DNA of 64,000 nt, from positions 1 through 64,000 of the forward strand of contig JAFQOW010000012.1 of assembly GCA_017412055.1 (NCBI GenBank). Direction: 5' to 3'. The notes under the pieces were generated by a model. It had not been told where the DNA came from, made no database searches, and worked only from the letters and a program-made list of their open reading frames with translations. This document shows positions 1-64,000 of the stretch, piece after piece. The position numbers and the translations under genes were made by a program. Every line of letters begins with the position of its first letter. Position 1 is the first letter of the stretch. Origin of the DNA: Lachnospiraceae bacterium. Lineage in GTDB: Bacteria; Bacillota; Clostridia; Lachnospirales; Lachnospiraceae.

Positions 1-34
1 GGCTCCACGGACGCGACTTTGTTCAATTCGGCAA

Positions 35-110
35 AATCGCTATTAGCGCAAACGAAAGGGCAGATACTGGCAATATGTAATCTGCTTTTTCGTTTACGCT
101 AACAGCGATT
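35..110 (+). other. long imperfect hairpin upstream of the first gene
   Basis: The left arm (35-64) and right arm (81-110) pair almost completely: AATCGCT with AGCGATT, TTAGCG with CGCTAA, AAACGAAA with TTTCGTTT, and GCAGA-type bases with TCTGC, broken only by single A/C mismatches and wobble pairs. No T-run follows the right arm, so this is not a simple terminator. It could be a leader structure of the transfer operon, a protein-binding cruciform or part of a processing site. Its role is unknown. Confidence 0.6.
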
Positions 111-139
111 GTAACCTAATCAAGTTTACGGAGGAAATA

Positions 140-1243
140 TTGAAGCTCGTGGAAGCTGATTTGCAGTATGGTCTTACCATTGAGGAAACAGAACTGTATA
201 CCTCAAGGCGGTTTGATTATGCACAAATGAAAGTATATTCGGCTTGCTTAAGAAACGGATACCCGGAGGATGTAAGGGATTGTATCACACGAGATGGGCT
301 TACGGGAGAGCAGATGGCAGTTGCCCTTGAGTTTTATGAAAAGGGTGTACCGCTTAAAACTGTAGCAGAGGTTACGGAAAACAGTTCTCATACAGCTTTT
401 ATGATGAAAAAGCTCTTTCAGAGCATTGTAAGCAAGGTGCAGGCGGCTGATGAGGCAGTACAGGCACAGGATGATTATGCAAAAGAGTTATTGGAGCAGA
501 TTAAATCTGTGGTGGAGAAAATAGAGTTTCAGGAGAAACGATATGATGCCTTAAATGAGAGGTTAAAAGAATTACAGACTGCCGGGCAGGATACGAAGAT
601 ACAGAATAATCTTTTGAATCAGCTTGCCGAAAAAGACAGTATGATTGCCGAGAAGGACGGTATGCTTGAAAAACAGCAGGACGAGTTAAACGAGGCAAGA
701 GGTACGATTGCAAGGTTAAGAAATGAGATGGATGCTATCAGGAAGGAGAGAGACAGATTGGAAAAGCGTACTGAGGAAATGGAAAAAGAAACTGCAACAA
801 AGAGCAGTAATATCGTAACGGAGCCGGAAGTGGCTGTAACGGATAAAAAGGAGGAGACAAAAAGCATGGCACAGGCAGAAGTAAAGCAGGAAGTGCCTAT
901 AATCCCCTCTTTTCCGGGAGCCTACTATAATGTGGCAGTTGTGGATGAAAACGGTAAGGTTGTGTCCTTCATGCCCGTAGAACGCATGGATCGTAAAAGA
1001 GAGAAAAGTACCGTATCTGCATTGTTTTCCAGATTCACATTTAAGAAGAAAATCGACATTGTGAAGCTGGTTGCGGAAAAAGACCTTGAACCCAAACAGC
1101 TTGTGCAGATACGAAGTGCCATTGAAAAGGGATTAAGTGAGGACCAGCTTTTGGTGCTAATCAATAATCAGATTCCGGCAGAACAGATGGAGGAGATTAT
1201 CAATATCGCAGTCTTTGAGAACAAACAAAAGCAGGAGGTTTAG
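140..1243 (+). CDS. coiled-coil ICE protein of unknown function
   Basis: The protein has 367 residues and no signal peptide or membrane segment. The start is a TTG at 140 preceded by GGAGG with 5 bases spacing. Residues about 110-220 are a long charged coiled coil rich in E, K, Q and R. The C-terminal part (about 245-367) contains repeated helical motifs with the pattern GL-x-x-x-Q-x-x-x-L, which also occur near residue 55. It is the first gene of a tightly packed operon (4 bp to the next gene) leading to the coupling protein, so a role in conjugation or its regulation is likely. I do not recognise a named family. The coil could mediate oligomerisation or DNA-bound complex formation, but that is inference. 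Confidence 0.75.
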   Translation: MKLVEADLQYGLTIEETELYTSRRFDYAQMKVYSACLRNGYPEDVRDCITRDGLTGEQMAVALEFYEKGVPLKTVAEVTENSSHTAFMMKKLFQSIVSKVQAADEAVQAQDDYAKELLEQIKSVVEKIEFQEKRYDALNERLKELQTAGQDTKIQNNLLNQLAEKDSMIAEKDGMLEKQQDELNEARGTIARLRNEMDAIRKERDRLEKRTEEMEKETATKSSNIVTEPEVAVTDKKEETKSMAQAEVKQEVPIIPSFPGAYYNVAVVDENGKVVSFMPVERMDRKREKSTVSALFSRFTFKKKIDIVKLVAEKDLEPKQLVQIRSAIEKGLSEDQLLVLINNQIPAEQMEEIINIAVFENKQKQEV

Positions 1244-1246
1244 TGC

Positions 1247-1648
1247 ATGGGTTTGGTTGCAGTAGCACAAGCGGCAGATTTAATCAATGCAAAGCAGGTG
1301 ACACTATCGGAAACAGACAAGGAATTTGTGGTTCAGTTTGCCTTTGCCACAGGGGATAGGGAACTGACAAACAAGCTGATTGACGAGCTTGTCTGTGAGG
1401 GTGCTGATAAGGGTGCTGTTCTTTTGAAATACAGTACCATGACAGGTTTTCAACCGGATTGGATCAGAAGAATTGAAAATCTGCTGGTAGCGTTGGAAAT
1501 GTACCGTATGCAGGAAGAAAAGGCAATACAGACATTGTCGGAGCTTCTTACTGCGTATGGAGTTGATTTGACCGTTGATGAAATTAAGGAAATGCCAACG
1601 GATAAAGTCAGGGAGCATTTTGAAAAGAAAGAAACAATGATGAGATAG
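1247..1648 (+). CDS. small ICE protein of unknown function
   Basis: The protein has 133 residues and is predicted soluble and mostly helical. Its ATG lies 4 bp after the previous stop, with GGAGG inside the end of the upstream gene, which suggests translational coupling. It has no cysteine motif or recognisable catalytic signature. Its place between a coiled-coil protein and the PcfB-like gene suggests an accessory transfer role. The family is not recognised. Confidence 0.7.
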   Translation: MGLVAVAQAADLINAKQVTLSETDKEFVVQFAFATGDRELTNKLIDELVCEGADKGAVLLKYSTMTGFQPDWIRRIENLLVALEMYRMQEEKAIQTLSELLTAYGVDLTVDEIKEMPTDKVREHFEKKETMMR

Positions 1649-1662
1649 GAAGGAGGAGGCAG

Positions 1663-2784
1663 ATGTCAGAAGAAATACAACAGGCGGTGCAGATTATCCG
1701 TGTTGCTTATGATGGGATTGAGATTGCAATGAAAATCGGAAGCGGTTCATTGGAGCAGATGAAAAAGGCAGTTGATTTTCTCATTGCCATTCTTGACCAT
1801 GAGAAAACAATGGGTAAGACCGATATGCGAAAGCTCTTGATAAAGGGTGGAGATTTGCAGGTGCTTCAGTTTGCAACAGAGGATATGAAGCAGGTGGAGA
1901 AGATGGCAAAGAAGTATGGAATCCTCTACTCAGTGTTACCGGACATCAATAAAAAGGACGGTATGAGCGAGATTATCTTCCATACGGAGGCTGTACCGAG
2001 AGTAAACATGATGATACAGAAGCTTAAATCTGCGAGGATTGCCACTTTTGATGATTATCTGAAAAATGGGAATGAAAAAGACCTTGAGAAAGTAATGTCT
2101 TTTCTGAAGGGGCAGAAAAAGGGAAACGATAACCTCCACACGGCAGAAGCTGCCAGAGCCGGAGAAGCCATAGAGGGACTTATGGAAAAGGTCGGTATGT
2201 ATGCAATGGAGAAACAGAGTGTCAGTGTGGAGGAGATTAAGGAAAACTTCAATACAACAACCGAGCAGGCGGAGAAAGTGGTTGGTCAGCTTGAAAAGAT
2301 TGGTGTACTGGATAAGGCAGATAACGGTCAGCATAAGGTGATTATGGATAAAGAAGCCTTTCTTAACCGTATCAGAGGTTATAAGGAGCTTGCACAGCGT
2401 ATGCAGAATATTTCTGCAGCACAGAGTAAGAACCTTGTGGACATTACCATTACCAAAAAACTGATTGTGGAGGAAAATGACCGTGCGGTTAAGACCAGAG
2501 TTCCCGGTATGTACGGGGATAATGCAAGATATATCTGGATTAACAAAGAAAATGCAATGGACATTCACGATGGAAAGACCATTCTTACCTTCCTTGACAG
2601 TGATAAGACCTACAAGCTTTATTCAGAAGATAACCGTGTTGTCGGCACGATAAAAGGAAAGGACTTATACGAAGGTCATTATGACAGCGTGGCGGCAGAG
2701 GTCAGAAAGCGTTACAAGGAAGCAGAAAGAAAAGCGGCTGCCATGAAAACAAAGCAGAAAGCACCTGCACCGAAAAAGAGGTAG
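1663..2784 (+). CDS. PcfB-like DUF3801 protein
   Basis: The protein has 373 residues. The N-terminal ~125 residues match, from memory, the DUF3801/PcfB family of Gram-positive conjugative elements: an early helix with AMKIGSGS, a region around MRKLLIKGGDLQV, and a KYGILYSVLPD segment. The middle (about 185-235) looks like a winged-helix DNA-binding region, and the last 25 residues are very basic. PcfB-type proteins are encoded just before the VirD4-like coupling protein and help present the relaxosome to the channel. The gene order here is the same, with only 6 bp to the next ATG. The start is supported by AGGAGGAGG upstream. Confidence 0.8.
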   Translation: MSEEIQQAVQIIRVAYDGIEIAMKIGSGSLEQMKKAVDFLIAILDHEKTMGKTDMRKLLIKGGDLQVLQFATEDMKQVEKMAKKYGILYSVLPDINKKDGMSEIIFHTEAVPRVNMMIQKLKSARIATFDDYLKNGNEKDLEKVMSFLKGQKKGNDNLHTAEAARAGEAIEGLMEKVGMYAMEKQSVSVEEIKENFNTTTEQAEKVVGQLEKIGVLDKADNGQHKVIMDKEAFLNRIRGYKELAQRMQNISAAQSKNLVDITITKKLIVEENDRAVKTRVPGMYGDNARYIWINKENAMDIHDGKTILTFLDSDKTYKLYSEDNRVVGTIKGKDLYEGHYDSVAAEVRKRYKEAERKAAAMKTKQKAPAPKKR

Positions 2785-2790
2785 TTGCCT

Positions 2791-4980
2791 ATGGTTCCTA
2801 AGAAGAAAAAAGTATCACTATGGTTTATTATTCTTGGTGCCATTTTATCAGGATATGCGGGTTATCTGCTTAATGGAGCGTGGGAACCGGGAGGGGATAT
2901 AAATTCCTTTCTGGAGTCCTTCAACAATGTGTGTGCAGCCCCATTTGCAAATTATTATAATGAGAGGACGATAAAAGCGATAGTCATTGCCTTAATGGTA
3001 TATGCTGTCGCTTTGCTTATGTATGTCACAAGTCAGCGAAGCTTTATGCCGGGTAAGGAATTTGGTACTGCAAGGTTTGAATCGCCACAGTTTGTCAATA
3101 AGATTCTGATGGATAAGGATGCTTCTTTTAACCGTATCCTAAGTCAGAATGTAAAGATGTCCCTTGATTTCAGGCGACTGAAACTAAACGGTAATATACT
3201 AATCTGTGGCGGTTCGGGAGCCGGAAAAACCTTCTACGAGGTTAAGCCGAATTTAATGCAGATGCCCCGTAACTGTTCCTTTATCTGTACCGATCCTAAA
3301 GGGGAAATCCTTAGAAGCTGTGGGCAGATGTTAAAGGATAACGGATACAATGTGAAGGTAATTAATCTCTTGGAAATGGAGAAGTCAGATTGCTATAATC
3401 CCTTTTCTTATCTGAGAGAGGAAACTGATATTGTGAAGCTGATTACCAACCTTATCTCCAATACCACACCAAAGGGTGCAACTCCGTCCGATCCGTTTTG
3501 GGAGAAGGCGGAAGGACTGTTTTTACAGGCTATCTTTTATTATGTGTGGCTGGAAGAACCACCGGCACGGAGAAACTTTGAAACAGTCTTAAAGCTGCTT
3601 GGAGAAGCAGAGGTTACAGAGCAGAATAAGCCTTCCAAACTGGATATTCGTATGAAGTTCTTGGAGGAAACTTCGCCCCTTGGCTCGGCTCATCCGGCAG
3701 TTAAGCAGTATAACAAGTGTATGCGTGGTGCAGGCGATACGGTCCGTTCCATTATCATATCCGCAAACTCACGCCTTGCCTTTTTGGAAAACAAACAGGT
3801 GCTTCGTATGCTTTCTAAGGATGATTTGAACCTTGCAGAGCTTGGTATCGGTGTAAATGGTGATGGAGAAACAAAGACTGCATTATTCTGTGTTATACCG
3901 GATAGTGACAAGTCCTATAACTTTATCATTGGTATGCTCTATACACAGATTTTTCAGGAACTTTACTATCAGGCAGACTTTAACTGTGGGGGCAGACTGC
4001 CGATTCATGTAACTTTTATGTTAGATGAGTTCGCAAATGTTGCATTGCCGGATGACTACTGTTCCTTGCTTTCCACCATGCGAAGCAGGGAGATTTCAAG
4101 TATCATCATCATTCAGAACTTTGCACAGCTAAAGGCATTGTTTAAGGATACGTGGGAGACAATTCCCGGCAACTGCGATACGTTTATTTACTTGGGTGGA
4201 AATGAGCAAAGTACCCATAAGTATGTGTCAGAACTGCTTGGAAAAGGTACGATTGATAAGAAATCAAGCGGAGAAACCAAAGGAAGGCAGGGAAGCTCCA
4301 GCAGGAATTATGATGTACTTGGAAGGGAGCTGTTTACACCTGATGAAGTCAGAAAACTGGACAATAAGAAGTGTCTTATCTTTATCCGTGGATTTGATCC
4401 GATTATGGATAACAAATATATTCCATTCGGACACCCTGTATTTAGTCAGACCGCAGACGGAAAAGGAAAGCCTTATGTGCATATACAGACAGAGCAGAAA
4501 ATCGTAACAGAACAGCCATACAAGATACTGTCACCCAAAGCAGTAGCTTATTATGAGAACTTAAAGGAAAAGGGAGAAAATGTGTATATTGATGACCTTT
4601 CCTATGAGGAACTTGGAATGTTGACAGAGCTTGATATGAAAAAGAGGTTTTTAAGCCTTGATGAGAAAGCACAGAGGGAGAAACTGAACCGTGAGCAGGA
4701 GAATGAGTTACAGTATGCACCGGAACCCGTGCAGACTACCGTTACGGAAAAGAAATCCGAACCAAAGCAGGAGAAACGAAAGTTAGTCGGGGAAGATACC
4801 ATTATGAACCGTATGGCACAGTGGCAGTATACCAAAGAACAGAAAGAGGAGCTTCATAAGATGATGGCTCTTGGCATGACTAAGGCGGAGATACTTGCAG
4901 TATTTTATCCGGAAACCGATGTTGCAAAAATGAGGGAAATCAGACGCACCTATCGGGCAGTTAAGAATATGGCAGAGTAA
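2791..4980 (+). CDS. VirD4/TraG-like type IV coupling protein
   Basis: This is the membrane ATPase that links the DNA-relaxase complex to the mating channel. The 729-residue protein has two N-terminal membrane segments (about residues 10-28 and 65-85), a Walker A motif GGSGAGKT at residues 140-147, and a Walker B-like stretch ending in MLDEFAN near residue 410. The C-terminal tail is charged. A TTG lies 6 bases upstream at 2785, but ATG 2791 has better spacing from the AGAGG ribosome site. It follows the PcfB-like gene directly. Length and motifs fit VirD4/TraG proteins of Firmicute ICEs, and no key residue is missing. Confidence 0.93.
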   Translation: MVPKKKKVSLWFIILGAILSGYAGYLLNGAWEPGGDINSFLESFNNVCAAPFANYYNERTIKAIVIALMVYAVALLMYVTSQRSFMPGKEFGTARFESPQFVNKILMDKDASFNRILSQNVKMSLDFRRLKLNGNILICGGSGAGKTFYEVKPNLMQMPRNCSFICTDPKGEILRSCGQMLKDNGYNVKVINLLEMEKSDCYNPFSYLREETDIVKLITNLISNTTPKGATPSDPFWEKAEGLFLQAIFYYVWLEEPPARRNFETVLKLLGEAEVTEQNKPSKLDIRMKFLEETSPLGSAHPAVKQYNKCMRGAGDTVRSIIISANSRLAFLENKQVLRMLSKDDLNLAELGIGVNGDGETKTALFCVIPDSDKSYNFIIGMLYTQIFQELYYQADFNCGGRLPIHVTFMLDEFANVALPDDYCSLLSTMRSREISSIIIIQNFAQLKALFKDTWETIPGNCDTFIYLGGNEQSTHKYVSELLGKGTIDKKSSGETKGRQGSSSRNYDVLGRELFTPDEVRKLDNKKCLIFIRGFDPIMDNKYIPFGHPVFSQTADGKGKPYVHIQTEQKIVTEQPYKILSPKAVAYYENLKEKGENVYIDDLSYEELGMLTELDMKKRFLSLDEKAQREKLNREQENELQYAPEPVQTTVTEKKSEPKQEKRKLVGEDTIMNRMAQWQYTKEQKEELHKMMALGMTKAEILAVFYPETDVAKMREIRRTYRAVKNMAE

Positions 4981-4985
4981 ACATT

Positions 4986-5010
4986 CAGGCTAATTGGCAG
5001 CCTGATATTT
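4986..5010 (+). terminator. hairpin terminator after the coupling protein gene
   Basis: CAGGCT pairs with AGCCTG around a 7-base loop, followed by ATATTTTT. It lies immediately after the virD4-like stop codon and probably reduces read-through into the pilin gene. Confidence 0.6.
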
Positions 5011-5047
5011 TTATGCCTAAAGGGAGGTGGTTAAGGCAATAACACAC

Positions 5048-5183
5048 CGGAGAAAGCCCGGTTTACTTTCATTACGGGAATATCCCGTTTTCATAGATAA
5101 CAGATAACAAGACAGAAAGGGATGTGTACCATTCCATTCGGAGACTTAGCCGGATTGGAATGATATAGATTCCTTTCCGTCTT
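5048..5183 (+). other. multi-hairpin leader of the VirB2-like gene
   Basis: Several inverted repeats lie between the coupling protein and the pilin gene. A small CCGG/CCGG stem is near 5048-5060, and ACGGG/CCCGT is near 5076-5092. A larger structure follows in which AAGACAGAAAGG (5109-5120) pairs with CCTTTCCGTCTT (5172-5183), enclosing CATTCCA...TGGAATG with TTCGG/CCGGA inside. The strong ribosome site of the pilin gene follows. The structure could stabilise the mRNA or regulate it. I see no gene in 4981-5229. Confidence 0.55.
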
Positions 5184-5229
5184 AATCTCCATAATTTCTG
5201 TCCAACACAAAAAAAGGAGATTAGAGATT

Positions 5230-5592
5230 ATGCGTAAAAATGAAGTAGCAGTAGCAGAAAAGAAGGCAAACAAAGGTTTATCCAAAGTAAAGAAGACAGT
5301 AGCGGCGGTTTGCGGTGCAGGCTATATGGCAATGAATGCCATGCCTTTAACCGTATTTGCGGCACAGGCAGGTGGTACACAGGCAATCACACAGCCACTT
5401 GATAATTTGAAGACTCTCGTCATTGCCATTATCGGTGCAGTTGGTGTCATCATTCTTGCAAAGAATGTTATGGAGTTTGCACAGGCTTATCAGCAACAGG
5501 ATTCCTCTACCATGAACTCTGCATTAAAAGGTATTGTAGCCGGAATTATGATGGCAGGTATTTCTACAGTTTTAACTTTCCTCGGTTTCTAA
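5230..5592 (+). CDS. VirB2-like pilin (Maff2-type) membrane protein
   Basis: The protein has 120 residues. A basic N terminus (about 1-22) is followed by a hydrophobic stretch ending in a signal-peptidase-like VFAAQA site at about residues 42-48. Two membrane segments follow (about 62-82 and 96-118) around a polar, glutamine-rich loop with AYQQQD. This is the layout of VirB2-type pilins and of small Maff2-like proteins of clostridial ICEs. AAAAGGAGA ahead of the ATG is a strong ribosome site. It sits between hairpins upstream and downstream, which fits high expression of a structural subunit. The assignment is by topology and context and not by a diagnostic motif. Confidence 0.75.
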   Translation: MRKNEVAVAEKKANKGLSKVKKTVAAVCGAGYMAMNAMPLTVFAAQAGGTQAITQPLDNLKTLVIAIIGAVGVIILAKNVMEFAQAYQQQDSSTMNSALKGIVAGIMMAGISTVLTFLGF

Positions 5593-5612
5593 GAGTGTGG
5601 AAGAAAAAAGAC

Positions 5613-5642
5613 AAGAGGACAGCGAATATCAGTTGTCCTCTT
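5613..5642 (+). terminator. perfect hairpin between VirB2-like and VirB6-like genes
   Basis: AAGAGGACA pairs perfectly with TGTCCTCTT around a 12-base loop. No long T-run follows, so it is better read as an attenuator or mRNA-stabilising 3' hairpin than a full terminator. It would raise pilin levels over the downstream genes. Confidence 0.55.
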
Positions 5643-5668
5643 AACCGTAGGAAAGAGGTGAGAATTAA

Positions 5669-6511
5669 GTGGATATTTTTAAATTAGGTGATAAAATCCT
5701 CGCTCTTTTGGAAATGGTATTCGGCTTTTGGAATAATCAGATTTCATTGGTATTTGCCATGCTTGGACAATCACCTGTTGACTTTAAGGGAGGAGGTCCC
5801 TGGGCGGCGATTGAGGCAATCAATCCGATTTTCGTTGCAGTAGGCTCCTCGCTGGTGGTGTTGTTCTTTGTTATAGGCTTTTGCTCGGAGAGTGTGGACA
5901 TCAAAGAGGAGATGCGATTTGAAGTGATCCTAAGAATGTTGATTAAACTGGCACTGGCAGAGTGGTTTGTGGCAAACAATGTCACGATTATGAAGGCATT
6001 TTTCACAACCATAGGAAACCTTGTGAATGCTCTGACAGCCGGAACAAGTACCACTTTGGCAATTAACAGTACACAGGCAGATATTATCAAAGGTCTTGGA
6101 TTTGGAGAGAGTCTGATTATGTTGATTTTGGCAGCTCTCTTATCCGTAATCATCATTATTTGTGGTTTCTTTATGATTTATAATGTGTACTTCCGTTTCT
6201 TAAAGCTGCTTGTCATTGTTCCGATGGGTTCCATTGCCTTCTCAACGATGGGAGGTAACAGAACCGTGAGCCATACAGCAGTAACCTATTGTAAATATTT
6301 CTTATCCGTATGCTTTGAAGCAGTCACAATGGCTCTGGCGATTGTGGTATGTAATTCCTTTATCAATGCGGGATTACCGTCCTTTACGGGCAACTATGCG
6401 GATTGGGCACAGACACTCATTTATCTGTGTGAAATGACATTTACGATTGCGTTGACTGTGGGAAGTGTCAAAGGGGCTCAGTCATTAACAAGCAAGGCAC
6501 TTGGATTGTAG
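5669..6511 (+). CDS. VirB6-like polytopic conjugation protein
   Basis: The protein has 280 residues and a GTG start at 5669 after AAGAGGTGAG. At least five hydrophobic segments are visible, at about residues 55-72, 95-115, 145-172, 180-200, 210-235 and 250-268. It has no catalytic motif. Such proteins (VirB6/TrsL type) form the inner part of the mating channel in the membrane. Position after the pilin and before DUF4313, PrgI and VirB4 genes matches the order in other Firmicute ICEs. The start and topology are clear. The family name is from topology plus context. Confidence 0.8.
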   Translation: MDIFKLGDKILALLEMVFGFWNNQISLVFAMLGQSPVDFKGGGPWAAIEAINPIFVAVGSSLVVLFFVIGFCSESVDIKEEMRFEVILRMLIKLALAEWFVANNVTIMKAFFTTIGNLVNALTAGTSTTLAINSTQADIIKGLGFGESLIMLILAALLSVIIIICGFFMIYNVYFRFLKLLVIVPMGSIAFSTMGGNRTVSHTAVTYCKYFLSVCFEAVTMALAIVVCNSFINAGLPSFTGNYADWAQTLIYLCEMTFTIALTVGSVKGAQSLTSKALGL

Positions 6512-6520
6512 GAGGTAGCG

Positions 6521-6925
6521 ATGGAAAAAGAGAAATTGATTTATAAATCAGAGTACACCGGGGACAATGAGGTCGAGCTGGATATTCAGACATATCACAA
6601 CAATGGTCGTATCTTTATTGGTTTGATTACCAATGAGGACGGCTATCCGGAACCCTTTGGGGATGTAACTGTCAATATAGATGCACCGGCACCGGACTAT
6701 TGTGGCTATTTGGATACCAACAACCTTTCTAATGTAGAGAATTTCATTCGTGAAAATGATTTGGGTGAGTTTACCGGACTTATGGGCAGGAGTGGCTATT
6801 GTGAATATCCGCTGTATCTGTTCAATGTGGATAAGCTTCGTGAGCTTTGTCCTGAACAGATGGCAGCCTATGAGTATAGTATCGGTGTAACAGGCAAAGA
6901 GCAGGAAAAAGAAAAAAGCAGATAG
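6521..6925 (+). CDS. DUF4313-like conjugation-associated protein
   Basis: The protein has 134 residues, is soluble and acidic, with a charged C-terminal tail. Features such as the PFGDVTVNI strand, the GYLDTNN turn and the ENDLGEFTG and YPLYLFN segments match, from memory, DUF4313 proteins found inside ICE transfer operons. The role is unknown. It may be a cytosolic accessory of the channel. Only 9 bp separate it from the VirB6-like gene, and GGAGG precedes the ATG. Confidence 0.72.
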   Translation: MEKEKLIYKSEYTGDNEVELDIQTYHNNGRIFIGLITNEDGYPEPFGDVTVNIDAPAPDYCGYLDTNNLSNVENFIRENDLGEFTGLMGRSGYCEYPLYLFNVDKLRELCPEQMAAYEYSIGVTGKEQEKEKSR

Positions 6926-6936
6926 GAGTGATAGAT

Positions 6937-7440
6937 TTGGTAATTGAAATCAATAAGGACATTGATCGTTACAAGGAATCCGTTGTTATGGGACTTACTG
7001 CAAAGCAGCTTATTTATTCGGTGGCTTCGGTAGTTGCAGGTGGCGGCATTGTCCTTCTTTTGTATCCGTATATCGGATTGACTCCGAGTGTGTATGTGGC
7101 AGTTCCGGTGGTAGCACCGATTGCTCTCGGAGGTTTTTATTCCTATAACGGTATGGGGTTTTATGAGGTTATGGGAAGAAAGATTCGTATGATGTTTGCA
7201 AACCACCCTCTGACATATGTTTCCACAGAAGGGGAAGTCATGTTAAGGGAGTGCCAGCAGGCAGTAATGGCAAAGAATGTCACGAATAAAAAGAAAAAGG
7301 GGAAGGAAGTACCGAAAACAAAAGGAAATCAGGAGGAGTTTGAGGCTATGAAGAAGAAAACGAAGAATATGTTAATCGGTGTGGTAGCAACAATGGTACT
7401 TGCTGTTATTGGTGTGGTTATTTACAAGGCAAGACAGTAG
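6937..7440 (+). CDS. PrgI family (VirB3-like) membrane protein
   Basis: The protein has 167 residues. The N terminus (EINKDIDRYKESVVMGLTAK) followed by two close membrane segments (about 27-45 and 50-68) is typical of PrgI family proteins, the VirB3-like component that works with VirB4. A third hydrophobic segment lies at the C terminus (about 143-163). A GTG at 6928 overlaps the ribosome site, so TTG 6937 with 8 bases spacing from AGGAG is preferred. The extra basic linker and C-terminal membrane anchor lengthen it compared with short PrgI proteins. Confidence 0.8.
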   Translation: MVIEINKDIDRYKESVVMGLTAKQLIYSVASVVAGGGIVLLLYPYIGLTPSVYVAVPVVAPIALGGFYSYNGMGFYEVMGRKIRMMFANHPLTYVSTEGEVMLRECQQAVMAKNVTNKKKKGKEVPKTKGNQEEFEAMKKKTKNMLIGVVATMVLAVIGVVIYKARQ

Positions 7441-7499
7441 GTAAGAAGTAGTAAGAGATAAGAATATACCAATCTTTCACGGTTGGGCAATTCTGGTTT

Positions 7500-7523
7500 A
7501 GCGGCCGGGATTGTCCGGCTGCG
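7500..7523 (+). other. GC-rich hairpin before virB4
   Basis: GCGGCCGG pairs with CCGGCTGC around GATTGT, between the PrgI-like gene and the virB4 start. It may tune expression of the ATPase. Confidence 0.4.
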
Positions 7524-7538
7524 GAAAGTGAGGTCAAA

Positions 7539-9917
7539 TTGGGTTTATTTACAGACGGATTTAAGGAGCTGAAAAAAGCAAGTGAATCTTTGTATAAAGC
7601 ACCTAAATCCATACAAGAAACGATTGAGATTATGAAAGTAGCAGAAAACGGTATTTTTGAGGTGGCAAAAAACCGTTTCTCAAAATGCTATCGCTTTCAA
7701 GACATCAACTATACAACCACCAATGAAATTGAGCAGATTGACATTTTTGAGCGATACTGCAAGTTCTTGAACTCTCTTGATGTGAGTTTTAAGATTACCA
7801 TTAACAATAAGAATAAGGATATGGAGCAGGTAAGAGACTTTGTATTCTTACAGGATATGGACGATGGGTTTAACCACTTCCGTAAAGCCTACAATGAAAT
7901 TATGGAGAGAAAAATCCATGAGGGCAGACAGGGTATTGAACAGGAGAGATATTTAACCATTACCATTGAACGTAAAAATTTTGAGGAAGCAAAGGCACAG
8001 TTTGCAACCATTGAAGCGTCCATTCATAAAGCTTTTAATGAGCTTGGTGCTGAGATTGTACCTCTTACGGGAAATGAGCGTATCAAGGTATTGCATGACT
8101 TCTACCACTTAGGAGAGGAAAACAGTTTTGATTTTGACATTAAGACTGCAAGAAAGGTTGGTGCAGACTTCCGTAACGATCTGTGCAATAAAATGATGCA
8201 GTTTTACCCTGATTACTTTAAGGACGAAAAGAAGTTTTGCAGGGCGTTGTTCATTAAGAAATATCCGTCCAGCTTATCTGACAGATTCTTAAATGAGATT
8301 ACTTCACTTCCGGTACACTCCATTACGAGTATTGATGTTGTACCTATTCCAAAGGATATGACAACCAAAGTCCTTCAGAAGAAATATCTTGGTATTGAAT
8401 CTGATATTATCAAGCAGCAGAGGGTAAGAAATAAGAACAATGATTTTTCTTCGGAGATTTCCTACAACAAGCGAATTGAGAAAAAGGAAATCGAGGAGAT
8501 TATGGACGATGTGCGTGAGAATGACCAGTGCTTGTATTATGTGGCAGTAACCATTATTCTTATGGCAGACTCCAAAGAAGAATTAGACAGTATGACCGAG
8601 ACTGTGGAAACAATCGGTAAGAGAAATTCCGTAACCATTGAGGAGCATTACCTCAAGCAGAGAGAGGCATTAAACACAGCACTCCCTATCGGCGTAAGAC
8701 AGGTGGAAACCATGCGTACTATGCTGACACAGAGCCTTGCTGTTTTAATGCCTTTTAATGTGCAGGAATTAAACGACGGTAGCGGCTGTTATTACGGTAT
8801 CAATCAGGTATCGAAAAATATCAATATCGGAAACCGTAAGAAGCTGATTAACGGTAACGGGTTTGTGTTCGGTGTTCCGGGTAGTGGTAAGTCGCACTTC
8901 TGTAAAATGGAATTGGGACAGGTCTTTCTTGGTGGGGAAGATGAGATTATCATTATCGATCCGATGAATGAGTATTTTGACATTGCACACACCTATGGGG
9001 GAACTGTAGTAAATATGTCCACCTATACGGATAACTATGTGAACCCTCTTGATATGGATGTCTGGAGTCTTGACTTAAACGATAGTAAGGGCATGATTCG
9101 TGAAAAGGGTGAATTTATGCTTGGTCTTTGTGAGCAATGTATGGGTGAGAGCCTTAACTCCCGTCAGAAGTCAATCATTGACAGGTGCGTAAGAAAGCTC
9201 TATATCGATATTGCAAGAAGCAGGGAGAAATATGTACCTGTTATGTCAGACTTCTATGATATTTTGATGAACCAGCCGGAGGAGGAAGCAAAAGATATTG
9301 CACTTTCCTTAGAACTTTTCGTAAACGGTTCCTTAAATATCTTTAATCATCAGACGAATGTGGATGTAGATAACCGTTTTACAGTCTACGGTATCCGTGA
9401 CTTAGGTACAGAACTTAGCCCTATTACAATGCTTGTAATGATGGAGAGTATTCAGAACCGTATCATTGAGAACGGTAAGAGAGGTATTGCAACATGGCTC
9501 TATATTGACGAGTTCCACGTGCTTCTCAATTCCGAATACTCAGCGAAGTATTTGCAGCAGCTCTGGAAAAAAGTTAGGAAGCAAGGCGGATTATGTACAG
9601 GAATAACTCAGAATGTCGTCGATCTTTTGCAGAACTATACAGCAACCACTATGCTTGCAAACTCTGAGTTTGTGGCTCTCTTAAAGCAGGCAAACACAGA
9701 CAGCTCCAAAATGGCAGAGGTAATTGGAGTATCAGAGGCACAGTTACGCTTCGTAACCAATACCCAGAGTGGTATGGGACTTATGAAGTGCGGAAATGTG
9801 GTGATTCCTTTTGACAATACCATTGAGAAGGGTACGGATTTGTATAATCTCTATAACACAAACATTCACGAAAAAATTGCTATGGAAAAAAGCAAAAATG
9901 CAGTTGACAATGACTGA
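7539..9917 (+). CDS. VirB4-like conjugation ATPase
   Basis: This 792-residue ATPase powers channel assembly and substrate transfer at the inner face of the membrane. The N-terminal half is the CagE/TrbE/VirB4-type domain. The C-terminal half is a RecA-like ATPase with Walker A GVPGSGKS at residues 445-452, an IIIDPMNEY strand, a WLYIDEFHVLL Walker B-like strand and a CTGITQNV segment. The start is TTG 7539 after GTGAGG. The gene is full length for the family. It follows the PrgI-like gene, as VirB3 and VirB4 usually do. Confidence 0.93.
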   Translation: MGLFTDGFKELKKASESLYKAPKSIQETIEIMKVAENGIFEVAKNRFSKCYRFQDINYTTTNEIEQIDIFERYCKFLNSLDVSFKITINNKNKDMEQVRDFVFLQDMDDGFNHFRKAYNEIMERKIHEGRQGIEQERYLTITIERKNFEEAKAQFATIEASIHKAFNELGAEIVPLTGNERIKVLHDFYHLGEENSFDFDIKTARKVGADFRNDLCNKMMQFYPDYFKDEKKFCRALFIKKYPSSLSDRFLNEITSLPVHSITSIDVVPIPKDMTTKVLQKKYLGIESDIIKQQRVRNKNNDFSSEISYNKRIEKKEIEEIMDDVRENDQCLYYVAVTIILMADSKEELDSMTETVETIGKRNSVTIEEHYLKQREALNTALPIGVRQVETMRTMLTQSLAVLMPFNVQELNDGSGCYYGINQVSKNINIGNRKKLINGNGFVFGVPGSGKSHFCKMELGQVFLGGEDEIIIIDPMNEYFDIAHTYGGTVVNMSTYTDNYVNPLDMDVWSLDLNDSKGMIREKGEFMLGLCEQCMGESLNSRQKSIIDRCVRKLYIDIARSREKYVPVMSDFYDILMNQPEEEAKDIALSLELFVNGSLNIFNHQTNVDVDNRFTVYGIRDLGTELSPITMLVMMESIQNRIIENGKRGIATWLYIDEFHVLLNSEYSAKYLQQLWKKVRKQGGLCTGITQNVVDLLQNYTATTMLANSEFVALLKQANTDSSKMAEVIGVSEAQLRFVTNTQSGMGLMKCGNVVIPFDNTIEKGTDLYNLYNTNIHEKIAMEKSKNAVDND

Positions 9918-10005
9918 TTTTCGGGTAAGATTGTAGATGATAAGACGGAGTAATCTGTATGGAGTAATTAACCAAAATGTATATATTCCGGCGTATCAGC
10001 ATAAA

Positions 10006-10036
10006 ATGAAAATGTAATTGCATTTTTCATGTTTTT
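10006..10036 (+). terminator. terminator after virB4
   Basis: ATGAAAATG pairs with CATTTTTCAT (one bulge) around a short loop, followed by GTTTTT. It ends the virB operon and overlaps the next promoter. Confidence 0.6.
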
Positions 10037-10046
10037 AGTGTAGAAT
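10018..10046 (+). promoter_or_regulatory. sigma-A-type promoter for the repeat RNA
   Basis: TTGCAT (10018-10023) and TAGAAT (10041-10046) are 17 bp apart, the standard spacing. The predicted start near 10053 would produce an RNA ending at the terminator near 10242. Confidence 0.55.
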
Positions 10047-10099
10047 GTAATTAGGAAAGCTGTGCATCAGCGGTGGGTTGACACCTAAAATCTGATACG

Positions 10100-10199
10100 T
10101 TTTCCGAACGTAGGTGTCGGAGGTTGGCAGGCAACGGAAAAACCTGTTATTTTCCAGACATAGGTGCTGGAGGTTGGCAGACAACGGAAAAATCAACCA
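10100..10199 (+). repeat. two tandem 50-bp repeats
   Basis: The units start at 10100 and 10150, exactly 50 bp apart. They share TTTTCC, AGGTG, the core GGAGGTTGGCAG followed by CAACGGAAAAA, and differ at scattered positions, some of which keep pairing. Confidence 0.75.
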
Positions 10200-10205
10200 T
10201 GATAA

Positions 10206-10242
10206 GGGAATGTTTGGTGCTGTGGCATAAACATTCCCTTTT
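10206..10242 (+). terminator. intrinsic terminator before the PBECR4-like gene
   Basis: GGGAATGTTT (10206-10215) pairs perfectly with AAACATTCCC (10229-10238), followed by TTTTC. It separates the repeat RNA from the coding sequence. Confidence 0.75.
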
Positions 10243-10271
10243 CTAAATATTACGGAAATAAGGATTTGGTT

Positions 10272-10937
10272 ATGGATAAAAGACGTGCGATTCAGATAAT
10301 GACAAAAGCGGCTGAAATATACAGGGACAATCTTGAGGATCAGAAGGTATTATTTCTTTATGGTTTGCCTTCGGATGTAAAAAAGCAGTTGCAGACGGAA
10401 GAAAAGATTTTGTCATCCATACAGGGTTACGAGGTGGCTTTTCACAGATACAATTTCCTGCACTTAACCGGGGTAAGGCTGAATAAGAGTGGAACAGCTT
10501 CGGCAATCCATTTTTACCAGAAGTGTCTTGATAAGAGATTGACAGAAAATGATTTTACCTTTGCAAAGGATGGTTCTACGGGGCAGAAGCTGGATATATT
10601 GGAAAGTATGATGCAGATAAAAAAGAATGTAACAATGATAGGAGATTTTACAGACAGAGGACCGAAGTTATTTGCAGAAAAAGCGGCTGGTAATGTATGT
10701 GGCTGCATTGGATTCGTGCAGGATAGAAATACGAAACTGAATGTGCCTAATACGTTGCTGAAAAAGGATATAAGGGATGTGACAGCACAGCCTACTTATA
10801 AGGTGTTTGCTGTAATATCAAAGCATTATACAGACGATAAGTATTCACAACTTGCCAAACTTGACAAGAGTATTGTTTTAAGTGAGTGTCAGTTTGCAGA
10901 GGAAATCGAAAATCTGCTAGAAAGAGATAAGTTATAA
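10272..10937 (+). CDS. PBECR4-like (BECR-fold) nuclease candidate
   Basis: The protein has 221 residues, is soluble and has no signal peptide. From memory its sequence resembles PBECR4 domain proteins (phage Barnase-EndoU-Colicin-RelE-like nuclease 4): an N-terminal helix, a FLYG strand, the diagnostic EVAFHRYNFLHLTGV stretch around residues 55-70, and a later strand pair ending PTYKVFAVISK. BECR-fold proteins are typically endoribonucleases or toxins. A GTT-ATG pair follows a TTG at 10266, and ATG 10272 has the right spacing from AAGGA. The gene lies 29 bp after the terminator of a tandem-repeat RNA, an arrangement used by type III toxins. Activity is not shown by the sequence, and it could instead be an ICE housekeeping protein. 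Confidence 0.65.
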   Translation: MDKRRAIQIMTKAAEIYRDNLEDQKVLFLYGLPSDVKKQLQTEEKILSSIQGYEVAFHRYNFLHLTGVRLNKSGTASAIHFYQKCLDKRLTENDFTFAKDGSTGQKLDILESMMQIKKNVTMIGDFTDRGPKLFAEKAAGNVCGCIGFVQDRNTKLNVPNTLLKKDIRDVTAQPTYKVFAVISKHYTDDKYSQLAKLDKSIVLSECQFAEEIENLLERDKL

Positions 10938-10972
10938 AATAGTGAAGCAGCAGAATAAGGGTAACAATCAAC

Positions 10973-11005
10973 GCATCTAAGCCAATGGTTTAGGTGCTAT
11001 TTTTT
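10973..11005 (+). terminator. terminator after the PBECR4-like gene
   Basis: GCATCTAAGCC pairs with GGTTTAGGTGC through wobble pairs, followed by TATTTTTTT. It isolates the PBECR4-like gene from the next transfer gene. Confidence 0.65.
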
Positions 11006-11033
11006 TACCCATTTTTAAGGCAGGTGATAGAAG

Positions 11034-12968
11034 TTGAACATTAAAAAGGTGGATGACAAGCCTATGGTCATTCATACCAAGGAAAAGACAAAACTGCATA
11101 TTAAGCAGGAGCCGGAGGCGAAAATCAAGGGCAGAAATGTACTTGTTGTTGATAAAAGTCCTAAAATTGCAGGAATGGAGAAAGAAGATAAGACGGTTAT
11201 TAAAAAATCTTCTGCGAAGGAAGCTGTGAAAAATTCCATGCAAAAAGAAAAGGGGATGTATGCACAGGTACAGAGAGCAAAGCAGGATAGGGAAAAGGCT
11301 ATCGGTAAAAAGAATGAAACAGCGAAAATGGTTGTTTCTGCCGGTGCTATGGTAGCATTAGACCAGATGGATGGTGGTAACGAAGTCTATGAATCGTATC
11401 AGGTGGCAAGGACACTTTCAGCTCCGGTGGAGAGTGCGGCAGATGCAGGCAGGAGGTTATACCGTTCACAGGTAGCCAAAGCACAGGCAAAGAAGATTAA
11501 GAAGGTGCAGTCAGGTAAGAAAATCGGTAAAAAGGCTGTCAAGGATAGTGCCACGAAAACTGCAAAATATACGGCTAAAAAGGTGGCAAAGGAGGCTGCA
11601 AAAGAAACAGCCAAAGAGACTGCAAAGGTTGCAGCAAAGGAAACTGCCAAAGCTACAGCGAAAGTGGTAACTACTACAGCTACAACAACAGCAGGTACAG
11701 CCATTTCACCCGGTGTCGGTACAGCTATCGGTCTTGCGGCTGGTAGTGTTGCAGGTTATGCAGTCGGTGTGGAAATGGATTATAAGGATATGAAAGCAAC
11801 AAGCCGGGCAAGAAAACTTAAATTCTTTTTGGATAAGATGAATGCCGAGGAACAGCAGAAGGACAGTTTTGCGAAGCTGGTCAAAGACTTGGTTGTGGGT
11901 AAGGTATCCATGATGATTAAAGCGGCGGCTCCGATTATCGGTCTTGTGTTGTTACTGCTTGTACTTCTTGTGGCAGTAGTGGCAATTCCTGTAGTAGCAG
12001 TTATAGCGGTTCTTTATAATTCTCCGTTTGCCATATTTCTACCGTCCATATCAACAGGAGATACCACACAGAATGTACTATCAGCTTATGTGTCGGAATT
12101 TAATGGAGATATAACAACGGAACTAAATGATTTGGAAGGCTGTGACAGGTCGGAAAAAGTCTATGTAAATTTCGGTGGGGAAGGCATACCGGATAACTAT
12201 TGCGATATTTTGGTTGTCTATATGGTTAAGTATGGCGATGGAGATACTGCAACGGATATGACGGATAAAGCAAAAGAGAATTTGAAAAAAGTTTTTGATG
12301 ATATGTGCAGTTATACCACTTCCACAGGAACGGAGACAGATACGGATGCAGAGGGAAATGAAACAGAGGTATCCGTAAAGTATGTAAATGTTACGCTGAA
12401 AACCTATCAGGATATGATTTCGGAGTATGGGTTTAATACGGAAGAACAGGAAATGCTTGCAGAGCTTATGAAACCGGAGAATCTTATGATGTTGGGATAT
12501 TCCGGCAACAGCGGAGGACAGACCATAAGCCCCGAACAGTATCAGGCAATCGTGGATGCGATTTCCGATGAAAACGGAAGAAAGGTTGTAGAGTTTGCCT
12601 TGTCGAAGGTAGGTTATCCGTACAGTCAGGAGTTAAGACACAGCGGTACACATTTTGATTGCAGTTCTCTTGCTTATTACGCATGGCAATACGCAGGTGT
12701 GGATATTGAATATCTTGGTGCTACAACAGCAGCCTATGAAGGACAGTATTGTTATGACAATAACTGGCTTGTGCATTACGATGAAATGCAGCCGGGAGAT
12801 TTGATATTCTTCAGCTATGAGCAGAACGGAGCATTTATGAACATCAGTCATGTAGCAATCTATGTTGGTGACGGTATGCTTGTGGAGGCTGCCAACTCAC
12901 GAATCGGTGTTGTGTATCGACAGGTACATTCACAGGACAGCATTGTGATGATAGGCAGACCGAGATAG
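11034..12968 (+). CDS. NlpC/P60 cell-wall hydrolase of the transfer system
   Basis: The protein has 644 residues and a TTG start after GATAGAAG. It has a basic N-terminal region, an alanine/lysine repeat zone with several KETAK units (about residues 180-220), one strong membrane segment (about 300-330) and an extracellular part. The C-terminal NlpC/P60 domain has catalytic Cys543 in FDCSSL and His606 in SHVAIYVG. These peptidases open peptidoglycan for the mating channel. The layout matches the CD1108-type proteins of clostridial ICEs. The alanine/lysine repeats are unusual and may bind nucleic acid or act as a spacer. Confidence 0.88.
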   Translation: MNIKKVDDKPMVIHTKEKTKLHIKQEPEAKIKGRNVLVVDKSPKIAGMEKEDKTVIKKSSAKEAVKNSMQKEKGMYAQVQRAKQDREKAIGKKNETAKMVVSAGAMVALDQMDGGNEVYESYQVARTLSAPVESAADAGRRLYRSQVAKAQAKKIKKVQSGKKIGKKAVKDSATKTAKYTAKKVAKEAAKETAKETAKVAAKETAKATAKVVTTTATTTAGTAISPGVGTAIGLAAGSVAGYAVGVEMDYKDMKATSRARKLKFFLDKMNAEEQQKDSFAKLVKDLVVGKVSMMIKAAAPIIGLVLLLLVLLVAVVAIPVVAVIAVLYNSPFAIFLPSISTGDTTQNVLSAYVSEFNGDITTELNDLEGCDRSEKVYVNFGGEGIPDNYCDILVVYMVKYGDGDTATDMTDKAKENLKKVFDDMCSYTTSTGTETDTDAEGNETEVSVKYVNVTLKTYQDMISEYGFNTEEQEMLAELMKPENLMMLGYSGNSGGQTISPEQYQAIVDAISDENGRKVVEFALSKVGYPYSQELRHSGTHFDCSSLAYYAWQYAGVDIEYLGATTAAYEGQYCYDNNWLVHYDEMQPGDLIFFSYEQNGAFMNISHVAIYVGDGMLVEAANSRIGVVYRQVHSQDSIVMIGRPR

Positions 12969-12979
12969 GTGGTGTAGTA

Positions 12980-13582
12980 ATGGCTAAAAAAGAAAAGGTT
13001 GATTATGAAGCACAGCTTATCAGGGAGTATGAACATTGGGAATATCTCAAGGAGCATGGCGGTAGCGATCCGAATTTCGATGATGGTGTCAATATGAACC
13101 TGACTCGCAACCATATCATTTATTATAAAAATGAATTGGAAGATTTGTATGGCGAGGATATGGGGAAATATCCGGAAGTGTATTTTCGTGAACTGCCACC
13201 GGAGGTAGAAGGACAGTATGTTGCAAGGGCAGATGAAATTAGGGATAAAGCAGTAGAAGCTCTTGAGATTTACTTGGCAGATGCAAATTTTCAATATCTG
13301 CTCTGCAACAGGGAACTGCTTAACAAAAAGGAGGCGGATAATACCTGTATTAACTATGTTTTAGGGTATGTGTCCGGTCTTGCAGGTGCGTTGAAAAGTG
13401 ATGATTTAATTACCATGCGTAGACACGCTTTCAGACCGGAAGGCTATCAGGAATCCTTTGCAAACTGTGCAGAAAAGGTAAAGCAGATACTAATAAAAAA
13501 GCGGACAGAGCAACCGGAAACCATAGGAAACGGACAAATGACTTTGTTCCAGATAGGACTTGATATAGGGCAGTGCCGATAA
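12980..13582 (+). CDS. ICE protein of unknown function
   Basis: The protein has 200 residues, is acidic and soluble, with a tyrosine- and aspartate-rich N-terminal half and a helical C-terminal half. Its ATG lies 11 bp after the peptidase gene, following GGTGGTGTAG. I recognise no domain. It is flanked by transfer genes and is probably part of the same transcript. Confidence 0.65.
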   Translation: MAKKEKVDYEAQLIREYEHWEYLKEHGGSDPNFDDGVNMNLTRNHIIYYKNELEDLYGEDMGKYPEVYFRELPPEVEGQYVARADEIRDKAVEALEIYLADANFQYLLCNRELLNKKEADNTCINYVLGYVSGLAGALKSDDLITMRRHAFRPEGYQESFANCAEKVKQILIKKRTEQPETIGNGQMTLFQIGLDIGQCR

Positions 13583-13597
13583 GGTGCTGCCCTTTTT
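13568..13597 (+). terminator. hairpin overlapping a stop codon
   Basis: GGGCAG pairs with CTGCCC, followed by TTTTT. It overlaps the stop codon of the upstream gene and lies just before the next ribosome site, so it may act as an attenuator inside the operon. Confidence 0.6.
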
Positions 13598-13608
13598 GGA
13601 GGTGGAAA

Positions 13609-14520
13609 ATGAAGATAACAGAGATTGTTCTGGTAACAGAAAATTGGAAAGGTACAGAAAAAAACAGTCTGATGACAGTTGAGGACTATTTAAAGTATTT
13701 AGACCTCGATAAGTTTGACAGCAGAAAAGATGTTGCAGAAGCCATGCTGGAGCTTGGAAAGACATTGGGTGATGAAAAAGAATGGAGCGAACACTATTTT
13801 GTTGCAAATGTAACCGTCTTTGCAAGATTTTGTACGGATGATGGGCAACTTGCAAGGTTTCTCGGAGGCTTTTATAACAGTACGGATCAGCAGGTTTTGT
13901 TTGATAAAAGTATGTGTTCCGGGGAATGTCTGGATAAGCTTTCTGAGCTTGGTATGGATACAAGAGGCAGGGTAAGCATTGGCAGTCTGTCTTATACCAG
14001 ATTGGATGCAGTTTTTGAACAGGGGCAGATGCTCCATAATCTCAACGGAAGTGACTACCGTGTAATGGAAAAGCTGTCGGATAGGAACCTGTTGCTTATG
14101 GATATTAAGACGGGGAATTTTGTGGTGGCTCAGGGAACCAACCTGTTTGCAAGACACCCTCGTGGAGCAGAAGCAACGGAAAACAACAGTCTGATGGGAA
14201 TTGAATGGGGACAAGGCTTGTATTTAGGCAGTACACCGTCAACCATAGATTTCCGTCATATCAGACAGGAGTACGGAACGAAAAGAATTATAGAGGACAT
14301 TTATCAGTACCGTGAGATGTTGCAGGACAGATTTCGCCTTTATACCAGAATGGAAAAGGATGAGCTTTTGAGTGATGAAGCAAGGGAAGCCATTATGCTT
14401 GCAAACTTTAAAGAGTTTGGGACAAGCGATGTAGAGCAGTTCAGAAAAGGCTTGCAGGAAGGGCTTTATGACAAAGGGTTTGCCGAAATGCAGGAAAAGC
14501 AGAAAGAAAAATTTAGATAG
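13609..14520 (+). CDS. ICE protein of unknown function
   Basis: The protein has 303 residues and is soluble. GGAGGTGG sits correctly before ATG 13609, while a longer in-frame start at 13573 would lie inside a terminator hairpin. The segment around residues 140-180 (DYRVMEKLSDRNLLLMD followed by ATGNFV-like strands) looks like a small beta domain. The C-terminal ~80 residues are helical and charged. I recognise no family. Confidence 0.65.
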   Translation: MKITEIVLVTENWKGTEKNSLMTVEDYLKYLDLDKFDSRKDVAEAMLELGKTLGDEKEWSEHYFVANVTVFARFCTDDGQLARFLGGFYNSTDQQVLFDKSMCSGECLDKLSELGMDTRGRVSIGSLSYTRLDAVFEQGQMLHNLNGSDYRVMEKLSDRNLLLMDIKTGNFVVAQGTNLFARHPRGAEATENNSLMGIEWGQGLYLGSTPSTIDFRHIRQEYGTKRIIEDIYQYREMLQDRFRLYTRMEKDELLSDEAREAIMLANFKEFGTSDVEQFRKGLQEGLYDKGFAEMQEKQKEKFR

Positions 14521-14535
14521 TGGAGGATGATAGAG

Positions 14536-14910
14536 ATGGAAAAGCAGATTACAGCAAAAGAAGTCCGTAAGGATATGGAATATCTTGTGAAACTGCTTCA
14601 CAAGGAATGGGAGCGTAGCGGTAAGACAAAGGCTGCGGTTACGGTGCGTCTTGTGGATGTGCCGGAGATTGAGACGCGTATGGCAGGTGTGATTGCGGAT
14701 AAGCAGAAGCACCTTGAGAATGAGGAGCTTACCTTTAAGCAGAGCATGGAGCTTTCCAAAAACAACTTTGTTCTGCTCCGTCTGGTTAAGAAGGTGAAAA
14801 AGGCAGAGGAAAAGACTGTGAAAAAAGGTCTTGATACAGAGTTTTCGGTAGAGCTTGATAAGGAAGAATACAAGCTCTTTGTGGACATTGTAGGAATACA
14901 GGAGGGGTAG
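14536..14910 (+). CDS. small ICE protein of unknown function
   Basis: The protein has 124 residues, is helical and rich in lysine and glutamate. The ATG at 14527 overlaps the GGAGGA ribosome site, so ATG 14536 (8 bases spacing) is preferred. It ends 2 bp before the MT-A70 gene and has no recognised domain. Confidence 0.6.
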   Translation: MEKQITAKEVRKDMEYLVKLLHKEWERSGKTKAAVTVRLVDVPEIETRMAGVIADKQKHLENEELTFKQSMELSKNNFVLLRLVKKVKKAEEKTVKKGLDTEFSVELDKEEYKLFVDIVGIQEG

Positions 14911-14912
14911 AT

Positions 14913-15476
14913 TTGGGGAAAAAGTATAAAGTAATTTATGCTGATCCGCCTTGGCAGTATAAGGTCTACTCCAAAAAAGGAGAAGGCAGAAGTGCAGAAA
15001 ACCATTACCATACCATGAACATTGAAGATATACGGTCATTACCGGTAGGAGAAATCGCCGATGATGACTGTATTCTTTTTTTGTGGGTAACATTCCCCTG
15101 TCTGTTGGAGGGAATCTCTGTTATGGAAAGCTGGGGTTTTACTTATAAGACCTGTGGTTTTAATTGGGTAAAGAGAAATAAGAAATCCGACAGCTTCTTT
15201 ATGGGACTTGGTTTTTGGACTCGCTCCAATTCGGAAATCTGTCTGCTTGGGACAAAGGGCAGACCGAAAAGGGTATCAAAGGCAGTTGCACAGGTGTGTG
15301 ATGCAAGAATTATGGAGCATAGTAAAAAGCCGGATGAAATCCGTGACAGAATTGTGGAGCTTTGCGGAGATGTGCCACGCATTGAGCTTTTCGCAAGGGA
15401 AAAGTTTGAAGGCTGGGACTGTCTTGGTGATGCCATTGACGGAAAGGATATAAGAGAGGCGATATTGGAGGTGTAG
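14913..15476 (+). CDS. MT-A70 family adenine methyltransferase
   Basis: The protein has 187 residues and starts with TTG after GGAGGGG. The catalytic motif DPPW is at residues 11-14, followed by the family features GRSAENHY and H-T-M-N-I-E-D-I, an LFLWVT strand and KTCGFNWVK. Such enzymes add a methyl group to N6 of adenine, in prophage and ICE cases usually in DNA. It may protect the element from restriction or mark transferred DNA. It lies 3 bp before the giant methylase/helicase, giving two adenine methylase candidates in a row. Confidence 0.85.
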   Translation: MGKKYKVIYADPPWQYKVYSKKGEGRSAENHYHTMNIEDIRSLPVGEIADDDCILFLWVTFPCLLEGISVMESWGFTYKTCGFNWVKRNKKSDSFFMGLGFWTRSNSEICLLGTKGRPKRVSKAVAQVCDARIMEHSKKPDEIRDRIVELCGDVPRIELFAREKFEGWDCLGDAIDGKDIREAILEV

Positions 15477-15479
15477 GAC

Positions 15480-18400
15480 ATGAGAGTAGATTATCAGGTC
15501 GGATTGCTATATGAAGAAGGTATGAAGCAGATTGTTTCAAGTGCTGATAACTGGAAAGCAGTATGCCGCATGACGGGCAGGCTCTACCGATATGAGTTTG
15601 ACAACATTCTCATGGTATATATGCAAAGACCAAACGCAACCCTTGTTGCAGACTATGATACATGGAAAGATCCCCGTGTGGGAAGATATGTAAAGCGTGG
15701 CAGTAAGGGAATTGCGATTTTTCCGTCCAGAGCCTTAAAGCCTTATATGAGGTATGTGTTTGACATCAGCGATACAGGGGGCAGGAATACCCGTCTTACT
15801 TGGGAGCTTGATGAGAAAAATAAAGAAGCCTATGCCACATATTTAGGCAGGAAAAATGAGGACGAAAAAGAATCTGCGGAAAGTTTCTTAAAGGACTTTA
15901 CAGAAAATCGAATCGGAGTCATAATGGACTCAGAGTTCGGGGAACGAATTACCGAGCTTGTGCATTTAGCAGGAACGAAAAGAATAATGGTAGATGATGA
16001 AACGCAAGAGATTACGGCAGAGGAAGCGTTAAAAAGAAGTGTCATGTATGCGGTATTTACAAGATGCGGCTTTGACATTCCTTCTGAAAAACAAGACTTT
16101 TCTTTCATTACCGCATTTAGTTCGGAAGAAGAGGTCTACCGTTTAGGATCACTTGTAAGCGATATATCCTGTGAAGTTTTAAAGAGTATTTCGAGAGAAT
16201 TAACGCAGATGGAAAGGAGTATTGCTTATGCAAACGATGATTTATCAAGAGACAGCGGACGGGATGTTGTACCCGAACCTGACATTACCACAGGAGAGCA
16301 TTTCCATGACGAACCTGGGCAGATTCGCAGTGAGGGCGATGGAATACCTGAAGGAGAATCACAAGGCGAGGTATCAGACCTTAGTGAGATTCGGGAAGCT
16401 GGCAGAGAAGATGCAGGAAGTGGAGAAAGAAGCCAATCAGATGATGGAAGTTTTAGAGAACGACTATCTGAAGAAGAACCCGCCGAAGAACCCACAGTCC
16501 ACAATGGAGATGTGGCAGATAAGACAGCAGGCGAGGATGCAGGCAGAGGAAATCGTGATGACGGAAGTCGTACTGAAGTTTCACTAGAGGAAGCAGAGCG
16601 ACAAAATCAGTTAAATAATGAAATCAGCAGAGAGCTTGAGGAACTTGAGACTCTTGGCAGAACGGAAACAGGAAGCTATGAACAGGCTTCCTTTTCTTTT
16701 ACCCAAAATGGGGATGTAAAGATACCGGAGAAGTACACCTATGTGAAGCCTAAGACGGAGCTTGTAATTCCTCATGACTATATCCGTGAGGTGCTTTTAC
16801 GGGGCAGCGGTTTTTCGCATGGCAAACGCAGAATATATGGAATATTTGACAGCGTTTCCGATCCGGGCGAGCGTGTCAAACGGATAAAGAAAGAATACGG
16901 ACAGGGTGGTGCAGGCTGGCCCATAGATGGGTACGGACTGCACGGCTATGACACTTATCACGGGAAAGGACTCCGTTTTCAATGGCGTGACGAGGAGGGC
17001 GAAAAGGAAGGTTATCTGAATTGGAACGCTGTGGAGCGAGAGTTGAGTGTCCTGATTATGACCGGGGAATACTACCAGCCACCGAAAGCATTTGATGCAG
17101 ATGTGGTGTCAGCGGTTTTATGGCAGGAGCCTTTGGATAAGTTTTTCAATAAGGGATTCTGGCAGAAGATACCTAACATTGCCTTAAAGGAAGTGCTTAG
17201 TAAGGATTATCCGGAAAGCAGTAAGATACAGTTTGTGGAGAGAGTATTCCAAACAGGTATGTTTTCCTTTAGTTCCAGCAGTCATTTTAAAAATGAGTAT
17301 GATGAGTGTGAAGTAGAGCGACACGAATGGGGTATCTCTGTGGAGTTCTATGATGAGAACGGAACAAAGTGGAGAACGGAGCTTGACTGGCGTGAGTGTA
17401 CTGCATATTTGGAAAGTATGATTTCCGATGGGGTATATCAGACAGCAGAGGAATTTGATAAGTTCCTTGAAGTGGCAGCAAGTGAAAGCAGGGTAAGCGG
17501 AGTAACGAGCTTTAAAGATGATACTCTTAATTTCCTGACAGATACAGCAGAGGAACACCAGACGCACCGTGTCGAGGTAGTGGAGCGTATCTTAAAGACC
17601 GTAGGCAGAGAGGACATTGAGGTTACTTGGGATGACACTTACGATGTACTTCTCGCCGGGGACGGAGAGCATTTGTGGCATGGTAAAGCTGCCTATGATT
17701 ATATCAAGGAAAACTGTCTGGAGTGTGATTCGTTTGGGCGTGATAACCGTATCCATTTTGAAGATATGGCACAGTTTAAGCATGATGCGGCGGCAAGTAT
17801 TGATTTAACCAAAGAGAAATTCATCCGCAGAAAAACCTTTGTGACGGTGGATAAGTCCGAGGCAGAAATGCAAAAGGACGAAGAAAAGCTCTGGCAGAAT
17901 GCTTTAAAGGAATACTTCAATGAGGAGATTCAGTATATCTCCGTAAAGACTTTGATTTATGACATCTTTACCACAAACCTTGATATGAACAGCAAATCAG
18001 AGTTCCTTGCATCCGTGTATGGTGAGGAACGGGCAGACATTGTAATGACCGACAAGGTGGATGGTCCATATGGTGAGAGCTTTATCACAAGGGATATGGA
18101 AGGTGTAACGGTATCTTATAAAAAGCCGGACGGAACAAGGGGAGAAACAAAAGTCGATTATAGGTATTGTGCTTCCTTGATTCTTCACATGATTGAGGAG
18201 AATGATTATCTGTCAGAGGAGATTTTTGAACAGTTTCGAATCAGTCCGCAGTCCTTTCAGGCAAGTCCGGCATTTATGGAGATTTACCATGAATACAAAG
18301 AGCGTATGCGTATGGAGCCGGGCTTTGCGGCGATTGAAGTGGAAGAAGCAGAGCAGACCGAACCGGAGGAAGTGCAGGCAGAGCAGACGGAAGTCATAGA

Positions 18401-21400
18401 AAGGGTTGAGGGAGAAATCATTGACCAGAGTGGAACTGTGATGAAACCCGCTTCCACAGCAACCTTTCCTACTGCATTAGAGCAGGTGGAGGCTATGGAG
18501 GAGGACTTGCGTGAGGCATTGGAGCTTTATATGCAGGGATGTTCCGTTATCAGACCATTTCAGCCATTTTTACAGATGGTGGTTAAAAGTGAACTGTCAA
18601 AGACAGATAAGCTTCATTTTCTAAACCGTATTACCAATCATTACGGAAACGGAGATACCCATAGTGCTTACCATAACAATGCGTATGGTCTGATTGAGTA
18701 TATCGGTAATTCGGATACTTTTATGGTGGATTATAAGAACTGTAAAGGAGAGCGTAAGCGAGCGTCAGTTACCTTTGAACAGATTTACAGCGTTATGGAG
18801 TATCTTATCCGGGCAGGGCAGTTTACAGAAAAGGCTCGCATGGAAAAGTATGAAAAGGACTTTGCAGAGAAGCCTTATGAAAAGCTGGACTCTCTTGAAA
18901 AGCAGTTTGCCGATAAGATGCAGATTATTAAGGCTAAGAAGCAGAATGAGAACTTCCGTTTTGAGGTTTCGGAACTTCCAAAAGGCGGACAGAAAACAAG
19001 GTATCAGTGGAATGTGGAAGCAATCCGTCTGATGAAGCAGATTGAATTTGAAAACCGTGCTGCCACGCCGGATGAGCAGAAGATACTTGCAAGGTATGTT
19101 GGCTGGGGTGGTATTCCGCAGGCGTTTGATGAAAGAAATGAGAGCTGGAAGAAAGAGTATGAGGAATTAAAGAGCCTGTTATCCGAGTTTGAATATATGG
19201 ATGCAAGGGAGTCTGTAAACACAGCCTTTTATACCTCACCGGAAATTATCGAAGCGGTATATCAGGGACTTTCACAGCTTGGATTTAAACAGGGAACAAT
19301 TCTTGAGCCTTCCGTTGGTGTCGGTCACTTCTTCGGTGCCATGCCGGAGGAAATGCGTGGCAGTAAGCTCTATGGTGTGGAAAAGGATGATATATCAGGC
19401 AGAATTGCAAAGCTTTTATATCCAAAGGCAAAAATCAGAATTGACGGATTTGAAGAAACACAGTTCCCGGATAACTTCTTTGATGTGGCTGTGGGTAATA
19501 TTCCTTTTGGAGATTATAAGCTGTACGATCCGAAGTATGCAAAGCATAACTTCCGTATTCACGATTATTTTTTTGCAAAGGCTTTGGATAAGGTCAGACC
19601 GGGCGGTATTGTGGCATTTGTCACAAGTAAGGGTACACTTGATAAAGCCAACCCGACAGTCCGTAAATATCTTGCGGAGAGGGCAGAGTTAATCGGTGCG
19701 GTCAGACTTCCGAACACAGCTTTTAAGGAGAGTGCAGGAACCGATGTAACAAGTGACATTATCTTTTTGCAAAAGAGGGAGAATAAAATTGTTACAGAGC
19801 CGGATTGGGTACATCTTGGTCAGACTGAGGATGGTATCGCAGTCAATTCCTACTTTGTGGAACACCCGGAAATGATGCTTGGTAAGATGGAATATGACTC
19901 CAGAATGTTCGGTAATGAAAGCAAATATACAAGCTGTATCAATCATGATGAAAACTTTGATTTGAAATCTGCTCTTTCGCAGGCAGTATCAAACCTGAAA
20001 GGTCAGATAACCGATGTGATGGAGCTTACGGACGAAGCAGAACCTGTGAAGGATATGATTGATGCAGATCCGGATGTGAAAAACTATACCTTTACCTTTG
20101 TGGATGACAAACTCTATTACCGTGAGAATTCCAAAATGTATCGGAAGGAGGTGTCAGCCACGATGGAAGAGCGTATCCGGTTAATGGATGAAATCCGTGC
20201 TGTGACAAGGCAGCTTATTTTTATTCAGACAGAAGGGTGCAGTGATGAGGAACTAAGGTTCCAGCAGAAGCTCTTAAATGAGAAGTACGATGCCTATGTC
20301 AGAAAGTACGGACCGATTACAGGTAGGGGAAGCAAGCAGGCATTTCAGGATGATGCGGACTATCCTCTGTTATGTTCCTTAGAGGTTGTTGACGAGGATG
20401 GAAATGTAAAAAAGGCGGATATGTTCTATAAGCAGACAATCCGTGCAAAGAATCAGGTAGACCGTGTGGAAACTGCAACAGAAGCCCTGAATGTGTCGGT
20501 CAGCGAGTTTGGTGTGGTAAACATTCCGTTTATGCTAAGTATCTATGAACCGGATATATCTAAGGCAATGGCAGAGTTGCCGGAGGGCAGTACACTTTCT
20601 GAGCAGGCAGAAGCAGAGGTAAAAAGGGCAGTATTGCTTGAGGAACTTTCGGGACTGATTTATCTTGATCCTACGGAATATAACGAGAATAACTTAAATG
20701 CAGGGTGGAAAACAGCAGATGAATACTTATCCGGCAATGTCCGTGATAAGCTCCGTATTGCCAAAGCCTACGCAGAGGAAAACGGGGAGATGTTTGCAGT
20801 TAATGTGCAGGCGTTAGAACAGGTACAGCCGAAGGACTTGGACGCTTCGGAGATTGAGGTCAGAATCGGTACGACTTGGATTGAGCTGGAGGACTATGAG
20901 AAGTTTATTTATGAGCTGCTTGGAACTCCAAACCGTGCAAAGGCAGTCAGAAGTTCTTATTACAGTTCCGGTATTCAGATTAAGTACAATTCCTATGGGC
21001 AGAACTGGTATATTGAGAATAAAAATCTTGATAAAAGGTCCATTGCGGCAACAAAGACTTATGGTACAAGCAGGATTGATGCCTACACCATTATGGAGGA
21101 AACATTAAACCTTCGTACCGTAACAATCCGTGACCGAATTGAGGACGGGGACGGGAAGTTCCATTATGAAGTGAATAAAAAGGAAACCATGCTTGCAAGG
21201 GAAAAGCAGAACCAGATGAAGGAAGCGTTTAAGGCTTGGATATTTAAGGATCAGGAACGAAGACAGAAGTATGTTGATTATTACAACAATACTTTCAACT
21301 GTATCCGCCTTAGAAGCTATGACGGTTCCTTTTTACAGTTCCCCGGCATGAATCCTGAGATTAAGCTCCGTGACCACCAGAAAAACGCAGTTGCCCGTAT

Positions 21401-24400
21401 TCTGCTTGGAGGGAATACCTTACTTGCTCATGTGGTAGGTGCGGGAAAGACCTATACCATGATGGCAGCCTGTATGGAGCAAAAGCGTCTGGGACTTGCC
21501 AACAAAAATGTGATTGTTGTGCCAAAGTCCCTTATCGGACAGACCGCAGGAGAATTTATGAGATTGTATCCGTCAGCAAATATCCTTGTGGCAACGGAGA
21601 GGGATTTTGAAAAGAGCAGACGAAAGCAGTTCGTAAGTAGGATTGCTACGGGTGACTATGACTGTATCATCATGTCCCACTCGCAGTTTGAGAGTACGAC
21701 TTGTTGCTAGACAAAAGTAATGTGTAGGCATTACAGACAAAACTAGCGTGGATTATTTCAATCCATAACTATTATTGCAATAGGTGGAATGAGAGGGTAA
21801 CGCCTTGAAACGCCTACTCAAAGGAACGCCATGCAAAAGGGAAGATAATGTCCCCGCTGTATGAAGTGCGTTAAGATGTCTAGTGTTCGCCCTAACAAGT
21901 AATGTTGAGGAAAACCGAACCAGAGGTGGTCGAGCGATATAGGGCTAGAGTCTATAAAATACCTATGGTTAGTATGCTATTAAATTAGCTGACGAAGTGG
22001 GGAATGTACGAATCTAAAATTGGACTACGTAGAAATGCGTAGAAGGACACGTAAGTGTGGCAACTGTGGTAGAGTAAAAATTTTCGATATGAAATACCAT
22101 ATAGTGTTACAGGCACTATCAAGGTTGCAGGTTCATACTCATGACCTAAGGGTATATATGTACAGATAGCAATAATGGAACAAGGGAAGCCTAGAAGATG
22201 GAGAAATTATCTTCTAAGAAATCTTAGTAAGGAAAAACTACCGTTATAACTTACTTTAATCTAGGTGAAGGTGGTGGCACGAGCGAAGAAGTTTCTGTAA
22301 TGGAAATGGAGCAACAGCCACTAGACGGGTTATTACAACAAAAAGGGAGGTAGATTAGTTCAAGGTTCGGGTAAGACTAAGAGATGTTAAAATTCCGAAA
22401 GGAAGGTTGACAGACTTGAACACGAAAACTTTAAAGAGACAACAACTAAGAAATAATGAGTATTATGATGTGCAGGAGGTTTTTGACCAACTGTACGAAA
22501 ATGCTGGAAATAATGCAAAATTTACAAATCTTATGCAGATTATTATGAGTGCAGAAAACATTAAACTTGCATATAGGAATATTAAGAATAATAAAGGCTC
22601 TGCCACAAAAGGAACTGACGGAAAAACGATAAGGGATTACGAGAGAATGAATGAAGAAGATTTTATTTATTACTTTCAATCCAAAATGATGAATTATAAT
22701 CCGAAAAGTGTCAGACGTGTAGAAATACCAAAGCCAAATGGAAAGAAAAGACCTTTAGGTATTCCTTGTATGGAAGACAGAATAATTCAACAATGTATAA
22801 AGCAGGTGTTGGAGCCGATATGCGAAGCTAAGTTTTACAAGCATAGCTATGGTTTCAGACCTAACAGGTCAACAAGACATGCAGTTGCAAGATACGCTTA
22901 TCTTGTAAATATCATGCGATTATATTATGTGGTAGATGTAGATATTAAAGGCTTTTTCGACAATGTCAATCACGCAAAACTGATGAAGCAGTTGTGGACT
23001 ATTGGCATTAGGGATAAATGTGTCCTTAGTGTTATAGGCAAGATACTAAAGTCAGAAATTGAGGGTGTTGGTATTGCAACAAAAGGTGTTCCGCAAGGAG
23101 GTATTATAAGTCCACTGTTAGCCAATGTAGTTTTAAATGAATTGGATTGGTGGATTGCAAATCAGTGGGAAAATATACCCACAAGGCATGAATATAAAGG
23201 AACAAACCACAAATATAAAGCTATCCGTAAGACAAAGCTGAAAGAAATGCACATAGTGAGATATGCAGACGATTTTAAGATATTTTGCAGTAACCCAAAG
23301 ACAGCCGAAAAGGTTTTAGAAGCAACCAAAATGTGGTTAAAAGAGAGGTTGGGATTGGAAGTAAGTGAAGAAAAGACAAAAATCACTTATCTAAAGAAAA
23401 ATTCCAGTGAGTTTCTCGGAATTAAATTCAAGGCAGTTCCGAAAGGAAAGAAATATATTGCCAGAAGCCATATAACGGAGAAAAACGTAAATAAAGTTGC
23501 TGAAAACCTAAAGAAGCAGATTGTAGCAATACAAAGACACACAGTTGAAAATGAGGTAGTTAAACTGAACTCCATTATTCTAGGAGTACACAATTATTAT
23601 TCTATGGCTACCATGTGCAACATTGATTTTCATAAAATAAATTTCTTAGTCAAGCCAACCATGAACAGACTGAAAAAGAATTATACACGAGGACAACCTA
23701 CAAATCAGATATATTTGAAGCTGTATGGAAAATACACAACAAACATCTATAACATTGCAGGAATTGATGTATTCCCTTTGTACGGAGTAGTGCTAAAGAA
23801 AACGCTAAGTTTTAAGCAGGAAATCTGTAATTATACGAAAGAGGGAAGAAATCTTATCCATAGTAAGCTCAATGACGGTCTGCAAATACTTATGGAATAT
23901 TTATTGAATAATCGTGATGAAAACGAAACAGTAAAGTTCAATGATAATCGTATATCTAAACTTGCAGGTCAGGGCGGTAAAAGTTTTATTTCGGGTATGA
24001 AGCTAGATATTGAGAATATGATATGTTGTCGACAACTGCCAAAAGAAAAAGGTGGTAGTGACAATTACGACAATCTAATGTGGATTACAAAGAAAGAAAA
24101 AGAACTGATTATTAAAGCAGAGATTACAGAACAGGATTTAGTAGGTATGGAATTGGACAATAAAGCAATAAAAAGGCTTAATTCTTTGAGGTTATTAGTG
24201 GAAAATCTACCAATTCAGAAGATGTAATAATTCGTTGGAACGCCGTATGAGTAGGAAACTCTCACGTACGGTGTGAGGTGGGGGAAAAGGTGGAGACAAC
24301 ATCAAAGCCTTACCTATCACGCACAAATCCCTATCTCCAAAGAGCGTAAGGAGCGAATGTTAAATGACCAGATACAGGAGCTTTCCTATGCCATTGAGGA

Positions 24401-26540
24401 AATCAAGGCAGAAAAGGGAGAGCAATGGACAATCAAGCAGATTGAAGCACAGAAAAAGAAGTTGCAGGAGCAGTTAAAGGCGTTATCTGATGAATCACGA
24501 AAGGATGACCTTATCTGCTTTGAGGAACTTGGTATCGACTCAATCATGGTAGACGAGGCACATCATTTTAAGAACCTCGCCATTTTTTCCAAAATGAATA
24601 ATGTGTCCGGTATTTCAAGCTCCGGTTCACAGAAGGCTACGGATATGCAGTTAAAATGTCAGTACCTTACGGAGTTAAATGGTGGAAGGGGTATTGTGTT
24701 TGCAACGGGTACTCCCGTCTCAAATACCATGTGCGAGCTGTATGTTATGCAGTTATATCTTCAGAAGGAAGCCTTAGAGCGTATGGGTATCCACCATTTC
24801 GATGCGTGGGCAACCAACTTTGGAGAAGTGACAACAGCCTTGGAGCTTACGGTTGAGGGAAGCGGTTTCCGTTTCAAGAGCCGATTTAACAAGTTTACCA
24901 ACTTACCGGAGCTTATGACTACCTTCAGAGAGGTAGCCGATGTGCAGACAGCGGATATGTTAAACCTTCCTGTGCCGGGACTCAGAACCGGAAACTATAT
25001 CATTGTGGACAGCGAGCCGGATTGGTATATCAAGCAGGTTATGGAGGATTTCGTAGTCAGGGCAGAACGTATTCGTGGCGGCGGTGTTGATCCGTCCGTA
25101 GATAACTTTCTTAAAATCACAAATGAGGCGAGATTACTTGGAACCGATGCAAGGTTATTGGAACCGGACGCACCAAACAATCCCGACAGCAAACTGAATA
25201 AAGTGGTAGAAAATGTGGCAGCCGAATATTTCCAGAACAATGTAGACGGAAAAATTGGCTGCCAGCTTGTTTTTTCGGACATTGGTACACCGAAAGCCAC
25301 ATGGAGCGAGGATTGGGAAGAACTGTTTAAGCAGGGTGAGCGTACCTTTGATGTGTATAACTACATCAAGACCGAGCTTGTGAAAAAAGGGATTCCTGCA
25401 GAGGAGATTGCCTTTGTCCATGATGCCAAAACCGATGCACAGAGGGAAACACTCTTTAAGGAAATGCGTACAGGTAAGAAAAAGATTATGATTGGCTCTA
25501 CTGACCAATGCGGAACCGGCGTAAATGTGCAGAGACACTTGGTAGCCATGCACCATATTGACTGTCCGTGGAAGCCTTCCTGTATCGAGCAGAGAGAAGG
25601 ACGAGGTATCAGACAGGGTAATGAGAATGATGAGATTGCTGTTTACCGTTATGTTACAAAGGGTACATTTGATGCCTATTCTTGGAGCTTGGTGGAGAAT
25701 AAGCAGCGTTTTATCTCTCAGGTAATGACAAGCAAGGCAGTATCCCGTACCTGTGAAGATATAGATGAAGCAACCCTTTCCTATGCGGAGATTAAGGCTG
25801 TGGCAACCGGAAATCCGCTGATTAAGGAAAAGATGCAGCTTGAGAACGATGTGCAGAGGTTAAAGCTCTTAAAGAGTACCTATGACAGCCAGCGTTACAG
25901 TTTGGAGGATAATATCGTTGTCCGTTTCCCGAAGCTGATTAAGGCAGCAACGGAAAAAGCTGAATGTGTCCGTGAGGATATGAAAACGGTGGATAAGGGA
26001 CTCTTAACGGAGCCGGAATTTGCTATCACAGTAAGAGGTGTGAAGTTTAAAGAGCGTGTAGATGGCGGTACATCCATGCTGGAAGCAATCAGTAAATGTA
26101 AGAATGGCGAGACTACGCATCTTGGAGAGTTCAAAGGCTTTGAGCTTTTGGTGGAAAAGAACTTCATCGGTGTCAATTATCTGGTGCTTCGTGGTAAGAC
26201 AGACCATAAGGCAGAGCTTTCCTCAAGTCCCGTAGGTAATATGGTGAAGCTTGAAAATCTGCTTGGTGGTATGTCAGAGGAACTTGACTTCTTAACAAAG
26301 AAGATTGAGCAGTATGAAAGGGACTTGGAGCAATCAAAGTTGGAATATGAGAAGCCTTTTGCACAGGAAGCAGAGCTTTCTGAGAAGATTGCAAGGTTGA
26401 ATGAACTCAATGTCCAGCTTGACCTTGAAAATGGCAGGACAGAGGATGTGGACTTAGCCGGACAGGAAAAAGAAGAACAAAGCAGGGTGGCTGAGGATAG
26501 TCCTTATCATACCAGACCACCCGGAAAAGAGGGAAGATGA
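15480..26540 (+). CDS. giant ArdC-like / N6-methylase / SNF2-like helicase, split by a group II intron
   Basis: Exons are 15480-21693 and 24325-26540. Joined, they total 8,430 nt, exactly 2,810 codons including stop, which supports these junctions. The N terminus (about 1-110) resembles the ArdC single-strand DNA-binding domain. A charged linker (about 240-390) and several repeated middle domains follow. Next come a methylase domain with [11 protein letters not shown] from E1276 and an NIPFGDY motif, and a helicase with GAGKT from G1987, VDEAHH from V2147 and a C-terminal EGRGIRQGN motif. Such proteins are common in Firmicute ICEs and probably protect or process element DNA. The intron lies after base 1 of codon 2072, between helicase motifs I and II, so function depends on splicing. 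Confidence 0.85.
16228..16587 (+). CDS. TnpV-like protein overprinted inside the giant gene
   Basis: In a different + frame from the giant gene, an ATG at 16228 has a canonical AAAGGAG 8 bases upstream and opens a 119-residue frame. The protein matches the TnpV family, from memory: an early LYPNLTLP, then [28 protein letters not shown], and a C-terminal [13 protein letters not shown]. TnpV proteins are small helical proteins of unknown role found on Firmicute transposons. The other frame here is a low-complexity acidic linker of the giant protein, which tolerates overprinting. A shadow frame would not be expected to carry both a good ribosome site and a family match. Confidence 0.75.
21694..24324 (+). 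mobile_element. group II intron with reverse transcriptase
   Basis: The intron starts GTACGAC and ends CAC. Removing it restores the helicase frame (E-K-I-P-I-S-K). The 5' ribozyme part occupies 21694 to about 22400. Domain V is visible at about 24240-24274, with ACGCCGTA pairing to TACGGTGT and a GGAAAC loop region. Domain VI follows with its closing stem near ACCTATC. The 5' end GTACG departs slightly from the usual GTGYG. Exact ends are inferred from frame restoration. Confidence 0.88.
22416..24227 (+). CDS. group II intron-encoded reverse transcriptase/maturase
   Basis: The protein has 603 residues from TTG 22416, nine bases after GGAAGG. A TTG at 22407 touches the ribosome site and is less likely. 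Reverse transcriptase blocks are clear: [47 protein letters not shown] and RYADDF with the catalytic YADD at residues 283-286. A maturase X domain follows (about 320-400). The C-terminal end has an HNH-like remnant ([14 protein letters not shown]), but the expected cysteine pair and histidines are replaced (ICCRQLP), so endonuclease activity may be lost. The protein assists splicing and mobility of the host intron. Confidence 0.93.
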   Translation: MNTKTLKRQQLRNNEYYDVQEVFDQLYENAGNNAKFTNLMQIIMSAENIKLAYRNIKNNKGSATKGTDGKTIRDYERMNEEDFIYYFQSKMMNYNPKSVRRVEIPKPNGKKRPLGIPCMEDRIIQQCIKQVLEPICEAKFYKHSYGFRPNRSTRHAVARYAYLVNIMRLYYVVDVDIKGFFDNVNHAKLMKQLWTIGIRDKCVLSVIGKILKSEIEGVGIATKGVPQGGIISPLLANVVLNELDWWIANQWENIPTRHEYKGTNHKYKAIRKTKLKEMHIVRYADDFKIFCSNPKTAEKVLEATKMWLKERLGLEVSEEKTKITYLKKNSSEFLGIKFKAVPKGKKYIARSHITEKNVNKVAENLKKQIVAIQRHTVENEVVKLNSIILGVHNYYSMATMCNIDFHKINFLVKPTMNRLKKNYTRGQPTNQIYLKLYGKYTTNIYNIAGIDVFPLYGVVLKKTLSFKQEICNYTKEGRNLIHSKLNDGLQILMEYLLNNRDENETVKFNDNRISKLAGQGGKSFISGMKLDIENMICCRQLPKEKGGSDNYDNLMWITKKEKELIIKAEITEQDLVGMELDNKAIKRLNSLRLLVENLPIQKM

Positions 26541-27166
26541 AACGAAAAGTGATTGCAGGAATATTGATTGTTGTGGGGCTGGCAGTAATGTCAGTCCCTC
26601 TTTATTTTAAGATTACGGGCAGTCAGAAAAGCGACGAAATGATAGAGCGTTTTGAACACATGGTAGAACAGGAGACGGTAACAGAGCATGAAGAAGAAAA
26701 AGAAGATTGTGGGCAGGAGGAAACCGAAGCCACCATTAGTGAAGAAGATGCTGCCACACTTGCCAAAGAGGAAGTAATCGGACTGATTGAGATTGAGACT
26801 TTGGATATGAAGTATGCAGTAATGGAAGGAACCGGAAACCATGAGCTTTCCTGTGGTATCGGTCACATCACGGATACAGCAGGAATCGGAGAAAATGGGA
26901 ACTGTGTCCTTGCAGGTCATAATGGTAGCAGACATGGCACATTTTTTACAAACCTAAAGACTATTCAGATAGGCGAGGTGGTGAAGCTGACGGATAAGGA
27001 AGGCAATGTGTATTTCTATGAAGTAGAGAGCATGGAAGTGGTCGGTCCTTATGATAATTCCGTCAAGGATCAGGGAGAGAAAGCAGAGCTTACTCTTATC
27101 ACCTGTGAGAATAAAGGAACCATGCGTCTGATTGTAAAATGCAGGATACAGGAGGTGGTGGAGTAA
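26537..27166 (+). CDS. sortase-like transpeptidase
   Basis: The protein has 209 residues. One N-terminal membrane segment (about 5-25) is followed by an acidic linker and a sortase fold with catalytic His128 in LAGHNG, Cys190 in LITC and Arg197. The layout and the HGTFFTNL segment suit class C/D-like sortases. It would anchor surface proteins or join pilin-like subunits at the cell surface. No LPXTG-type substrate was seen in the window. The ATG overlaps the stop of the giant gene (ATGA), indicating coupling. Confidence 0.82.
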   Translation: MKRKVIAGILIVVGLAVMSVPLYFKITGSQKSDEMIERFEHMVEQETVTEHEEEKEDCGQEETEATISEEDAATLAKEEVIGLIEIETLDMKYAVMEGTGNHELSCGIGHITDTAGIGENGNCVLAGHNGSRHGTFFTNLKTIQIGEVVKLTDKEGNVYFYEVESMEVVGPYDNSVKDQGEKAELTLITCENKGTMRLIVKCRIQEVVE

Positions 27167-27567
27167 TGGAGTTTTCCTGTCCTTTTGGAATTGCTGAAAA
27201 GCTGTTAAGGGAAAAAGAATACCCTTCGGAGCCGGATAAGGAGATTGAGGTAGATGGTAAGGTAATGGTTTTAAGCGGACTTCGTGTATATCTTCCGGAG
27301 TTTTCCGTAACCGTACATGAAGGGATTTTTTGTGACCGTATAGATGGTAAGCTGCAACCTGATTATTTCGTAACTGCAATCGTGGACAGAAATACCGGGA
27401 CACTTCTTTATGATGAGGAGTGTGAGTTTGCAGAGTGTGTGTTTCATTGGCAGGAGGAAAAGTTTACACTTGCCCAAATAGAAGCACAGAAGTGTATCGT
27501 GGAAGGGATTGAGGTGAGAGAGCATGAAAATACCTTGCAGACTGCACGAGGCAGAGGAAATCATTAG
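27166..27567 (+). CDS. small ICE protein, paralogue of the next gene
   Basis: The protein has 133 residues and is soluble. ATG 27166 overlaps the sortase stop codon and follows GGAGGTGGTGG, while a longer start at 27139 is unlikely. A beta-rich core has the pattern GLRVYLPEFSVTVHEGIFC followed by PDYFVTAIVD. The same core (HIQKLNVNLHEGVFC, PDFSLTVVM) occurs in the next gene. The function is unknown. Confidence 0.65.
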   Translation: MEFSCPFGIAEKLLREKEYPSEPDKEIEVDGKVMVLSGLRVYLPEFSVTVHEGIFCDRIDGKLQPDYFVTAIVDRNTGTLLYDEECEFAECVFHWQEEKFTLAQIEAQKCIVEGIEVREHENTLQTARGRGNH

Positions 27568-27913
27568 TGAAATGGATTTATCTCATGTGGCAGATGACAT
27601 TATGGAGAGTGAGGAAGATTACCGGATTGTCATAAGCGGCTGGTGGGTGCATATCCAGAAGCTTAATGTGAACCTGCATGAAGGTGTGTTTTGTAATTAT
27701 GATGAGGAAGAAAAAGAGTATCTTCCCGATTTTTCGCTGACAGTCGTTATGGAGGCGGATATGGAAAAGAAAGAGGGCGAATGGCTCTACTATGAGCAGG
27801 ACGGATTTGAGATAACTTTAGCCAATTACCTTAGTGGAAAAATGGCTATGGAGGCTGTTTCAGAGCTGTCCTGCTTTATTTGTATCCCGGATGATGAACC
27901 GGAAACAGAATGA
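27524..27913 (+). CDS. small ICE protein, paralogue of the previous gene
   Basis: The protein has 129 residues and overlaps the previous gene by 44 bp in another frame, with GAGGTGAGAGAGC before its ATG. The shared beta core (V-x-L/V-HEG-x-FC, then PDF) shows a tandem duplication. The protein is acidic with no membrane segment, and its function is unknown. Confidence 0.65.
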   Translation: MKIPCRLHEAEEIISEMDLSHVADDIMESEEDYRIVISGWWVHIQKLNVNLHEGVFCNYDEEEKEYLPDFSLTVVMEADMEKKEGEWLYYEQDGFEITLANYLSGKMAMEAVSELSCFICIPDDEPETE

Positions 27914-27917
27914 AATA

Positions 27918-27978
27918 TGCTGTGTCGTAAGACACGGCCATTTCAGATAAATAACTATTAACATTTTTTAAGCCTGTG
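27918..27978 (+). other. two small hairpins before the spoVG-like gene
   Basis: GCTGTGTC pairs with GACACGGC near 27918-27938, and GCCTGT pairs with ACAGGC near 27973-27987. They resemble the other intergenic hairpins of this module. Confidence 0.4.
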
Positions 27979-28002
27979 TGACAGGCAGAAAGAGAGGAAC
28001 TT

Positions 28003-28683
28003 ATGAAGTATTCAATCAAACTGAACGCAGTAAACAACCCTGACAAGAATGTGAAGGCATTTGCAACCGTAACCTTTGGTGACTGTTTTAAGGTTACAAA
28101 CATTGCGGTAGTGAAGTCGCAGGAGGCAGAGCCTTTTGTGTCCATGCCGTCATTCAAGACAAAGGAGAGAACAGAGCATAACCAGCCTGTGTATAAGGAT
28201 GTATGCAATCCTATCACAAGCGAGTTCAGAAAAGAACTCTATGACGAAATTCTTTCACTGTATGCAGAAATGGAGCAGTCCGGAAAGACTGAGGTAAGCA
28301 GGGATGCCGAAGATGCACAGGAGCCGGAGTTCCGTGTAGCGGTAACACCTTTTGAAAGAGAAGGTAGCAACATTCGTGGTCTTGCCCGTATCTATTTTGA
28401 GGACTGCTTTGTGGTTAGCAATGTCAGCATTATTCAGGGTAAGGAAAAGGAATTTGTGGCGATGCCTTCCTACATGGTAAAGCAGAATGGCGGTAAGTCA
28501 CAGTACCAGGATGTCTGTTTCCCTGTAACAAAGGAGTTTCGTGAGAAGTTGTATGATGCCCTCATGGACTGTTATCAGCAGGAGAGGGACAAAGCCATGA
28601 ATCAGGGAATGGAGCAGGCAACTTCACAGAGCATGGAAAGGGCAGAGAGCAGACAGCCGGACAGAAATCTTCCCTTTCGTTAA
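28003..28683 (+). CDS. protein with two SpoVG domains
   Basis: The protein has 226 residues. Residues about 1-80 and 107-195 are two copies of a SpoVG-like domain: each has an A-x-[VI]-x-F-x-D-C-F strand, then V-S/T-N-[IV]-x-[IV], a [VA]-MPS-[FY] turn, and a DVC-[NF]-P-[IV]-T motif. SpoVG proteins bind nucleic acid and regulate gene expression or septation. ICE-encoded versions are common, but the fused pair is longer than the usual ~95-residue single domain. The gene has its own AGAGAGGA ribosome site and hairpins on both sides. Confidence 0.85.
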   Translation: MKYSIKLNAVNNPDKNVKAFATVTFGDCFKVTNIAVVKSQEAEPFVSMPSFKTKERTEHNQPVYKDVCNPITSEFRKELYDEILSLYAEMEQSGKTEVSRDAEDAQEPEFRVAVTPFEREGSNIRGLARIYFEDCFVVSNVSIIQGKEKEFVAMPSYMVKQNGGKSQYQDVCFPVTKEFREKLYDALMDCYQQERDKAMNQGMEQATSQSMERAESRQPDRNLPFR

Positions 28684-28705
28684 GAATGAGGAATAACTAT
28701 TCATG

Positions 28706-28735
28706 GGGCATAGCATAATCATCTGCTATGCCCTG
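28706..28735 (+). terminator. perfect hairpin after the spoVG-like gene
   Basis: GGGCATAGCA pairs perfectly with TGCTATGCCC around an 8-base loop. Only a short T/G stretch follows, so it may attenuate and not fully stop transcription. Confidence 0.5.
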
Positions 28736-28752
28736 TGGGAAAGGAGAATACA

Positions 28753-29613
28753 ATGGATCAAGTACAAAATATGGAATTGTCAAAAGACCAAATCATTCAG
28801 GAACTGATTGCCCTTTTAAATCAGAATCAGCAGAAAGAAGCTGCCAATAATGTGTTTGAAATGGCAGCATTAATTGATGGTATGGGCAAGCGACTTGAAC
28901 AGGTAACAAAGGAATTATCAAGTGTCCGTAAACAGCTTGAGAAGATGGAGCAGGAAAGGGCAGACAAGACTTTAAAGGCTACCGTTCGTAAGGCTGTGGA
29001 ATCCTTAGAACAGCAATGCCAGAAGATGAAGCAGCAGTTGTTTGAGATTAAAACAGAGGTAAAAGCAAAGGCTTCTGAAATTGTGGCAGAGGCAAAAGCA
29101 AAGGGCAAAGCGGCACTTCATAAGGTGTCGGAGTTCTTGGGGATTAAGAATAAGCTGGAGTCTGTCCGTGAGAATGTCCGTAAGAGTATTGCAGAGACAG
29201 AGCATACCATAAATAAATTGGATGCTTTTGGTAGCGGTATGAGAGAAGCCGGACAGAAGATTGCCAATACCTTCCGTACCTTTGCGGATAAGGAAACGGT
29301 TGATTATTCCGAAAAGGAAAAGAAGTTTTCTAAAACAGATCTTGTGAAAAAGCCTTTTGAGGCAAAGAAAAAGCTGTATCAGAGAATGGAGCAACATTTG
29401 GATGAGGCACTTGATAAGGTAAACAACCTTGCTAAAGAACCGGAGCGTATAAAGGATGTGGAAATGGCAGAGTCTACTATGCTTGGAGCTGTGGCAGAGC
29501 AGGAATTTCAGTATGGGGCAGAAGCTTTTGAAGCCTATCAGCAGTCAGGAAAAGCAGAGACAGTTGTGGGGTCAGAGGTAAAAGTGCAAGAAGTAAAGGG
29601 TAAGAGCCGATAG
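28753..29613 (+). CDS. DUF6674-like coiled-coil protein
   Basis: The protein has 286 residues. AAGGAG is spaced 6 bases before ATG 28753, and a start 18 bases earlier is unlikely. It is almost entirely helical: coiled coil at about residues 45-110, an alanine/lysine-rich stretch (about 115-140), and another coil near 190-230. It resembles, from memory, DUF6674 proteins found at the end of ICE transfer modules. No membrane segment is seen. It may organise DNA or the relaxosome, but the role is unknown. Confidence 0.7.
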   Translation: MDQVQNMELSKDQIIQELIALLNQNQQKEAANNVFEMAALIDGMGKRLEQVTKELSSVRKQLEKMEQERADKTLKATVRKAVESLEQQCQKMKQQLFEIKTEVKAKASEIVAEAKAKGKAALHKVSEFLGIKNKLESVRENVRKSIAETEHTINKLDAFGSGMREAGQKIANTFRTFADKETVDYSEKEKKFSKTDLVKKPFEAKKKLYQRMEQHLDEALDKVNNLAKEPERIKDVEMAESTMLGAVAEQEFQYGAEAFEAYQQSGKAETVVGSEVKVQEVKGKSR

Positions 29614-29621
29614 AGTTTTAG

Positions 29622-29656
29622 GGGGGTATCACTTGAGGGTGGTATCCCTTTTTTAA
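29622..29656 (+). terminator. terminator ending the transfer module
   Basis: GGGGTATCAC pairs with GTGGTATCCC through wobble pairs, followed by TTTTTT. It marks the end of the conjugation operon. The cargo promoter follows. Confidence 0.7.
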
Positions 29657-29707
29657 TGCAATTTACTACATAAAAATGTGAAAATACACATAAAATAGTA
29701 ATGAGTA

Positions 29708-29736
29708 TTGATTAAATTGATGCTAGATGGTATAAT
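29708..29736 (+). promoter_or_regulatory. sigma-A-type promoter for the cargo ATPase
   Basis: TTGATT (29708-29713) and a perfect TATAAT (29731-29736) are 17 bp apart, followed by the ATPase gene about 50 bp downstream. Confidence 0.7.
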
Positions 29737-29783
29737 TCTATTACCAAAAAGTGTGCCGATACACAAAAATAAGGAGTGGCAAT

Positions 29784-31037
29784 ATGGAGATTAAAAGAGA
29801 TTCATACCTTGAACAGTTAAAGATAAGAAAAGATAATGGGATGATTAAGATTATCACGGGTATCAGGAGATGCGGTAAATCATTCCTGCTATTTGTGTTG
29901 TTTAAGAAATATTTATTGGAAAGTGGTGTAGATAATGACCACATCATTGAGATTGCTTTAGATGGCATTGAAAATGAGGAACTGAGAGATCCAAAGAAGT
30001 GTTATCAGTATATTAAAGACGCAATGAAAGATGAACAGAAGTATTATCTGCTTTTAGATGAAGTACAGTTTATGCCACGATTTGAAGAAGTGCTGAATAG
30101 CCTGCTTCGTATTAGTAATATTGATGTGTATGTAACCGGTAGTAATTCTAAATTTTTATCTAGCGATATTGTAACTGAATTTAGAGGCAGAGGAGATGAA
30201 ATCAGAATTTATCCGTTGTCCTTCGCAGAGTTTTATGCGGCTTTTGACGGAGATTATGATGACGCTTGGGAGGAATATATGATATATGGTGGCTTACCAC
30301 AGGTGGCACAGTTTTCTGTGGAACGTCAAAAGGCTGAGTATCTAAAAAATATTTTTACAAATGTTTATATTAAGGATGTTGTAGAACGAAACAAGCTTCA
30401 AAATGTTGATGAGATTGATACCTTAGTAGATATTCTTGCTTCAGCCATAGGAGCCCCTACCAATCCAACTAAAATATCAAATACCTTTAAAAGCGAACGA
30501 GGTGTCAATTACAGCAATAAAACCATATCCAATCATATTGATTATCTGGCAGAAGCATTTTTAATTTCTAAAGCAGATAGGTATGATATTAAAGGCAGAA
30601 AATATGTAGGAGCAAATCTGAAATATTATTTTTCAGATATAGGACTAAGAAATGCCAGATTGAATTTCAGACAGCAGGAACCGACTCATATTATGGAGAA
30701 CATAGTTTATAATGAGCTGCTTATCAGAGGCTATAATGTGGATGTTGGTATTGTAGAGGTATATGCAAAAAATGATGAAGGGAAAACGACTCGAAAGCAG
30801 TTTGAAGTTGATTTTGTAGTTAATCAGGGTAGTCAGAGATATTATATTCAAGTGGCTTATGATATGACATCTGAGGAAAAACAGACGCAGGAACTTAATT
30901 CATTTAGAAATATTCCGGATTCATTTAAGAAGATTGTTATTGTAAATGGAACGAAAAAGCCTTGGAGAAATGAGGAAGGATTTGTAATCATGGGCATGAA
31001 ATATTTTCTGCTCAATGCGGATAGTTTGGAGTTTTAG
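29784..31037 (+). CDS. AAA_14/DUF4143 ATPase
   Basis: The protein has 417 residues. Walker A GIRRCGKS is at residues 26-33 and Walker B LLLDEVQF has D92-E93. TGSNSKFL follows as a sensor-like motif, then a C-terminal DUF4143 region with a nuclease-like core (VYNELLIRGYNVDVG ... FEVDFVV ... YYIQVAY). This family is common as a single gene in gut bacteria and is suspected to be linked to defence or toxin-antitoxin behaviour, without proof. AAGGAG precedes ATG 29784. A perfect TATAAT promoter lies upstream and a 63-bp gap follows. Confidence 0.88.
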   Translation: MEIKRDSYLEQLKIRKDNGMIKIITGIRRCGKSFLLFVLFKKYLLESGVDNDHIIEIALDGIENEELRDPKKCYQYIKDAMKDEQKYYLLLDEVQFMPRFEEVLNSLLRISNIDVYVTGSNSKFLSSDIVTEFRGRGDEIRIYPLSFAEFYAAFDGDYDDAWEEYMIYGGLPQVAQFSVERQKAEYLKNIFTNVYIKDVVERNKLQNVDEIDTLVDILASAIGAPTNPTKISNTFKSERGVNYSNKTISNHIDYLAEAFLISKADRYDIKGRKYVGANLKYYFSDIGLRNARLNFRQQEPTHIMENIVYNELLIRGYNVDVGIVEVYAKNDEGKTTRKQFEVDFVVNQGSQRYYIQVAYDMTSEEKQTQELNSFRNIPDSFKKIVIVNGTKKPWRNEEGFVIMGMKYFLLNADSLEF

Positions 31038-31100
31038 TATGGAAAAGAAGATAATTTATTCCGATATGGAAGTAAGGATATAAAGTTAGGAGGCAAAGAA

Positions 31101-32057
31101 ATGGCAACGGTTGTGTATTCTAATGAAGAAGATGATATGTGTTCTTTTGTGATAGATGGCGAAGAATATGTTGAAGATGAAGAAAGGGCAATTATCCCCA
31201 AAGCTGTATTAAAACAAATAAGAGTTGAGGATATTCCAGATAATTTCGAAATTGAAGTATGTGAGTCAAAAGATTCTTCAGTAATAATGGTATCTGTTCC
31301 CATGACTTTTGTAAAAGTTGGTAAAAATGAGTTTCAGGTTATTTATGATGAACTGATTACTAGAAAATATTGGGATGGACCAATAGGACTTAAACTATAT
31401 ATGGAGACAAAAAGGGATGTAATAGAAGAGCGTTCAAAAGAGGTAGGGGATGTCTATTTAGAAAACTATGATGATGATGGAGCCTATATCCATCTGGCGT
31501 ATAGTACAAAAATTTATACGGATGATATGAGTGAATTGCTGAGCAATATGGAACAGATATATGGTGAAATCGAAGGTGCAACGGATATTACTTTAGGTTC
31601 TCCGTTTTCTAAAATAGATGATTGTGCAAAAGAAAATGAATTTACAATTAAGATATTACTTCCATTGTTTCGTAAGTTGGGATTTGCGAATGTGAAATAT
31701 AATCATGGAAACAAGGAATTTGGAAAAGATATTACATTTGCACGCAGAACGGAATTTGATGATTATGAGTATTATGGAGTGCAGGTAAAGTATGGAGATG
31801 TATCTGGTGGCGCTCAGGGAGAGATTAACGAATTGATTCAACAAGCGAAAGACTCTTTTACAATGCCATATTATGATGTGTATTCGAGAAATAAAGTAAG
31901 AGTATCTAAAGTTATTATTGCGATTTCAGGGAAATTTACACAAAACGCAGTAGAAAAAATAATAGAAGGTGTGACGGAATACCCTTTAAAGAATAACTTA
32001 ATTTTTCTGGATAGGGAAAAAATAGAGGGATTAATGAGTAAATATAATAGATTTTAA
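31101..32057 (+). CDS. Mrr-like PD-(D/E)XK nuclease candidate
   Basis: The protein has 318 residues. The N-terminal ~165 residues are acidic with an unknown fold. The C-terminal part has the order expected of Mrr-like restriction folds: a helix with E near LPLFRKLGF, then FGKDITF with D210, then a strand GVQVKYGD with Q228 and K230. That matches an E...D...QxK active site. It lies at the head of a four-gene set with AGGAGG before the ATG. A role in degrading foreign DNA or RNA is plausible but inferred. Confidence 0.65.
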   Translation: MATVVYSNEEDDMCSFVIDGEEYVEDEERAIIPKAVLKQIRVEDIPDNFEIEVCESKDSSVIMVSVPMTFVKVGKNEFQVIYDELITRKYWDGPIGLKLYMETKRDVIEERSKEVGDVYLENYDDDGAYIHLAYSTKIYTDDMSELLSNMEQIYGEIEGATDITLGSPFSKIDDCAKENEFTIKILLPLFRKLGFANVKYNHGNKEFGKDITFARRTEFDDYEYYGVQVKYGDVSGGAQGEINELIQQAKDSFTMPYYDVYSRNKVRVSKVIIAISGKFTQNAVEKIIEGVTEYPLKNNLIFLDREKIEGLMSKYNRF

Positions 32058-32099
32058 TATTTCTGTTGGAAATATAAAGATTTGGGAGGTATTCATTCT

Positions 32100-33239
32100 A
32101 TGGATAATGAAAGAAATATAGATCCATTAGTTTCCTTGCAACAGGAATTGTGTGATATGTGGGGCATTAACAATCAAACAAAGTATGTATTCTATTATGA
32201 TGAAAGTAATAATTGTAGAAAATTTTGGGTTGATGATAGTAAACAACAGTTTAATACGGATTATACAGCAGATTTTGTGTTGGCAGGGTTGGTAAAAAAA
32301 GAGGAAGATACTGTTGATGTATCGCTAGAATCATTTAGAAAACCTTTGAAGTTGCAGGGAAATGTAGAAGAGATTAAATTTAAAAAACTATACGCAAAAG
32401 GTGATTTTTTACAGTGTGTGAAGGAAAAACGCTTGTTTGAGACTCTATTATGGATAGATAAATCGCCCTTTTATATTCATTACACGAATGTGAACAACCT
32501 GTTTTATACACTTGTTGAAATATTTGATTCCATTGTAAATCCTGATGAAATAAGTGAATTTGGATATAACTATTTTAAAATGAAGAGTGTATTTTATTAT
32601 ATGTTCAAAGGAAAAGCAGATGAACTGCAAATATTGATGTTCAAATATAAATATCCCAATATACAGAGGGAGGATGTAGAGAGATTTTGCAATGAATTAC
32701 TATTTTTACTTGGAAGCAGGAGAGAAATGAAGGAAGAAGAAAAGTTTCTTGCCGGAATGCTTGCAAGAGCGTCAAAGAGTGATGAATTGGTATTTTTGCA
32801 TGATAATGATGATTATATCATGCAGGAAAATTATGCAGAATTTTATGCTGATCCTATCCGGAAATATCAGAAGTCAACACATATATTTGACGAGGAAACG
32901 ACAGTGCAGGATATAGTAAAGAGACAGATAGCACAGGGGGAGAATATGGCAGATAATTTTAAGTTTGTGAAATCTGAAACAGATATATTCGTGCAGTTAT
33001 CTGATGTAGTAGCAGGGATTCTTGGTAAACTGTTTAAGTACATAAACTCCACAAGTGTAAATCAGCGTAGAAAGGATATTGAAGGCTTATCAAAGATTCA
33101 GATTGATAATATTTTACTCATCGATAAGTTGCGTATGGAAGCAAATCGAGAGAATCCCGGATTTTTGCATTCGGTTGCTCCATTGGATGAAGTTGGAATT
33201 CTTGATAGGTTTTTTGAAATGGTAAAGAGCAGAGAATAG
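32100..33239 (+). CDS. DUF3800-like protein
   Basis: The protein has 379 residues. A strand ending YYDESNN with D34-E35 near the N terminus and a C-terminal VQLSDVVAG with D302 match the acidic positions of DUF3800 proteins, which have an RNase H-like fold and are found on mobile elements. GGGAGGT is correctly spaced before ATG 32100. It stands between the nuclease candidate and two unknown genes. Nuclease activity is possible but unproven. Confidence 0.65.
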   Translation: MDNERNIDPLVSLQQELCDMWGINNQTKYVFYYDESNNCRKFWVDDSKQQFNTDYTADFVLAGLVKKEEDTVDVSLESFRKPLKLQGNVEEIKFKKLYAKGDFLQCVKEKRLFETLLWIDKSPFYIHYTNVNNLFYTLVEIFDSIVNPDEISEFGYNYFKMKSVFYYMFKGKADELQILMFKYKYPNIQREDVERFCNELLFLLGSRREMKEEEKFLAGMLARASKSDELVFLHDNDDYIMQENYAEFYADPIRKYQKSTHIFDEETTVQDIVKRQIAQGENMADNFKFVKSETDIFVQLSDVVAGILGKLFKYINSTSVNQRRKDIEGLSKIQIDNILLIDKLRMEANRENPGFLHSVAPLDEVGILDRFFEMVKSRE

Positions 33240-33258
33240 TACAGAAAGAAGGTGTGTT

Positions 33259-34116
33259 ATGTATTATGACCTTACAAATCCGGATGCATCGTATTATTGG
33301 TTACATGAAGCATTGCAGATAAGACAAGGTGAACTAATTGAAACTTATGTTATAGAATGTCATAATGATTTTGATGTGTTTTATAATAAATACCGTTCGT
33401 TAATAGATAAATTAGATGTTGAAAACATAGAAATGGTGGCATTTCAAGTCACCACTTGCAATGACGAATGTGCAGAAATAAAGAAAAATGGATTACGAAA
33501 TTTGCAGTGGATATTAAGTAATGATACTGCACTTTGTAGATTTTTAAAGGAATATGATATAAGTTTTGATATTGAAAGTAAGTTAATGTACATAGGTGGA
33601 ACTGCTTTTGATGTGGATTATGAAAAGTATACGGATTTAGATGTGATTTCAAGAAGAAAAGAGCAACTGCATAAGATTGGACATAAGATATATTATGATT
33701 TTCAAATCAATGCATTTCTGTTCTGTAAGGACATTTATGATTATTCAACTATTCATGAAGCACCAGAATTTCTCTATACATTATCATCTTTGAATGATGC
33801 GACAAAGGGGATTGATACAAAATGGAAGAATCTGTGTAAACCGTATGTTGTAAAATATAAAAGTAAATTAAAAGATTTTGCGTATTTCACATTTTATGGT
33901 AATGAGAGAGAATATAATGAGGATCGGCGAGAAAATTGGTGCGAATTAAGGAGATTATTAATATCAAGAGCGGTTGAAAGTGCTTTTGGTGATTCATCAT
34001 CACAAATATTTGCATATATGAAGCCAGATATGATAGTAGCACCGGAGAATATTCTTGAATATGTGCCTGCTGAGAAATGGAGAAAAGATGTACTTAAATA
34101 CTTTGGGAAAGAATGA
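33259..34116 (+). CDS. unknown cargo protein
   Basis: The protein has 285 residues, is rich in tyrosine and aspartate, with no membrane segment or signal peptide. AAGAAGGTG precedes the ATG. A notable segment is FQVTTCNDECAEIKKNGL near residues 57-75, which looks like part of a compact catalytic or binding domain, though I cannot name it. It is translated just before the next gene, with only 1 bp between them, so the two products probably act together. Confidence 0.6.
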   Translation: MYYDLTNPDASYYWLHEALQIRQGELIETYVIECHNDFDVFYNKYRSLIDKLDVENIEMVAFQVTTCNDECAEIKKNGLRNLQWILSNDTALCRFLKEYDISFDIESKLMYIGGTAFDVDYEKYTDLDVISRRKEQLHKIGHKIYYDFQINAFLFCKDIYDYSTIHEAPEFLYTLSSLNDATKGIDTKWKNLCKPYVVKYKSKLKDFAYFTFYGNEREYNEDRRENWCELRRLLISRAVESAFGDSSSQIFAYMKPDMIVAPENILEYVPAEKWRKDVLKYFGKE

Positions 34117-34117
34117 G

Positions 34118-34945
34118 ATGTATGTGTCGGTTGCTGAAATAGTGGGAGCCGATGTTGAAGATATAAAAAGATTTGTCATAGAAAATGCAGCCGATATTGT
34201 AGATTGTCATTATGATGAATATGGTATTGAACAGATGGACTTGAAGGGACTTTTGAATGGTAAAGAACTTAAGCTAATTGATAGTCTCATTATGCATCAT
34301 ATTACACCAAGAGAGAGTGAAGAAAGTATATGGCAGGAAGGTCTTATGACATTATCCAATGCATTAACCCAAAAAACGATTTTGGCTGATTACTTAAAGA
34401 AATGGGGATTCACCTTTTCCTTTGATGGAAACCAAATTGTTATGAGTCGAAAAGGATTAGTAGTTGATGTGGAAAATAAACTCGGAACAAATCTAAAAAT
34501 GAGACTTGGAGGTCCCAATACTCTTAATGATTACAATGTAAATGGATATCTTTTTGTAGATGAATTTGAGGAAGAAGCAATCAGAGGATGGCTAGGTTCA
34601 CCGGAGTTTTTGAAAAGTTTGGCATATTATTACGATAATTTTAGTATTGCAAATAATTATGCCGATAATAGCCATAATTACTATGTCTCATTTGAAGTGC
34701 CTTTAGATATGGTGGATATAGAAGGGTTTTCTGCTACAATTTCTGTTGAAAAAAAGACTAGCATATTGTTAAGGTACACAATCAATGCTTTGGCATATGC
34801 TGAAATGAAAAGGAAGCCATTTCTTCCAATGTATAATCCAATTATTTTCTTAAAAAGGCAATATGATGTACCCAAAGAAGATATTCGGAAAATATGGATA
34901 TTATATCATAAACCGGGGAAATGGTTTCCGGTAGAAATAGTTTAG
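34118..34945 (+). CDS. unknown cargo protein coupled to the previous gene
   Basis: The protein has 275 residues and is soluble. The in-frame ATG at 34118 lies 1 bp after the upstream stop, and GGGAAAG is 6 bases before it. Longer starts at 34055 or 34088 would overlap the upstream gene. The segments around ISPRESE-like HHITPRESE and GGPNTLNDYNVNG suggest an enzyme-like fold, but no family is recognised. It ends 22 bp before a strong terminator. Confidence 0.55.
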   Translation: MYVSVAEIVGADVEDIKRFVIENAADIVDCHYDEYGIEQMDLKGLLNGKELKLIDSLIMHHITPRESEESIWQEGLMTLSNALTQKTILADYLKKWGFTFSFDGNQIVMSRKGLVVDVENKLGTNLKMRLGGPNTLNDYNVNGYLFVDEFEEEAIRGWLGSPEFLKSLAYYYDNFSIANNYADNSHNYYVSFEVPLDMVDIEGFSATISVEKKTSILLRYTINALAYAEMKRKPFLPMYNPIIFLKRQYDVPKEDIRKIWILYHKPGKWFPVEIV

Positions 34946-34967
34946 AAAGTTTATCAATTTGTTTAAA

Positions 34968-35010
34968 GAGAAAGTAGTAATTATGCAATTAGATTACTGC
35001 TTTCTTTTAT
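34968..35010 (+). terminator. terminator closing the cargo block
   Basis: GAAAGTAGTAAT (34970-34981) pairs with ATTACTGCTTTC (34993-35004), followed by TTTTATTT. Its T-rich tail runs into the first LytTR box. Confidence 0.75.
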
Positions 35011-35076
35011 TTCACACCCAAAATCTCGTATTTCACACCCTCATATCACGAATTTATTGCAAAGATACGATATAAT
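35010..35076 (+). promoter_or_regulatory. class A LytTR box pair and promoter of regulator 1
   Basis: Perfect direct repeats TTTCACACCC lie at 35010-35019 and 35031-35040, 21 bp start to start (two helical turns), as expected for a dimer of LytTR domains. A perfect TATAAT lies at 35071-35076, 30 bp after the second repeat. It precedes the response regulator gene, so autoregulation is likely. Confidence 0.85.
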
Positions 35077-35126
35077 AAAAGAATGGATATGTATATCCAA
35101 AAATCAGCGAAAGGTAGGCGGTCATT

Positions 35127-35852
35127 ATGAAGATAGCGGTCTGTGACGATGACAGAACCACAAGGGAACAAATTGCTTCTTTGATAAGAGAACAGGAGCC
35201 GGATGCGGAGGTTGTTACCTTTGAAGCTGGGGAGGAAATGATTAAATCGCAGGAGAATTTTGCGGTTTCTTTTCTTGATGTGGAAATGAAAGAAATATCG
35301 GGGATAGATGTTGCAAAGCATATTAGGGAAGAACAGGAGAAAAGAAGCAGGGAAAAAAGTATTATTATATTTGTAACCGGATACCGGGAGTATATGGAGG
35401 ATGCCTTTGATGTAAACGCTTTTCATTATCTGGTAAAGCCTGTGGATGAAAAGAAATTCCATACTGTCTTTAATCGTGCGTTGAAAGAGGTATCTGTGAA
35501 ACATAGGCAGAAAAAACTTTCTGTAATTATCAAATACAATGGTATGCAGAAAAAGGTTTTGCTGAAAGATATTTATTATATTGAGAGCAGTAATAAAAAA
35601 GTAGTGTTCCATACGAAGGACGGAAAAATTGATACTTATGGCAGAATGGATGATTGGGAAACAGAGCTGGGTGACTCATTTTATCGGTGTCACAGAGGCT
35701 ATCTTGTTAATCTGGAAAAAATAACAGCCTATAATGTGGATACCATTGATTTAATAAACGGTGACTCTCTCATTCTTGCACAGAAGAAATATTCGGATTT
35801 TATCAAGGCATATATGCGATATGCAAAGGACGGAGGAATTGTAAATGTTTAG
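35127..35852 (+). CDS. LytTR response regulator 1
   Basis: The protein has 241 residues. The N-terminal receiver domain has the acidic pocket D7-D8-D9, phosphoacceptor D51 (FLDVEM) and the K in LVKPVD. The C-terminal LytTR DNA-binding domain (about 135-235) has YYIESSNKKV and FYRCHRGYLVNL. This is the AgrA/VirR type, which binds direct repeats about two helical turns apart. Upstream it has perfect class A repeats, and its gene overlaps the kinase gene by 8 bp. No agrB or agrD lies next to this pair. Confidence 0.93.
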   Translation: MKIAVCDDDRTTREQIASLIREQEPDAEVVTFEAGEEMIKSQENFAVSFLDVEMKEISGIDVAKHIREEQEKRSREKSIIIFVTGYREYMEDAFDVNAFHYLVKPVDEKKFHTVFNRALKEVSVKHRQKKLSVIIKYNGMQKKVLLKDIYYIESSNKKVVFHTKDGKIDTYGRMDDWETELGDSFYRCHRGYLVNLEKITAYNVDTIDLINGDSLILAQKKYSDFIKAYMRYAKDGGIVNV

Positions 35853-37284
35853 TTTGCTGTCCATGTTGATACATATAATCAACAGTATTTTTAGCGGAAT
35901 ATATACAAGTTTATTTTTGAAACCAAAGCATGATAAAAAGTCAACAGTTATTCTGTGGAGCATAATCTATTTTCTTATGCAGGTGCTTATATTTGAGGTC
36001 ATACAGAGCCGCTACCCATTTAATAACGTGATAAGTGCTATTATCAATGTGTCATTAATAGTAGGAATGCAAAGAATATTTTTTCGTAAAGGTACTTCAA
36101 GTCAGTTATTTGTATGTTTTAGTTTTGTAGCAGGAAAAGAGATTGTAAAGTATATTGCCAGCGTATTAAACGTAGTATTGGGTGCAGTTGCAGGAAAGTG
36201 GTTGGATGAATTGATTATGCAGGGGCAGATTGTCGCAAATAATCATGTAGAATTGGTTACGAATGTAATGCTATATGTGATGTATATTGCCAGTGCAATT
36301 CTTTATGCGTTGATTTTGGGAATATATTTGTCATTGATTCACAAAAAGTATGTAAGAAAAGAGTATCAGTTACAGATTCGAGAAAATGTATTTTTGATAT
36401 TACCTTGCATTGCGGCAGTATGTATTTCCATAACTCTGAAAATGATGATTATTACCGTAGAAAACGGAACAACGACTCTTATTTATGATACGATTCCGGC
36501 TACTTTGTTTTGGATTCCTGTGATATGTGTTCTGTTGTTAGGAACAGTTATAGCCAATGTTATGCTTTTTCAGAATGTGGTGCAGTATCATGAAGAAAAC
36601 AAAAAAGCCACCTTATTGGAAAATCAGATACAGCAGATGCAAAAAGAGGTACAGGAGATACAGGATATTTATGCGGATATGCGTGGATTGCGTCACGACT
36701 TGAGAGGGCATATCAATAATATTACGCAGTATGTGATGAAACAAAATAATACCGATGTCGAGGAACTGAATGACTATATCAGAAATATGGAAGAAACCGT
36801 AAGCAGGTTAGATTTTGGTTATCAGACAGGAAATCCGATTACGGATATTATTATTCATCAAAAGAAGCAGGAAGCAGACAAAGCAGGGGTAAAGTTTTTT
36901 GTAGATTTTAGTTATCCGAAAGAACTTCAGATAGATGTGTATGATATTGGAGTGATTTTGAATAATGCGTTGGAAAATGCAATCGAAGCTGCGACTCAGA
37001 TGGAAAGAGATAAATATGTATCATTACATTCTTATGTGAAGGGAAATCTTTTCTTTGTTGAAGTGGAGAATAGCTTTGCAAGAGAAATTGTAATGAACAA
37101 AGAGAGTGGTCTGCCGGAGAGCAGTAAAGCAAATAAGAAATCTCATGGAATGGGACTTACTAATATACAGAGGTGTGCAAGGAAGTACAAAGGCGATATT
37201 GATATTGTCATTGAAACTTCTAAGCAGGAACAGCAAATATTTAATCTTACAATAATGTTGAATGGAAAACCTGTCGGGCCATAA
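35845..37284 (+). CDS. GHKL sensor histidine kinase 1 (AgrC-like)
   Basis: The protein has 479 residues. About six membrane segments occupy the first ~240 residues. A coiled linker follows, then the dimerisation helix with phosphoacceptor His284 (LRHDLRGH) and a GHKL ATPase domain with NNALENAIEA and SHGMGLTNIQR. It probably senses a peptide or another membrane-borne signal and phosphorylates regulator 1. The overlap with the regulator gene indicates coupling. No dedicated peptide gene lies beside it. Confidence 0.92.
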   Translation: MFSLLSMLIHIINSIFSGIYTSLFLKPKHDKKSTVILWSIIYFLMQVLIFEVIQSRYPFNNVISAIINVSLIVGMQRIFFRKGTSSQLFVCFSFVAGKEIVKYIASVLNVVLGAVAGKWLDELIMQGQIVANNHVELVTNVMLYVMYIASAILYALILGIYLSLIHKKYVRKEYQLQIRENVFLILPCIAAVCISITLKMMIITVENGTTTLIYDTIPATLFWIPVICVLLLGTVIANVMLFQNVVQYHEENKKATLLENQIQQMQKEVQEIQDIYADMRGLRHDLRGHINNITQYVMKQNNTDVEELNDYIRNMEETVSRLDFGYQTGNPITDIIIHQKKQEADKAGVKFFVDFSYPKELQIDVYDIGVILNNALENAIEAATQMERDKYVSLHSYVKGNLFFVEVENSFAREIVMNKESGLPESSKANKKSHGMGLTNIQRCARKYKGDIDIVIETSKQEQQIFNLTIMLNGKPVGP

Positions 37285-37299
37285 GCCGGATAGGTTTTT
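37266..37299 (+). terminator. terminator overlapping the end of kinase 1
   Basis: AAAACCTGTCGGG pairs with CCGGATAGGTTTT (wobble and one mismatch), followed by T residues. The T-run merges with the class A box TTTCACACCC that drives the next gene. Confidence 0.6.
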
Positions 37300-37363
37300 C
37301 ACACCCAAAACGGAGTAGTTCACTCCTTTGCTATGAAATCCATGCTGTAAAGTTCCGATAAGG
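37297..37363 (+). promoter_or_regulatory. class A LytTR box pair before the 37.4-kb gene cluster
   Basis: TTTCACACCC (37297-37306) and the weaker GTTCACTCCT (37318-37327) start 21 bp apart. A -10-like region with CCGATAAGG lies about 30 bp downstream, at the same distance as in the regulator 1 promoter. Confidence 0.75.
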
Positions 37364-37405
37364 GATGTAGAAGTAGTAAATTTCAGAAAGGTTAAGGTGA
37401 TTTAT

Positions 37406-38053
37406 ATGTCAATGGAGATTAGTAGCAATTATGGAGCATATACAGATTATTCTACAGAAACAAAGAAAAATAGTGCTGTAGATGTTACGGCAGATAAACA
37501 AAAAACAGAAAAGCTATACAGTAATTCTAGGGAGTATAAAGACTATCTGACAGAAAAATATGATTGTTTAAGAAGTAAGGATTATTCGGTTGAGATAAAC
37601 AGTTCTCTTATTTCAAAAGCAGCGAAAGATGAAAAGACTGCACAGTGGTTGGAATATAATTTGTCTTTAATTCCTGAAACAGTAGAAAAGACAAAAGCGA
37701 TGGTAGAAGCCCGTGGTGCAAAGGTAATAAGTCATAGTATTAAGATAAATGGATATGACAGCATGACGGCTGAACTGTGTACAAGAGTCGAGGCAGATCC
37801 CGGAACAGAGAAAGCAAGGGAAAATCTGGAAAAGAAGCTTGAGAAGATAAGGGAAGAAAAGAAAGAGGAAAAGAAAAAAGCAGAAGAAAAATTGGCTGAA
37901 AAGCGTGCAGAAAAAGCGGCTGAGAAAGCTGAAAAATTTGAGATGACAATTACAGGTTCTAGCGTAGAAAGTATTACACAGATAATGACAGAGAGAATGG
38001 TGTCCGGCAACACATCGGCATCTATGACATCGGGATTTGATTTGAAGGTATAG
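37406..38053 (+). CDS. leaderless secretion-substrate-like protein (DUF6033-like)
   Basis: The protein has 215 residues. The N terminus (MSMEISSNYGAYTDYST) is Ser/Thr/Asn/Tyr-rich with no classical signal peptide. The core has a YKDYLTEKYD-like helix, then a strand followed by L-I-S-K-A-A-K-D and a W-L-E-x-N-L segment. A lysine/glutamate coiled coil (about 140-180) precedes a tail ending SGFDLKV. It resembles, from memory, DUF6033 proteins of Lachnospiraceae. A paralogue with the same tail follows 11 bp later. The class A box upstream suggests control by regulator 1. Function unknown. Confidence 0.72.
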   Translation: MSMEISSNYGAYTDYSTETKKNSAVDVTADKQKTEKLYSNSREYKDYLTEKYDCLRSKDYSVEINSSLISKAAKDEKTAQWLEYNLSLIPETVEKTKAMVEARGAKVISHSIKINGYDSMTAELCTRVEADPGTEKARENLEKKLEKIREEKKEEKKKAEEKLAEKRAEKAAEKAEKFEMTITGSSVESITQIMTERMVSGNTSASMTSGFDLKV

Positions 38054-38064
38054 GAGGGAGCGAT

Positions 38065-38745
38065 ATGTCAATGGAAATAAATAGCACAAATAATGGTGTG
38101 ACATCACAGATTATGGATTTGAAAACTTCCACACCGGGAGTAACAAGAAAAGAGGAAATTAAAACCGGATTTAAAAATACAAATGATTATTCAAAGTATT
38201 TGCAGGAAAAGTACAGCTACATGAATACAGGGAAAACTTCTATGCAGGGAGTTCCGGTAACAGTAAGCGTTTCGGGAGCATTTTTAAAGAAGTGTATGGA
38301 TAATCCTGAAAAAGCTGCATATTTGGAAGAAAATCTAGCGGCTATTCCAGAGTGCATTAAGCGTTCTGTGGAATATACGAAAACTATGCCGGGAAGTCCG
38401 GTTATGACATATTGTAATGTTTCTTTTGATGAAAATGGCAATATCACTATGACGAGTGGCTGTACGAATGATCCGGATGGAAAGATTGCTAGGGAAAATG
38501 CACAGCGTAAAGCACAGGAGAAGAAGGCTGCGGAAGAGAAAGCGTCGAAGAGACGAGCAGAGAAAAAAGAGGCAGAAGAAAAATTGGCTGAGAAACGAGC
38601 AGAGACAGCGGCTGAGAGTGCTGATAAATTTGAAGTCACATTTACAGGCTCTAGTGTGGAATGCATAACACAGATTATGACGGAGAGAATGATGTCCGGC
38701 AACACATCAGCATCTATGACCTCTGGATTTGATTTGAAGGTATAG
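38065..38745 (+). CDS. DUF6033-like paralogue with the same C-terminal tail
   Basis: The protein has 226 residues. Like the previous protein it starts MSMEI and has YSKYLQEKYS, a VSVSGAFLKKCMDNPEKAAYLEENLAAIPE core, a strand-turn with DENGNITMTSG, a charged coiled coil (about 150-190) and the tail SASMTSGFDLKV. Over the last ~30 residues the two proteins are nearly identical, which points to recent duplication or selection on the tail. GGAGGGAG precedes the ATG. Confidence 0.75.
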   Translation: MSMEINSTNNGVTSQIMDLKTSTPGVTRKEEIKTGFKNTNDYSKYLQEKYSYMNTGKTSMQGVPVTVSVSGAFLKKCMDNPEKAAYLEENLAAIPECIKRSVEYTKTMPGSPVMTYCNVSFDENGNITMTSGCTNDPDGKIARENAQRKAQEKKAAEEKASKRRAEKKEAEEKLAEKRAETAAESADKFEVTFTGSSVECITQIMTERMMSGNTSASMTSGFDLKV

Positions 38746-38757
38746 GAGGCGATATTT

Positions 38758-39228
38758 ATGTCAATGAAGATAGGTGAGAATTATTCGGATTATTCAACGG
38801 AATATTTGGATAAAGTGCAGTCGAGGTGGGAAACGGTAAAGGGGATAGAAGATAGTGATGAAAATAATACTATTCCTGTTCCAAAAGATGAGTATATCAG
38901 TAGTGAAAAAAGTGGTAATAAACCTAGTGGTCTGTATCGTATGGGACGGGACGAAAATGGTAATCCAAAGGTTTTGTATGACGATCCTAAAAAGGCTGAA
39001 AAGAAGTCTGGAACCGGTAAAGCAGAAGAATGTACCACAAATACAGATGCAGTAGACCGTGAGATTGAAAAATTGAAAGAGGAAAAGCGTCAGCTTGAGC
39101 AACAGATACAGGCTGAAACCGATGAAAAGAAAGTGAAAGAATTGGAGAAAAAATTAGCTCAGGTGGAAGCAGAGTTGAGTCAGAAGAATAATGATACATA
39201 CAGGAGACAGAATGCAGTTGTTTCTTGA
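38758..39228 (+). CDS. small coiled-coil protein of the same cluster
   Basis: The protein has 156 residues. It starts MSMKIGENYSDYSTE, similar to its two upstream neighbours. The last ~55 residues are a coiled coil with repeated E-K-x-L-E-Q-Q-I and V-K-E-L-E-K-K-L. It lacks the FDLKV tail of its neighbours and ends in a basic R-R-Q-N-A-V-V-S. It lies 12 bp after the previous gene. It could be a chaperone or scaffold for the neighbours, but that is speculation. Confidence 0.65.
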   Translation: MSMKIGENYSDYSTEYLDKVQSRWETVKGIEDSDENNTIPVPKDEYISSEKSGNKPSGLYRMGRDENGNPKVLYDDPKKAEKKSGTGKAEECTTNTDAVDREIEKLKEEKRQLEQQIQAETDEKKVKELEKKLAQVEAELSQKNNDTYRRQNAVVS

Positions 39229-39292
39229 TGGGAGTATAGGCAGTGTATTATGGATTATACATGGGTACTGCTTATTTCTGTCAGTAGATAAT

Positions 39293-39360
39293 GTTTTGTT
39301 CCTATTCAGATAGGGTTTCGTTCAATTGGATAAAGAAAAATGAGTAAATGTCGATATATG
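39293..39360 (+). promoter_or_regulatory. possible degenerate LytTR-type promoter
   Basis: GTTTTGTTC (39293-39301) and GTTTCGTTC (39315-39323) are 22 bp apart. A TCGATATATG -10-like region lies about 30 bp further, as in the clear boxes. The repeats differ from classes A and B, so the call is weak. Confidence 0.35.
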
Positions 39361-39374
39361 TTATAGCAATGGAT

Positions 39375-39421
39375 GGCACATGATTTAAATGGATTGAACA
39401 TGGAAATCATGTGCCTTTTAT
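39375..39421 (+). terminator. perfect hairpin before the 39.5-kb gene
   Basis: GGCACATGATTT pairs perfectly with AAATCATGTGCC, followed by TTTTATA. It lies between the cluster above and the next start at 39466, and could be a terminator or a leader attenuator. Confidence 0.7.
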
Positions 39422-39465
39422 ATAAACAAGCAGAAATTAAGCAAGATATCGAAGAGGTGAATCAC

Positions 39466-40638
39466 ATGAGAGTGTCTACGGAATATTTAAACATGATGAC
39501 ATTAAGACATCAGGAGAGTATGCAAAAAGGAGTATTAAGATTATTGCAATCTTCATCTAAAAGAGCAACAAGAGGAATGGACATTGCGATGTTTTCATCT
39601 GCTGGTATGGAAATGAGTCGTTTGTCAACATCGATAAAGGGTTCGATATTTGGAAATGATGATTGGATTATTAATAATGGATACACTTATTCGTTGAAAA
39701 ATAGAAGAAATGGGATACAAAAACAAAATACCATCGAGGAGGTGCTTGAAAAAAGTAATTGCATTCAAAATGAAAATATTGCAAAGGCACCTAAGTATGC
39801 AAGTGTGGAAGATGTGAAAAGGGTATGTGAACAGTTACGTCAAAGTAATCATGATAAATTATCAAATGCAGGAAATCAGATTAAGTTTGATAATGGATTT
39901 GCGGGTTGCCATGAACTAGGCAGAATGTTGGAGGTAGAGTGGGTAAATGATGAATTTGCATTTAATTGCAAAGTCAGTGATCCAGAGGAAGATGCTTTTA
40001 ATCGTCAGATGATAAATCGCCAGATTGAGAATATATTATCCGATGCAGGTGTTTGTATTAATGAGGGAGAAAACCTAACCTTTTCCATTGACCCATATAG
40101 CTATGAGATTTCTGTAAATGGAAATGTTGCGGAAGAGAAGAGAAAACAGATTGAGGATGCCTTAAATCAGGGAGAGAATGGTTGGAATTTGTATACACAT
40201 ATATATTTTTGTGCGAAGGATGGGATGAATAGCACTCAGATTTCACAAGAAGGTCAGTTGAAAAGACATATGAATGACCTGTTTTATGAATTTTATGGGA
40301 TTAAACTTTGCGAATGTAAAAAGCAGGGTGATGATTTTATTACACCGGATGGTCGCAGTGTTCGGGATATGATAGGAGCTAGGAATACAGCCAGCATTCA
40401 CGGAAGCGGAATGTATGCTGTAGATACAAACAGTTTAAAACATCATTATCTGGATTTACTACAACCTTATTCATACGATACGGGTGATACACAAACCTTA
40501 GAAATTGCATACACTTCTACAGGGTTGCATGACTTACATCAGGATTATAGCTTGGGAAATGGTGATACAGATTGGATTGAAAGAAAGCGTACAGAACTGG
40601 AGCAGGAACTTGACAGAGTGATTTATGCCTTATTTTAG
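39466..40638 (+). CDS. FlgL-like N-terminus, large unknown protein
   Basis: The protein has 390 residues from ATG 39466, which follows GAAGAGGTGA. A longer start at 39373 would begin inside a terminator and is rejected. The N terminus (MRVSTEYLNMMTLRHQESM) resembles FlgL-type hook-filament junction proteins. The middle and C-terminal parts are mixed alpha/beta with CHELGRMLEVEW, SIDPYSYEISVNG and YTHIYFCAKDG segments. It may be a secreted or filament-associated protein. The match is limited to a short N-terminal stretch, so the function is open. Confidence 0.6.
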   Translation: MRVSTEYLNMMTLRHQESMQKGVLRLLQSSSKRATRGMDIAMFSSAGMEMSRLSTSIKGSIFGNDDWIINNGYTYSLKNRRNGIQKQNTIEEVLEKSNCIQNENIAKAPKYASVEDVKRVCEQLRQSNHDKLSNAGNQIKFDNGFAGCHELGRMLEVEWVNDEFAFNCKVSDPEEDAFNRQMINRQIENILSDAGVCINEGENLTFSIDPYSYEISVNGNVAEEKRKQIEDALNQGENGWNLYTHIYFCAKDGMNSTQISQEGQLKRHMNDLFYEFYGIKLCECKKQGDDFITPDGRSVRDMIGARNTASIHGSGMYAVDTNSLKHHYLDLLQPYSYDTGDTQTLEIAYTSTGLHDLHQDYSLGNGDTDWIERKRTELEQELDRVIYALF

Positions 40639-40670
40639 GGTGTTGTATATGTAGATACTGCCTATTTTCA

Positions 40671-40739
40671 TTTCACAACATAAAAAGGTCAGTTCACGCA
40701 TGGAATTAAAGAAATTATGTAGATTTGCCGATGTAAATA
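40671..40739 (+). promoter_or_regulatory. class B LytTR box pair before the 40.8-kb gene
   Basis: TTTCACAACA (40671-40680) and the weaker GTTCACGCA (40692-40700) start 21 bp apart, with TAAAAAGGTC in the spacer as in the other class B sites. A GATGTAAATA region lies about 30 bp downstream. Confidence 0.75.
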
Positions 40740-40809
40740 TTGATAATGTATGAGTAGTACATAACAAAATGAAACGGATTTCAATGATACAATTCAAGGA
40801 GGAGCGATT

Positions 40810-41538
40810 ATGGTTACAACACATGGTATAACATCAGCGACTGGTTATTATGAGAATACGGTTCAGCAGAAAAAGGAAAGTACGGTCAAGGCAAAAAATA
40901 ATACTGCTTCAGAGCAGGCGGTAAAGTCCAGCGAGAATAAATTGTCGAGTAAGGCAAAAAATTATTTGGATAATCTCAGAAAAACTTATGGAGATTATGA
41001 TTTTATTGTTGCTGATGAAGGAGATGACAGAAGTGCATTGCTTGATAAAAGCAATAAGGAGTATTCTGTTATTTTTTCAAGCTCTGAGTTAGAAAGAATG
41101 GCTACTGACGAGAAGTATGCAAGTGAAAAGATGCGTCGTGTGAATACAATAGTGGATATGACAGACAGAATCTGTGAGCAGTTTGGATATGAAAGAGCAT
41201 GGGGAAAAGATGGAGTCAATGATACAATCATAAACAAACTGGCAGTTTCTATCAATGATGATGGTAGTATGTCAATCTTTGCTGAGTTAGAAAAGATGTC
41301 TGAAAAGCAAAAGGATTATATAGAGAAGCTTCGTGAAAAACGTGCTGAAGAAAAGAAAGTAGCAGAGAAAAATGAAGATAAGAAGGCAAATTCCTATAAG
41401 AAGAATGACAATCTTTCTGTAAAAAAGGTAGTTGTAGAGGCTTCATCGGAAGAAGAACTGATAGAAAAAATTAAAAATGTCGATTGGAATAAAGTGTCCG
41501 GAGGAGAAGTAGGAATTAGATTTGACTTATCCATATAA
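40810..41538 (+). CDS. DUF6033-like protein, paralogue of the 55.6-kb gene
   Basis: The protein has 242 residues. The N terminus is Thr/Ser/Lys-rich. The core has KAKNYLDNLRKTYGDYDFIVADEGDD, a VIFSSSELERMATDEKYASEKM helix, an INDDGSMSIFAELE strand-turn, a charged coil and the tail SGGEVGIRFDLSI. It is closely related to the protein at 55590 (KAKEYLKSLREKYGDYDFLV; RFDFSV tail). AAGGAGGAG precedes the ATG, and a class B box lies upstream. A role as exported substrate is inferred. Confidence 0.72.
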   Translation: MVTTHGITSATGYYENTVQQKKESTVKAKNNTASEQAVKSSENKLSSKAKNYLDNLRKTYGDYDFIVADEGDDRSALLDKSNKEYSVIFSSSELERMATDEKYASEKMRRVNTIVDMTDRICEQFGYERAWGKDGVNDTIINKLAVSINDDGSMSIFAELEKMSEKQKDYIEKLREKRAEEKKVAEKNEDKKANSYKKNDNLSVKKVVVEASSEEELIEKIKNVDWNKVSGGEVGIRFDLSI

Positions 41539-41570
41539 AGAGTTAGATATGGAAAAGTGGAGGTGATTAC

Positions 41571-42281
41571 ATGGCAGTTCATTTGTATGGAAATGTAAAT
41601 GGTACTTATCAGAAACCAAATATAGATTTGTTTGAAATGGCTAAGCAACAAAATAATCAGCCTGTAAGGTTTTGTGATACAGAAGCAGGTAAAAATATTC
41701 CGGCTATCAAGGTAAATATTTCAGAGGAAGGGTTGCGTGCTTTACATGGCAGCAAGATGAAAGGTAGCGTAGATATACAAAAGCAAACGGAAGAACTGAA
41801 ATATATTTCGGAGCATCAGCCTGTGGAGAGTTTCACAAACAGATTATCAAGGGCAATGCAGGATAGTTTTGTGCAGTTCATTGAGGATAAGTCCGATGGT
41901 AATTTGACAATAGAGAAAAAGGGCGAAATATTGTTGGAGGAGTTTAGAGGAATCTGTGATGAGATTACATCTGGGTATAAGGAAGGTGACAGGGTAAGAT
42001 TTATTGCGGATGATACAACCGAAGATGGATATAGAAAGCTGTCTAAAGAAGATGAGCTGTCTATTCTGTTAAGTGAATTTAGTTCTTTTGTCGAATCACG
42101 TTTTGGCAAGGAACATCAGGAACAAAGTGTAAAAGTCGCAAATGCTGTCAATGATTTACAGAAGATAAAGCAGGAATTAGGATATGGAGATATTAAGTAT
42201 TACGAACCGGAATATATCCCGGATGGCTTTGTGGAGAATTTGATAAAAGCTGCAAATCAGTATGTAGACAGTCAGAAGTAA
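41571..42281 (+). CDS. cluster protein with ISEEGLRALHG motif
   Basis: The protein has 236 residues and no signal peptide. The motif NISEEGLRALHGSKM (about residues 50-65), a HQPVESFTNRLSRAM segment, a DDTTEDGYRKLSKEDEL turn and an IPDGFVENL C-terminal part are shared with the protein at 57086, so the two are paralogues. The earlier gene and this one are paired, as are their paralogues near 55.6-57.8 kb. Unknown function. GGAGGTG precedes the ATG. Confidence 0.7.
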   Translation: MAVHLYGNVNGTYQKPNIDLFEMAKQQNNQPVRFCDTEAGKNIPAIKVNISEEGLRALHGSKMKGSVDIQKQTEELKYISEHQPVESFTNRLSRAMQDSFVQFIEDKSDGNLTIEKKGEILLEEFRGICDEITSGYKEGDRVRFIADDTTEDGYRKLSKEDELSILLSEFSSFVESRFGKEHQEQSVKVANAVNDLQKIKQELGYGDIKYYEPEYIPDGFVENLIKAANQYVDSQK

Positions 42282-42299
42282 TAGAATGAGGTTTGAATC

Positions 42300-42545
42300 A
42301 TGAGAGTATTAGATGTTTTTTCAAATTTGCCAGCTATCGAATTAAGTATAGAACAGATAGAGGACATATTTCTAAAGTCCTGTGAGGGAGTAATAGATGA
42401 TACTTATACGGTAGTGCATGAGCTTCCGGATAATGCGGAAAGTAATACAGTTGAGTTAATAAATGATTTGTTAAGAGAAGGAAGGCAGGTTGCATATCTA
42501 ATGCGACAAGATTCGCTGGTATCAGTTGTAGGATATAAGAAATAA
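42300..42545 (+). CDS. small unknown protein
   Basis: The protein has 81 residues, is soluble and acidic with two amphipathic helices. ATGAGGT precedes the ATG. It lies 18 bp after the previous gene and ahead of a strong terminator, so it is the last gene of the transcript. The size and position suggest a chaperone-like or regulatory product, but no family is recognised. Confidence 0.55.
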   Translation: MRVLDVFSNLPAIELSIEQIEDIFLKSCEGVIDDTYTVVHELPDNAESNTVELINDLLREGRQVAYLMRQDSLVSVVGYKK

Positions 42546-42569
42546 TTTATTTTGGGTAAAAAGTGTTTT

Positions 42570-42608
42570 GAGCCGATAGAGTAAAATCCTATCGGCTCAT
42601 ATTTATTT
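42570..42608 (+). terminator. terminator before the second LytTR operon
   Basis: GAGCCGATAG (42570-42579) pairs perfectly with CTATCGGCTC (42589-42598), followed by ATATTTATTT. Confidence 0.8.
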
Positions 42609-42673
42609 CACAACATAAAAAGGTCGTTTCACAACATCTAGGTATCGAAACAGGGTATAAGTTCCGATATAAT
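42606..42673 (+). promoter_or_regulatory. class B LytTR box pair and promoter of regulator 2
   Basis: Perfect repeats TTTCACAACA lie at 42606-42615 and 42627-42636, 21 bp start to start with TAAAAAGGTCG between. A perfect TATAAT lies at 42668-42673. They precede the second response regulator gene, which suggests autoregulation. Confidence 0.85.
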
Positions 42674-42705
42674 AGCAGTATAAGAATTGCAAAGGAAGTG
42701 AGTTT

Positions 42706-43413
42706 GTGCGTATAGCGATATGCGATGATGAAAAGAACATCAGGGAGTTAATAGCAAGTAAGGTGTTAAAGCAATATCCGGAGGCAGAGATTGTTTTCTT
42801 TTCGTCCGGAGAAGAACTGCTTTTATCAGATAAGAATATAGATATACTGTTTTTGGATATTCAAATGTCAGGCAGAGACGGTATGGAAACAGCTAGAGAA
42901 CTTCGCAAAAAGGACAAAACGGTGGTACTTATTTTTGTGACTGCGGTGGAGGAGTATGTATTTCAGGCATTTGATGTAGGAGCCTTTAATTATATTGTGA
43001 AGCCCATTGATGATACAAAGTTTGAAGATGTACTTTGCAGAGCTGTAGATGAGTTACTTTCAAAGGACATGGATGTGCGAGAGCCGGAAGCAAATTATGT
43101 GATGATCAACAATGGAGGGGTTCACACAAAGGTAGTGATAGAGGATATTGTCTATGCAGAGGTGTTCAATCGTAAAGTGGTTATTCATAAACTAGACGAT
43201 GAAATTGAGTATTACGGAAAAATGTCTGACCTTGAGGCGGTAGCAGGGGACAGTTTTTTCAGACCGCACAGGGCATATCTTGTGAATTTTAAGTATGTGG
43301 AGAAATATGATGCCACCACCATTTATCTGGAAAAGGGAACTGCTCTTATGGCAAAGCAGAATTACCCGGACTTTGTAAAAAAATACATGAAGTACAATCA
43401 GAGGAAAGGGTAG
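42706..43413 (+). CDS. LytTR response regulator 2
   Basis: The protein has 235 residues and a GTG start. The receiver has D7-D8, phosphoacceptor D51 (FLDIQM) and IVKPID. The LytTR domain (about 130-230) has DIVYAEVFNRKVV and FFRPHRAYLVNF. It differs from regulator 1 in the residues around the DNA-reading region, consistent with a different repeat sequence. Perfect class B boxes lie upstream. The kinase gene follows directly. Confidence 0.93.
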   Translation: MRIAICDDEKNIRELIASKVLKQYPEAEIVFFSSGEELLLSDKNIDILFLDIQMSGRDGMETARELRKKDKTVVLIFVTAVEEYVFQAFDVGAFNYIVKPIDDTKFEDVLCRAVDELLSKDMDVREPEANYVMINNGGVHTKVVIEDIVYAEVFNRKVVIHKLDDEIEYYGKMSDLEAVAGDSFFRPHRAYLVNFKYVEKYDATTIYLEKGTALMAKQNYPDFVKKYMKYNQRKG

Positions 43414-43419
43414 TTGCTT

Positions 43420-44787
43420 ATGGAAAATATAGAAACATATTGGGCAATAGCAAATAAAACAATAGCTATCATCAACATATTGATAGAAGGTTGGCTGGTT
43501 TATCGGTTTGTAAAGCCATTTATAAATAGAAAATCATACTGCGTAGGAATTAGTTATTCATTGGCAATGCTTGTATTTTACCTTGTACCACAGGAGATGA
43601 CTTACCCATATCTGTTGGGGATTTTTGTGGCTTGGATTACGATGTGCCTGACAGAGAGAAAAAAGATTAAGCAGAAAATCTTTTTAGCGATTTCCATGTA
43701 CTTGATTCGGTGGATGGTTTATGGTGTGACATTGGTACTCAGAGATATTATGTTTGCTCTGTTTATTAACACACCATATATGCTTACGGAACCGTTAAAG
43801 CAACTGATAGCATATATCGTTGTGGAACTGATTTATTACGGTGTAGCCATAGTCGTTATGTGGCTTGTAATTAAGTTAATTCATAAGGTGTATGTGAATA
43901 AAAAAGAGGATATATCAGGAAAAGAATTGATATTACTTTTTGCAACTCTTTTGACTGTAATGGTAGGATATTTTACATTTAATTTCTTTTCCAATGTGTA
44001 TGTAGAAGATACAGGAAATTATGTGTGGAATGTTCATCCGGGATATACTTTTTTACGGGTGATATATCAGATCGTTTCTTTTGCGGCTATCCTTATTGCA
44101 GTTATTATTTACCAGAGGATAAAGGAAAAACAGCGGGAGGAAAATGTGAATTTGCTATTGGCAGAGCAGATAGAGAACACAAAGCAGCATATCAATGAAG
44201 TGGAAAAGCTGTATGGAGATATTCGGGCATTAAAGCATGATATGGGTAATCATATTTCAGTATTAGAAAATCTCTTTATGAAAAATGAGACAGAAGAACT
44301 TGAAAAGTACATGGCTGAACTGAAATCGGCATGGAGTGAGAGTGTGGCAGAAATTAAGACAGGAAATCCTGTTACCGATGTGATTCTGACGCAGAAGCAG
44401 AAAGAAGCTGATGAAAAAGGAATTGATTTCAGGTGCCAGTTTATGTATCCAACGGACACAGGTATCAATGCGTTTGATGTCAGTGTTATATTAAACAATG
44501 CTATTACCAATGCGTTTGAAGGGGTAAATGGTTGTAAAAATCCTTATGTTTCCATATCTGCTTATCGTAAGAAAAATGCGTATATGCTAGAGGTGACGAA
44601 CTGTATTAGCAAGTATGTGGAAGTAGATGATGAAACCGGGTTGCCGGAAACCACAAAGAAAGATAAGGGCAGTCATGGTTATGGACTTGCTAATATCCGT
44701 AAAGTGGCTCAGAAATACTATGGGGACATAGATATAAGTCAGGATGAAAACAGCTTTACATTGACGGTTATGTTAATGGTTGAATAA
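43420..44787 (+). CDS. GHKL sensor histidine kinase 2 (AgrC-like)
   Basis: The protein has 455 residues from ATG 43420; a TTG six bases earlier is less well placed. About six membrane segments occupy the first ~230 residues, followed by the dimerisation helix with His273 (LKHDMGNH) and a GHKL ATPase with NNAITNAFEG and SHGYGLANIRK. No peptide-processing genes lie beside it, so its signal may come from elsewhere, possibly from the agrBD genes at 63.7 kb. A conserved terminator follows. Confidence 0.92.
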   Translation: MENIETYWAIANKTIAIINILIEGWLVYRFVKPFINRKSYCVGISYSLAMLVFYLVPQEMTYPYLLGIFVAWITMCLTERKKIKQKIFLAISMYLIRWMVYGVTLVLRDIMFALFINTPYMLTEPLKQLIAYIVVELIYYGVAIVVMWLVIKLIHKVYVNKKEDISGKELILLFATLLTVMVGYFTFNFFSNVYVEDTGNYVWNVHPGYTFLRVIYQIVSFAAILIAVIIYQRIKEKQREENVNLLLAEQIENTKQHINEVEKLYGDIRALKHDMGNHISVLENLFMKNETEELEKYMAELKSAWSESVAEIKTGNPVTDVILTQKQKEADEKGIDFRCQFMYPTDTGINAFDVSVILNNAITNAFEGVNGCKNPYVSISAYRKKNAYMLEVTNCISKYVEVDDETGLPETTKKDKGSHGYGLANIRKVAQKYYGDIDISQDENSFTLTVMLMVE

Positions 44788-44795
44788 GAAATAAT

Positions 44796-44841
44796 GGACA
44801 CAATTCTGTACAAAAAGGTATGGATTGTGTCTTTTATTTTT
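44796..44841 (+). terminator. terminator after kinase 2 (repeated cassette)
   Basis: GACACAATTC (44797-44806) pairs with GGATTGTGTC (44822-44831), followed by TTTTATTTTT. A near copy lies at 48290-48331, also followed by a box. Confidence 0.75.
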
Positions 44842-44842
44842 G

Positions 44843-44910
44843 GTTCACAACATAAAAAGGTCGTTTCACAACAAGTCTATTTAGTATGAAGTTTTATCTT
44901 CCGAAATAGG
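44843..44910 (+). promoter_or_regulatory. class B LytTR box pair before the 45-kb genes
   Basis: GTTCACAACA (44843-44852) and TTTCACAACA (44864-44873) start 21 bp apart, with ATAAAAAGGTCG between them. A CCGAAATAGG region lies about 30 bp downstream. Confidence 0.8.
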
Positions 44911-44977
44911 AAGTAACAGAAGTGTCTGTGTATAGAGAAACGGATTTCTAATCAATATTTCAAGGAGGATGATGCGT

Positions 44978-45928
44978 ATGGCAGTAAAGGGAATCGGAAG
45001 TAATTACCTGTACCCGGTACAAAATGATTACACGGCTGATTTAAAAACAGATGATACTAAAAATGCTGTTTCCCAAACTGCGGTGCAGAAGGAAGGAGTA
45101 AGTTACGAAAAGACAATACCGGATTCTGTATCAGCAGGACTTGAGTATATTCAAGAGTTGGAGAAGCAAATTAGTGGAACAAAGTTTTTTGTAGGCACAG
45201 TTAGTTACGGACAGACTTATGGCAATTCATCAGATGTTAATTTTGTTGTGAATCCTAAGTTCTTAGGTAAGCTGGGAACGGATGAAGCTACAAGAAAGCA
45301 ATTTGAAGAAGATGTTAAGTTTTTAAATGATTTTTCTAGGAGATTTAGACAGCAACAACTTGCTAATGGGCGAGAGATGATTAGTCAAGGGTGGTTCTGT
45401 GATGAAGATGGTAATTGGGGAGGCTGGGGAGTCAGCAGACCCATAAAGCAAAGTACGGTATTACAGGATATGACAGATAATGCCGAGAAAATCAGGCAAG
45501 AGAAGTTGGAGGAGCGAAAAAAAGCGGAAGCAGAGCTTAAAGAACATTTTGGTGACCGTTTCAAAGGATTTCATGTGAAATGGTCGGAGGAGGATGTAAA
45601 GGCGGAAGAAACAGAGGAATCGGAAATTGCGGAGGACGCTGAGAAAGAGAGCGAGACCATAGGTGGTAGTGTTGGTGTAAATGTCGGCAAGACTGCAAGA
45701 AAGATTGCTGCGGCAAAGACTACAAGCCAGTTACGGGCGGTCATAGCTGAAATAAAAGGCGATATGCAGGAAGTAAAAGCAGGCATTGAAAAAGGATGGT
45801 GCGATGAGTCGGAAATGGAAAAAGTAAATTCTTTAATGGCTCAGGCACAGAACCGTATGGGACAGGTGGAAGATAGAGAAGCAACACCGGAAGAAGAGAA
45901 TATGTTTGCAATGGCTTCGCTTATGTAG
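44978..45928 (+). CDS. cluster protein with core shared by DUF6033-like proteins
   Basis: The protein has 316 residues from ATG 44978, nine bases after AAGGAGG. After a polar N terminus (MAVKGIGSNYLYPVQND) comes the shared core: a strand VNFVVNPKFLGKLGTDEATRKQFEEDV (about 85-110) and FSRRFRQQQ helix. A GWFCDEDGNWGGWGV segment is followed by a charged coiled coil and a helical C-terminal part with KTTSQLRAVIAEIKGDM. It is predicted leaderless. The class B box upstream puts it under regulator 2 in the model. Confidence 0.68.
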   Translation: MAVKGIGSNYLYPVQNDYTADLKTDDTKNAVSQTAVQKEGVSYEKTIPDSVSAGLEYIQELEKQISGTKFFVGTVSYGQTYGNSSDVNFVVNPKFLGKLGTDEATRKQFEEDVKFLNDFSRRFRQQQLANGREMISQGWFCDEDGNWGGWGVSRPIKQSTVLQDMTDNAEKIRQEKLEERKKAEAELKEHFGDRFKGFHVKWSEEDVKAEETEESEIAEDAEKESETIGGSVGVNVGKTARKIAAAKTTSQLRAVIAEIKGDMQEVKAGIEKGWCDESEMEKVNSLMAQAQNRMGQVEDREATPEEENMFAMASLM

Positions 45929-45948
45929 ATAACAGGAGGTAATAGGAT

Positions 45949-46761
45949 ATGAGAATTAACGGTTTAAATGGAGCAAATACACCTGCGGGTGGGATGAATA
46001 TGACGAAGGCAACAGATTCTGTTAGCAAGAATTTGCAGAATCAGATTGCCAATGCTCAGAAGCAGTTGCAGGAGCTTTCTGCCAACAAAGATATGAGCAT
46101 TGAAGAAAAAATGAAGAAACGACAGGAAATACAGCAGCAGATTACAGATTTGAATAATCAGTTAAGACAGCACCAGATTGAGCAGAGAAAAGAGCAACAG
46201 GCAAAGAAATCTTCTATGGATGATATGCTTGGTGGTAGTAAGAAAACTGCTCCGAAAGCCGGAAAACAAAGTACAGGTCTGTCACAGGCAAGTATGACAG
46301 CTATTATTTCTGCTGATTCTGCAATGGCACAGGCTCAGGTGCAGGGTAGCGTTGCTACAAAGATGGAAGGCAGAGCTGGTGTGCTGGGGTCTGAAATCAA
46401 GTTAGATTCGGCTCGTGGTGATGATGTAGAGGCAAAGAAAGAGGAGCTTGCAGAAGTAGAGCAGAAGGCGGCTCAAGCAGAATCTGCACAGATGAATACG
46501 TTGGCTACTGCAAATAAAGAATTGGAAGAAGCTGCGAAAGCAGATCAGCAGACTGAAAAAGCAGATGATAAAGATAAGAAAACAGATAAGAAGGATGCTG
46601 TTTCAAATGAAAAAGAGGACAAGACTGTGGCAGGAACAGAAGAAACCGAGAATGTGGGTGCTGAGATTAAGAATGAAACAGTTAGTGCAGACGTAGCAAA
46701 ACCGGTAGAGGTATCTGTAGCGGAAACAGTTACATATACCCATGTTGATGTGCGTTTATAG
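45949..46761 (+). CDS. FlxA-like coiled-coil protein
   Basis: The protein has 270 residues. After an N-terminal MRINGLNGANTPAGG, residues 25-95 form a coiled coil with LQNQIANAQKQLQEL and QQQITDLNNQL, the pattern of FlxA-like family proteins. FlxA is a flagellar-class gene product in enterobacteria with unknown function. An alanine/lysine/glutamate-rich C-terminal part ends in the tail THVDVRL. GGAGG precedes the ATG. It may be a flagellar-type export substrate or cap component. Confidence 0.7.
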   Translation: MRINGLNGANTPAGGMNMTKATDSVSKNLQNQIANAQKQLQELSANKDMSIEEKMKKRQEIQQQITDLNNQLRQHQIEQRKEQQAKKSSMDDMLGGSKKTAPKAGKQSTGLSQASMTAIISADSAMAQAQVQGSVATKMEGRAGVLGSEIKLDSARGDDVEAKKEELAEVEQKAAQAESAQMNTLATANKELEEAAKADQQTEKADDKDKKTDKKDAVSNEKEDKTVAGTEETENVGAEIKNETVSADVAKPVEVSVAETVTYTHVDVRL

Positions 46762-46773
46762 GAGGTGCTTACT

Positions 46774-47526
46774 ATGTCAGAAATAAATAGTTTCAGCGAT
46801 TATGCAAGTAAATATAACACGAATGTAGATTATTCCTATTTGTTCGGTGGTATGCAGACACCTTCAACAGGCAGTGCTTTTAATCTTTCTGACTATGCAG
46901 CAATCAAAAATGGCAGTTATGGAAAATTGCTAAAGGCATATTATGCAAAGCAGGATGCAGAAAAGGCATCTTCCGGTGGGGATACTGTACAGAAATCTAC
47001 ACTTATGAAGTCAGGAGCGGATGCACTAAAGAAATCAGCAGATGCTTTAAATAATGATGAACTCTGGGAAAAGAAGAAAATCAAGAAAAAGGATGAAAAG
47101 ACCGGAGAGGAAATCGAGGTTGAAGATTATGATTGGGAAGCTATCACAAAGGCTGTGAAATCATTTGTAGAAGATTACAATGATGTTGTGGAACAGGCAG
47201 GTGATTCCAATTCAAAAGATGTATTACGCAATGCTGTGTGGATGACAGGAATTACCGAATCCAATGAAAATATGCTTTCAAAAATCGGTATTACCGTAGG
47301 CAAGGGTAATAAGTTGGAACTGGACGAGGAAGCACTTAAAAAGGCAGACATTAGTTCATTCAAAACACTTTTTACCGGACATAATTCGTTTGCTGATAAG
47401 GTATCCATGAAAGCAAACAGTATTTCCAATGCGGCAGCACGTTCAAGTGGAACCTATAAGAGCAATGGTACATATAACAATTCCCTATCTGAGCTTGTAT
47501 CGAAGAAGGTAGATGAGGAAGTGTAG
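46774..47526 (+). CDS. FliD C-terminal-like protein
   Basis: The protein has 250 residues from ATG 46774, with GGAGG eight bases earlier; a start at 46765 overlaps the ribosome site. The segment around residues 130-215 (KSFVEDYNDVVEQ, MLSKIGITVGKGNKLELDEE, FKTLFTGHNSF) resembles the C-terminal domain of the flagellar hook-associated protein FliD, which caps filaments. The N-terminal part (NTNVDYSYLFGGM) is unlike full FliD and the protein is shorter. It is likely secreted and filament-related, by analogy only. Confidence 0.65.
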   Translation: MSEINSFSDYASKYNTNVDYSYLFGGMQTPSTGSAFNLSDYAAIKNGSYGKLLKAYYAKQDAEKASSGGDTVQKSTLMKSGADALKKSADALNNDELWEKKKIKKKDEKTGEEIEVEDYDWEAITKAVKSFVEDYNDVVEQAGDSNSKDVLRNAVWMTGITESNENMLSKIGITVGKGNKLELDEEALKKADISSFKTLFTGHNSFADKVSMKANSISNAAARSSGTYKSNGTYNNSLSELVSKKVDEEV

Positions 47527-47597
47527 CATTTATAAGATTTTGCCTTGTTTTCTAAAGAGAAATTAAATAATACCGATATACTTTATAGCTAAGGATG

Positions 47598-47643
47598 GCG
47601 TCTGTTTTCAAAGGATTGAATGCGAAAATAGACGCTGTTTTTG
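47598..47643 (+). terminator. terminator after the FliD-like gene
   Basis: GCGTCTGTTTTC (47598-47609) pairs with GAAAATAGACGC (47624-47635) with one wobble, followed by TGTTTTTG. Confidence 0.75.
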
Positions 47644-47681
47644 CATAAAAATAAACGGGTCACATAAAGGAGATTGTTTGC

Positions 47682-48257
47682 ATGAATATTGGTTTAGTAC
47701 AAGGTAACAATTATTCTGCGTTAATTAGAAAAACGGTTGGTGAAGAAAAAATCGAAAATATAGAGGAGTTATCCGAAATTGAAAAGTTGGAAAATTTCAA
47801 AAAAGAGATCTGGAATGAAATTGATTCCATGCCGTGGGGATGCGATATATCCATTCATATTACGGATGATGCTTTTAAACGGATGATGGATGATAGTGAT
47901 TTTAAGGATAGCATGTTAAGTAAAATACGAGAAGATGCATCCGTTTCAGGAATTAAAGGTGGTGGAACAATACTAAATATAACTGAATCAGGGTATAGTG
48001 GCTTTAGCTGGATGGAAGGGTATCCAAGGGAAGCCTCAGCCGGATTCTCTGAACACTCGAAAAATGCTTTTTATTCTAAGAAAGTAAGTCATAAGCAGGA
48101 TTATATGGAACTGTGGGAGGATAGAAGGCATGAAAGAGAAGTTCAGCGGGAAAAGCTGGATAAGGAGTATGAAGAACAGTTGTATCTGAAACAGCACTGG
48201 GCAAGAAAAGAAAGGGCTGTGTCAGCATATGAATCTGCGGTAATAATAGAAAAATAG
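47682..48257 (+). CDS. cluster protein related to the 58-kb gene
   Basis: The protein has 191 residues. A strand-helix core DISIHITDDAFKRMMDDSDF (about 65-85) and a FSWMEGYP turn are shared with the protein at 58004 (YVAISADTLSKMEEN, LYWLEGYP), so both belong to one family. The C terminus is a charged helix with many E and R. No signal peptide is seen. AAAGGAG precedes the ATG. Confidence 0.65.
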   Translation: MNIGLVQGNNYSALIRKTVGEEKIENIEELSEIEKLENFKKEIWNEIDSMPWGCDISIHITDDAFKRMMDDSDFKDSMLSKIREDASVSGIKGGGTILNITESGYSGFSWMEGYPREASAGFSEHSKNAFYSKKVSHKQDYMELWEDRRHEREVQREKLDKEYEEQLYLKQHWARKERAVSAYESAVIIEK

Positions 48258-48289
48258 AGAGAGTTTGTTAAGTCGATTAGAAATGAGGG

Positions 48290-48331
48290 GCACAATTCTG
48301 TATGAAAATGTATGGATTGTGTCTTTCTTTT
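48290..48331 (+). terminator. second copy of the repeated terminator cassette
   Basis: GCACAATTC (48290-48298) pairs with GGATTGTGTC (48313-48322), followed by TTTCTTTT. It is nearly identical to 44796-44841. Confidence 0.7.
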
Positions 48332-48362
48332 GTTCACAATATAAAAAAGTTGTTTAAAGCTG
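48332..48362 (+). promoter_or_regulatory. decayed class B LytTR box
   Basis: GTTCACAATA (48332-48341) is followed 21 bp later by TTTAAAGCTG, which has lost the repeat. It appears to be a copy of the 44843 box with a mutated second half-site, probably non-functional. Confidence 0.4.
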
Positions 48363-48391
48363 ATAGGTGTAAAAACCCGTCAGCTTTTTTC
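48358..48391 (+). terminator. terminator upstream of the sigma factor gene
   Basis: AGCTGA pairs with TCAGCT with partial inner pairing GG/CC, followed by TTTTTTCTTTTTC. Confidence 0.6.
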
Positions 48392-48413
48392 TTTTTCAAA
48401 AACTTTACAAAAA

Positions 48414-48443
48414 ATTTAAGGAAACTTTTAATCATTTAAGGAA
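48414..48443 (+). promoter_or_regulatory. direct repeat at the sigma factor promoter
   Basis: ATTTAAGGAA occurs at 48414-48423 and 48434-48443, 20 bp apart, ahead of TATTATATATA (about 48454). The AAGGAA and -10-like sequences could be an ECF-type promoter controlling its own sigma factor, but the family consensus is not established here. Confidence 0.4.
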
Positions 48444-48491
48444 TGTGGCACGTTATTATATATAGAGATTCACAAGAAAGGAGGCTTTGGC

Positions 48492-49010
48492 GTGTTAAGT
48501 GATGATAAATTGATAGAACAGATTAAGTGTGGCGATAAGCAGGCAGCGGAAGAACTGATTACACGTTATTATGCCTCTATATTGCGTTATTGTAGATGGC
48601 ATTGCTCCAGTGCGGAAAAAGCGGAAGATTTGGCACAGGAAACATTCTATAAACTGTTTAGAAATATATCCGGCTACAAAGGAAAAAGAAAGTTTAAAGC
48701 ATACTTATATACCATTGCCAACAGATTGTGTATTGATGAAAGCAGAAAGAAGCCACTTTATTCGATAGAGGATGAAGAAATTATTATAGACGAGTGCGAT
48801 GAAATACTCAGGTTGGAGGATAAGGAGGAGATAAATTATCTTTTAAGCATCTTATCCCCCGAACAGAGGGAGGCAATCATATTACGTTTCGGAGAACAGC
48901 TTGAGTTTCATGAAATAGCAAGGGTTATGGGATGTAACATGAGAACTGCACAAAGCAGAGTCCGGAACGGATTAAAAATCATGAGGAAGGAGCATGGAAA
49001 TGAAAGATAG
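48492..49010 (+). CDS. ECF-type RNA polymerase sigma factor
   Basis: The protein has 172 residues and a GTG start after AAGGAGG. Region 2 (about 20-85) has AEDLAQETFYKLFRN and AYLYTIANRLCIDE, and region 4 (about 115-165) has LSPEQREAIILRFGEQL and HEIARVMGCNMRTAQSRV. It directs RNA polymerase to a small set of promoters. The gene overlaps the next membrane protein, a candidate anti-sigma partner. Its targets probably include the ABC and VanY-like genes downstream (inference). Confidence 0.92.
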   Translation: MLSDDKLIEQIKCGDKQAAEELITRYYASILRYCRWHCSSAEKAEDLAQETFYKLFRNISGYKGKRKFKAYLYTIANRLCIDESRKKPLYSIEDEEIIIDECDEILRLEDKEEINYLLSILSPEQREAIILRFGEQLEFHEIARVMGCNMRTAQSRVRNGLKIMRKEHGNER

Positions 49011-49761
49011 AACTTTGAAACATAACTTATATCATTCTTTAGGACAGGAAGTGCAACCGAAGAGACTGGAAGAAACCATAAACTATTGTACCGAGATTAT
49101 GAAAGAACAAATGCTTTATAAAGAAGAACCACGAACCAGTTTCTTTCAGTATTTGTCAGATGTATTCCGGTTTGAAGGAATACCAATATTTATCTTACAG
49201 GCATTGACCTTATTTTGGGTTTGTCTGACGATTGCTAGTGTGGCGGACATACCACAGAATATACCGATGTTCATGCCTCTCTTTGTGTTGGCTGCCATGC
49301 CTGTGCTTTTCAAAAGTCAGATGTATGGAATGAGTGAAATTGAGGCAGTAACAAGAGCATCCGGTGCCCAGATTATGTTAGCGAAATTAGTTTTGGCTGG
49401 TTCGGCTAATCTTGTTTGTATCACGATTGTGTTATGTTTGGAAATGTCTATACAGAGTGATTGTGGTGAGTTAGGACAAATGGTGTTGTATTGTCTGGTT
49501 CCGTATCTGGCTTGTATGACGGGAATGCTTAGGCTGGTACGGTTACAAAGAAAAGAGAGCATATGTACATGTGCAGTTATAATGCTTGGTTCCTGTGTCT
49601 GCTGGGCAATTTCATCAAGAGTAATACCGTGGTTATATGCCACATCTGCAGCCTCATTCTGGTTGATTGCATTCGTGGTATTCGGAATATTTTTTGTAAA
49701 AGAGGTTCTGTTTATTGCAGAAATGAGAAAGGAAGGAAAAATATATGGAATTATCGCTTGA
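49000..49761 (+). CDS. membrane protein, possible anti-sigma factor
   Basis: The protein has 253 residues from ATG 49000, seven bases after AAGGAG; the ATG at 48994 is too close. The N-terminal ~65 residues are soluble and followed by about six membrane segments. It overlaps the sigma factor gene by 11 bp. This is the arrangement of sigma factor and membrane anti-sigma genes. No zinc-binding motif is seen, so the assignment rests on position and topology. Confidence 0.6.
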   Translation: MKDRTLKHNLYHSLGQEVQPKRLEETINYCTEIMKEQMLYKEEPRTSFFQYLSDVFRFEGIPIFILQALTLFWVCLTIASVADIPQNIPMFMPLFVLAAMPVLFKSQMYGMSEIEAVTRASGAQIMLAKLVLAGSANLVCITIVLCLEMSIQSDCGELGQMVLYCLVPYLACMTGMLRLVRLQRKESICTCAVIMLGSCVCWAISSRVIPWLYATSAASFWLIAFVVFGIFFVKEVLFIAEMRKEGKIYGIIA

Positions 49762-50620
49762 CCGATTAACAAAGCATTATGGAAATAAAATAGCTGTAGA
49801 TTGTGTGAGTGCAACTTTAAAGCCGGGTGTATACGGGCTTTTGGGGGCAAATGGTGCTGGGAAAACGACTTTGATGCGTATGTTGTGCGCCATTCTGGAG
49901 TCGACTTCGGGTGAAGTGTTGTTGAATGGAAAAGAAGTAACAGCGATGGGAGCAGATTATAGAAATGTATTAGGATATTTGCCGCAGGACTTTGGATATT
50001 ATCCGAACTATACAGCAATGGAATTTTTGATGTATGTTGCAGCTCTTAAAGGAATACCAAAGAATATTGCGAAGAAGAGAGCAAAGGAATTGCTGGAGGT
50101 AGTAGGGTTAAGTAATATGGCAAACAAAAAAGTAAAAACATTTTCAGGTGGCATGAAGCAGAGAGTAGGAATTGCACAGGCGTTACTGAATAATCCGGGG
50201 ATTTTAATTTTAGATGAACCAACAGCGGGACTTGATCCCAAAGAGCGTGTGAGGTTCCGTAATCTGCTTTCGGAATATGCAGGAGATAAAATTGTAATTC
50301 TTTCAACACATATTGTGTCGGATATAGAAGCGATAGCAGATGAAGTGCTGTTAATGAAGAAAGGTAAGTTTGTGTTGCAGGGAACAGTCCAGGAATTGAC
50401 CGAGAAAGCAAATGGTAAAGTATGGGAACTAACCGTTTCACCGGCAGAAGCAAGAAAATGGCAGGCAAGAACAACAGTTGCAAACTTGCGACATGAAGGA
50501 AAAGACATTGTGCTGCGTATTATTTCTGACAATATGCCTAGTGAGCAGGCGGTTCCGTGTGAAGCAACCTTGGAAGACCTTTATTTATATTATTTCCCGA
50601 CAGAAGAAGGGGGACAGTAG
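49745..50620 (+). CDS. ABC transporter ATP-binding protein
   Basis: The protein has 291 residues. Walker A GANGAGKTT is at about residues 34-42, then the Q-loop YLPQDF, the signature FSGGMKQRVGIAQAL, Walker B LILDEPTAGLDP and the H-loop STHI. It would energise the permease encoded next. The gene overlaps the end of the membrane protein gene by 17 bp. Class: exporter-type, substrate unknown. A resistance or lantibiotic-like role is possible. Confidence 0.92.
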   Translation: MELSLDRLTKHYGNKIAVDCVSATLKPGVYGLLGANGAGKTTLMRMLCAILESTSGEVLLNGKEVTAMGADYRNVLGYLPQDFGYYPNYTAMEFLMYVAALKGIPKNIAKKRAKELLEVVGLSNMANKKVKTFSGGMKQRVGIAQALLNNPGILILDEPTAGLDPKERVRFRNLLSEYAGDKIVILSTHIVSDIEAIADEVLLMKKGKFVLQGTVQELTEKANGKVWELTVSPAEARKWQARTTVANLRHEGKDIVLRIISDNMPSEQAVPCEATLEDLYLYYFPTEEGGQ

Positions 50621-50621
50621 G

Positions 50622-51833
50622 ATGGAATTATTTTTATTAGAACATAAGAAATTATGGAGAAAGCGTATAGTCAAGATATGCGTACTGTTATGCTTTATCT
50701 ATATCGTGATTTTTGGGAGCATATTATCTTTTCAATGGTTTAGTTTTGGAAGTTCAGATGATTATACAAGTGCTTTTGGAAACAATTTTGATGGTTATGG
50801 AATGATAAAGGAAAGTCAGGAATATTCATTAGCTTTTGGTGGCGAACTGACAGATGAAACCTTACAGCAGTTAGTAAGAGAGTATCAGCGAATGGAAGCC
50901 GCCGGAATGGAGAAAGAATTAGAGAAGACTGACTGGAAAATTATAAATAGCTGGTTGTCCATGTTATATCCGGAACTTCGTGATACAGGAACTTATCAGA
51001 CTATGATTAGCTATGTTGAATCCAGTAAATTGGTTGGATTCTATGAGAGAAGAGAGCAGGCTATTGAGGATTTTCTGGAAAATAGTGGACAGGTAGGAAA
51101 AGAAAGAGACTATCTGCTTCAGATGGAAGAAAACGTTGAAACACCGCTTCGTTATGAATGGGTTGATGGTTGGTCACAGCTTCTTGGCAGCATGGTTGCA
51201 GATTTGGGTATTGTAATGGCTTTATTTTTGGCTATAGCATTATCCCCCATGTTCGCAGGAGAGTGGCATGATAATACAAGTGCATTAGTGTTGACAACAA
51301 AGAATGGTTGGAGAAAAATTGCTTTTGCTAAGGTGTTAACAGGTGTTGCATTTACGGTGGAGTTTTTTGTGATACTTGTGATTCCAAGTGTTGTATCCCA
51401 GATGTTCTTTATGGGTACATCTGGCTGGGATATGCCGATTCAGAACATTAAACCGCTTGCTATTGCTCCCATGAATATGTTGCAGGCAGAGGTTTATGAG
51501 TATGCATTTGCATTATTAGGTGCTATTGGATTTGCCGGTGTCATTATGTTTATTTCGGCAACCGTAAGAAATAACGTGCTTTCATTGCTGTTTAGTTTGG
51601 CGGTGGTATATGGTCCAATGATGGTTGCACAGTATCTTCCCTATGAAATGCAAAAAGCATTGGATTTATTACCTTTAGTTGGAAGTGGTGCTGATGTTTT
51701 TAGAACAAATACTTTTCATATTTTCGGAACATATATATGGTCTCCATATCTGTTGATTACGGTCCCGCTTCTGATTGGTATCTGTTGTATGCCGTTTGCT
51801 ATAATGAATTGGTCAAAAAGATTAAAGGCATAG
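50622..51833 (+). CDS. ABC transporter permease
   Basis: The protein has 403 residues and starts at ATG 50622 one base after the ATPase stop, behind GAAGGGGGA. One membrane segment lies near the N terminus (about 18-40), a ~120-residue extracellular loop follows, and about six membrane segments come after it. It is the ABC-2 type export permease layout. It probably acts with the preceding ATPase. The substrate cannot be told from sequence. Confidence 0.88.
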   Translation: MELFLLEHKKLWRKRIVKICVLLCFIYIVIFGSILSFQWFSFGSSDDYTSAFGNNFDGYGMIKESQEYSLAFGGELTDETLQQLVREYQRMEAAGMEKELEKTDWKIINSWLSMLYPELRDTGTYQTMISYVESSKLVGFYERREQAIEDFLENSGQVGKERDYLLQMEENVETPLRYEWVDGWSQLLGSMVADLGIVMALFLAIALSPMFAGEWHDNTSALVLTTKNGWRKIAFAKVLTGVAFTVEFFVILVIPSVVSQMFFMGTSGWDMPIQNIKPLAIAPMNMLQAEVYEYAFALLGAIGFAGVIMFISATVRNNVLSLLFSLAVVYGPMMVAQYLPYEMQKALDLLPLVGSGADVFRTNTFHIFGTYIWSPYLLITVPLLIGICCMPFAIMNWSKRLKA

Positions 51834-51840
51834 AAAGAAT

Positions 51841-52554
51841 ATGGCAGTAAAGAAGAAAAAAGGAAGACGGATTGTAAAGGTATTATTGATAATAGTTGCT
51901 GTATATTTGTTGATGATATTGTGGCAATTGATTGGTGATATTTATTCAAGATTGGTAAATACACATGAGATAGAAGTGTCTGAAGAATGGAATGGTGAAA
52001 GCTATCAAGCTTCAATTGAGTGGAATTTAATTGTTGTGAATAGATGGAACCCAATACCGGAAAACTATAGCGTTGAACTAACAGTATTGTCAAATGGTCA
52101 GAAGGTGGATAGTAGAATATATCCGCATTTACAAGAGATGTTTGATGCGGCTAGAGCGGAAGGGATATATCCTATTGTCAGAGAAGGCTACAGAACAGAA
52201 GAAGAACAGCAGGAGATACTGGATGATAAAATTCAAGCCTACATAAATGAAGGATATTCACAATGGAGGGCAGAAAGAACTGCAAAAGAATGGGTGGCTT
52301 TGCCCGGAACAAGTGAGCATCAATTAGGCATAGCAGTGGATATCAATGCTGATAAAACTAAGTGCACGAATGACGATGTTTATGCATGGCTTGCCGAGAA
52401 TGCTTATAAATATGGTTTTATTCTTAGATATCCACTGGATAAACAAGAGATTACCGGGACAAGCTATGAACCATGGCATTATCGTTATGTAGGGACAGAG
52501 GATGCCTATGAGATTAATGAACGAGGAATATGCTTAGAGGAATATTTTGAATAA
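51841..52554 (+). CDS. VanY-type D-alanyl-D-alanine carboxypeptidase
   Basis: The protein has 237 residues with an N-terminal membrane anchor (about 10-30). The M15B zinc peptidase domain has SEHQLGIAVDI with His160 and Asp167 and EPWHYRYVG with Glu210 and His213, the usual metal ligands and catalytic residues. Such enzymes trim peptidoglycan stem peptides, as VanY does in glycopeptide resistance clusters, though no VanR/S/A genes are present. It may remodel the wall for the ABC or secreted products. Confidence 0.88.
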   Translation: MAVKKKKGRRIVKVLLIIVAVYLLMILWQLIGDIYSRLVNTHEIEVSEEWNGESYQASIEWNLIVVNRWNPIPENYSVELTVLSNGQKVDSRIYPHLQEMFDAARAEGIYPIVREGYRTEEEQQEILDDKIQAYINEGYSQWRAERTAKEWVALPGTSEHQLGIAVDINADKTKCTNDDVYAWLAENAYKYGFILRYPLDKQEITGTSYEPWHYRYVGTEDAYEINERGICLEEYFE

Positions 52555-52582
52555 TTGCCTAGAAAGAGGAGTCGATGGAATG

Positions 52583-52714
52583 CTTCACAACAGAATAAGG
52601 GCGATTCACAACAAAGCACTGTTTCCAAATGCTAAATTGAGCGAAATATAAAATGAATGGGTATATGAATGTTCAGGGGAAGATTTCGCACCCGAAATGC
52701 GGTGTTTCACACTT
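52583..52714 (+). promoter_or_regulatory. tandem class B and class A LytTR boxes (dual promoter)
   Basis: Class B repeats lie at 52583-52592 (CTTCACAACA) and 52604-52613 (ATTCACAACA). A TATAAA -10-like site follows at about 52647. Class A repeats follow at 52684-52693 (TTTCGCACCC) and 52705-52714 (TTTCACACTT). Both pairs are 21 bp apart. A near copy of the whole region lies at 59451-59582. The gene could therefore answer to both regulators. Confidence 0.8.
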
Positions 52715-52764
52715 TTATTATGGAAGAGCTTATTGAAAACAAATTTTCAAGTGAGGTAATAGAG

Positions 52765-53352
52765 ATGAATATATCAAATGCTATCAATACGGTAAGCGTA
52801 TCTGGAAGTTCTAGCAGTAGTGCTAAAAAAACTTCTGAAAAGAACAAGTGGAAATTAACAGATTCATTAAAAGAAAAAATTGTTGAATTGGCTAAGAAAG
52901 ATGCGAAAAACAACATATATATGGGAAATGAGTTTATGAACTTGCGGAAAGCAGAGGTCGCTAAAGTGGCACCAAATCGGGCGGCACTGATAGGTAAGTT
53001 CAACCAATCAATGAGTTCTGGAAATATGGGGGATATGAAAAAAATACAAGAAGCAGACAAAAGATGGCTGTGTATTTTATTTGGGATACCATATGAGGCT
53101 GAATATCAAGGAGAGGGAACTGGTTCTGCGCTCCATATATATAATGAGGAAGGGGAAGAAGTTCTTACATATACTCAAGGAGTAGGGTGGCATGAGAAAG
53201 AGACAAAAGCAGAAACGGGAGTACATTCAGCGTTAAAATTAGCATATTATGAGGCATACCATGATGCAAAAAAAGCACTGAACACTGGAACAAATGTGGA
53301 AATCACAAATGAAAATGTTGTGGTGCAAAGTAATTTTGATGTGAAAGCATAG
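52765..53352 (+). CDS. leaderless cluster protein with NFDVKA tail
   Basis: The protein has 195 residues from ATG 52765; a longer start lies inside the box region and is rejected. The N terminus is Ser-rich (SVSGSSSSSAKK). A KLTDSLKEKIVELAKKDAK helix, VAPNRAALIGKFNQS and a strand-rich C-terminal half follow, ending in SNFDVKA. It has no signal peptide or membrane segment. Tail and N terminus match the cluster pattern. The family is not recognised. Confidence 0.68.
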   Translation: MNISNAINTVSVSGSSSSSAKKTSEKNKWKLTDSLKEKIVELAKKDAKNNIYMGNEFMNLRKAEVAKVAPNRAALIGKFNQSMSSGNMGDMKKIQEADKRWLCILFGIPYEAEYQGEGTGSALHIYNEEGEEVLTYTQGVGWHEKETKAETGVHSALKLAYYEAYHDAKKALNTGTNVEITNENVVVQSNFDVKA

Positions 53353-53372
53353 AAATAGAAAGAGAGAACGGT

Positions 53373-54320
53373 ATGGTAAGGAACGTAGCAGATATTTATC
53401 AGTCAGGACAGTATAGTATAGAAGCTCAGAAAGTAAAAAGAGCGCAGGGAGCGTTAAATATATTATCAAATTCTGGAAGACAAGGACAAAGGGATATGTT
53501 ACATATTTCGTATTCTGAAAGAACTTATTCCAAGGAGTCGGTTGTGGCACTATTTGATACCGCTTTAAATCTGTCTGCCAGTGATTTTTCCTTTTACTTT
53601 GATCATTACAATAATATGCCGGCTCTGCTGGATGCCATAAACTTTGGTGAAGGCTTTGTGGAGGGTTCCTGTAATCCGGAAATGAGAGAGCTTGGAGTAT
53701 TGTCGTTTAAAATAGGGGGAGTAAGACAGTATATTCCAAACTATGCTATTCCGAAGATAAATGCAGGAACTCTCCCCAATATCTCGGCTAAGAACAATAA
53801 ACTGATATTAAATAATAAAGGATATTATTGCTACACAGCAAAAAATGGGAAAAATTATACTTGGACTGTAAATAATGGACATGTAGGTTGGGCAAATTCT
53901 GAAAGCATGTCAGAGGCTATAGGCGAGAATAGATCAGGTTACAATTATCGATGGGAAATGCATCAGGCAAGTAATCTGATTTCAAGATTAGCAAAGGGAA
54001 GTGGAACTTATGGCTTTTCAAACGAGGAGCACAAGGAGATACTTGCCGGATTCGGAATTACTGAGGGGCATTTCACCATAGATGCCGGAGCAGGGACAAG
54101 ACATTATATGCTGTTAGAAAATGGTGTCATAGTGGATATAGACAAGAGAATTGATTTCATGAACCGTACCGACTGGAAAAAGCAGGGGTATCAGACAGGG
54201 GATGTAATCAATGTGTATGGTAAAGAATGTATTGTAGATGAGGCTGGGCATATCAAGGTATCGGCGGATGATGAGTTTTCAGATACTAAGATACAGTATC
54301 CGGATGGAAAGACTTTATAA
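53373..54320 (+). CDS. large unknown cluster protein
   Basis: The protein has 315 residues, is leaderless and mixed alpha/beta. The segment about residues 40-100 (HISYSERTYSKESVVALF, YFDHYNNMPALLDAI) has a similar feel to the 39.5-kb protein but no clear family match. A YYCYTAKNGKNYTWTVNNG beta-rich part and a C-terminal RHYMLLENGVIVDID part follow. It lies 21 bp after the previous gene in the same operon. Confidence 0.6.
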   Translation: MVRNVADIYQSGQYSIEAQKVKRAQGALNILSNSGRQGQRDMLHISYSERTYSKESVVALFDTALNLSASDFSFYFDHYNNMPALLDAINFGEGFVEGSCNPEMRELGVLSFKIGGVRQYIPNYAIPKINAGTLPNISAKNNKLILNNKGYYCYTAKNGKNYTWTVNNGHVGWANSESMSEAIGENRSGYNYRWEMHQASNLISRLAKGSGTYGFSNEEHKEILAGFGITEGHFTIDAGAGTRHYMLLENGVIVDIDKRIDFMNRTDWKKQGYQTGDVINVYGKECIVDEAGHIKVSADDEFSDTKIQYPDGKTL

Positions 54321-54358
54321 ATGGCAAATGAATTTGACACAGGGAAGGAAGTGAATCT

Positions 54359-55231
54359 ATGTCAATAAGTATTTCAGAAATGTACATATCACGTCAGGAT
54401 GACAGATATGAGATTGATGTCAATAATACAAAGAATAAAATGCAGCAGGCAAAAAAGCAGTATTCGTCATTGCTTTCGAGTGATACGGCTGTTATTTCAG
54501 AGGAAGGCAGGAAAGCCTTACAGAATAAGATGTCTGCATTTGCTAAAACTGGAACAGCAACAGAGGTGAGGAGATTATCCTCTGTTAGCTCTTTTGGTTA
54601 TTGTAATGATTATGAAAAGATATTATCAGAATTATCCAATGGTTGCGTTTCGGATGAGTTTGTAACCGAGAATTATTCGCAGGGGAAGGTGGATGCTTTA
54701 AAGTCAAAGTTTGAATTTCAGGACGAGGTTAAGACAGATAACTTTGATTGTCATGTGAATAAAATGGTATCAGCTTATAATCTGATGAAAGATGCCATAG
54801 AGGATAAGTATGCCAATCCAGACAGAGAGCTGGAATATTATGTTGCAGATGATGGAAGCATGCAGGAATTAACCAAAGAAAAAGAGTTGGAAATGCTTGA
54901 TAAGGCATATGAGAAACACAGCATTTTCATGGCAACTAGTACGGAAATTTGGGCTGATTTAAAAGATTTTCAACCACAGATAACCTATTATTCAAATACA
55001 GGTCAAGCAGCTACCAGCGAAACACAGACCTTTCAGGCAGGTTATAAAAAGAATGAAATCAAAAATCAGGCATATCAGGCGTTCATGTCGGCTATTAGTG
55101 GCGAAAACCGAAATATGCTGTTGCAGGAACAAGGTAACCTGAATCATTTAAAATTGAATTTGAGCATATCTTCTTCAGCGAGAACTCAGATAAATAGTAT
55201 TTGGGATTACTATGCAAATCAGAAGCATTAG
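54359..55231 (+). CDS. cluster protein with ISEEGRKAL motif
   Basis: The protein has 290 residues. The N-terminal MSISISEMYISRQDDRYEID is polar. A VISEEGRKALQNKM motif (about residues 42-56) relates it to the proteins at 41571 and 57086. The rest is helical with a DDGSMQELTKEKELEMLD turn. AAGGAAGTG precedes the ATG. No signal peptide. Confidence 0.63.
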   Translation: MSISISEMYISRQDDRYEIDVNNTKNKMQQAKKQYSSLLSSDTAVISEEGRKALQNKMSAFAKTGTATEVRRLSSVSSFGYCNDYEKILSELSNGCVSDEFVTENYSQGKVDALKSKFEFQDEVKTDNFDCHVNKMVSAYNLMKDAIEDKYANPDRELEYYVADDGSMQELTKEKELEMLDKAYEKHSIFMATSTEIWADLKDFQPQITYYSNTGQAATSETQTFQAGYKKNEIKNQAYQAFMSAISGENRNMLLQEQGNLNHLKLNLSISSSARTQINSIWDYYANQKH

Positions 55232-55402
55232 AAAGCAATATTATAGGAATCATTTTATTGCATTTACCAGAGCTTCAGCAGTAGATAAAAGTAATATTGT
55301 TCCATTTTTAATGTGAAAGTAAAGATTTGAAAAAAAATGCCGATAAATAGAATATAAACGAAATGGATTTCGGATTATTTCTCACGGATTGAGATACTTT
55401 GA

Positions 55403-55426
55403 GATATAGTATGGGTATACTATATC
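55403..55426 (+). repeat. perfect inverted repeat in an otherwise gene-free gap
   Basis: GATATAGTAT and ATACTATATC are perfect complements around GGGT. The 55232-55589 gap holds this palindrome, a GGGTG/CACCC hairpin near 55517-55541 and no gene I can support. The palindrome could be an operator or overlap a promoter of the next gene. Confidence 0.65.
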
Positions 55427-55589
55427 TATTTTGGCTATTCTGTATGTCAGTTCTGACAGATATTCCCTGAATCCAAAAGAATATGAAACCGTGTGTGTAC
55501 TACACATTGTTTATATGGGGTGTCTGGCATGTCTGGGCACCCTGAAAAGAAAAAGGATTTTGCGTATTAGATCAAGGAGGATTTACAGA

Positions 55590-56336
55590 ATGAGCGATAT
55601 AAATGTAAGCAGTGCAATAAACACATTTGCTAGTTATCAGTCAACAGCAATAAACACGAACAGGACAACCGCAAAAACAACTGACGCAGCATCCAAAGGA
55701 GCAGCAGATACTGTAGATATCTCGCAGAAAAATGAGGAGAAGCTTTCAAGTAAAGCGAAAGAGTATTTAAAGTCTTTGCGTGAAAAATATGGAGATTATG
55801 ATTTCCTTGTTGGAAATAGTACGGATGATTTGAAGACTCTCTCAAAAAGTGGCAGCAAAGAGTTCTCTGTTATTTTTTCAAATGCGGAGATTGAAAAAAT
55901 GGCAACCGATGAAAAATATGCTGCAGAGAAAATGCAAGGCGTAGAGGGTGCAGTTAAGATGTGCCGAAGAATATGCGAAGAGAATGGCTATGTTTCAGCA
56001 TTTGATGCAATGAAGGCAGGCAATGGTACTGTTAATAAAATTGGTATTGTTACAGATGATAATGGAAACATGAAATTCTTTGCTGAATTGGAAAAATCTT
56101 CGGATAAACAGAAAGAACGAATAGAAAAATATAGAGAAAAGAAGGCCGAGGAAAGGAAAGAAGCCGAGAAAAAAGCATCGAAAAAGAGTCCATATGAAAA
56201 ACAAGAAAAAGATACAGTTAAGAGAACCACAGTAGAAGCCGACTCTATGGAAGAATTAATTGAAAAAATTAAAAATATTAATTGGAACAATGTTTCACAT
56301 AGTAAATCGGGAGACAGATTTGATTTTTCTGTATAG
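55590..56336 (+). CDS. DUF6033-like protein, paralogue of the 40.8-kb gene
   Basis: The protein has 248 residues from ATG 55590, nine bases after AAGGAGG; a start at 55431 is rejected. The N terminus is Ser/Thr/Asn-rich. The core has KAKEYLKSLREKYGDYDFLV, VIFSNAEIEKMATDEKYAAEKM and a VTDDNGNMKFFAELE strand-turn, followed by a charged coil and the tail GDRFDFSV. It is the paralogue of the 40810 protein, and the two clusters appear to be copies of one gene order. Confidence 0.72.
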   Translation: MSDINVSSAINTFASYQSTAINTNRTTAKTTDAASKGAADTVDISQKNEEKLSSKAKEYLKSLREKYGDYDFLVGNSTDDLKTLSKSGSKEFSVIFSNAEIEKMATDEKYAAEKMQGVEGAVKMCRRICEENGYVSAFDAMKAGNGTVNKIGIVTDDNGNMKFFAELEKSSDKQKERIEKYREKKAEERKEAEKKASKKSPYEKQEKDTVKRTTVEADSMEELIEKIKNINWNNVSHSKSGDRFDFSV

Positions 56337-56354
56337 GTAAAGGGAGGTGTGTTG

Positions 56355-57047
56355 ATGGGTTCAAAGATAATGAATTATGCATTTTTATTTTCTAATACTC
56401 AAGGAAAGATGAAAAGCCCGGTGAATAGTATTCAGCTATCTAAATTAGGCACAAAATCTGTACAGACGCAGCTTAGAGCAGCTGGTATTGATACAAATAG
56501 TAAGCAGTATAAAACAGTTATAAGTCAGATGATGAAAAATGGAAATGGTATGATGTACACCAATCCGCAAGCTATAAAGAATCTTATGAAAAATTATGAT
56601 TCGGACGGAGATTATATTTGTCCGGTGACCGGACTTGCGGGTATGGATGCAACCAATATTCCACTTTCTCAGAGACATGTAATTATTAACATTCCTGAGA
56701 AGAATAGACAAGAAATGTTTGATAATGCAAAGCGAGAATTTCTCGAAGAAAATGGAATTGCTAACGGAGATACAACAAAAAGATCTGATGTTTTCTATCA
56801 TTATCAGAAAAATGCTAAAAAGCAGGATAGATTAAAAGGAACATGGACACTGGAACAGTACGAGAGACAATATAACAAAGCCTTTTATGAAGCTGCCAAG
56901 GCTGCAGATCCTACATGGAAACCCGGAAAAGAAATTAAAGCAGGTGCATTAGATGGAATCACCCGAGAGGCAATTGATAAATCATTAACTGTAACAATGG
57001 GACAGTATGGTGAGACGTTTCAACGTGGGGTGGATATAAAATTATAA
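56355..57047 (+). CDS. unknown cluster protein with VDIKL tail
   Basis: The protein has 230 residues from ATG 56355, seven bases after GGGAGG. A DSDGDYICPVTGLAGMDA segment (about 77-95) is followed by a strand and a basic helical part. The C terminus ends FQRGVDIKL, matching the cluster tail. It lies between the two paralogue pairs. The function is unknown. Confidence 0.65.
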   Translation: MGSKIMNYAFLFSNTQGKMKSPVNSIQLSKLGTKSVQTQLRAAGIDTNSKQYKTVISQMMKNGNGMMYTNPQAIKNLMKNYDSDGDYICPVTGLAGMDATNIPLSQRHVIINIPEKNRQEMFDNAKREFLEENGIANGDTTKRSDVFYHYQKNAKKQDRLKGTWTLEQYERQYNKAFYEAAKAADPTWKPGKEIKAGALDGITREAIDKSLTVTMGQYGETFQRGVDIKL

Positions 57048-57085
57048 TGAATTACCTTTATTCATAGGTAAGGGGAAGGTAAAGT

Positions 57086-57817
57086 ATGAACGTACAATTA
57101 TTCGGAAATATAGATAATAAAACATATCAGGCACCCAGAATTAATTTGATGCAAAAGGTACAGGAAAAGGGTGCAACACCACTTACATTTAAGGAAACAA
57201 TTAAGGGGCTAAATGATGCCAATGTATCAGTATCGATTTCAGATGAAGGTTTGAAAGCATTACATGGAAGCAAGCTTCAAGGCGCGATAGATCCGATGGA
57301 AACGGCAAAGCAGATAGAATACATGTCAAATCATCAGCCGGTTGAAAGCTTTTCAAACAGATTCGCGCAGATGCTACCATCAAATTATGAAATGAACGAC
57401 CAAGGTGAAGCTGTGTTTGTAAGCCATACACTTCAAGAGAAAGAAGATGCGTTAATTTCAGGATTTAAACAACTGTATAATGAGATTTCAATCGGACATA
57501 GTTTAGGAACGAGAATACGTTATATTGAAGATGAGACTGCAGAGGATGGATTCAGAAAGCTTACTAAGGATGAGGAATTAGAGATATTAAAGCAGGAATT
57601 TGATGATTTCGTAGACAGCCGATTTGGAGCAGAGGCTCAGGCTCAGAATGCAAAGGCTGCAAAGGCTATGAAAGAAATTGAGCAATTGAAGGAATCTTTG
57701 GGGAAAGGTAGTACAAGCCATTTTGAATCGGAACTGATTCCGGACGGATTTGCAGACAATTTAAAGAGAGAAACGGGGACGTATGCCAAAAGGTATGCTG
57801 GAGCCAAAATAATTTGA
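57086..57817 (+). CDS. paralogue of the 41.6-kb protein
   Basis: The protein has 243 residues. SISDEGLKALHGSKLQG (about 50-66), NHQPVESFSNRFAQML, TAEDGFRKLTKDEELEIL and IPDGFADNL line up with the 41571 protein. The gene pair (DUF6033-like plus this one) exists in both clusters with an extra gene between them here. GGGGAAGG precedes the ATG. Confidence 0.7.
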   Translation: MNVQLFGNIDNKTYQAPRINLMQKVQEKGATPLTFKETIKGLNDANVSVSISDEGLKALHGSKLQGAIDPMETAKQIEYMSNHQPVESFSNRFAQMLPSNYEMNDQGEAVFVSHTLQEKEDALISGFKQLYNEISIGHSLGTRIRYIEDETAEDGFRKLTKDEELEILKQEFDDFVDSRFGAEAQAQNAKAAKAMKEIEQLKESLGKGSTSHFESELIPDGFADNLKRETGTYAKRYAGAKII

Positions 57818-58003
57818 TGTTTAAGTATCGGAAATGATTGTTCGATAATAATATATAGAACATCACACGTTGAAACTAATATTTTACTGTATGAAAGTAT
57901 TTTAGTCAGATTTTATTTTTTAAAATTATTAATGTTTTATATCATAATGTCGATATATTATGTGCAAGGAAGCATTACATTTCAAAAATTAAGGTTTGCG
58001 TTG

Positions 58004-58771
58004 ATGTCTTATATGGATGACAAAGGACTTACCAATAATACGGGTATGAAGTCTTTTAACAAGATGACAGCGTATTCGTCACAGGCAGAATACAATGGCT
58101 ATTGTAGCGGTATTTATGATGAAAATGCTGCATGGACGGTGGAGCGTGATTGGATTGGCATACTTGGCAATGCAAAAGAAACATTTTTTAGTATCCCACA
58201 AACATATAATCAGGGATTAGAATGTGAAAAAATAATTGAAAACTTGAAAAAGTGGAGTGATACATCTTCTGATGATGAAAATACAGATTATCAGAAGATA
58301 CTTAGTGAGAGAAAAAATGAAATCTATACCTACGATGTGACATTAAATGTCGGCAGTATAGGGAATGTAACGGATTTTCTTAATACCCATGACATCAGGT
58401 GCAAGAATTATGTTGCTATTTCTGCGGACACATTATCCAAAATGGAAGAAAATCCTGCCTTAAAGAAGAAAGTAATGAGTGCCATTGAGGAGTTTTGCAG
58501 TTCAGAAGCTCAGGCTGAAATCAATGCGTTAGCACCACCTGTTAAGAGTGCAGGAATGATAGTATATCCGGATGGAGATACCTTATACTGGCTTGAGGGG
58601 TATCCAAATGATTTTGGAGATATGAAAGAAAAGAAGGTTATTGTATCTGAAGCAGATATAGCAAATGCACAGAGAGTATATAGTTCTGCAATAGATGGTA
58701 ATGTAGTGGAAAATAACATGGAAACTGCTATGCAGATTTTGGGAACTGCTTATATGCGAAAAGATATGTAA
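58004..58771 (+). CDS. cluster protein related to the 47.7-kb gene
   Basis: The protein has 255 residues. ATG 58004 has AAGG nine bases upstream, whereas earlier starts lack a ribosome site, so the start is moderately certain. A polar N-terminal half is followed by NYVAISADTLSKMEENPALKKK and SAGMIVYPDGDTLYWLEGYP, shared with the 47682 protein. No signal peptide. Confidence 0.6.
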   Translation: MSYMDDKGLTNNTGMKSFNKMTAYSSQAEYNGYCSGIYDENAAWTVERDWIGILGNAKETFFSIPQTYNQGLECEKIIENLKKWSDTSSDDENTDYQKILSERKNEIYTYDVTLNVGSIGNVTDFLNTHDIRCKNYVAISADTLSKMEENPALKKKVMSAIEEFCSSEAQAEINALAPPVKSAGMIVYPDGDTLYWLEGYPNDFGDMKEKKVIVSEADIANAQRVYSSAIDGNVVENNMETAMQILGTAYMRKDM

Positions 58772-58797
58772 GAGTTTTAAGAAGGAGGAACGATGGT

Positions 58798-59448
58798 ATG
58801 AATATAGCCGGGATGGGTGCTGTATATTCAGCAATGTATCAGCATACAGCCAAAGTACAGAATACAGCAACCGATAAAACGAGTTTTTCAAACCAATTAC
58901 AAAATGCAGGTTCGGTAGGAAAAACAGAAGTAGAAGCTTATACAGATTATTTGAAATCAAAATATGGAAATGTATCTATTCAGAGTATTGGGAAGGATCA
59001 GGCAAGCCTTGACCGTGTTGGAAGAGGTATGAGTGGAAGTGATGTGATTATTGCTCCGAATATACTGGAACAGATGGCAACCGATTCGGACAAAGCTGCT
59101 TTTTATGAAAATAAGATAGATGAATATTTTAATACAATTATTCCTAGAGATACAGTAGCGTTTGCTGCGAAAGGACTTGTTTATGAGCCGGGCGGAGTAG
59201 TCGTGCATGAAGATGGTACGGTTACTTATATCAGTGGGTGTAGTGATTCACCAGAGCGTGTTGCAGAGGTGGAAGCCGAGCATAAAGCGAAAAGAGAAGC
59301 TGAGGCAAAGATGCGTGAAGAAAGTCTGGAACGCAGTAGAGAAGCTGCTGAGGAACAGAAACAGATAAGAGAATACTATTACAAGAAGGAACTTAGTATT
59401 GAAAGTTTATATAGCAGTTTTGCAGGTGTAAATTTACGAGTTCAGTAA
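58798..59448 (+). CDS. DUF6033-like protein with VNLRVQ tail
   Basis: The protein has 216 residues. The core has EAYTDYLKSKYGNVSIQSIG, a VIIAPNILEQMATDSDKAAFYE helix and a VVVHEDGTVTYISGCSDSPE strand-turn. A charged coil (about 155-190) precedes the tail FAGVNLRVQ. It is related in core and layout to the 37.4- and 38-kb proteins. GGAGG precedes the ATG. Confidence 0.7.
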   Translation: MNIAGMGAVYSAMYQHTAKVQNTATDKTSFSNQLQNAGSVGKTEVEAYTDYLKSKYGNVSIQSIGKDQASLDRVGRGMSGSDVIIAPNILEQMATDSDKAAFYENKIDEYFNTIIPRDTVAFAAKGLVYEPGGVVVHEDGTVTYISGCSDSPERVAEVEAEHKAKREAEAKMREESLERSREAAEEQKQIREYYYKKELSIESLYSSFAGVNLRVQ

Positions 59449-59450
59449 CA

Positions 59451-59623
59451 CTTCACAACAGAATAAGGGCGTTTCACAACAAAGCTCTATATTTCAGGAA
59501 TAAATTGTGCGAAATATAAGATGGATGATTATATTACTGTCCAGCTAAATATTTCACACCCAAATTGAAGTGTTTCACTCTTTTGCTATGGAAAAGGAAA
59601 GGGAAAGTAACGATACTTATAAT
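59451..59623 (+). promoter_or_regulatory. second tandem class B and class A LytTR box region
   Basis: Class B repeats CTTCACAACA (59451-59460) and TTTCACAACA (59472-59481) are followed by TATAAG at 59515-59520. Class A repeats TTTCACACCC (59552-59561) and TTTCACTCTT (59573-59582) are followed by TATAAT at 59618-59623. Both pairs start 21 bp apart. It is a duplicate of the 52.6-kb region. Confidence 0.82.
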
Positions 59624-59646
59624 AAGCGTGAAATGGAGGTAATGGC

Positions 59647-60315
59647 ATGAGAATTACAACACAAATGCTAAATGAGTCAGCAAGACAGGCTGGTTTGCCA
59701 ATAAATCGCTCTACTTTGTTGGATTACATCAAGAATGACGGGGCAACGAATCCATTACTTGAGGCGATGAACAGAAATAAGGAAAATGTCGCAAATACAG
59801 CAAAAAAGAGCAATTATGAGAAACTTGATAAAGAGGCTGACCAGCTTACACAGTCCGCTCAGGTTCTTTTGCAGAATGGAGAAAACAGTCTGTTTGAGCA
59901 GGCTAAAGCGTGTGGGGACAATCAGAAGGTATATGACAGCATTGAAAATCTTTTTGAAAACTATAATAGTACCTTAAAAGCACTCAGGACAACATCAAAC
60001 ACAATGAATGATTTTTACAGACAGATGTTGTTAGAGGCTCCGGCAGAAACAAAAGAGGGCTTGGCAGGAGTTGGAATTACCTTTGCCAAAGACGGTACTG
60101 CGACTGTGGATATGGAAAAGGTAAAAGCGGCGGATTTTGCCACATTGGAAGGTCTTTTCGGTAAAGATAGTGACTTTGTAAATAAAGTGGAGTTTCTATC
60201 CACCAGAATATCGGATAATGCGGAAGCCAATGTAGAGAGTTTAAGCAGTGCATATAACTCAGGCGGTAACTTATATTCTGCTATGAACAGCAGTAAGTAT
60301 GACTTTTGGGGATAG
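59647..60315 (+). CDS. FlgL-like N terminus, FliD-like C terminus
   Basis: The protein has 222 residues. The N terminus MRITTQMLNESARQAG resembles flagellar hook-associated proteins of the FlgL type. The C-terminal ~100 residues (LFENYNSTLKAL, GVGITFAKDGTATVDMEKV, LEGLFGKDSDFVNKVEFL) resemble the FliD C-terminal domain, as in the 46.8-kb protein. A role in a filament or cap is possible. GGAGGT precedes the ATG, and the tandem boxes lie upstream. Confidence 0.65.
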   Translation: MRITTQMLNESARQAGLPINRSTLLDYIKNDGATNPLLEAMNRNKENVANTAKKSNYEKLDKEADQLTQSAQVLLQNGENSLFEQAKACGDNQKVYDSIENLFENYNSTLKALRTTSNTMNDFYRQMLLEAPAETKEGLAGVGITFAKDGTATVDMEKVKAADFATLEGLFGKDSDFVNKVEFLSTRISDNAEANVESLSSAYNSGGNLYSAMNSSKYDFWG

Positions 60316-60363
60316 AGTAACACAAAATAAAGGGATTTAATCAAAGTACAAGGAGGTATGCGA

Positions 60364-60984
60364 ATGAGCAACACAATTTCAGGAGTATCTGCTGCAACAC
60401 AGCAGTACGCAGATTATTCATCAGTAACAAGTAAACAGGCAGAGAAAAAAGCAACAGAAACCACATCAGCCAATAATGGCGTGGTGTATGAAAAGTCTGA
60501 GCCTGCATCAACAAATAAGGCTACATATTCTATCAATAAGATGAGTGATGCGGACAGAGCTGCCTTAGTAAAGCAGTTAAAAGCGGATCAGGCGAGCCGT
60601 GAACAGCAACTTACAAGTCTTGTTCATAAAATGATGTCCGGGCAGGCAAAGACTTACGGACAGGCTACGGATATGTGGAAGTTCCTTGCAAGTGGCGATT
60701 ATACAGTTGATGCAGCCACAAAAGCACAGGCACAGAAGGATATTTCAGAAGATGGATATTGGGGTGTAAAACAGACCTCACAGAGATTGTTTGATTTTGC
60801 TTGTGCGTTAGCCGGCGATGATGTAGACAAGATGAAGGAAATGCAGGCGGCGGTTGAAAAAGGATTCAAGCAGGCAACCGGAGCTTGGGGACGAGAATTA
60901 CCGAGTATCTGTAAAGATACCTTCGATGCAACAAATAAGTTATTTGATGATTATTATGCTTCAAAAGAGGAGCAGACAGAATAA
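60364..60984 (+). CDS. unknown cluster protein
   Basis: The protein has 206 residues from ATG 60364, seven bases after AGGAGG; ATG 60358 is too close. The N-terminal ~50 residues are Ser/Thr/Ala-rich (MSNTISGVSAATQQYADY). The helical rest has RAALVKQLKADQASREQQL, an ATDMWKFLASGDYTVDAAT turn and SQRLFDFACALAGDD. It resembles proteins I have seen in flagellated Lachnospiraceae, but I cannot name the family. No signal peptide. Confidence 0.63.
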   Translation: MSNTISGVSAATQQYADYSSVTSKQAEKKATETTSANNGVVYEKSEPASTNKATYSINKMSDADRAALVKQLKADQASREQQLTSLVHKMMSGQAKTYGQATDMWKFLASGDYTVDAATKAQAQKDISEDGYWGVKQTSQRLFDFACALAGDDVDKMKEMQAAVEKGFKQATGAWGRELPSICKDTFDATNKLFDDYYASKEEQTE

Positions 60985-61014
60985 TAGATTACAAAAGAAA
61001 ACCCTATAATTTAC

Positions 61015-61051
61015 GAAAACGGATGGCATATATGAAATGCCATTCGTTTTC
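61015..61051 (+). terminator. terminator after the last cluster gene
   Basis: GAAAACGGATGGCAT pairs with ATGCCATTCGTTTTC around a short loop, with an outer ACCCTA/TAGGGT pair. It separates the cluster from the XRE gene. Confidence 0.65.
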
Positions 61052-61178
61052 TGGTTTTTAGGGTAAAATCAGAAATTAACCGACTGACGAGCAGAAAATG
61101 ATGTGGATTGGGTTATTTTCTGGACTATGATATTGGGCGGTCCGTTGATATGATTTATACGGAAAAGAGGTGTAAATC

Positions 61179-61514
61179 ATGGATACAGACAGAAAAGATA
61201 CCAATATACAGATTGGAAAAAGATTAAGAGAAGCAAGAAGAAACATGAATATTGACAAGGCAGAAATTGCGGAAGTGCTTGGAGTTACAGTAGAGCATTA
61301 TCGCAAGTTTGAGGCTGGTACAACAGGTCTTTCGGTGGACAAGATACTGATACTATATCAGACCTACGGTATTGATCCTACATATCTGATAACTGGTGTA
61401 AGTAGCAATGCGATGGAATTTAATCTTGAGTATTATGTTGCAAACAGCAGTAAAGAACAAAGAGACTTATTCTTTGACCGTGTACTGGCGTATGTGTCTA
61501 AATTGATTAAGTGA
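61179..61514 (+). CDS. XRE-type HTH transcriptional regulator
   Basis: The protein has 111 residues. The helix-turn-helix domain occupies about residues 10-65 (RLREARRNMNIDKAEIAEVLGVTVEHYRKFE). The C-terminal ~45 residues may dimerise. It lies 43 bp before the third LytTR regulator and may control the agr-type locus. AGAGGTG precedes the ATG. Confidence 0.85.
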   Translation: MDTDRKDTNIQIGKRLREARRNMNIDKAEIAEVLGVTVEHYRKFEAGTTGLSVDKILILYQTYGIDPTYLITGVSSNAMEFNLEYYVANSSKEQRDLFFDRVLAYVSKLIK

Positions 61515-61557
61515 GATGTGGTAATTCCTGCTTCTGTGAAGTGAAGGAGGAATTATC

Positions 61558-62265
61558 ATGTTGAAAATTGCTATATGTGATGACAGCAGAACAGATGTAG
61601 AAATGTTGGAGTGTGCCTTTGATAAGCTTTGCCAATATCCGATTGAATATGATGTGTATTATAATGGGGAAGAATTGTTAAAATACTATACGTTACATGA
61701 TGAAGTATATCATCTTTATATCTTTGATATTGAAATGCCGGAGATTAACGGTCTTGAGCTTGCAAAGAAAATCCGTGAGAGAGATGCAAAAGCCTTATTT
61801 GTGTTCCTGACTAGCTACACGAAGTATGTTATGGATGTGTTTGATGTTATTACATTTGATTATATATCTAAACCGATCACAGTAGAGAAGCTGGAGTCGG
61901 TTCTTCTAAAAGCCATGCGTTATCTGAATCTGATAAAGCAGGATTTCGTATTTCAGTTTCGTAAAAACCAATTCAGGGTAAGCTGTGACGATATTCTTTA
62001 TTTTGAAAAGAAAGGTCGTCAGGCGGTCATTCATACAAATTCAGAAACTTACAAGACAAATATGACAACGGAGGAATTATGGAAACAGCTTGATAATAAG
62101 GTGTTTTCACATATTCATGTGTCCTACATTATTAACATAGCACATATTAAAGCTATTGATGGGGATGAGGTTGTATTGGATAATGAGGAACGCTTTTTGA
62201 TTGCCCGTTCTCATAAACAGAGTTTGAAAGAAAAACACATGGAATTTATGCGAAGGATGGTGTGA
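61558..62265 (+). CDS. LytTR response regulator 3 (agr-type)
   Basis: The protein has 235 residues. The receiver has D8-D9, phosphoacceptor D57 (FDIEM) and ISKPIT. The LytTR domain (about 135-230) has ILYFEKKGRQAVI and HIHVSYIINI. It lies upstream of a kinase and the agrD/agrB genes. A class C repeat pair ahead of agrD is its likely target. It differs from regulators 1 and 2 in sequence. Confidence 0.92.
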   Translation: MLKIAICDDSRTDVEMLECAFDKLCQYPIEYDVYYNGEELLKYYTLHDEVYHLYIFDIEMPEINGLELAKKIRERDAKALFVFLTSYTKYVMDVFDVITFDYISKPITVEKLESVLLKAMRYLNLIKQDFVFQFRKNQFRVSCDDILYFEKKGRQAVIHTNSETYKTNMTTEELWKQLDNKVFSHIHVSYIINIAHIKAIDGDEVVLDNEERFLIARSHKQSLKEKHMEFMRRMV

Positions 62266-62268
62266 TTT

Positions 62269-63561
62269 GTGGAATATATTATTCGATTTAGTGTGAATTT
62301 ATTTGATTTGGGTATATTTTGGTATTATTTAAATTCGTTGAAAAAGATGAAAAGAGTACCCAAGATTCTGTTTACAATATACCTTGTGATAATGGCAGTG
62401 GTATGGTCTATAATAAACACTCTTAATAATCCATTCTTTAACCTGATGGCTTTGATTGGTATTCTGTCAATGATAGCTATGTTTTTTGAATCTACAATAT
62501 GGTCCAGAGCTGTAAATATTGTTGTTTTTGTTGGAGCCGGAATAATAGTAGAACCGGTTGGACTAATATTATTGCGTGCATTGAAATATGGTGCAATTTC
62601 GGAAGAAGATTATAAGTATTATTTTGTAGTAGTTATTTGTGCTTTTATAAGAGGAAATGTTCTGTATCTCTTGAGTAAAGCGTTATCGAAAAAGAAGGTT
62701 CGATTATCGAAGGTTCCAAAGGAAATTGTGAGAGTGTTGGCATTGACATTTGGATTTTCTATTCTTAATTGTTGCTTTGTGATTGTGCTTTCTATGGAAA
62801 TAGGCAGTAGTAGAAGTCTTATAATGTGTGTCAGCATCATTATATCTATTGTTCTAACATACTATTTCATGCTGTATATGATGGAGAGATTTAATTATCT
62901 TGCAAGAAAACGACACGAAGATGAGATGTATCGTAAGGAGATGTATTACAAGGAGCAATATTATTCAGAGGTAGATAGGCGTCATGAATATGTACATAAT
63001 CTGAAGCATGATATGAAAAATAAACTGATAGAATTGCATTATTTAGTAGAAAAAGGGGATATTCAGAGAGCTACCGAGCAGCTTACTGTTTATTGTGATG
63101 AATTAGAAAAGATAGATGAGAACAATTATTGTAATAATCCGATTGTGGATTCGGTTCTGCGTATTAAGTTGGGTGTTGCAAAATCAGATAAAATAAAGAT
63201 AGATGCAGATATTCGTATTCCAAAGGTAATGCAGTTGGAGCATGGAGATATTGGTGTACTATATGGAAATCTTTTGGATAATGCCATTGAAGCCTGTCGA
63301 AAAGTAGAGAGTGATAAGCGTTTTATTCGGATTGAAAATAAGTTTACAGAAGGGAAATTGCTTCTGATTGTGGAGAACAGCAAAACCGGAGAAAGAAATG
63401 AGAGTTTAAAAACTACAAAACGGGACAATTACAGTCATGGTCGAGGTATACACAGTGTTCGTAAGGTTGTAGAAAAGTACAATGGAACGGTTACATTTAC
63501 AGATAAGGGAGATATTTTTGAGGTGTCTGTAATCCTTTACGGTATAGAAGCAAAGAAGTAA
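62269..63561 (+). CDS. GHKL sensor histidine kinase 3 (AgrC-like)
   Basis: The protein has 430 residues with a GTG start 3 bp after the regulator stop. About six membrane segments occupy the first ~205 residues. The dimerisation helix has His247 (LKHDMKNK), followed by a GHKL ATPase with YGNLLDNAIEAC and SHGRGIHSVRK. It probably detects the cyclic peptide made by the genes downstream. Confidence 0.92.
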   Translation: MEYIIRFSVNLFDLGIFWYYLNSLKKMKRVPKILFTIYLVIMAVVWSIINTLNNPFFNLMALIGILSMIAMFFESTIWSRAVNIVVFVGAGIIVEPVGLILLRALKYGAISEEDYKYYFVVVICAFIRGNVLYLLSKALSKKKVRLSKVPKEIVRVLALTFGFSILNCCFVIVLSMEIGSSRSLIMCVSIIISIVLTYYFMLYMMERFNYLARKRHEDEMYRKEMYYKEQYYSEVDRRHEYVHNLKHDMKNKLIELHYLVEKGDIQRATEQLTVYCDELEKIDENNYCNNPIVDSVLRIKLGVAKSDKIKIDADIRIPKVMQLEHGDIGVLYGNLLDNAIEACRKVESDKRFIRIENKFTEGKLLLIVENSKTGERNESLKTTKRDNYSHGRGIHSVRKVVEKYNGTVTFTDKGDIFEVSVILYGIEAKK

Positions 63562-63582
63562 ACTGACAGAAATCGACAAAAC

Positions 63583-63643
63583 ATTACACTTAACCTGCAA
63601 TCTGTTACACTTAGATAGAGTTGGGGGGATTTAGTGATATACT
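63583..63643 (+). promoter_or_regulatory. class C LytTR box pair before agrD
   Basis: ATTACACTTA (63583-63592) and GTTACACTTA (63604-63613) start 21 bp apart. TATACT lies at 63638-63643. The spacing rule is the same as in classes A and B but the sequence differs, which suits a third regulator. Confidence 0.75.
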
Positions 63644-63677
63644 ATGCCTACTGAAAGAAAAGGAGGCTAGGAATATT

Positions 63678-63842
63678 ATGTCAAAAGCAAAGAAATTGTT
63701 ACATAAGTTAAGTACAGGTGCATTATCTTCTGTTGCAGCATTAGCACTTATGGTAACAGCAACGAATGTAAGTACCTGTTGTTGGTTTATTCTCGGACAG
63801 GATGAATTACCGGAAAATGCAAAAAAACTTCGCAGATTTTAG
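63678..63842 (+). CDS. AgrD-like autoinducing peptide precursor
   Basis: The precursor has 54 residues: a basic amphipathic leader (MSKAKKLLHKLSTGAL), a hydrophobic stretch, the core VSTCCWFILGQ with two adjacent cysteines (Cys34 and Cys35), and the acidic/basic tail DELPENAKKLRRF. This matches cyclic lactone autoinducer peptides. AgrB would cut the tail and close a thiolactone ring on one cysteine. Which cysteine closes the ring is unclear. AGGAGG lies 11 bases upstream. Confidence 0.8.
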   Translation: MSKAKKLLHKLSTGALSSVAALALMVTATNVSTCCWFILGQDELPENAKKLRRF

Positions 63843-63854
63843 GCGGTAACTGAT

Positions 63855-64000
63855 ATGAAAGCAATTACCGTACTTTCCAAAAAGATAAGTGATAAAATGG
63901 TCAGCAGGGGAATTGTGCAAAAAGAGGATGTCGCATTATATCAGTATGGTATTGAAAATGGCATTGTAGTTGCAATAAACCTCTTGGCTTCAATATTATT
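63855..64000 (+). CDS. AgrB-like peptide processing protein (truncated at window end)
   Basis: The first 48 codons are visible. The protein starts MKAITVLSKKISDKMV and continues with an ALYQYGIENGIVV stretch leading into a membrane segment, the pattern of the AgrB family, whose members are membrane cysteine proteases that process AgrD. The catalytic residues lie beyond the window. ATG 63855 is 12 bp after the agrD stop. Confidence 0.8.
   Translation, partial: MKAITVLSKKISDKMVSRGIVQKEDVALYQYGIENGIVVAINLLASIL

Follow-up and report, generated by a model that had tools for sequence, protein, structure and literature searches.

Probable capture of a LytTR-box promoter ahead of a Roseburia faecis-type gene in a Lachnospiraceae genome, with one box pair the likely driver and the second a putative relic

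Introduction

Does a gene preceded by two classes of LytTR box pair receive input from two LytTR systems? The question is raised by positions 52583-52714 of a 64,000-nucleotide stretch of Lachnospiraceae DNA (the window), where a first-pass annotation proposed a dual class B plus class A promoter that integrates the signals of two such systems. We analysed the box pairs, the core promoters that follow them, the regulators encoded nearby and the origin of the DNA at this locus.

Results

The gene at 52765-53352 (+, 195 aa) is indeed preceded by two TTCAC-N16-TTCAC type pairs, one per class, in tandem on the + strand. It is presumed to be the first in an operon with 53373 and 54359, and its product had no Pfam or NCBIfam match. 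The order is the reverse of that first given: the upstream pair is class A (TTCACAACA-N12-TTCACAACA, 52584-52614, +; TTCAC pair 52584-52609; read as TTCACAACAGAATAAGGGCGATTCACAACA) and is a putative LytR2 (42706) site, and the downstream pair is class B (52685-52714, +; TTCAC-type pair 52685-52710; read as TTCGCACCCGAAATGCGGTGTTTCACACTT). The pairs had been described as 80 bp apart; they are separated by 75 bp between TTCAC pairs, or 101 bp start to start. The class B halves read TTCGCACCC and TTCACACTT, against a general class B half type of TTCACACCC, and the first is mutated to TTCGC, such that this pair was found only when one mismatch was allowed. A longer reading frame starting at 52669 was rejected, since a ribosome site precedes the start at 52765, which R. 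faecis shares.

Exact pairs were found at eight sites in the window, where 0.25 were expected, and none of 100 shuffles reached eight. All eight were on the + strand, and 21 bp was the sole spacing below 60 bp that paired + strand TTCAC copies; allowing one mismatch added the 52685 pair and brought the total to nine sites. The 21-bp period of LytTR promoters (9-bp repeats, 12-bp spacer) was thus present at eight window sites, and loci of LytR2 homologs contributed 42 pairs at 21 bp. Elsewhere in the genome, such pairs occurred at about the rate of a reversed control pattern. The published LytTR consensus is broad; by eye, TTCACAACA has a CAAC-TA core in common with one Streptococcus mutans repeat. 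Simple pentamer repeats can occur by chance, and these putative regulator sites might be accidental, or a structural or RNA element; given eight pairs against 0.25 expected, and box pairs upstream of LytTR genes throughout the family, we regard this as very improbable. A leader RNA in particular was rejected, as the fold was no better than that of shuffled sequences (z −0.46) and there was no Rfam match.

The window encodes three LytTR regulators: LytR1 (35127-35852, +), followed by the GHKL (AgrC-like) sensor kinase HK1 (35845-37284, +); LytR2 (42706-43413, +), followed by the GHKL sensor kinase HK2 (43414-44787, +); and an AgrA-like regulator at 61558. LytR1 and LytR2 are each preceded by a box pair of their own class, B at 35011-35041 (+) and A at 42607-42637 (+). 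Further class B boxes lie after HK1 and ahead of DUF6033 genes (37298-37327, +), and further class A boxes ahead of the DUF6033 gene 40810 (40672-40697, +) and between HK2 and 44969 (44844-44874, +), the latter pair also preceding the FlxA-like and FliD_C-like genes. Most LytR2 homologs (80 other Lachnospiraceae and related loci) and LytR1 homologs (across the family) also had a pair upstream; 34 of 87 LytR2-type homologs had none by our search pattern, some owing to a poor contig or start call. In a tree of 67 regulators, the class B mark, the position-6 C of TTCAC(A)C.., was found for 9 of the 13 LytR1-side members and for 1 of the 54 LytR2-side members, and single-column tests gave P-values of 2 × 10−4 to 2 × 10−5. 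The claim that two classes mean two LytTR systems is supported: in the window, boxes of each class lie on either side of one LytR-HK pair, and half-site type tracks regulator clade. This supports the reading that each box class would belong to one regulator lineage with self-regulation, and from it we infer the cognate pairing of LytR1 with class B and LytR2 with class A.

A strict identity of class and clade was rejected, owing to one exception (L125) and to several LytR1-side members with other half-sites. In L125 (5842), a class-B-like pair (TTCACACCC/TTCACACCA) lies upstream of an LytR2-type regulator, a possible specificity switch.

If the favoured reading holds, a box pair by itself is not enough for a promoter, and the −10 element at a fixed distance is a simple filter. 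Eight of the nine window sites had CGA at +36/37 from the start of the second TTCAC, the sole exception being 52685. Of the 43 pairs at the 80 LytR2-homolog loci, which were chosen regardless of CGA, 41 had the same trinucleotide at +35 to +37, and 15 chance pairs from other parts of the source genome all lacked it at that distance; across 24 genomes, the box plus CGA spacing pattern gave 59 matches against one for the control. Regulator promoters had the element consensus [AC]CGATATAA, in which only the flanking letters are informative since the sites were selected for CGA, and target promoters had CCGAAA or variants. At promoter A the element is GCGAAATATAA (52641-52651, +), a sigma-28-like −10 at +36/37 with a predicted start near 52654. 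Hence the "dual promoter" of the first-pass annotation stands as two box pairs and falls as two promoters: pair A has its own core promoter, with CGA at 52642, and pair B has no CGA downstream. A search for sigma-70-type promoters in 52400-52800 found none. A terminator-like match at 52463-52477 was set aside, as it sits within the VanY gene.

Which sigma factor would read these promoters? The Butyrivibrio fibrisolvens sigma-28 promoter is TAAA-N16-17-MCGATAa (PMC3720852), and flagellin genes of the source genome carry GCCGATATA or GTCGATATA, of the form GYCGATATA, with TAAAG-like −35s in front. The CGATA columns of the boxed promoters were conserved in agreement with the sigma-28 −10 (MCGATAa/CCGATAT), with the form at 52641, GCGAAATA, a weaker match. 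No TAAA was found at 15-17 nt, where columns −22 to −19 read T-A-T-C, as would be expected of activator-dependent promoters. FliA/SigD is encoded in the source genome (L040; 272.7 bits, above cut-off). It was present in all 27 genomes with a close LytR1-like regulator and in all 15 with a convincing box pattern (four more single-match genomes, one lacking FliA, were counted as chance), compared with 207 of 397 family genomes, these being raw counts that ignore phylogeny. In the LytR promoters, the −10 (CGATATAAT) also includes the sigma-A hexamer TATAAT, and sigma-A is used by the AgrA and S. mutans LytTR promoters (PMC4227749, PMC6193735), so the same architecture might be read by the housekeeping sigma factor, with a TATAAT-like −10 and CGA as spacer or regulator contact. 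We consider this unlikely, though it is the alternative we take most seriously: target promoters (CCGAAAGAAA, CCGAAATAGG, GCGAAATATA) keep CGA but not TATAAT, the A or C ahead of CGATA fits sigma-28 MCGATAa, and FliA occurs in all genomes with the system. Polymerase at promoter A therefore probably carries the flagellar sigma factor, as judged from these motifs.

The origin of the locus accounts for the missing core of B. Positions 52583-52728 (+) form a 146-nt cassette (repeat family D2, blastn) in which box pair A is accompanied by its −10 and box pair B lacks one; the cassette is an ungapped 78% copy of 59451-59596, the promoter of gene 59647. The 221-bp promoter region was sought in eight genus genomes, and only the window's own two copies were found. 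Viral contigs contained neither the A box of the dual cassette nor an exact class A box. Downstream lies a captured gene module (52731-53351, +), a 34-nt leader with the ribosome site plus the gene 52765-53352, with 94% DNA identity to Roseburia faecis; the match covers exactly this one gene and its leader, and the nearby DNA has no further match. Upstream of the R. faecis ortholog there were no A or B boxes, and by eye there is a sigma-A-like TTGATA-N17-TATATT that is absent from the window. In plasmid records only the gene was found, in Lachnospira eligens, without boxes. As cassette homology ends at 52728 and R. faecis homology begins at 52731, leaving a junction at 52729-52730, the gene's own promoter appears to have been swapped for the cassette, cut between box B and its −10. 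On the best reading, promoter B lost its core at this junction, and the pair at 52685 would be a relic.

Upstream of the R. faecis ortholog in L237 (5603) there is also a TTCTG pair of 20-bp period in which AAGGTCGTTTTC recurs from class A; this may be a third box type that has diverged.

Conservation between the copies points the same way. Box pair A with its −10 had 1 mismatch in 42 positions, compared with 22 in 59 for the spacers (P = 2 × 10−5); the A box pair alone had 1 mismatch in 31 nt and its −10 was identical at 11 of 11 positions. Box pair B had 6 mismatches in 30, a modest difference from A (P = 0.018) and none of significance from the spacers (P = 0.15), in a test that covers one locus pair, the 52583 and 59451 copies. 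This pattern agrees with the anatomy, A being conserved and box B seemingly drifting like spacer DNA. Integration of two signals at 52583-52714 thus finds no backing, with the class B −10 lost at the recombination junction and box B conserved no better than spacer.

We put a probability of roughly two in three on the reading that a LytTR-activated promoter was captured by recombination, with A complete and the likely driver and B a relic. Boxes, offsets, junction, copy relations and conservation are what the sequence itself provides, and from them we infer binding, cognate pairing, sigma factor and activation. Recombination would have joined a 146-bp copy of the dual promoter ahead of 59647 to the 34-nt leader of an R. 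faecis-type gene. HK2 would activate LytR2, a dimer of which would bind 52584-52614 and recruit RNA polymerase, probably with FliA, to a core promoter whose −35 is weak, for a start near 52654. The A transcript would then extend across box B, silent in this reading, to 52765 and probably also 53373 and 54359.

Box B might instead retain a function. In a true dual promoter, LytR2 at A and LytR1 at B would both drive 52765; both box pairs are present, both regulators are encoded close by, and the parent promoter (59452/59553) carries both −10s, conserved in two further genomes. With CGA absent after B, a mutated half-site, the −10 region removed by the junction, drift like that of spacer and no sigma-70-type promoter in 52400-52800, we find this improbable. 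We have equally little confidence that box B is an operator within the A transcript, at which LytR1 would block or pause polymerase so that the second system represses. The pair lies at about +31 to +60 relative to the predicted A start, 24 of its 30 bases are kept relative to the intact copy, including TTCAC of the second half and the first ACCC, and AgrA reportedly represses bsaA by way of a site immediately 3′ of the promoter (PMC4227749); against this stand the mutated half-site and a conservation between copies that does not exceed that of spacer. LytR1 may still bind at 52685, given the 24 bases and the intact second half. In the favoured reading, the pair remains a relic.

A better candidate for dual input lies 6.9 kb downstream of the 52583 copy. 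There, the class A pair (59452-59482, +) has its −10 at 59509-59519 and the class B pair (59553-59582, +) has an ACGATA −10 at 59610-59615, such that a separate core promoter follows each box pair within 59452-59615. This A+B promoter is kept ahead of 96-99% identical orthologs in two other genomes (G227 and G404), and in all three genomes CGA lies at +37 for both A and B. Genuine two-system input is plausible at 59452-59644, on the strength of these motifs. Either system could start transcription of 59647 from its own promoter, a logical OR, and LytR1 on box B might also block A transcripts.

Discussion

The two systems resemble HdrRM and BrsRM of S. mutans (PMC6193735), two LytTR systems with largely overlapping regulons, in which 9-bp direct repeats with a 12-bp gap (21-bp period) are likewise found and the regulator operons are autoregulated. 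Unlike here, those systems have membrane inhibitor proteins instead of sensor kinases, one kind of repeat for both, sigma-A promoters whose −35 lies 4-11 bp downstream of the repeats, and no tandem two-class promoters. Staphylococcus aureus AgrA at agr P2/P3 (PMC4227749) is also an autoregulating LytTR response regulator with a GHKL kinase, acting at paired direct repeats that precede a core promoter whose −35 and −10 are poor; it differs in its use of sigma-A with abnormal spacers, its half-site sequence and its being a single regulator. The sigma-28 flagellin promoters of Roseburia, Eubacterium and Butyrivibrio (PMC3720852), in the same bacterial family, share the −10 (MCGATAa/CCGATAT), and flagellum-related products (FlxA-like, FliD_C-like) are among the boxed genes. 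In the flagellin promoters a −35 TAAA is present and activator boxes are absent, whereas in the boxed promoters TAAA is not conserved and LytTR-type boxes lie at a fixed distance.

Literature searches for FlxA with Lachnospiraceae, for DUF6033/DUF3879/DUF4885, and for LytTR with Lachnospiraceae and promoter found no paper, and the combination of LytTR boxes with a sigma-28-like element seems undescribed in the literature searched. The wider find is a putative conserved promoter architecture of this kind in motile Lachnospiraceae. We think the chances are about even for a fuller proposal, in which a Lachnospiraceae family of LytTR two-component systems would act only with the flagellar sigma factor via a fixed box-to-−10 geometry, mobile elements would shuffle the promoter cassettes, and two specificities would converge at 59452-59644. 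If true, common gut bacteria would have sensor-controlled LytTR regulators tied to the flagellar sigma factor, half-site letters 6-9 would be a readable code from paralogous regulator to controlled gene, and 52765 would be a concrete example of a gene drawn into a regulon via a ready-made promoter. For the products served (FlxA-like, FliD_C-like, DUF6033, DUF3879), flagellar co-expression would be a lead.

The left part of the window contains conjugation genes (CD1115-family VirD4), which places the cluster on an integrative conjugative element or next to one, a setting that fits the shuffling of cassettes and single genes. By sequence similarity, LytR2-HK2 followed by FlxA-like and FliD_C-like genes occurs in the same order in R. 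faecis (L142) and GAM79 (L174); in the window, the FlxA-like and FliD_C-like genes at 45949-47526 lie behind the 44844 class A promoter. An ECF sigma factor, an ABC transporter and the VanY carboxypeptidase (48492-52554) are inserted between boxed operons, and a VanY homolog is also close to LytR2 in R. faecis (L142, 259-1002).

The third LytTR system, at 61558-63842, comprises by inspection the AgrA-like regulator, an AgrC-like kinase and an AgrD-like peptide gene (CCWFILGQDELPENAKKL); no A or B box pair was found near it. A 56-nt direct repeat (84%) with inverted halves (ACACAATTCTGTA/TGGATTGTGTC) lies 3′ of genes at 44784-44839 and 48276-48331, and looks like a shared terminator.
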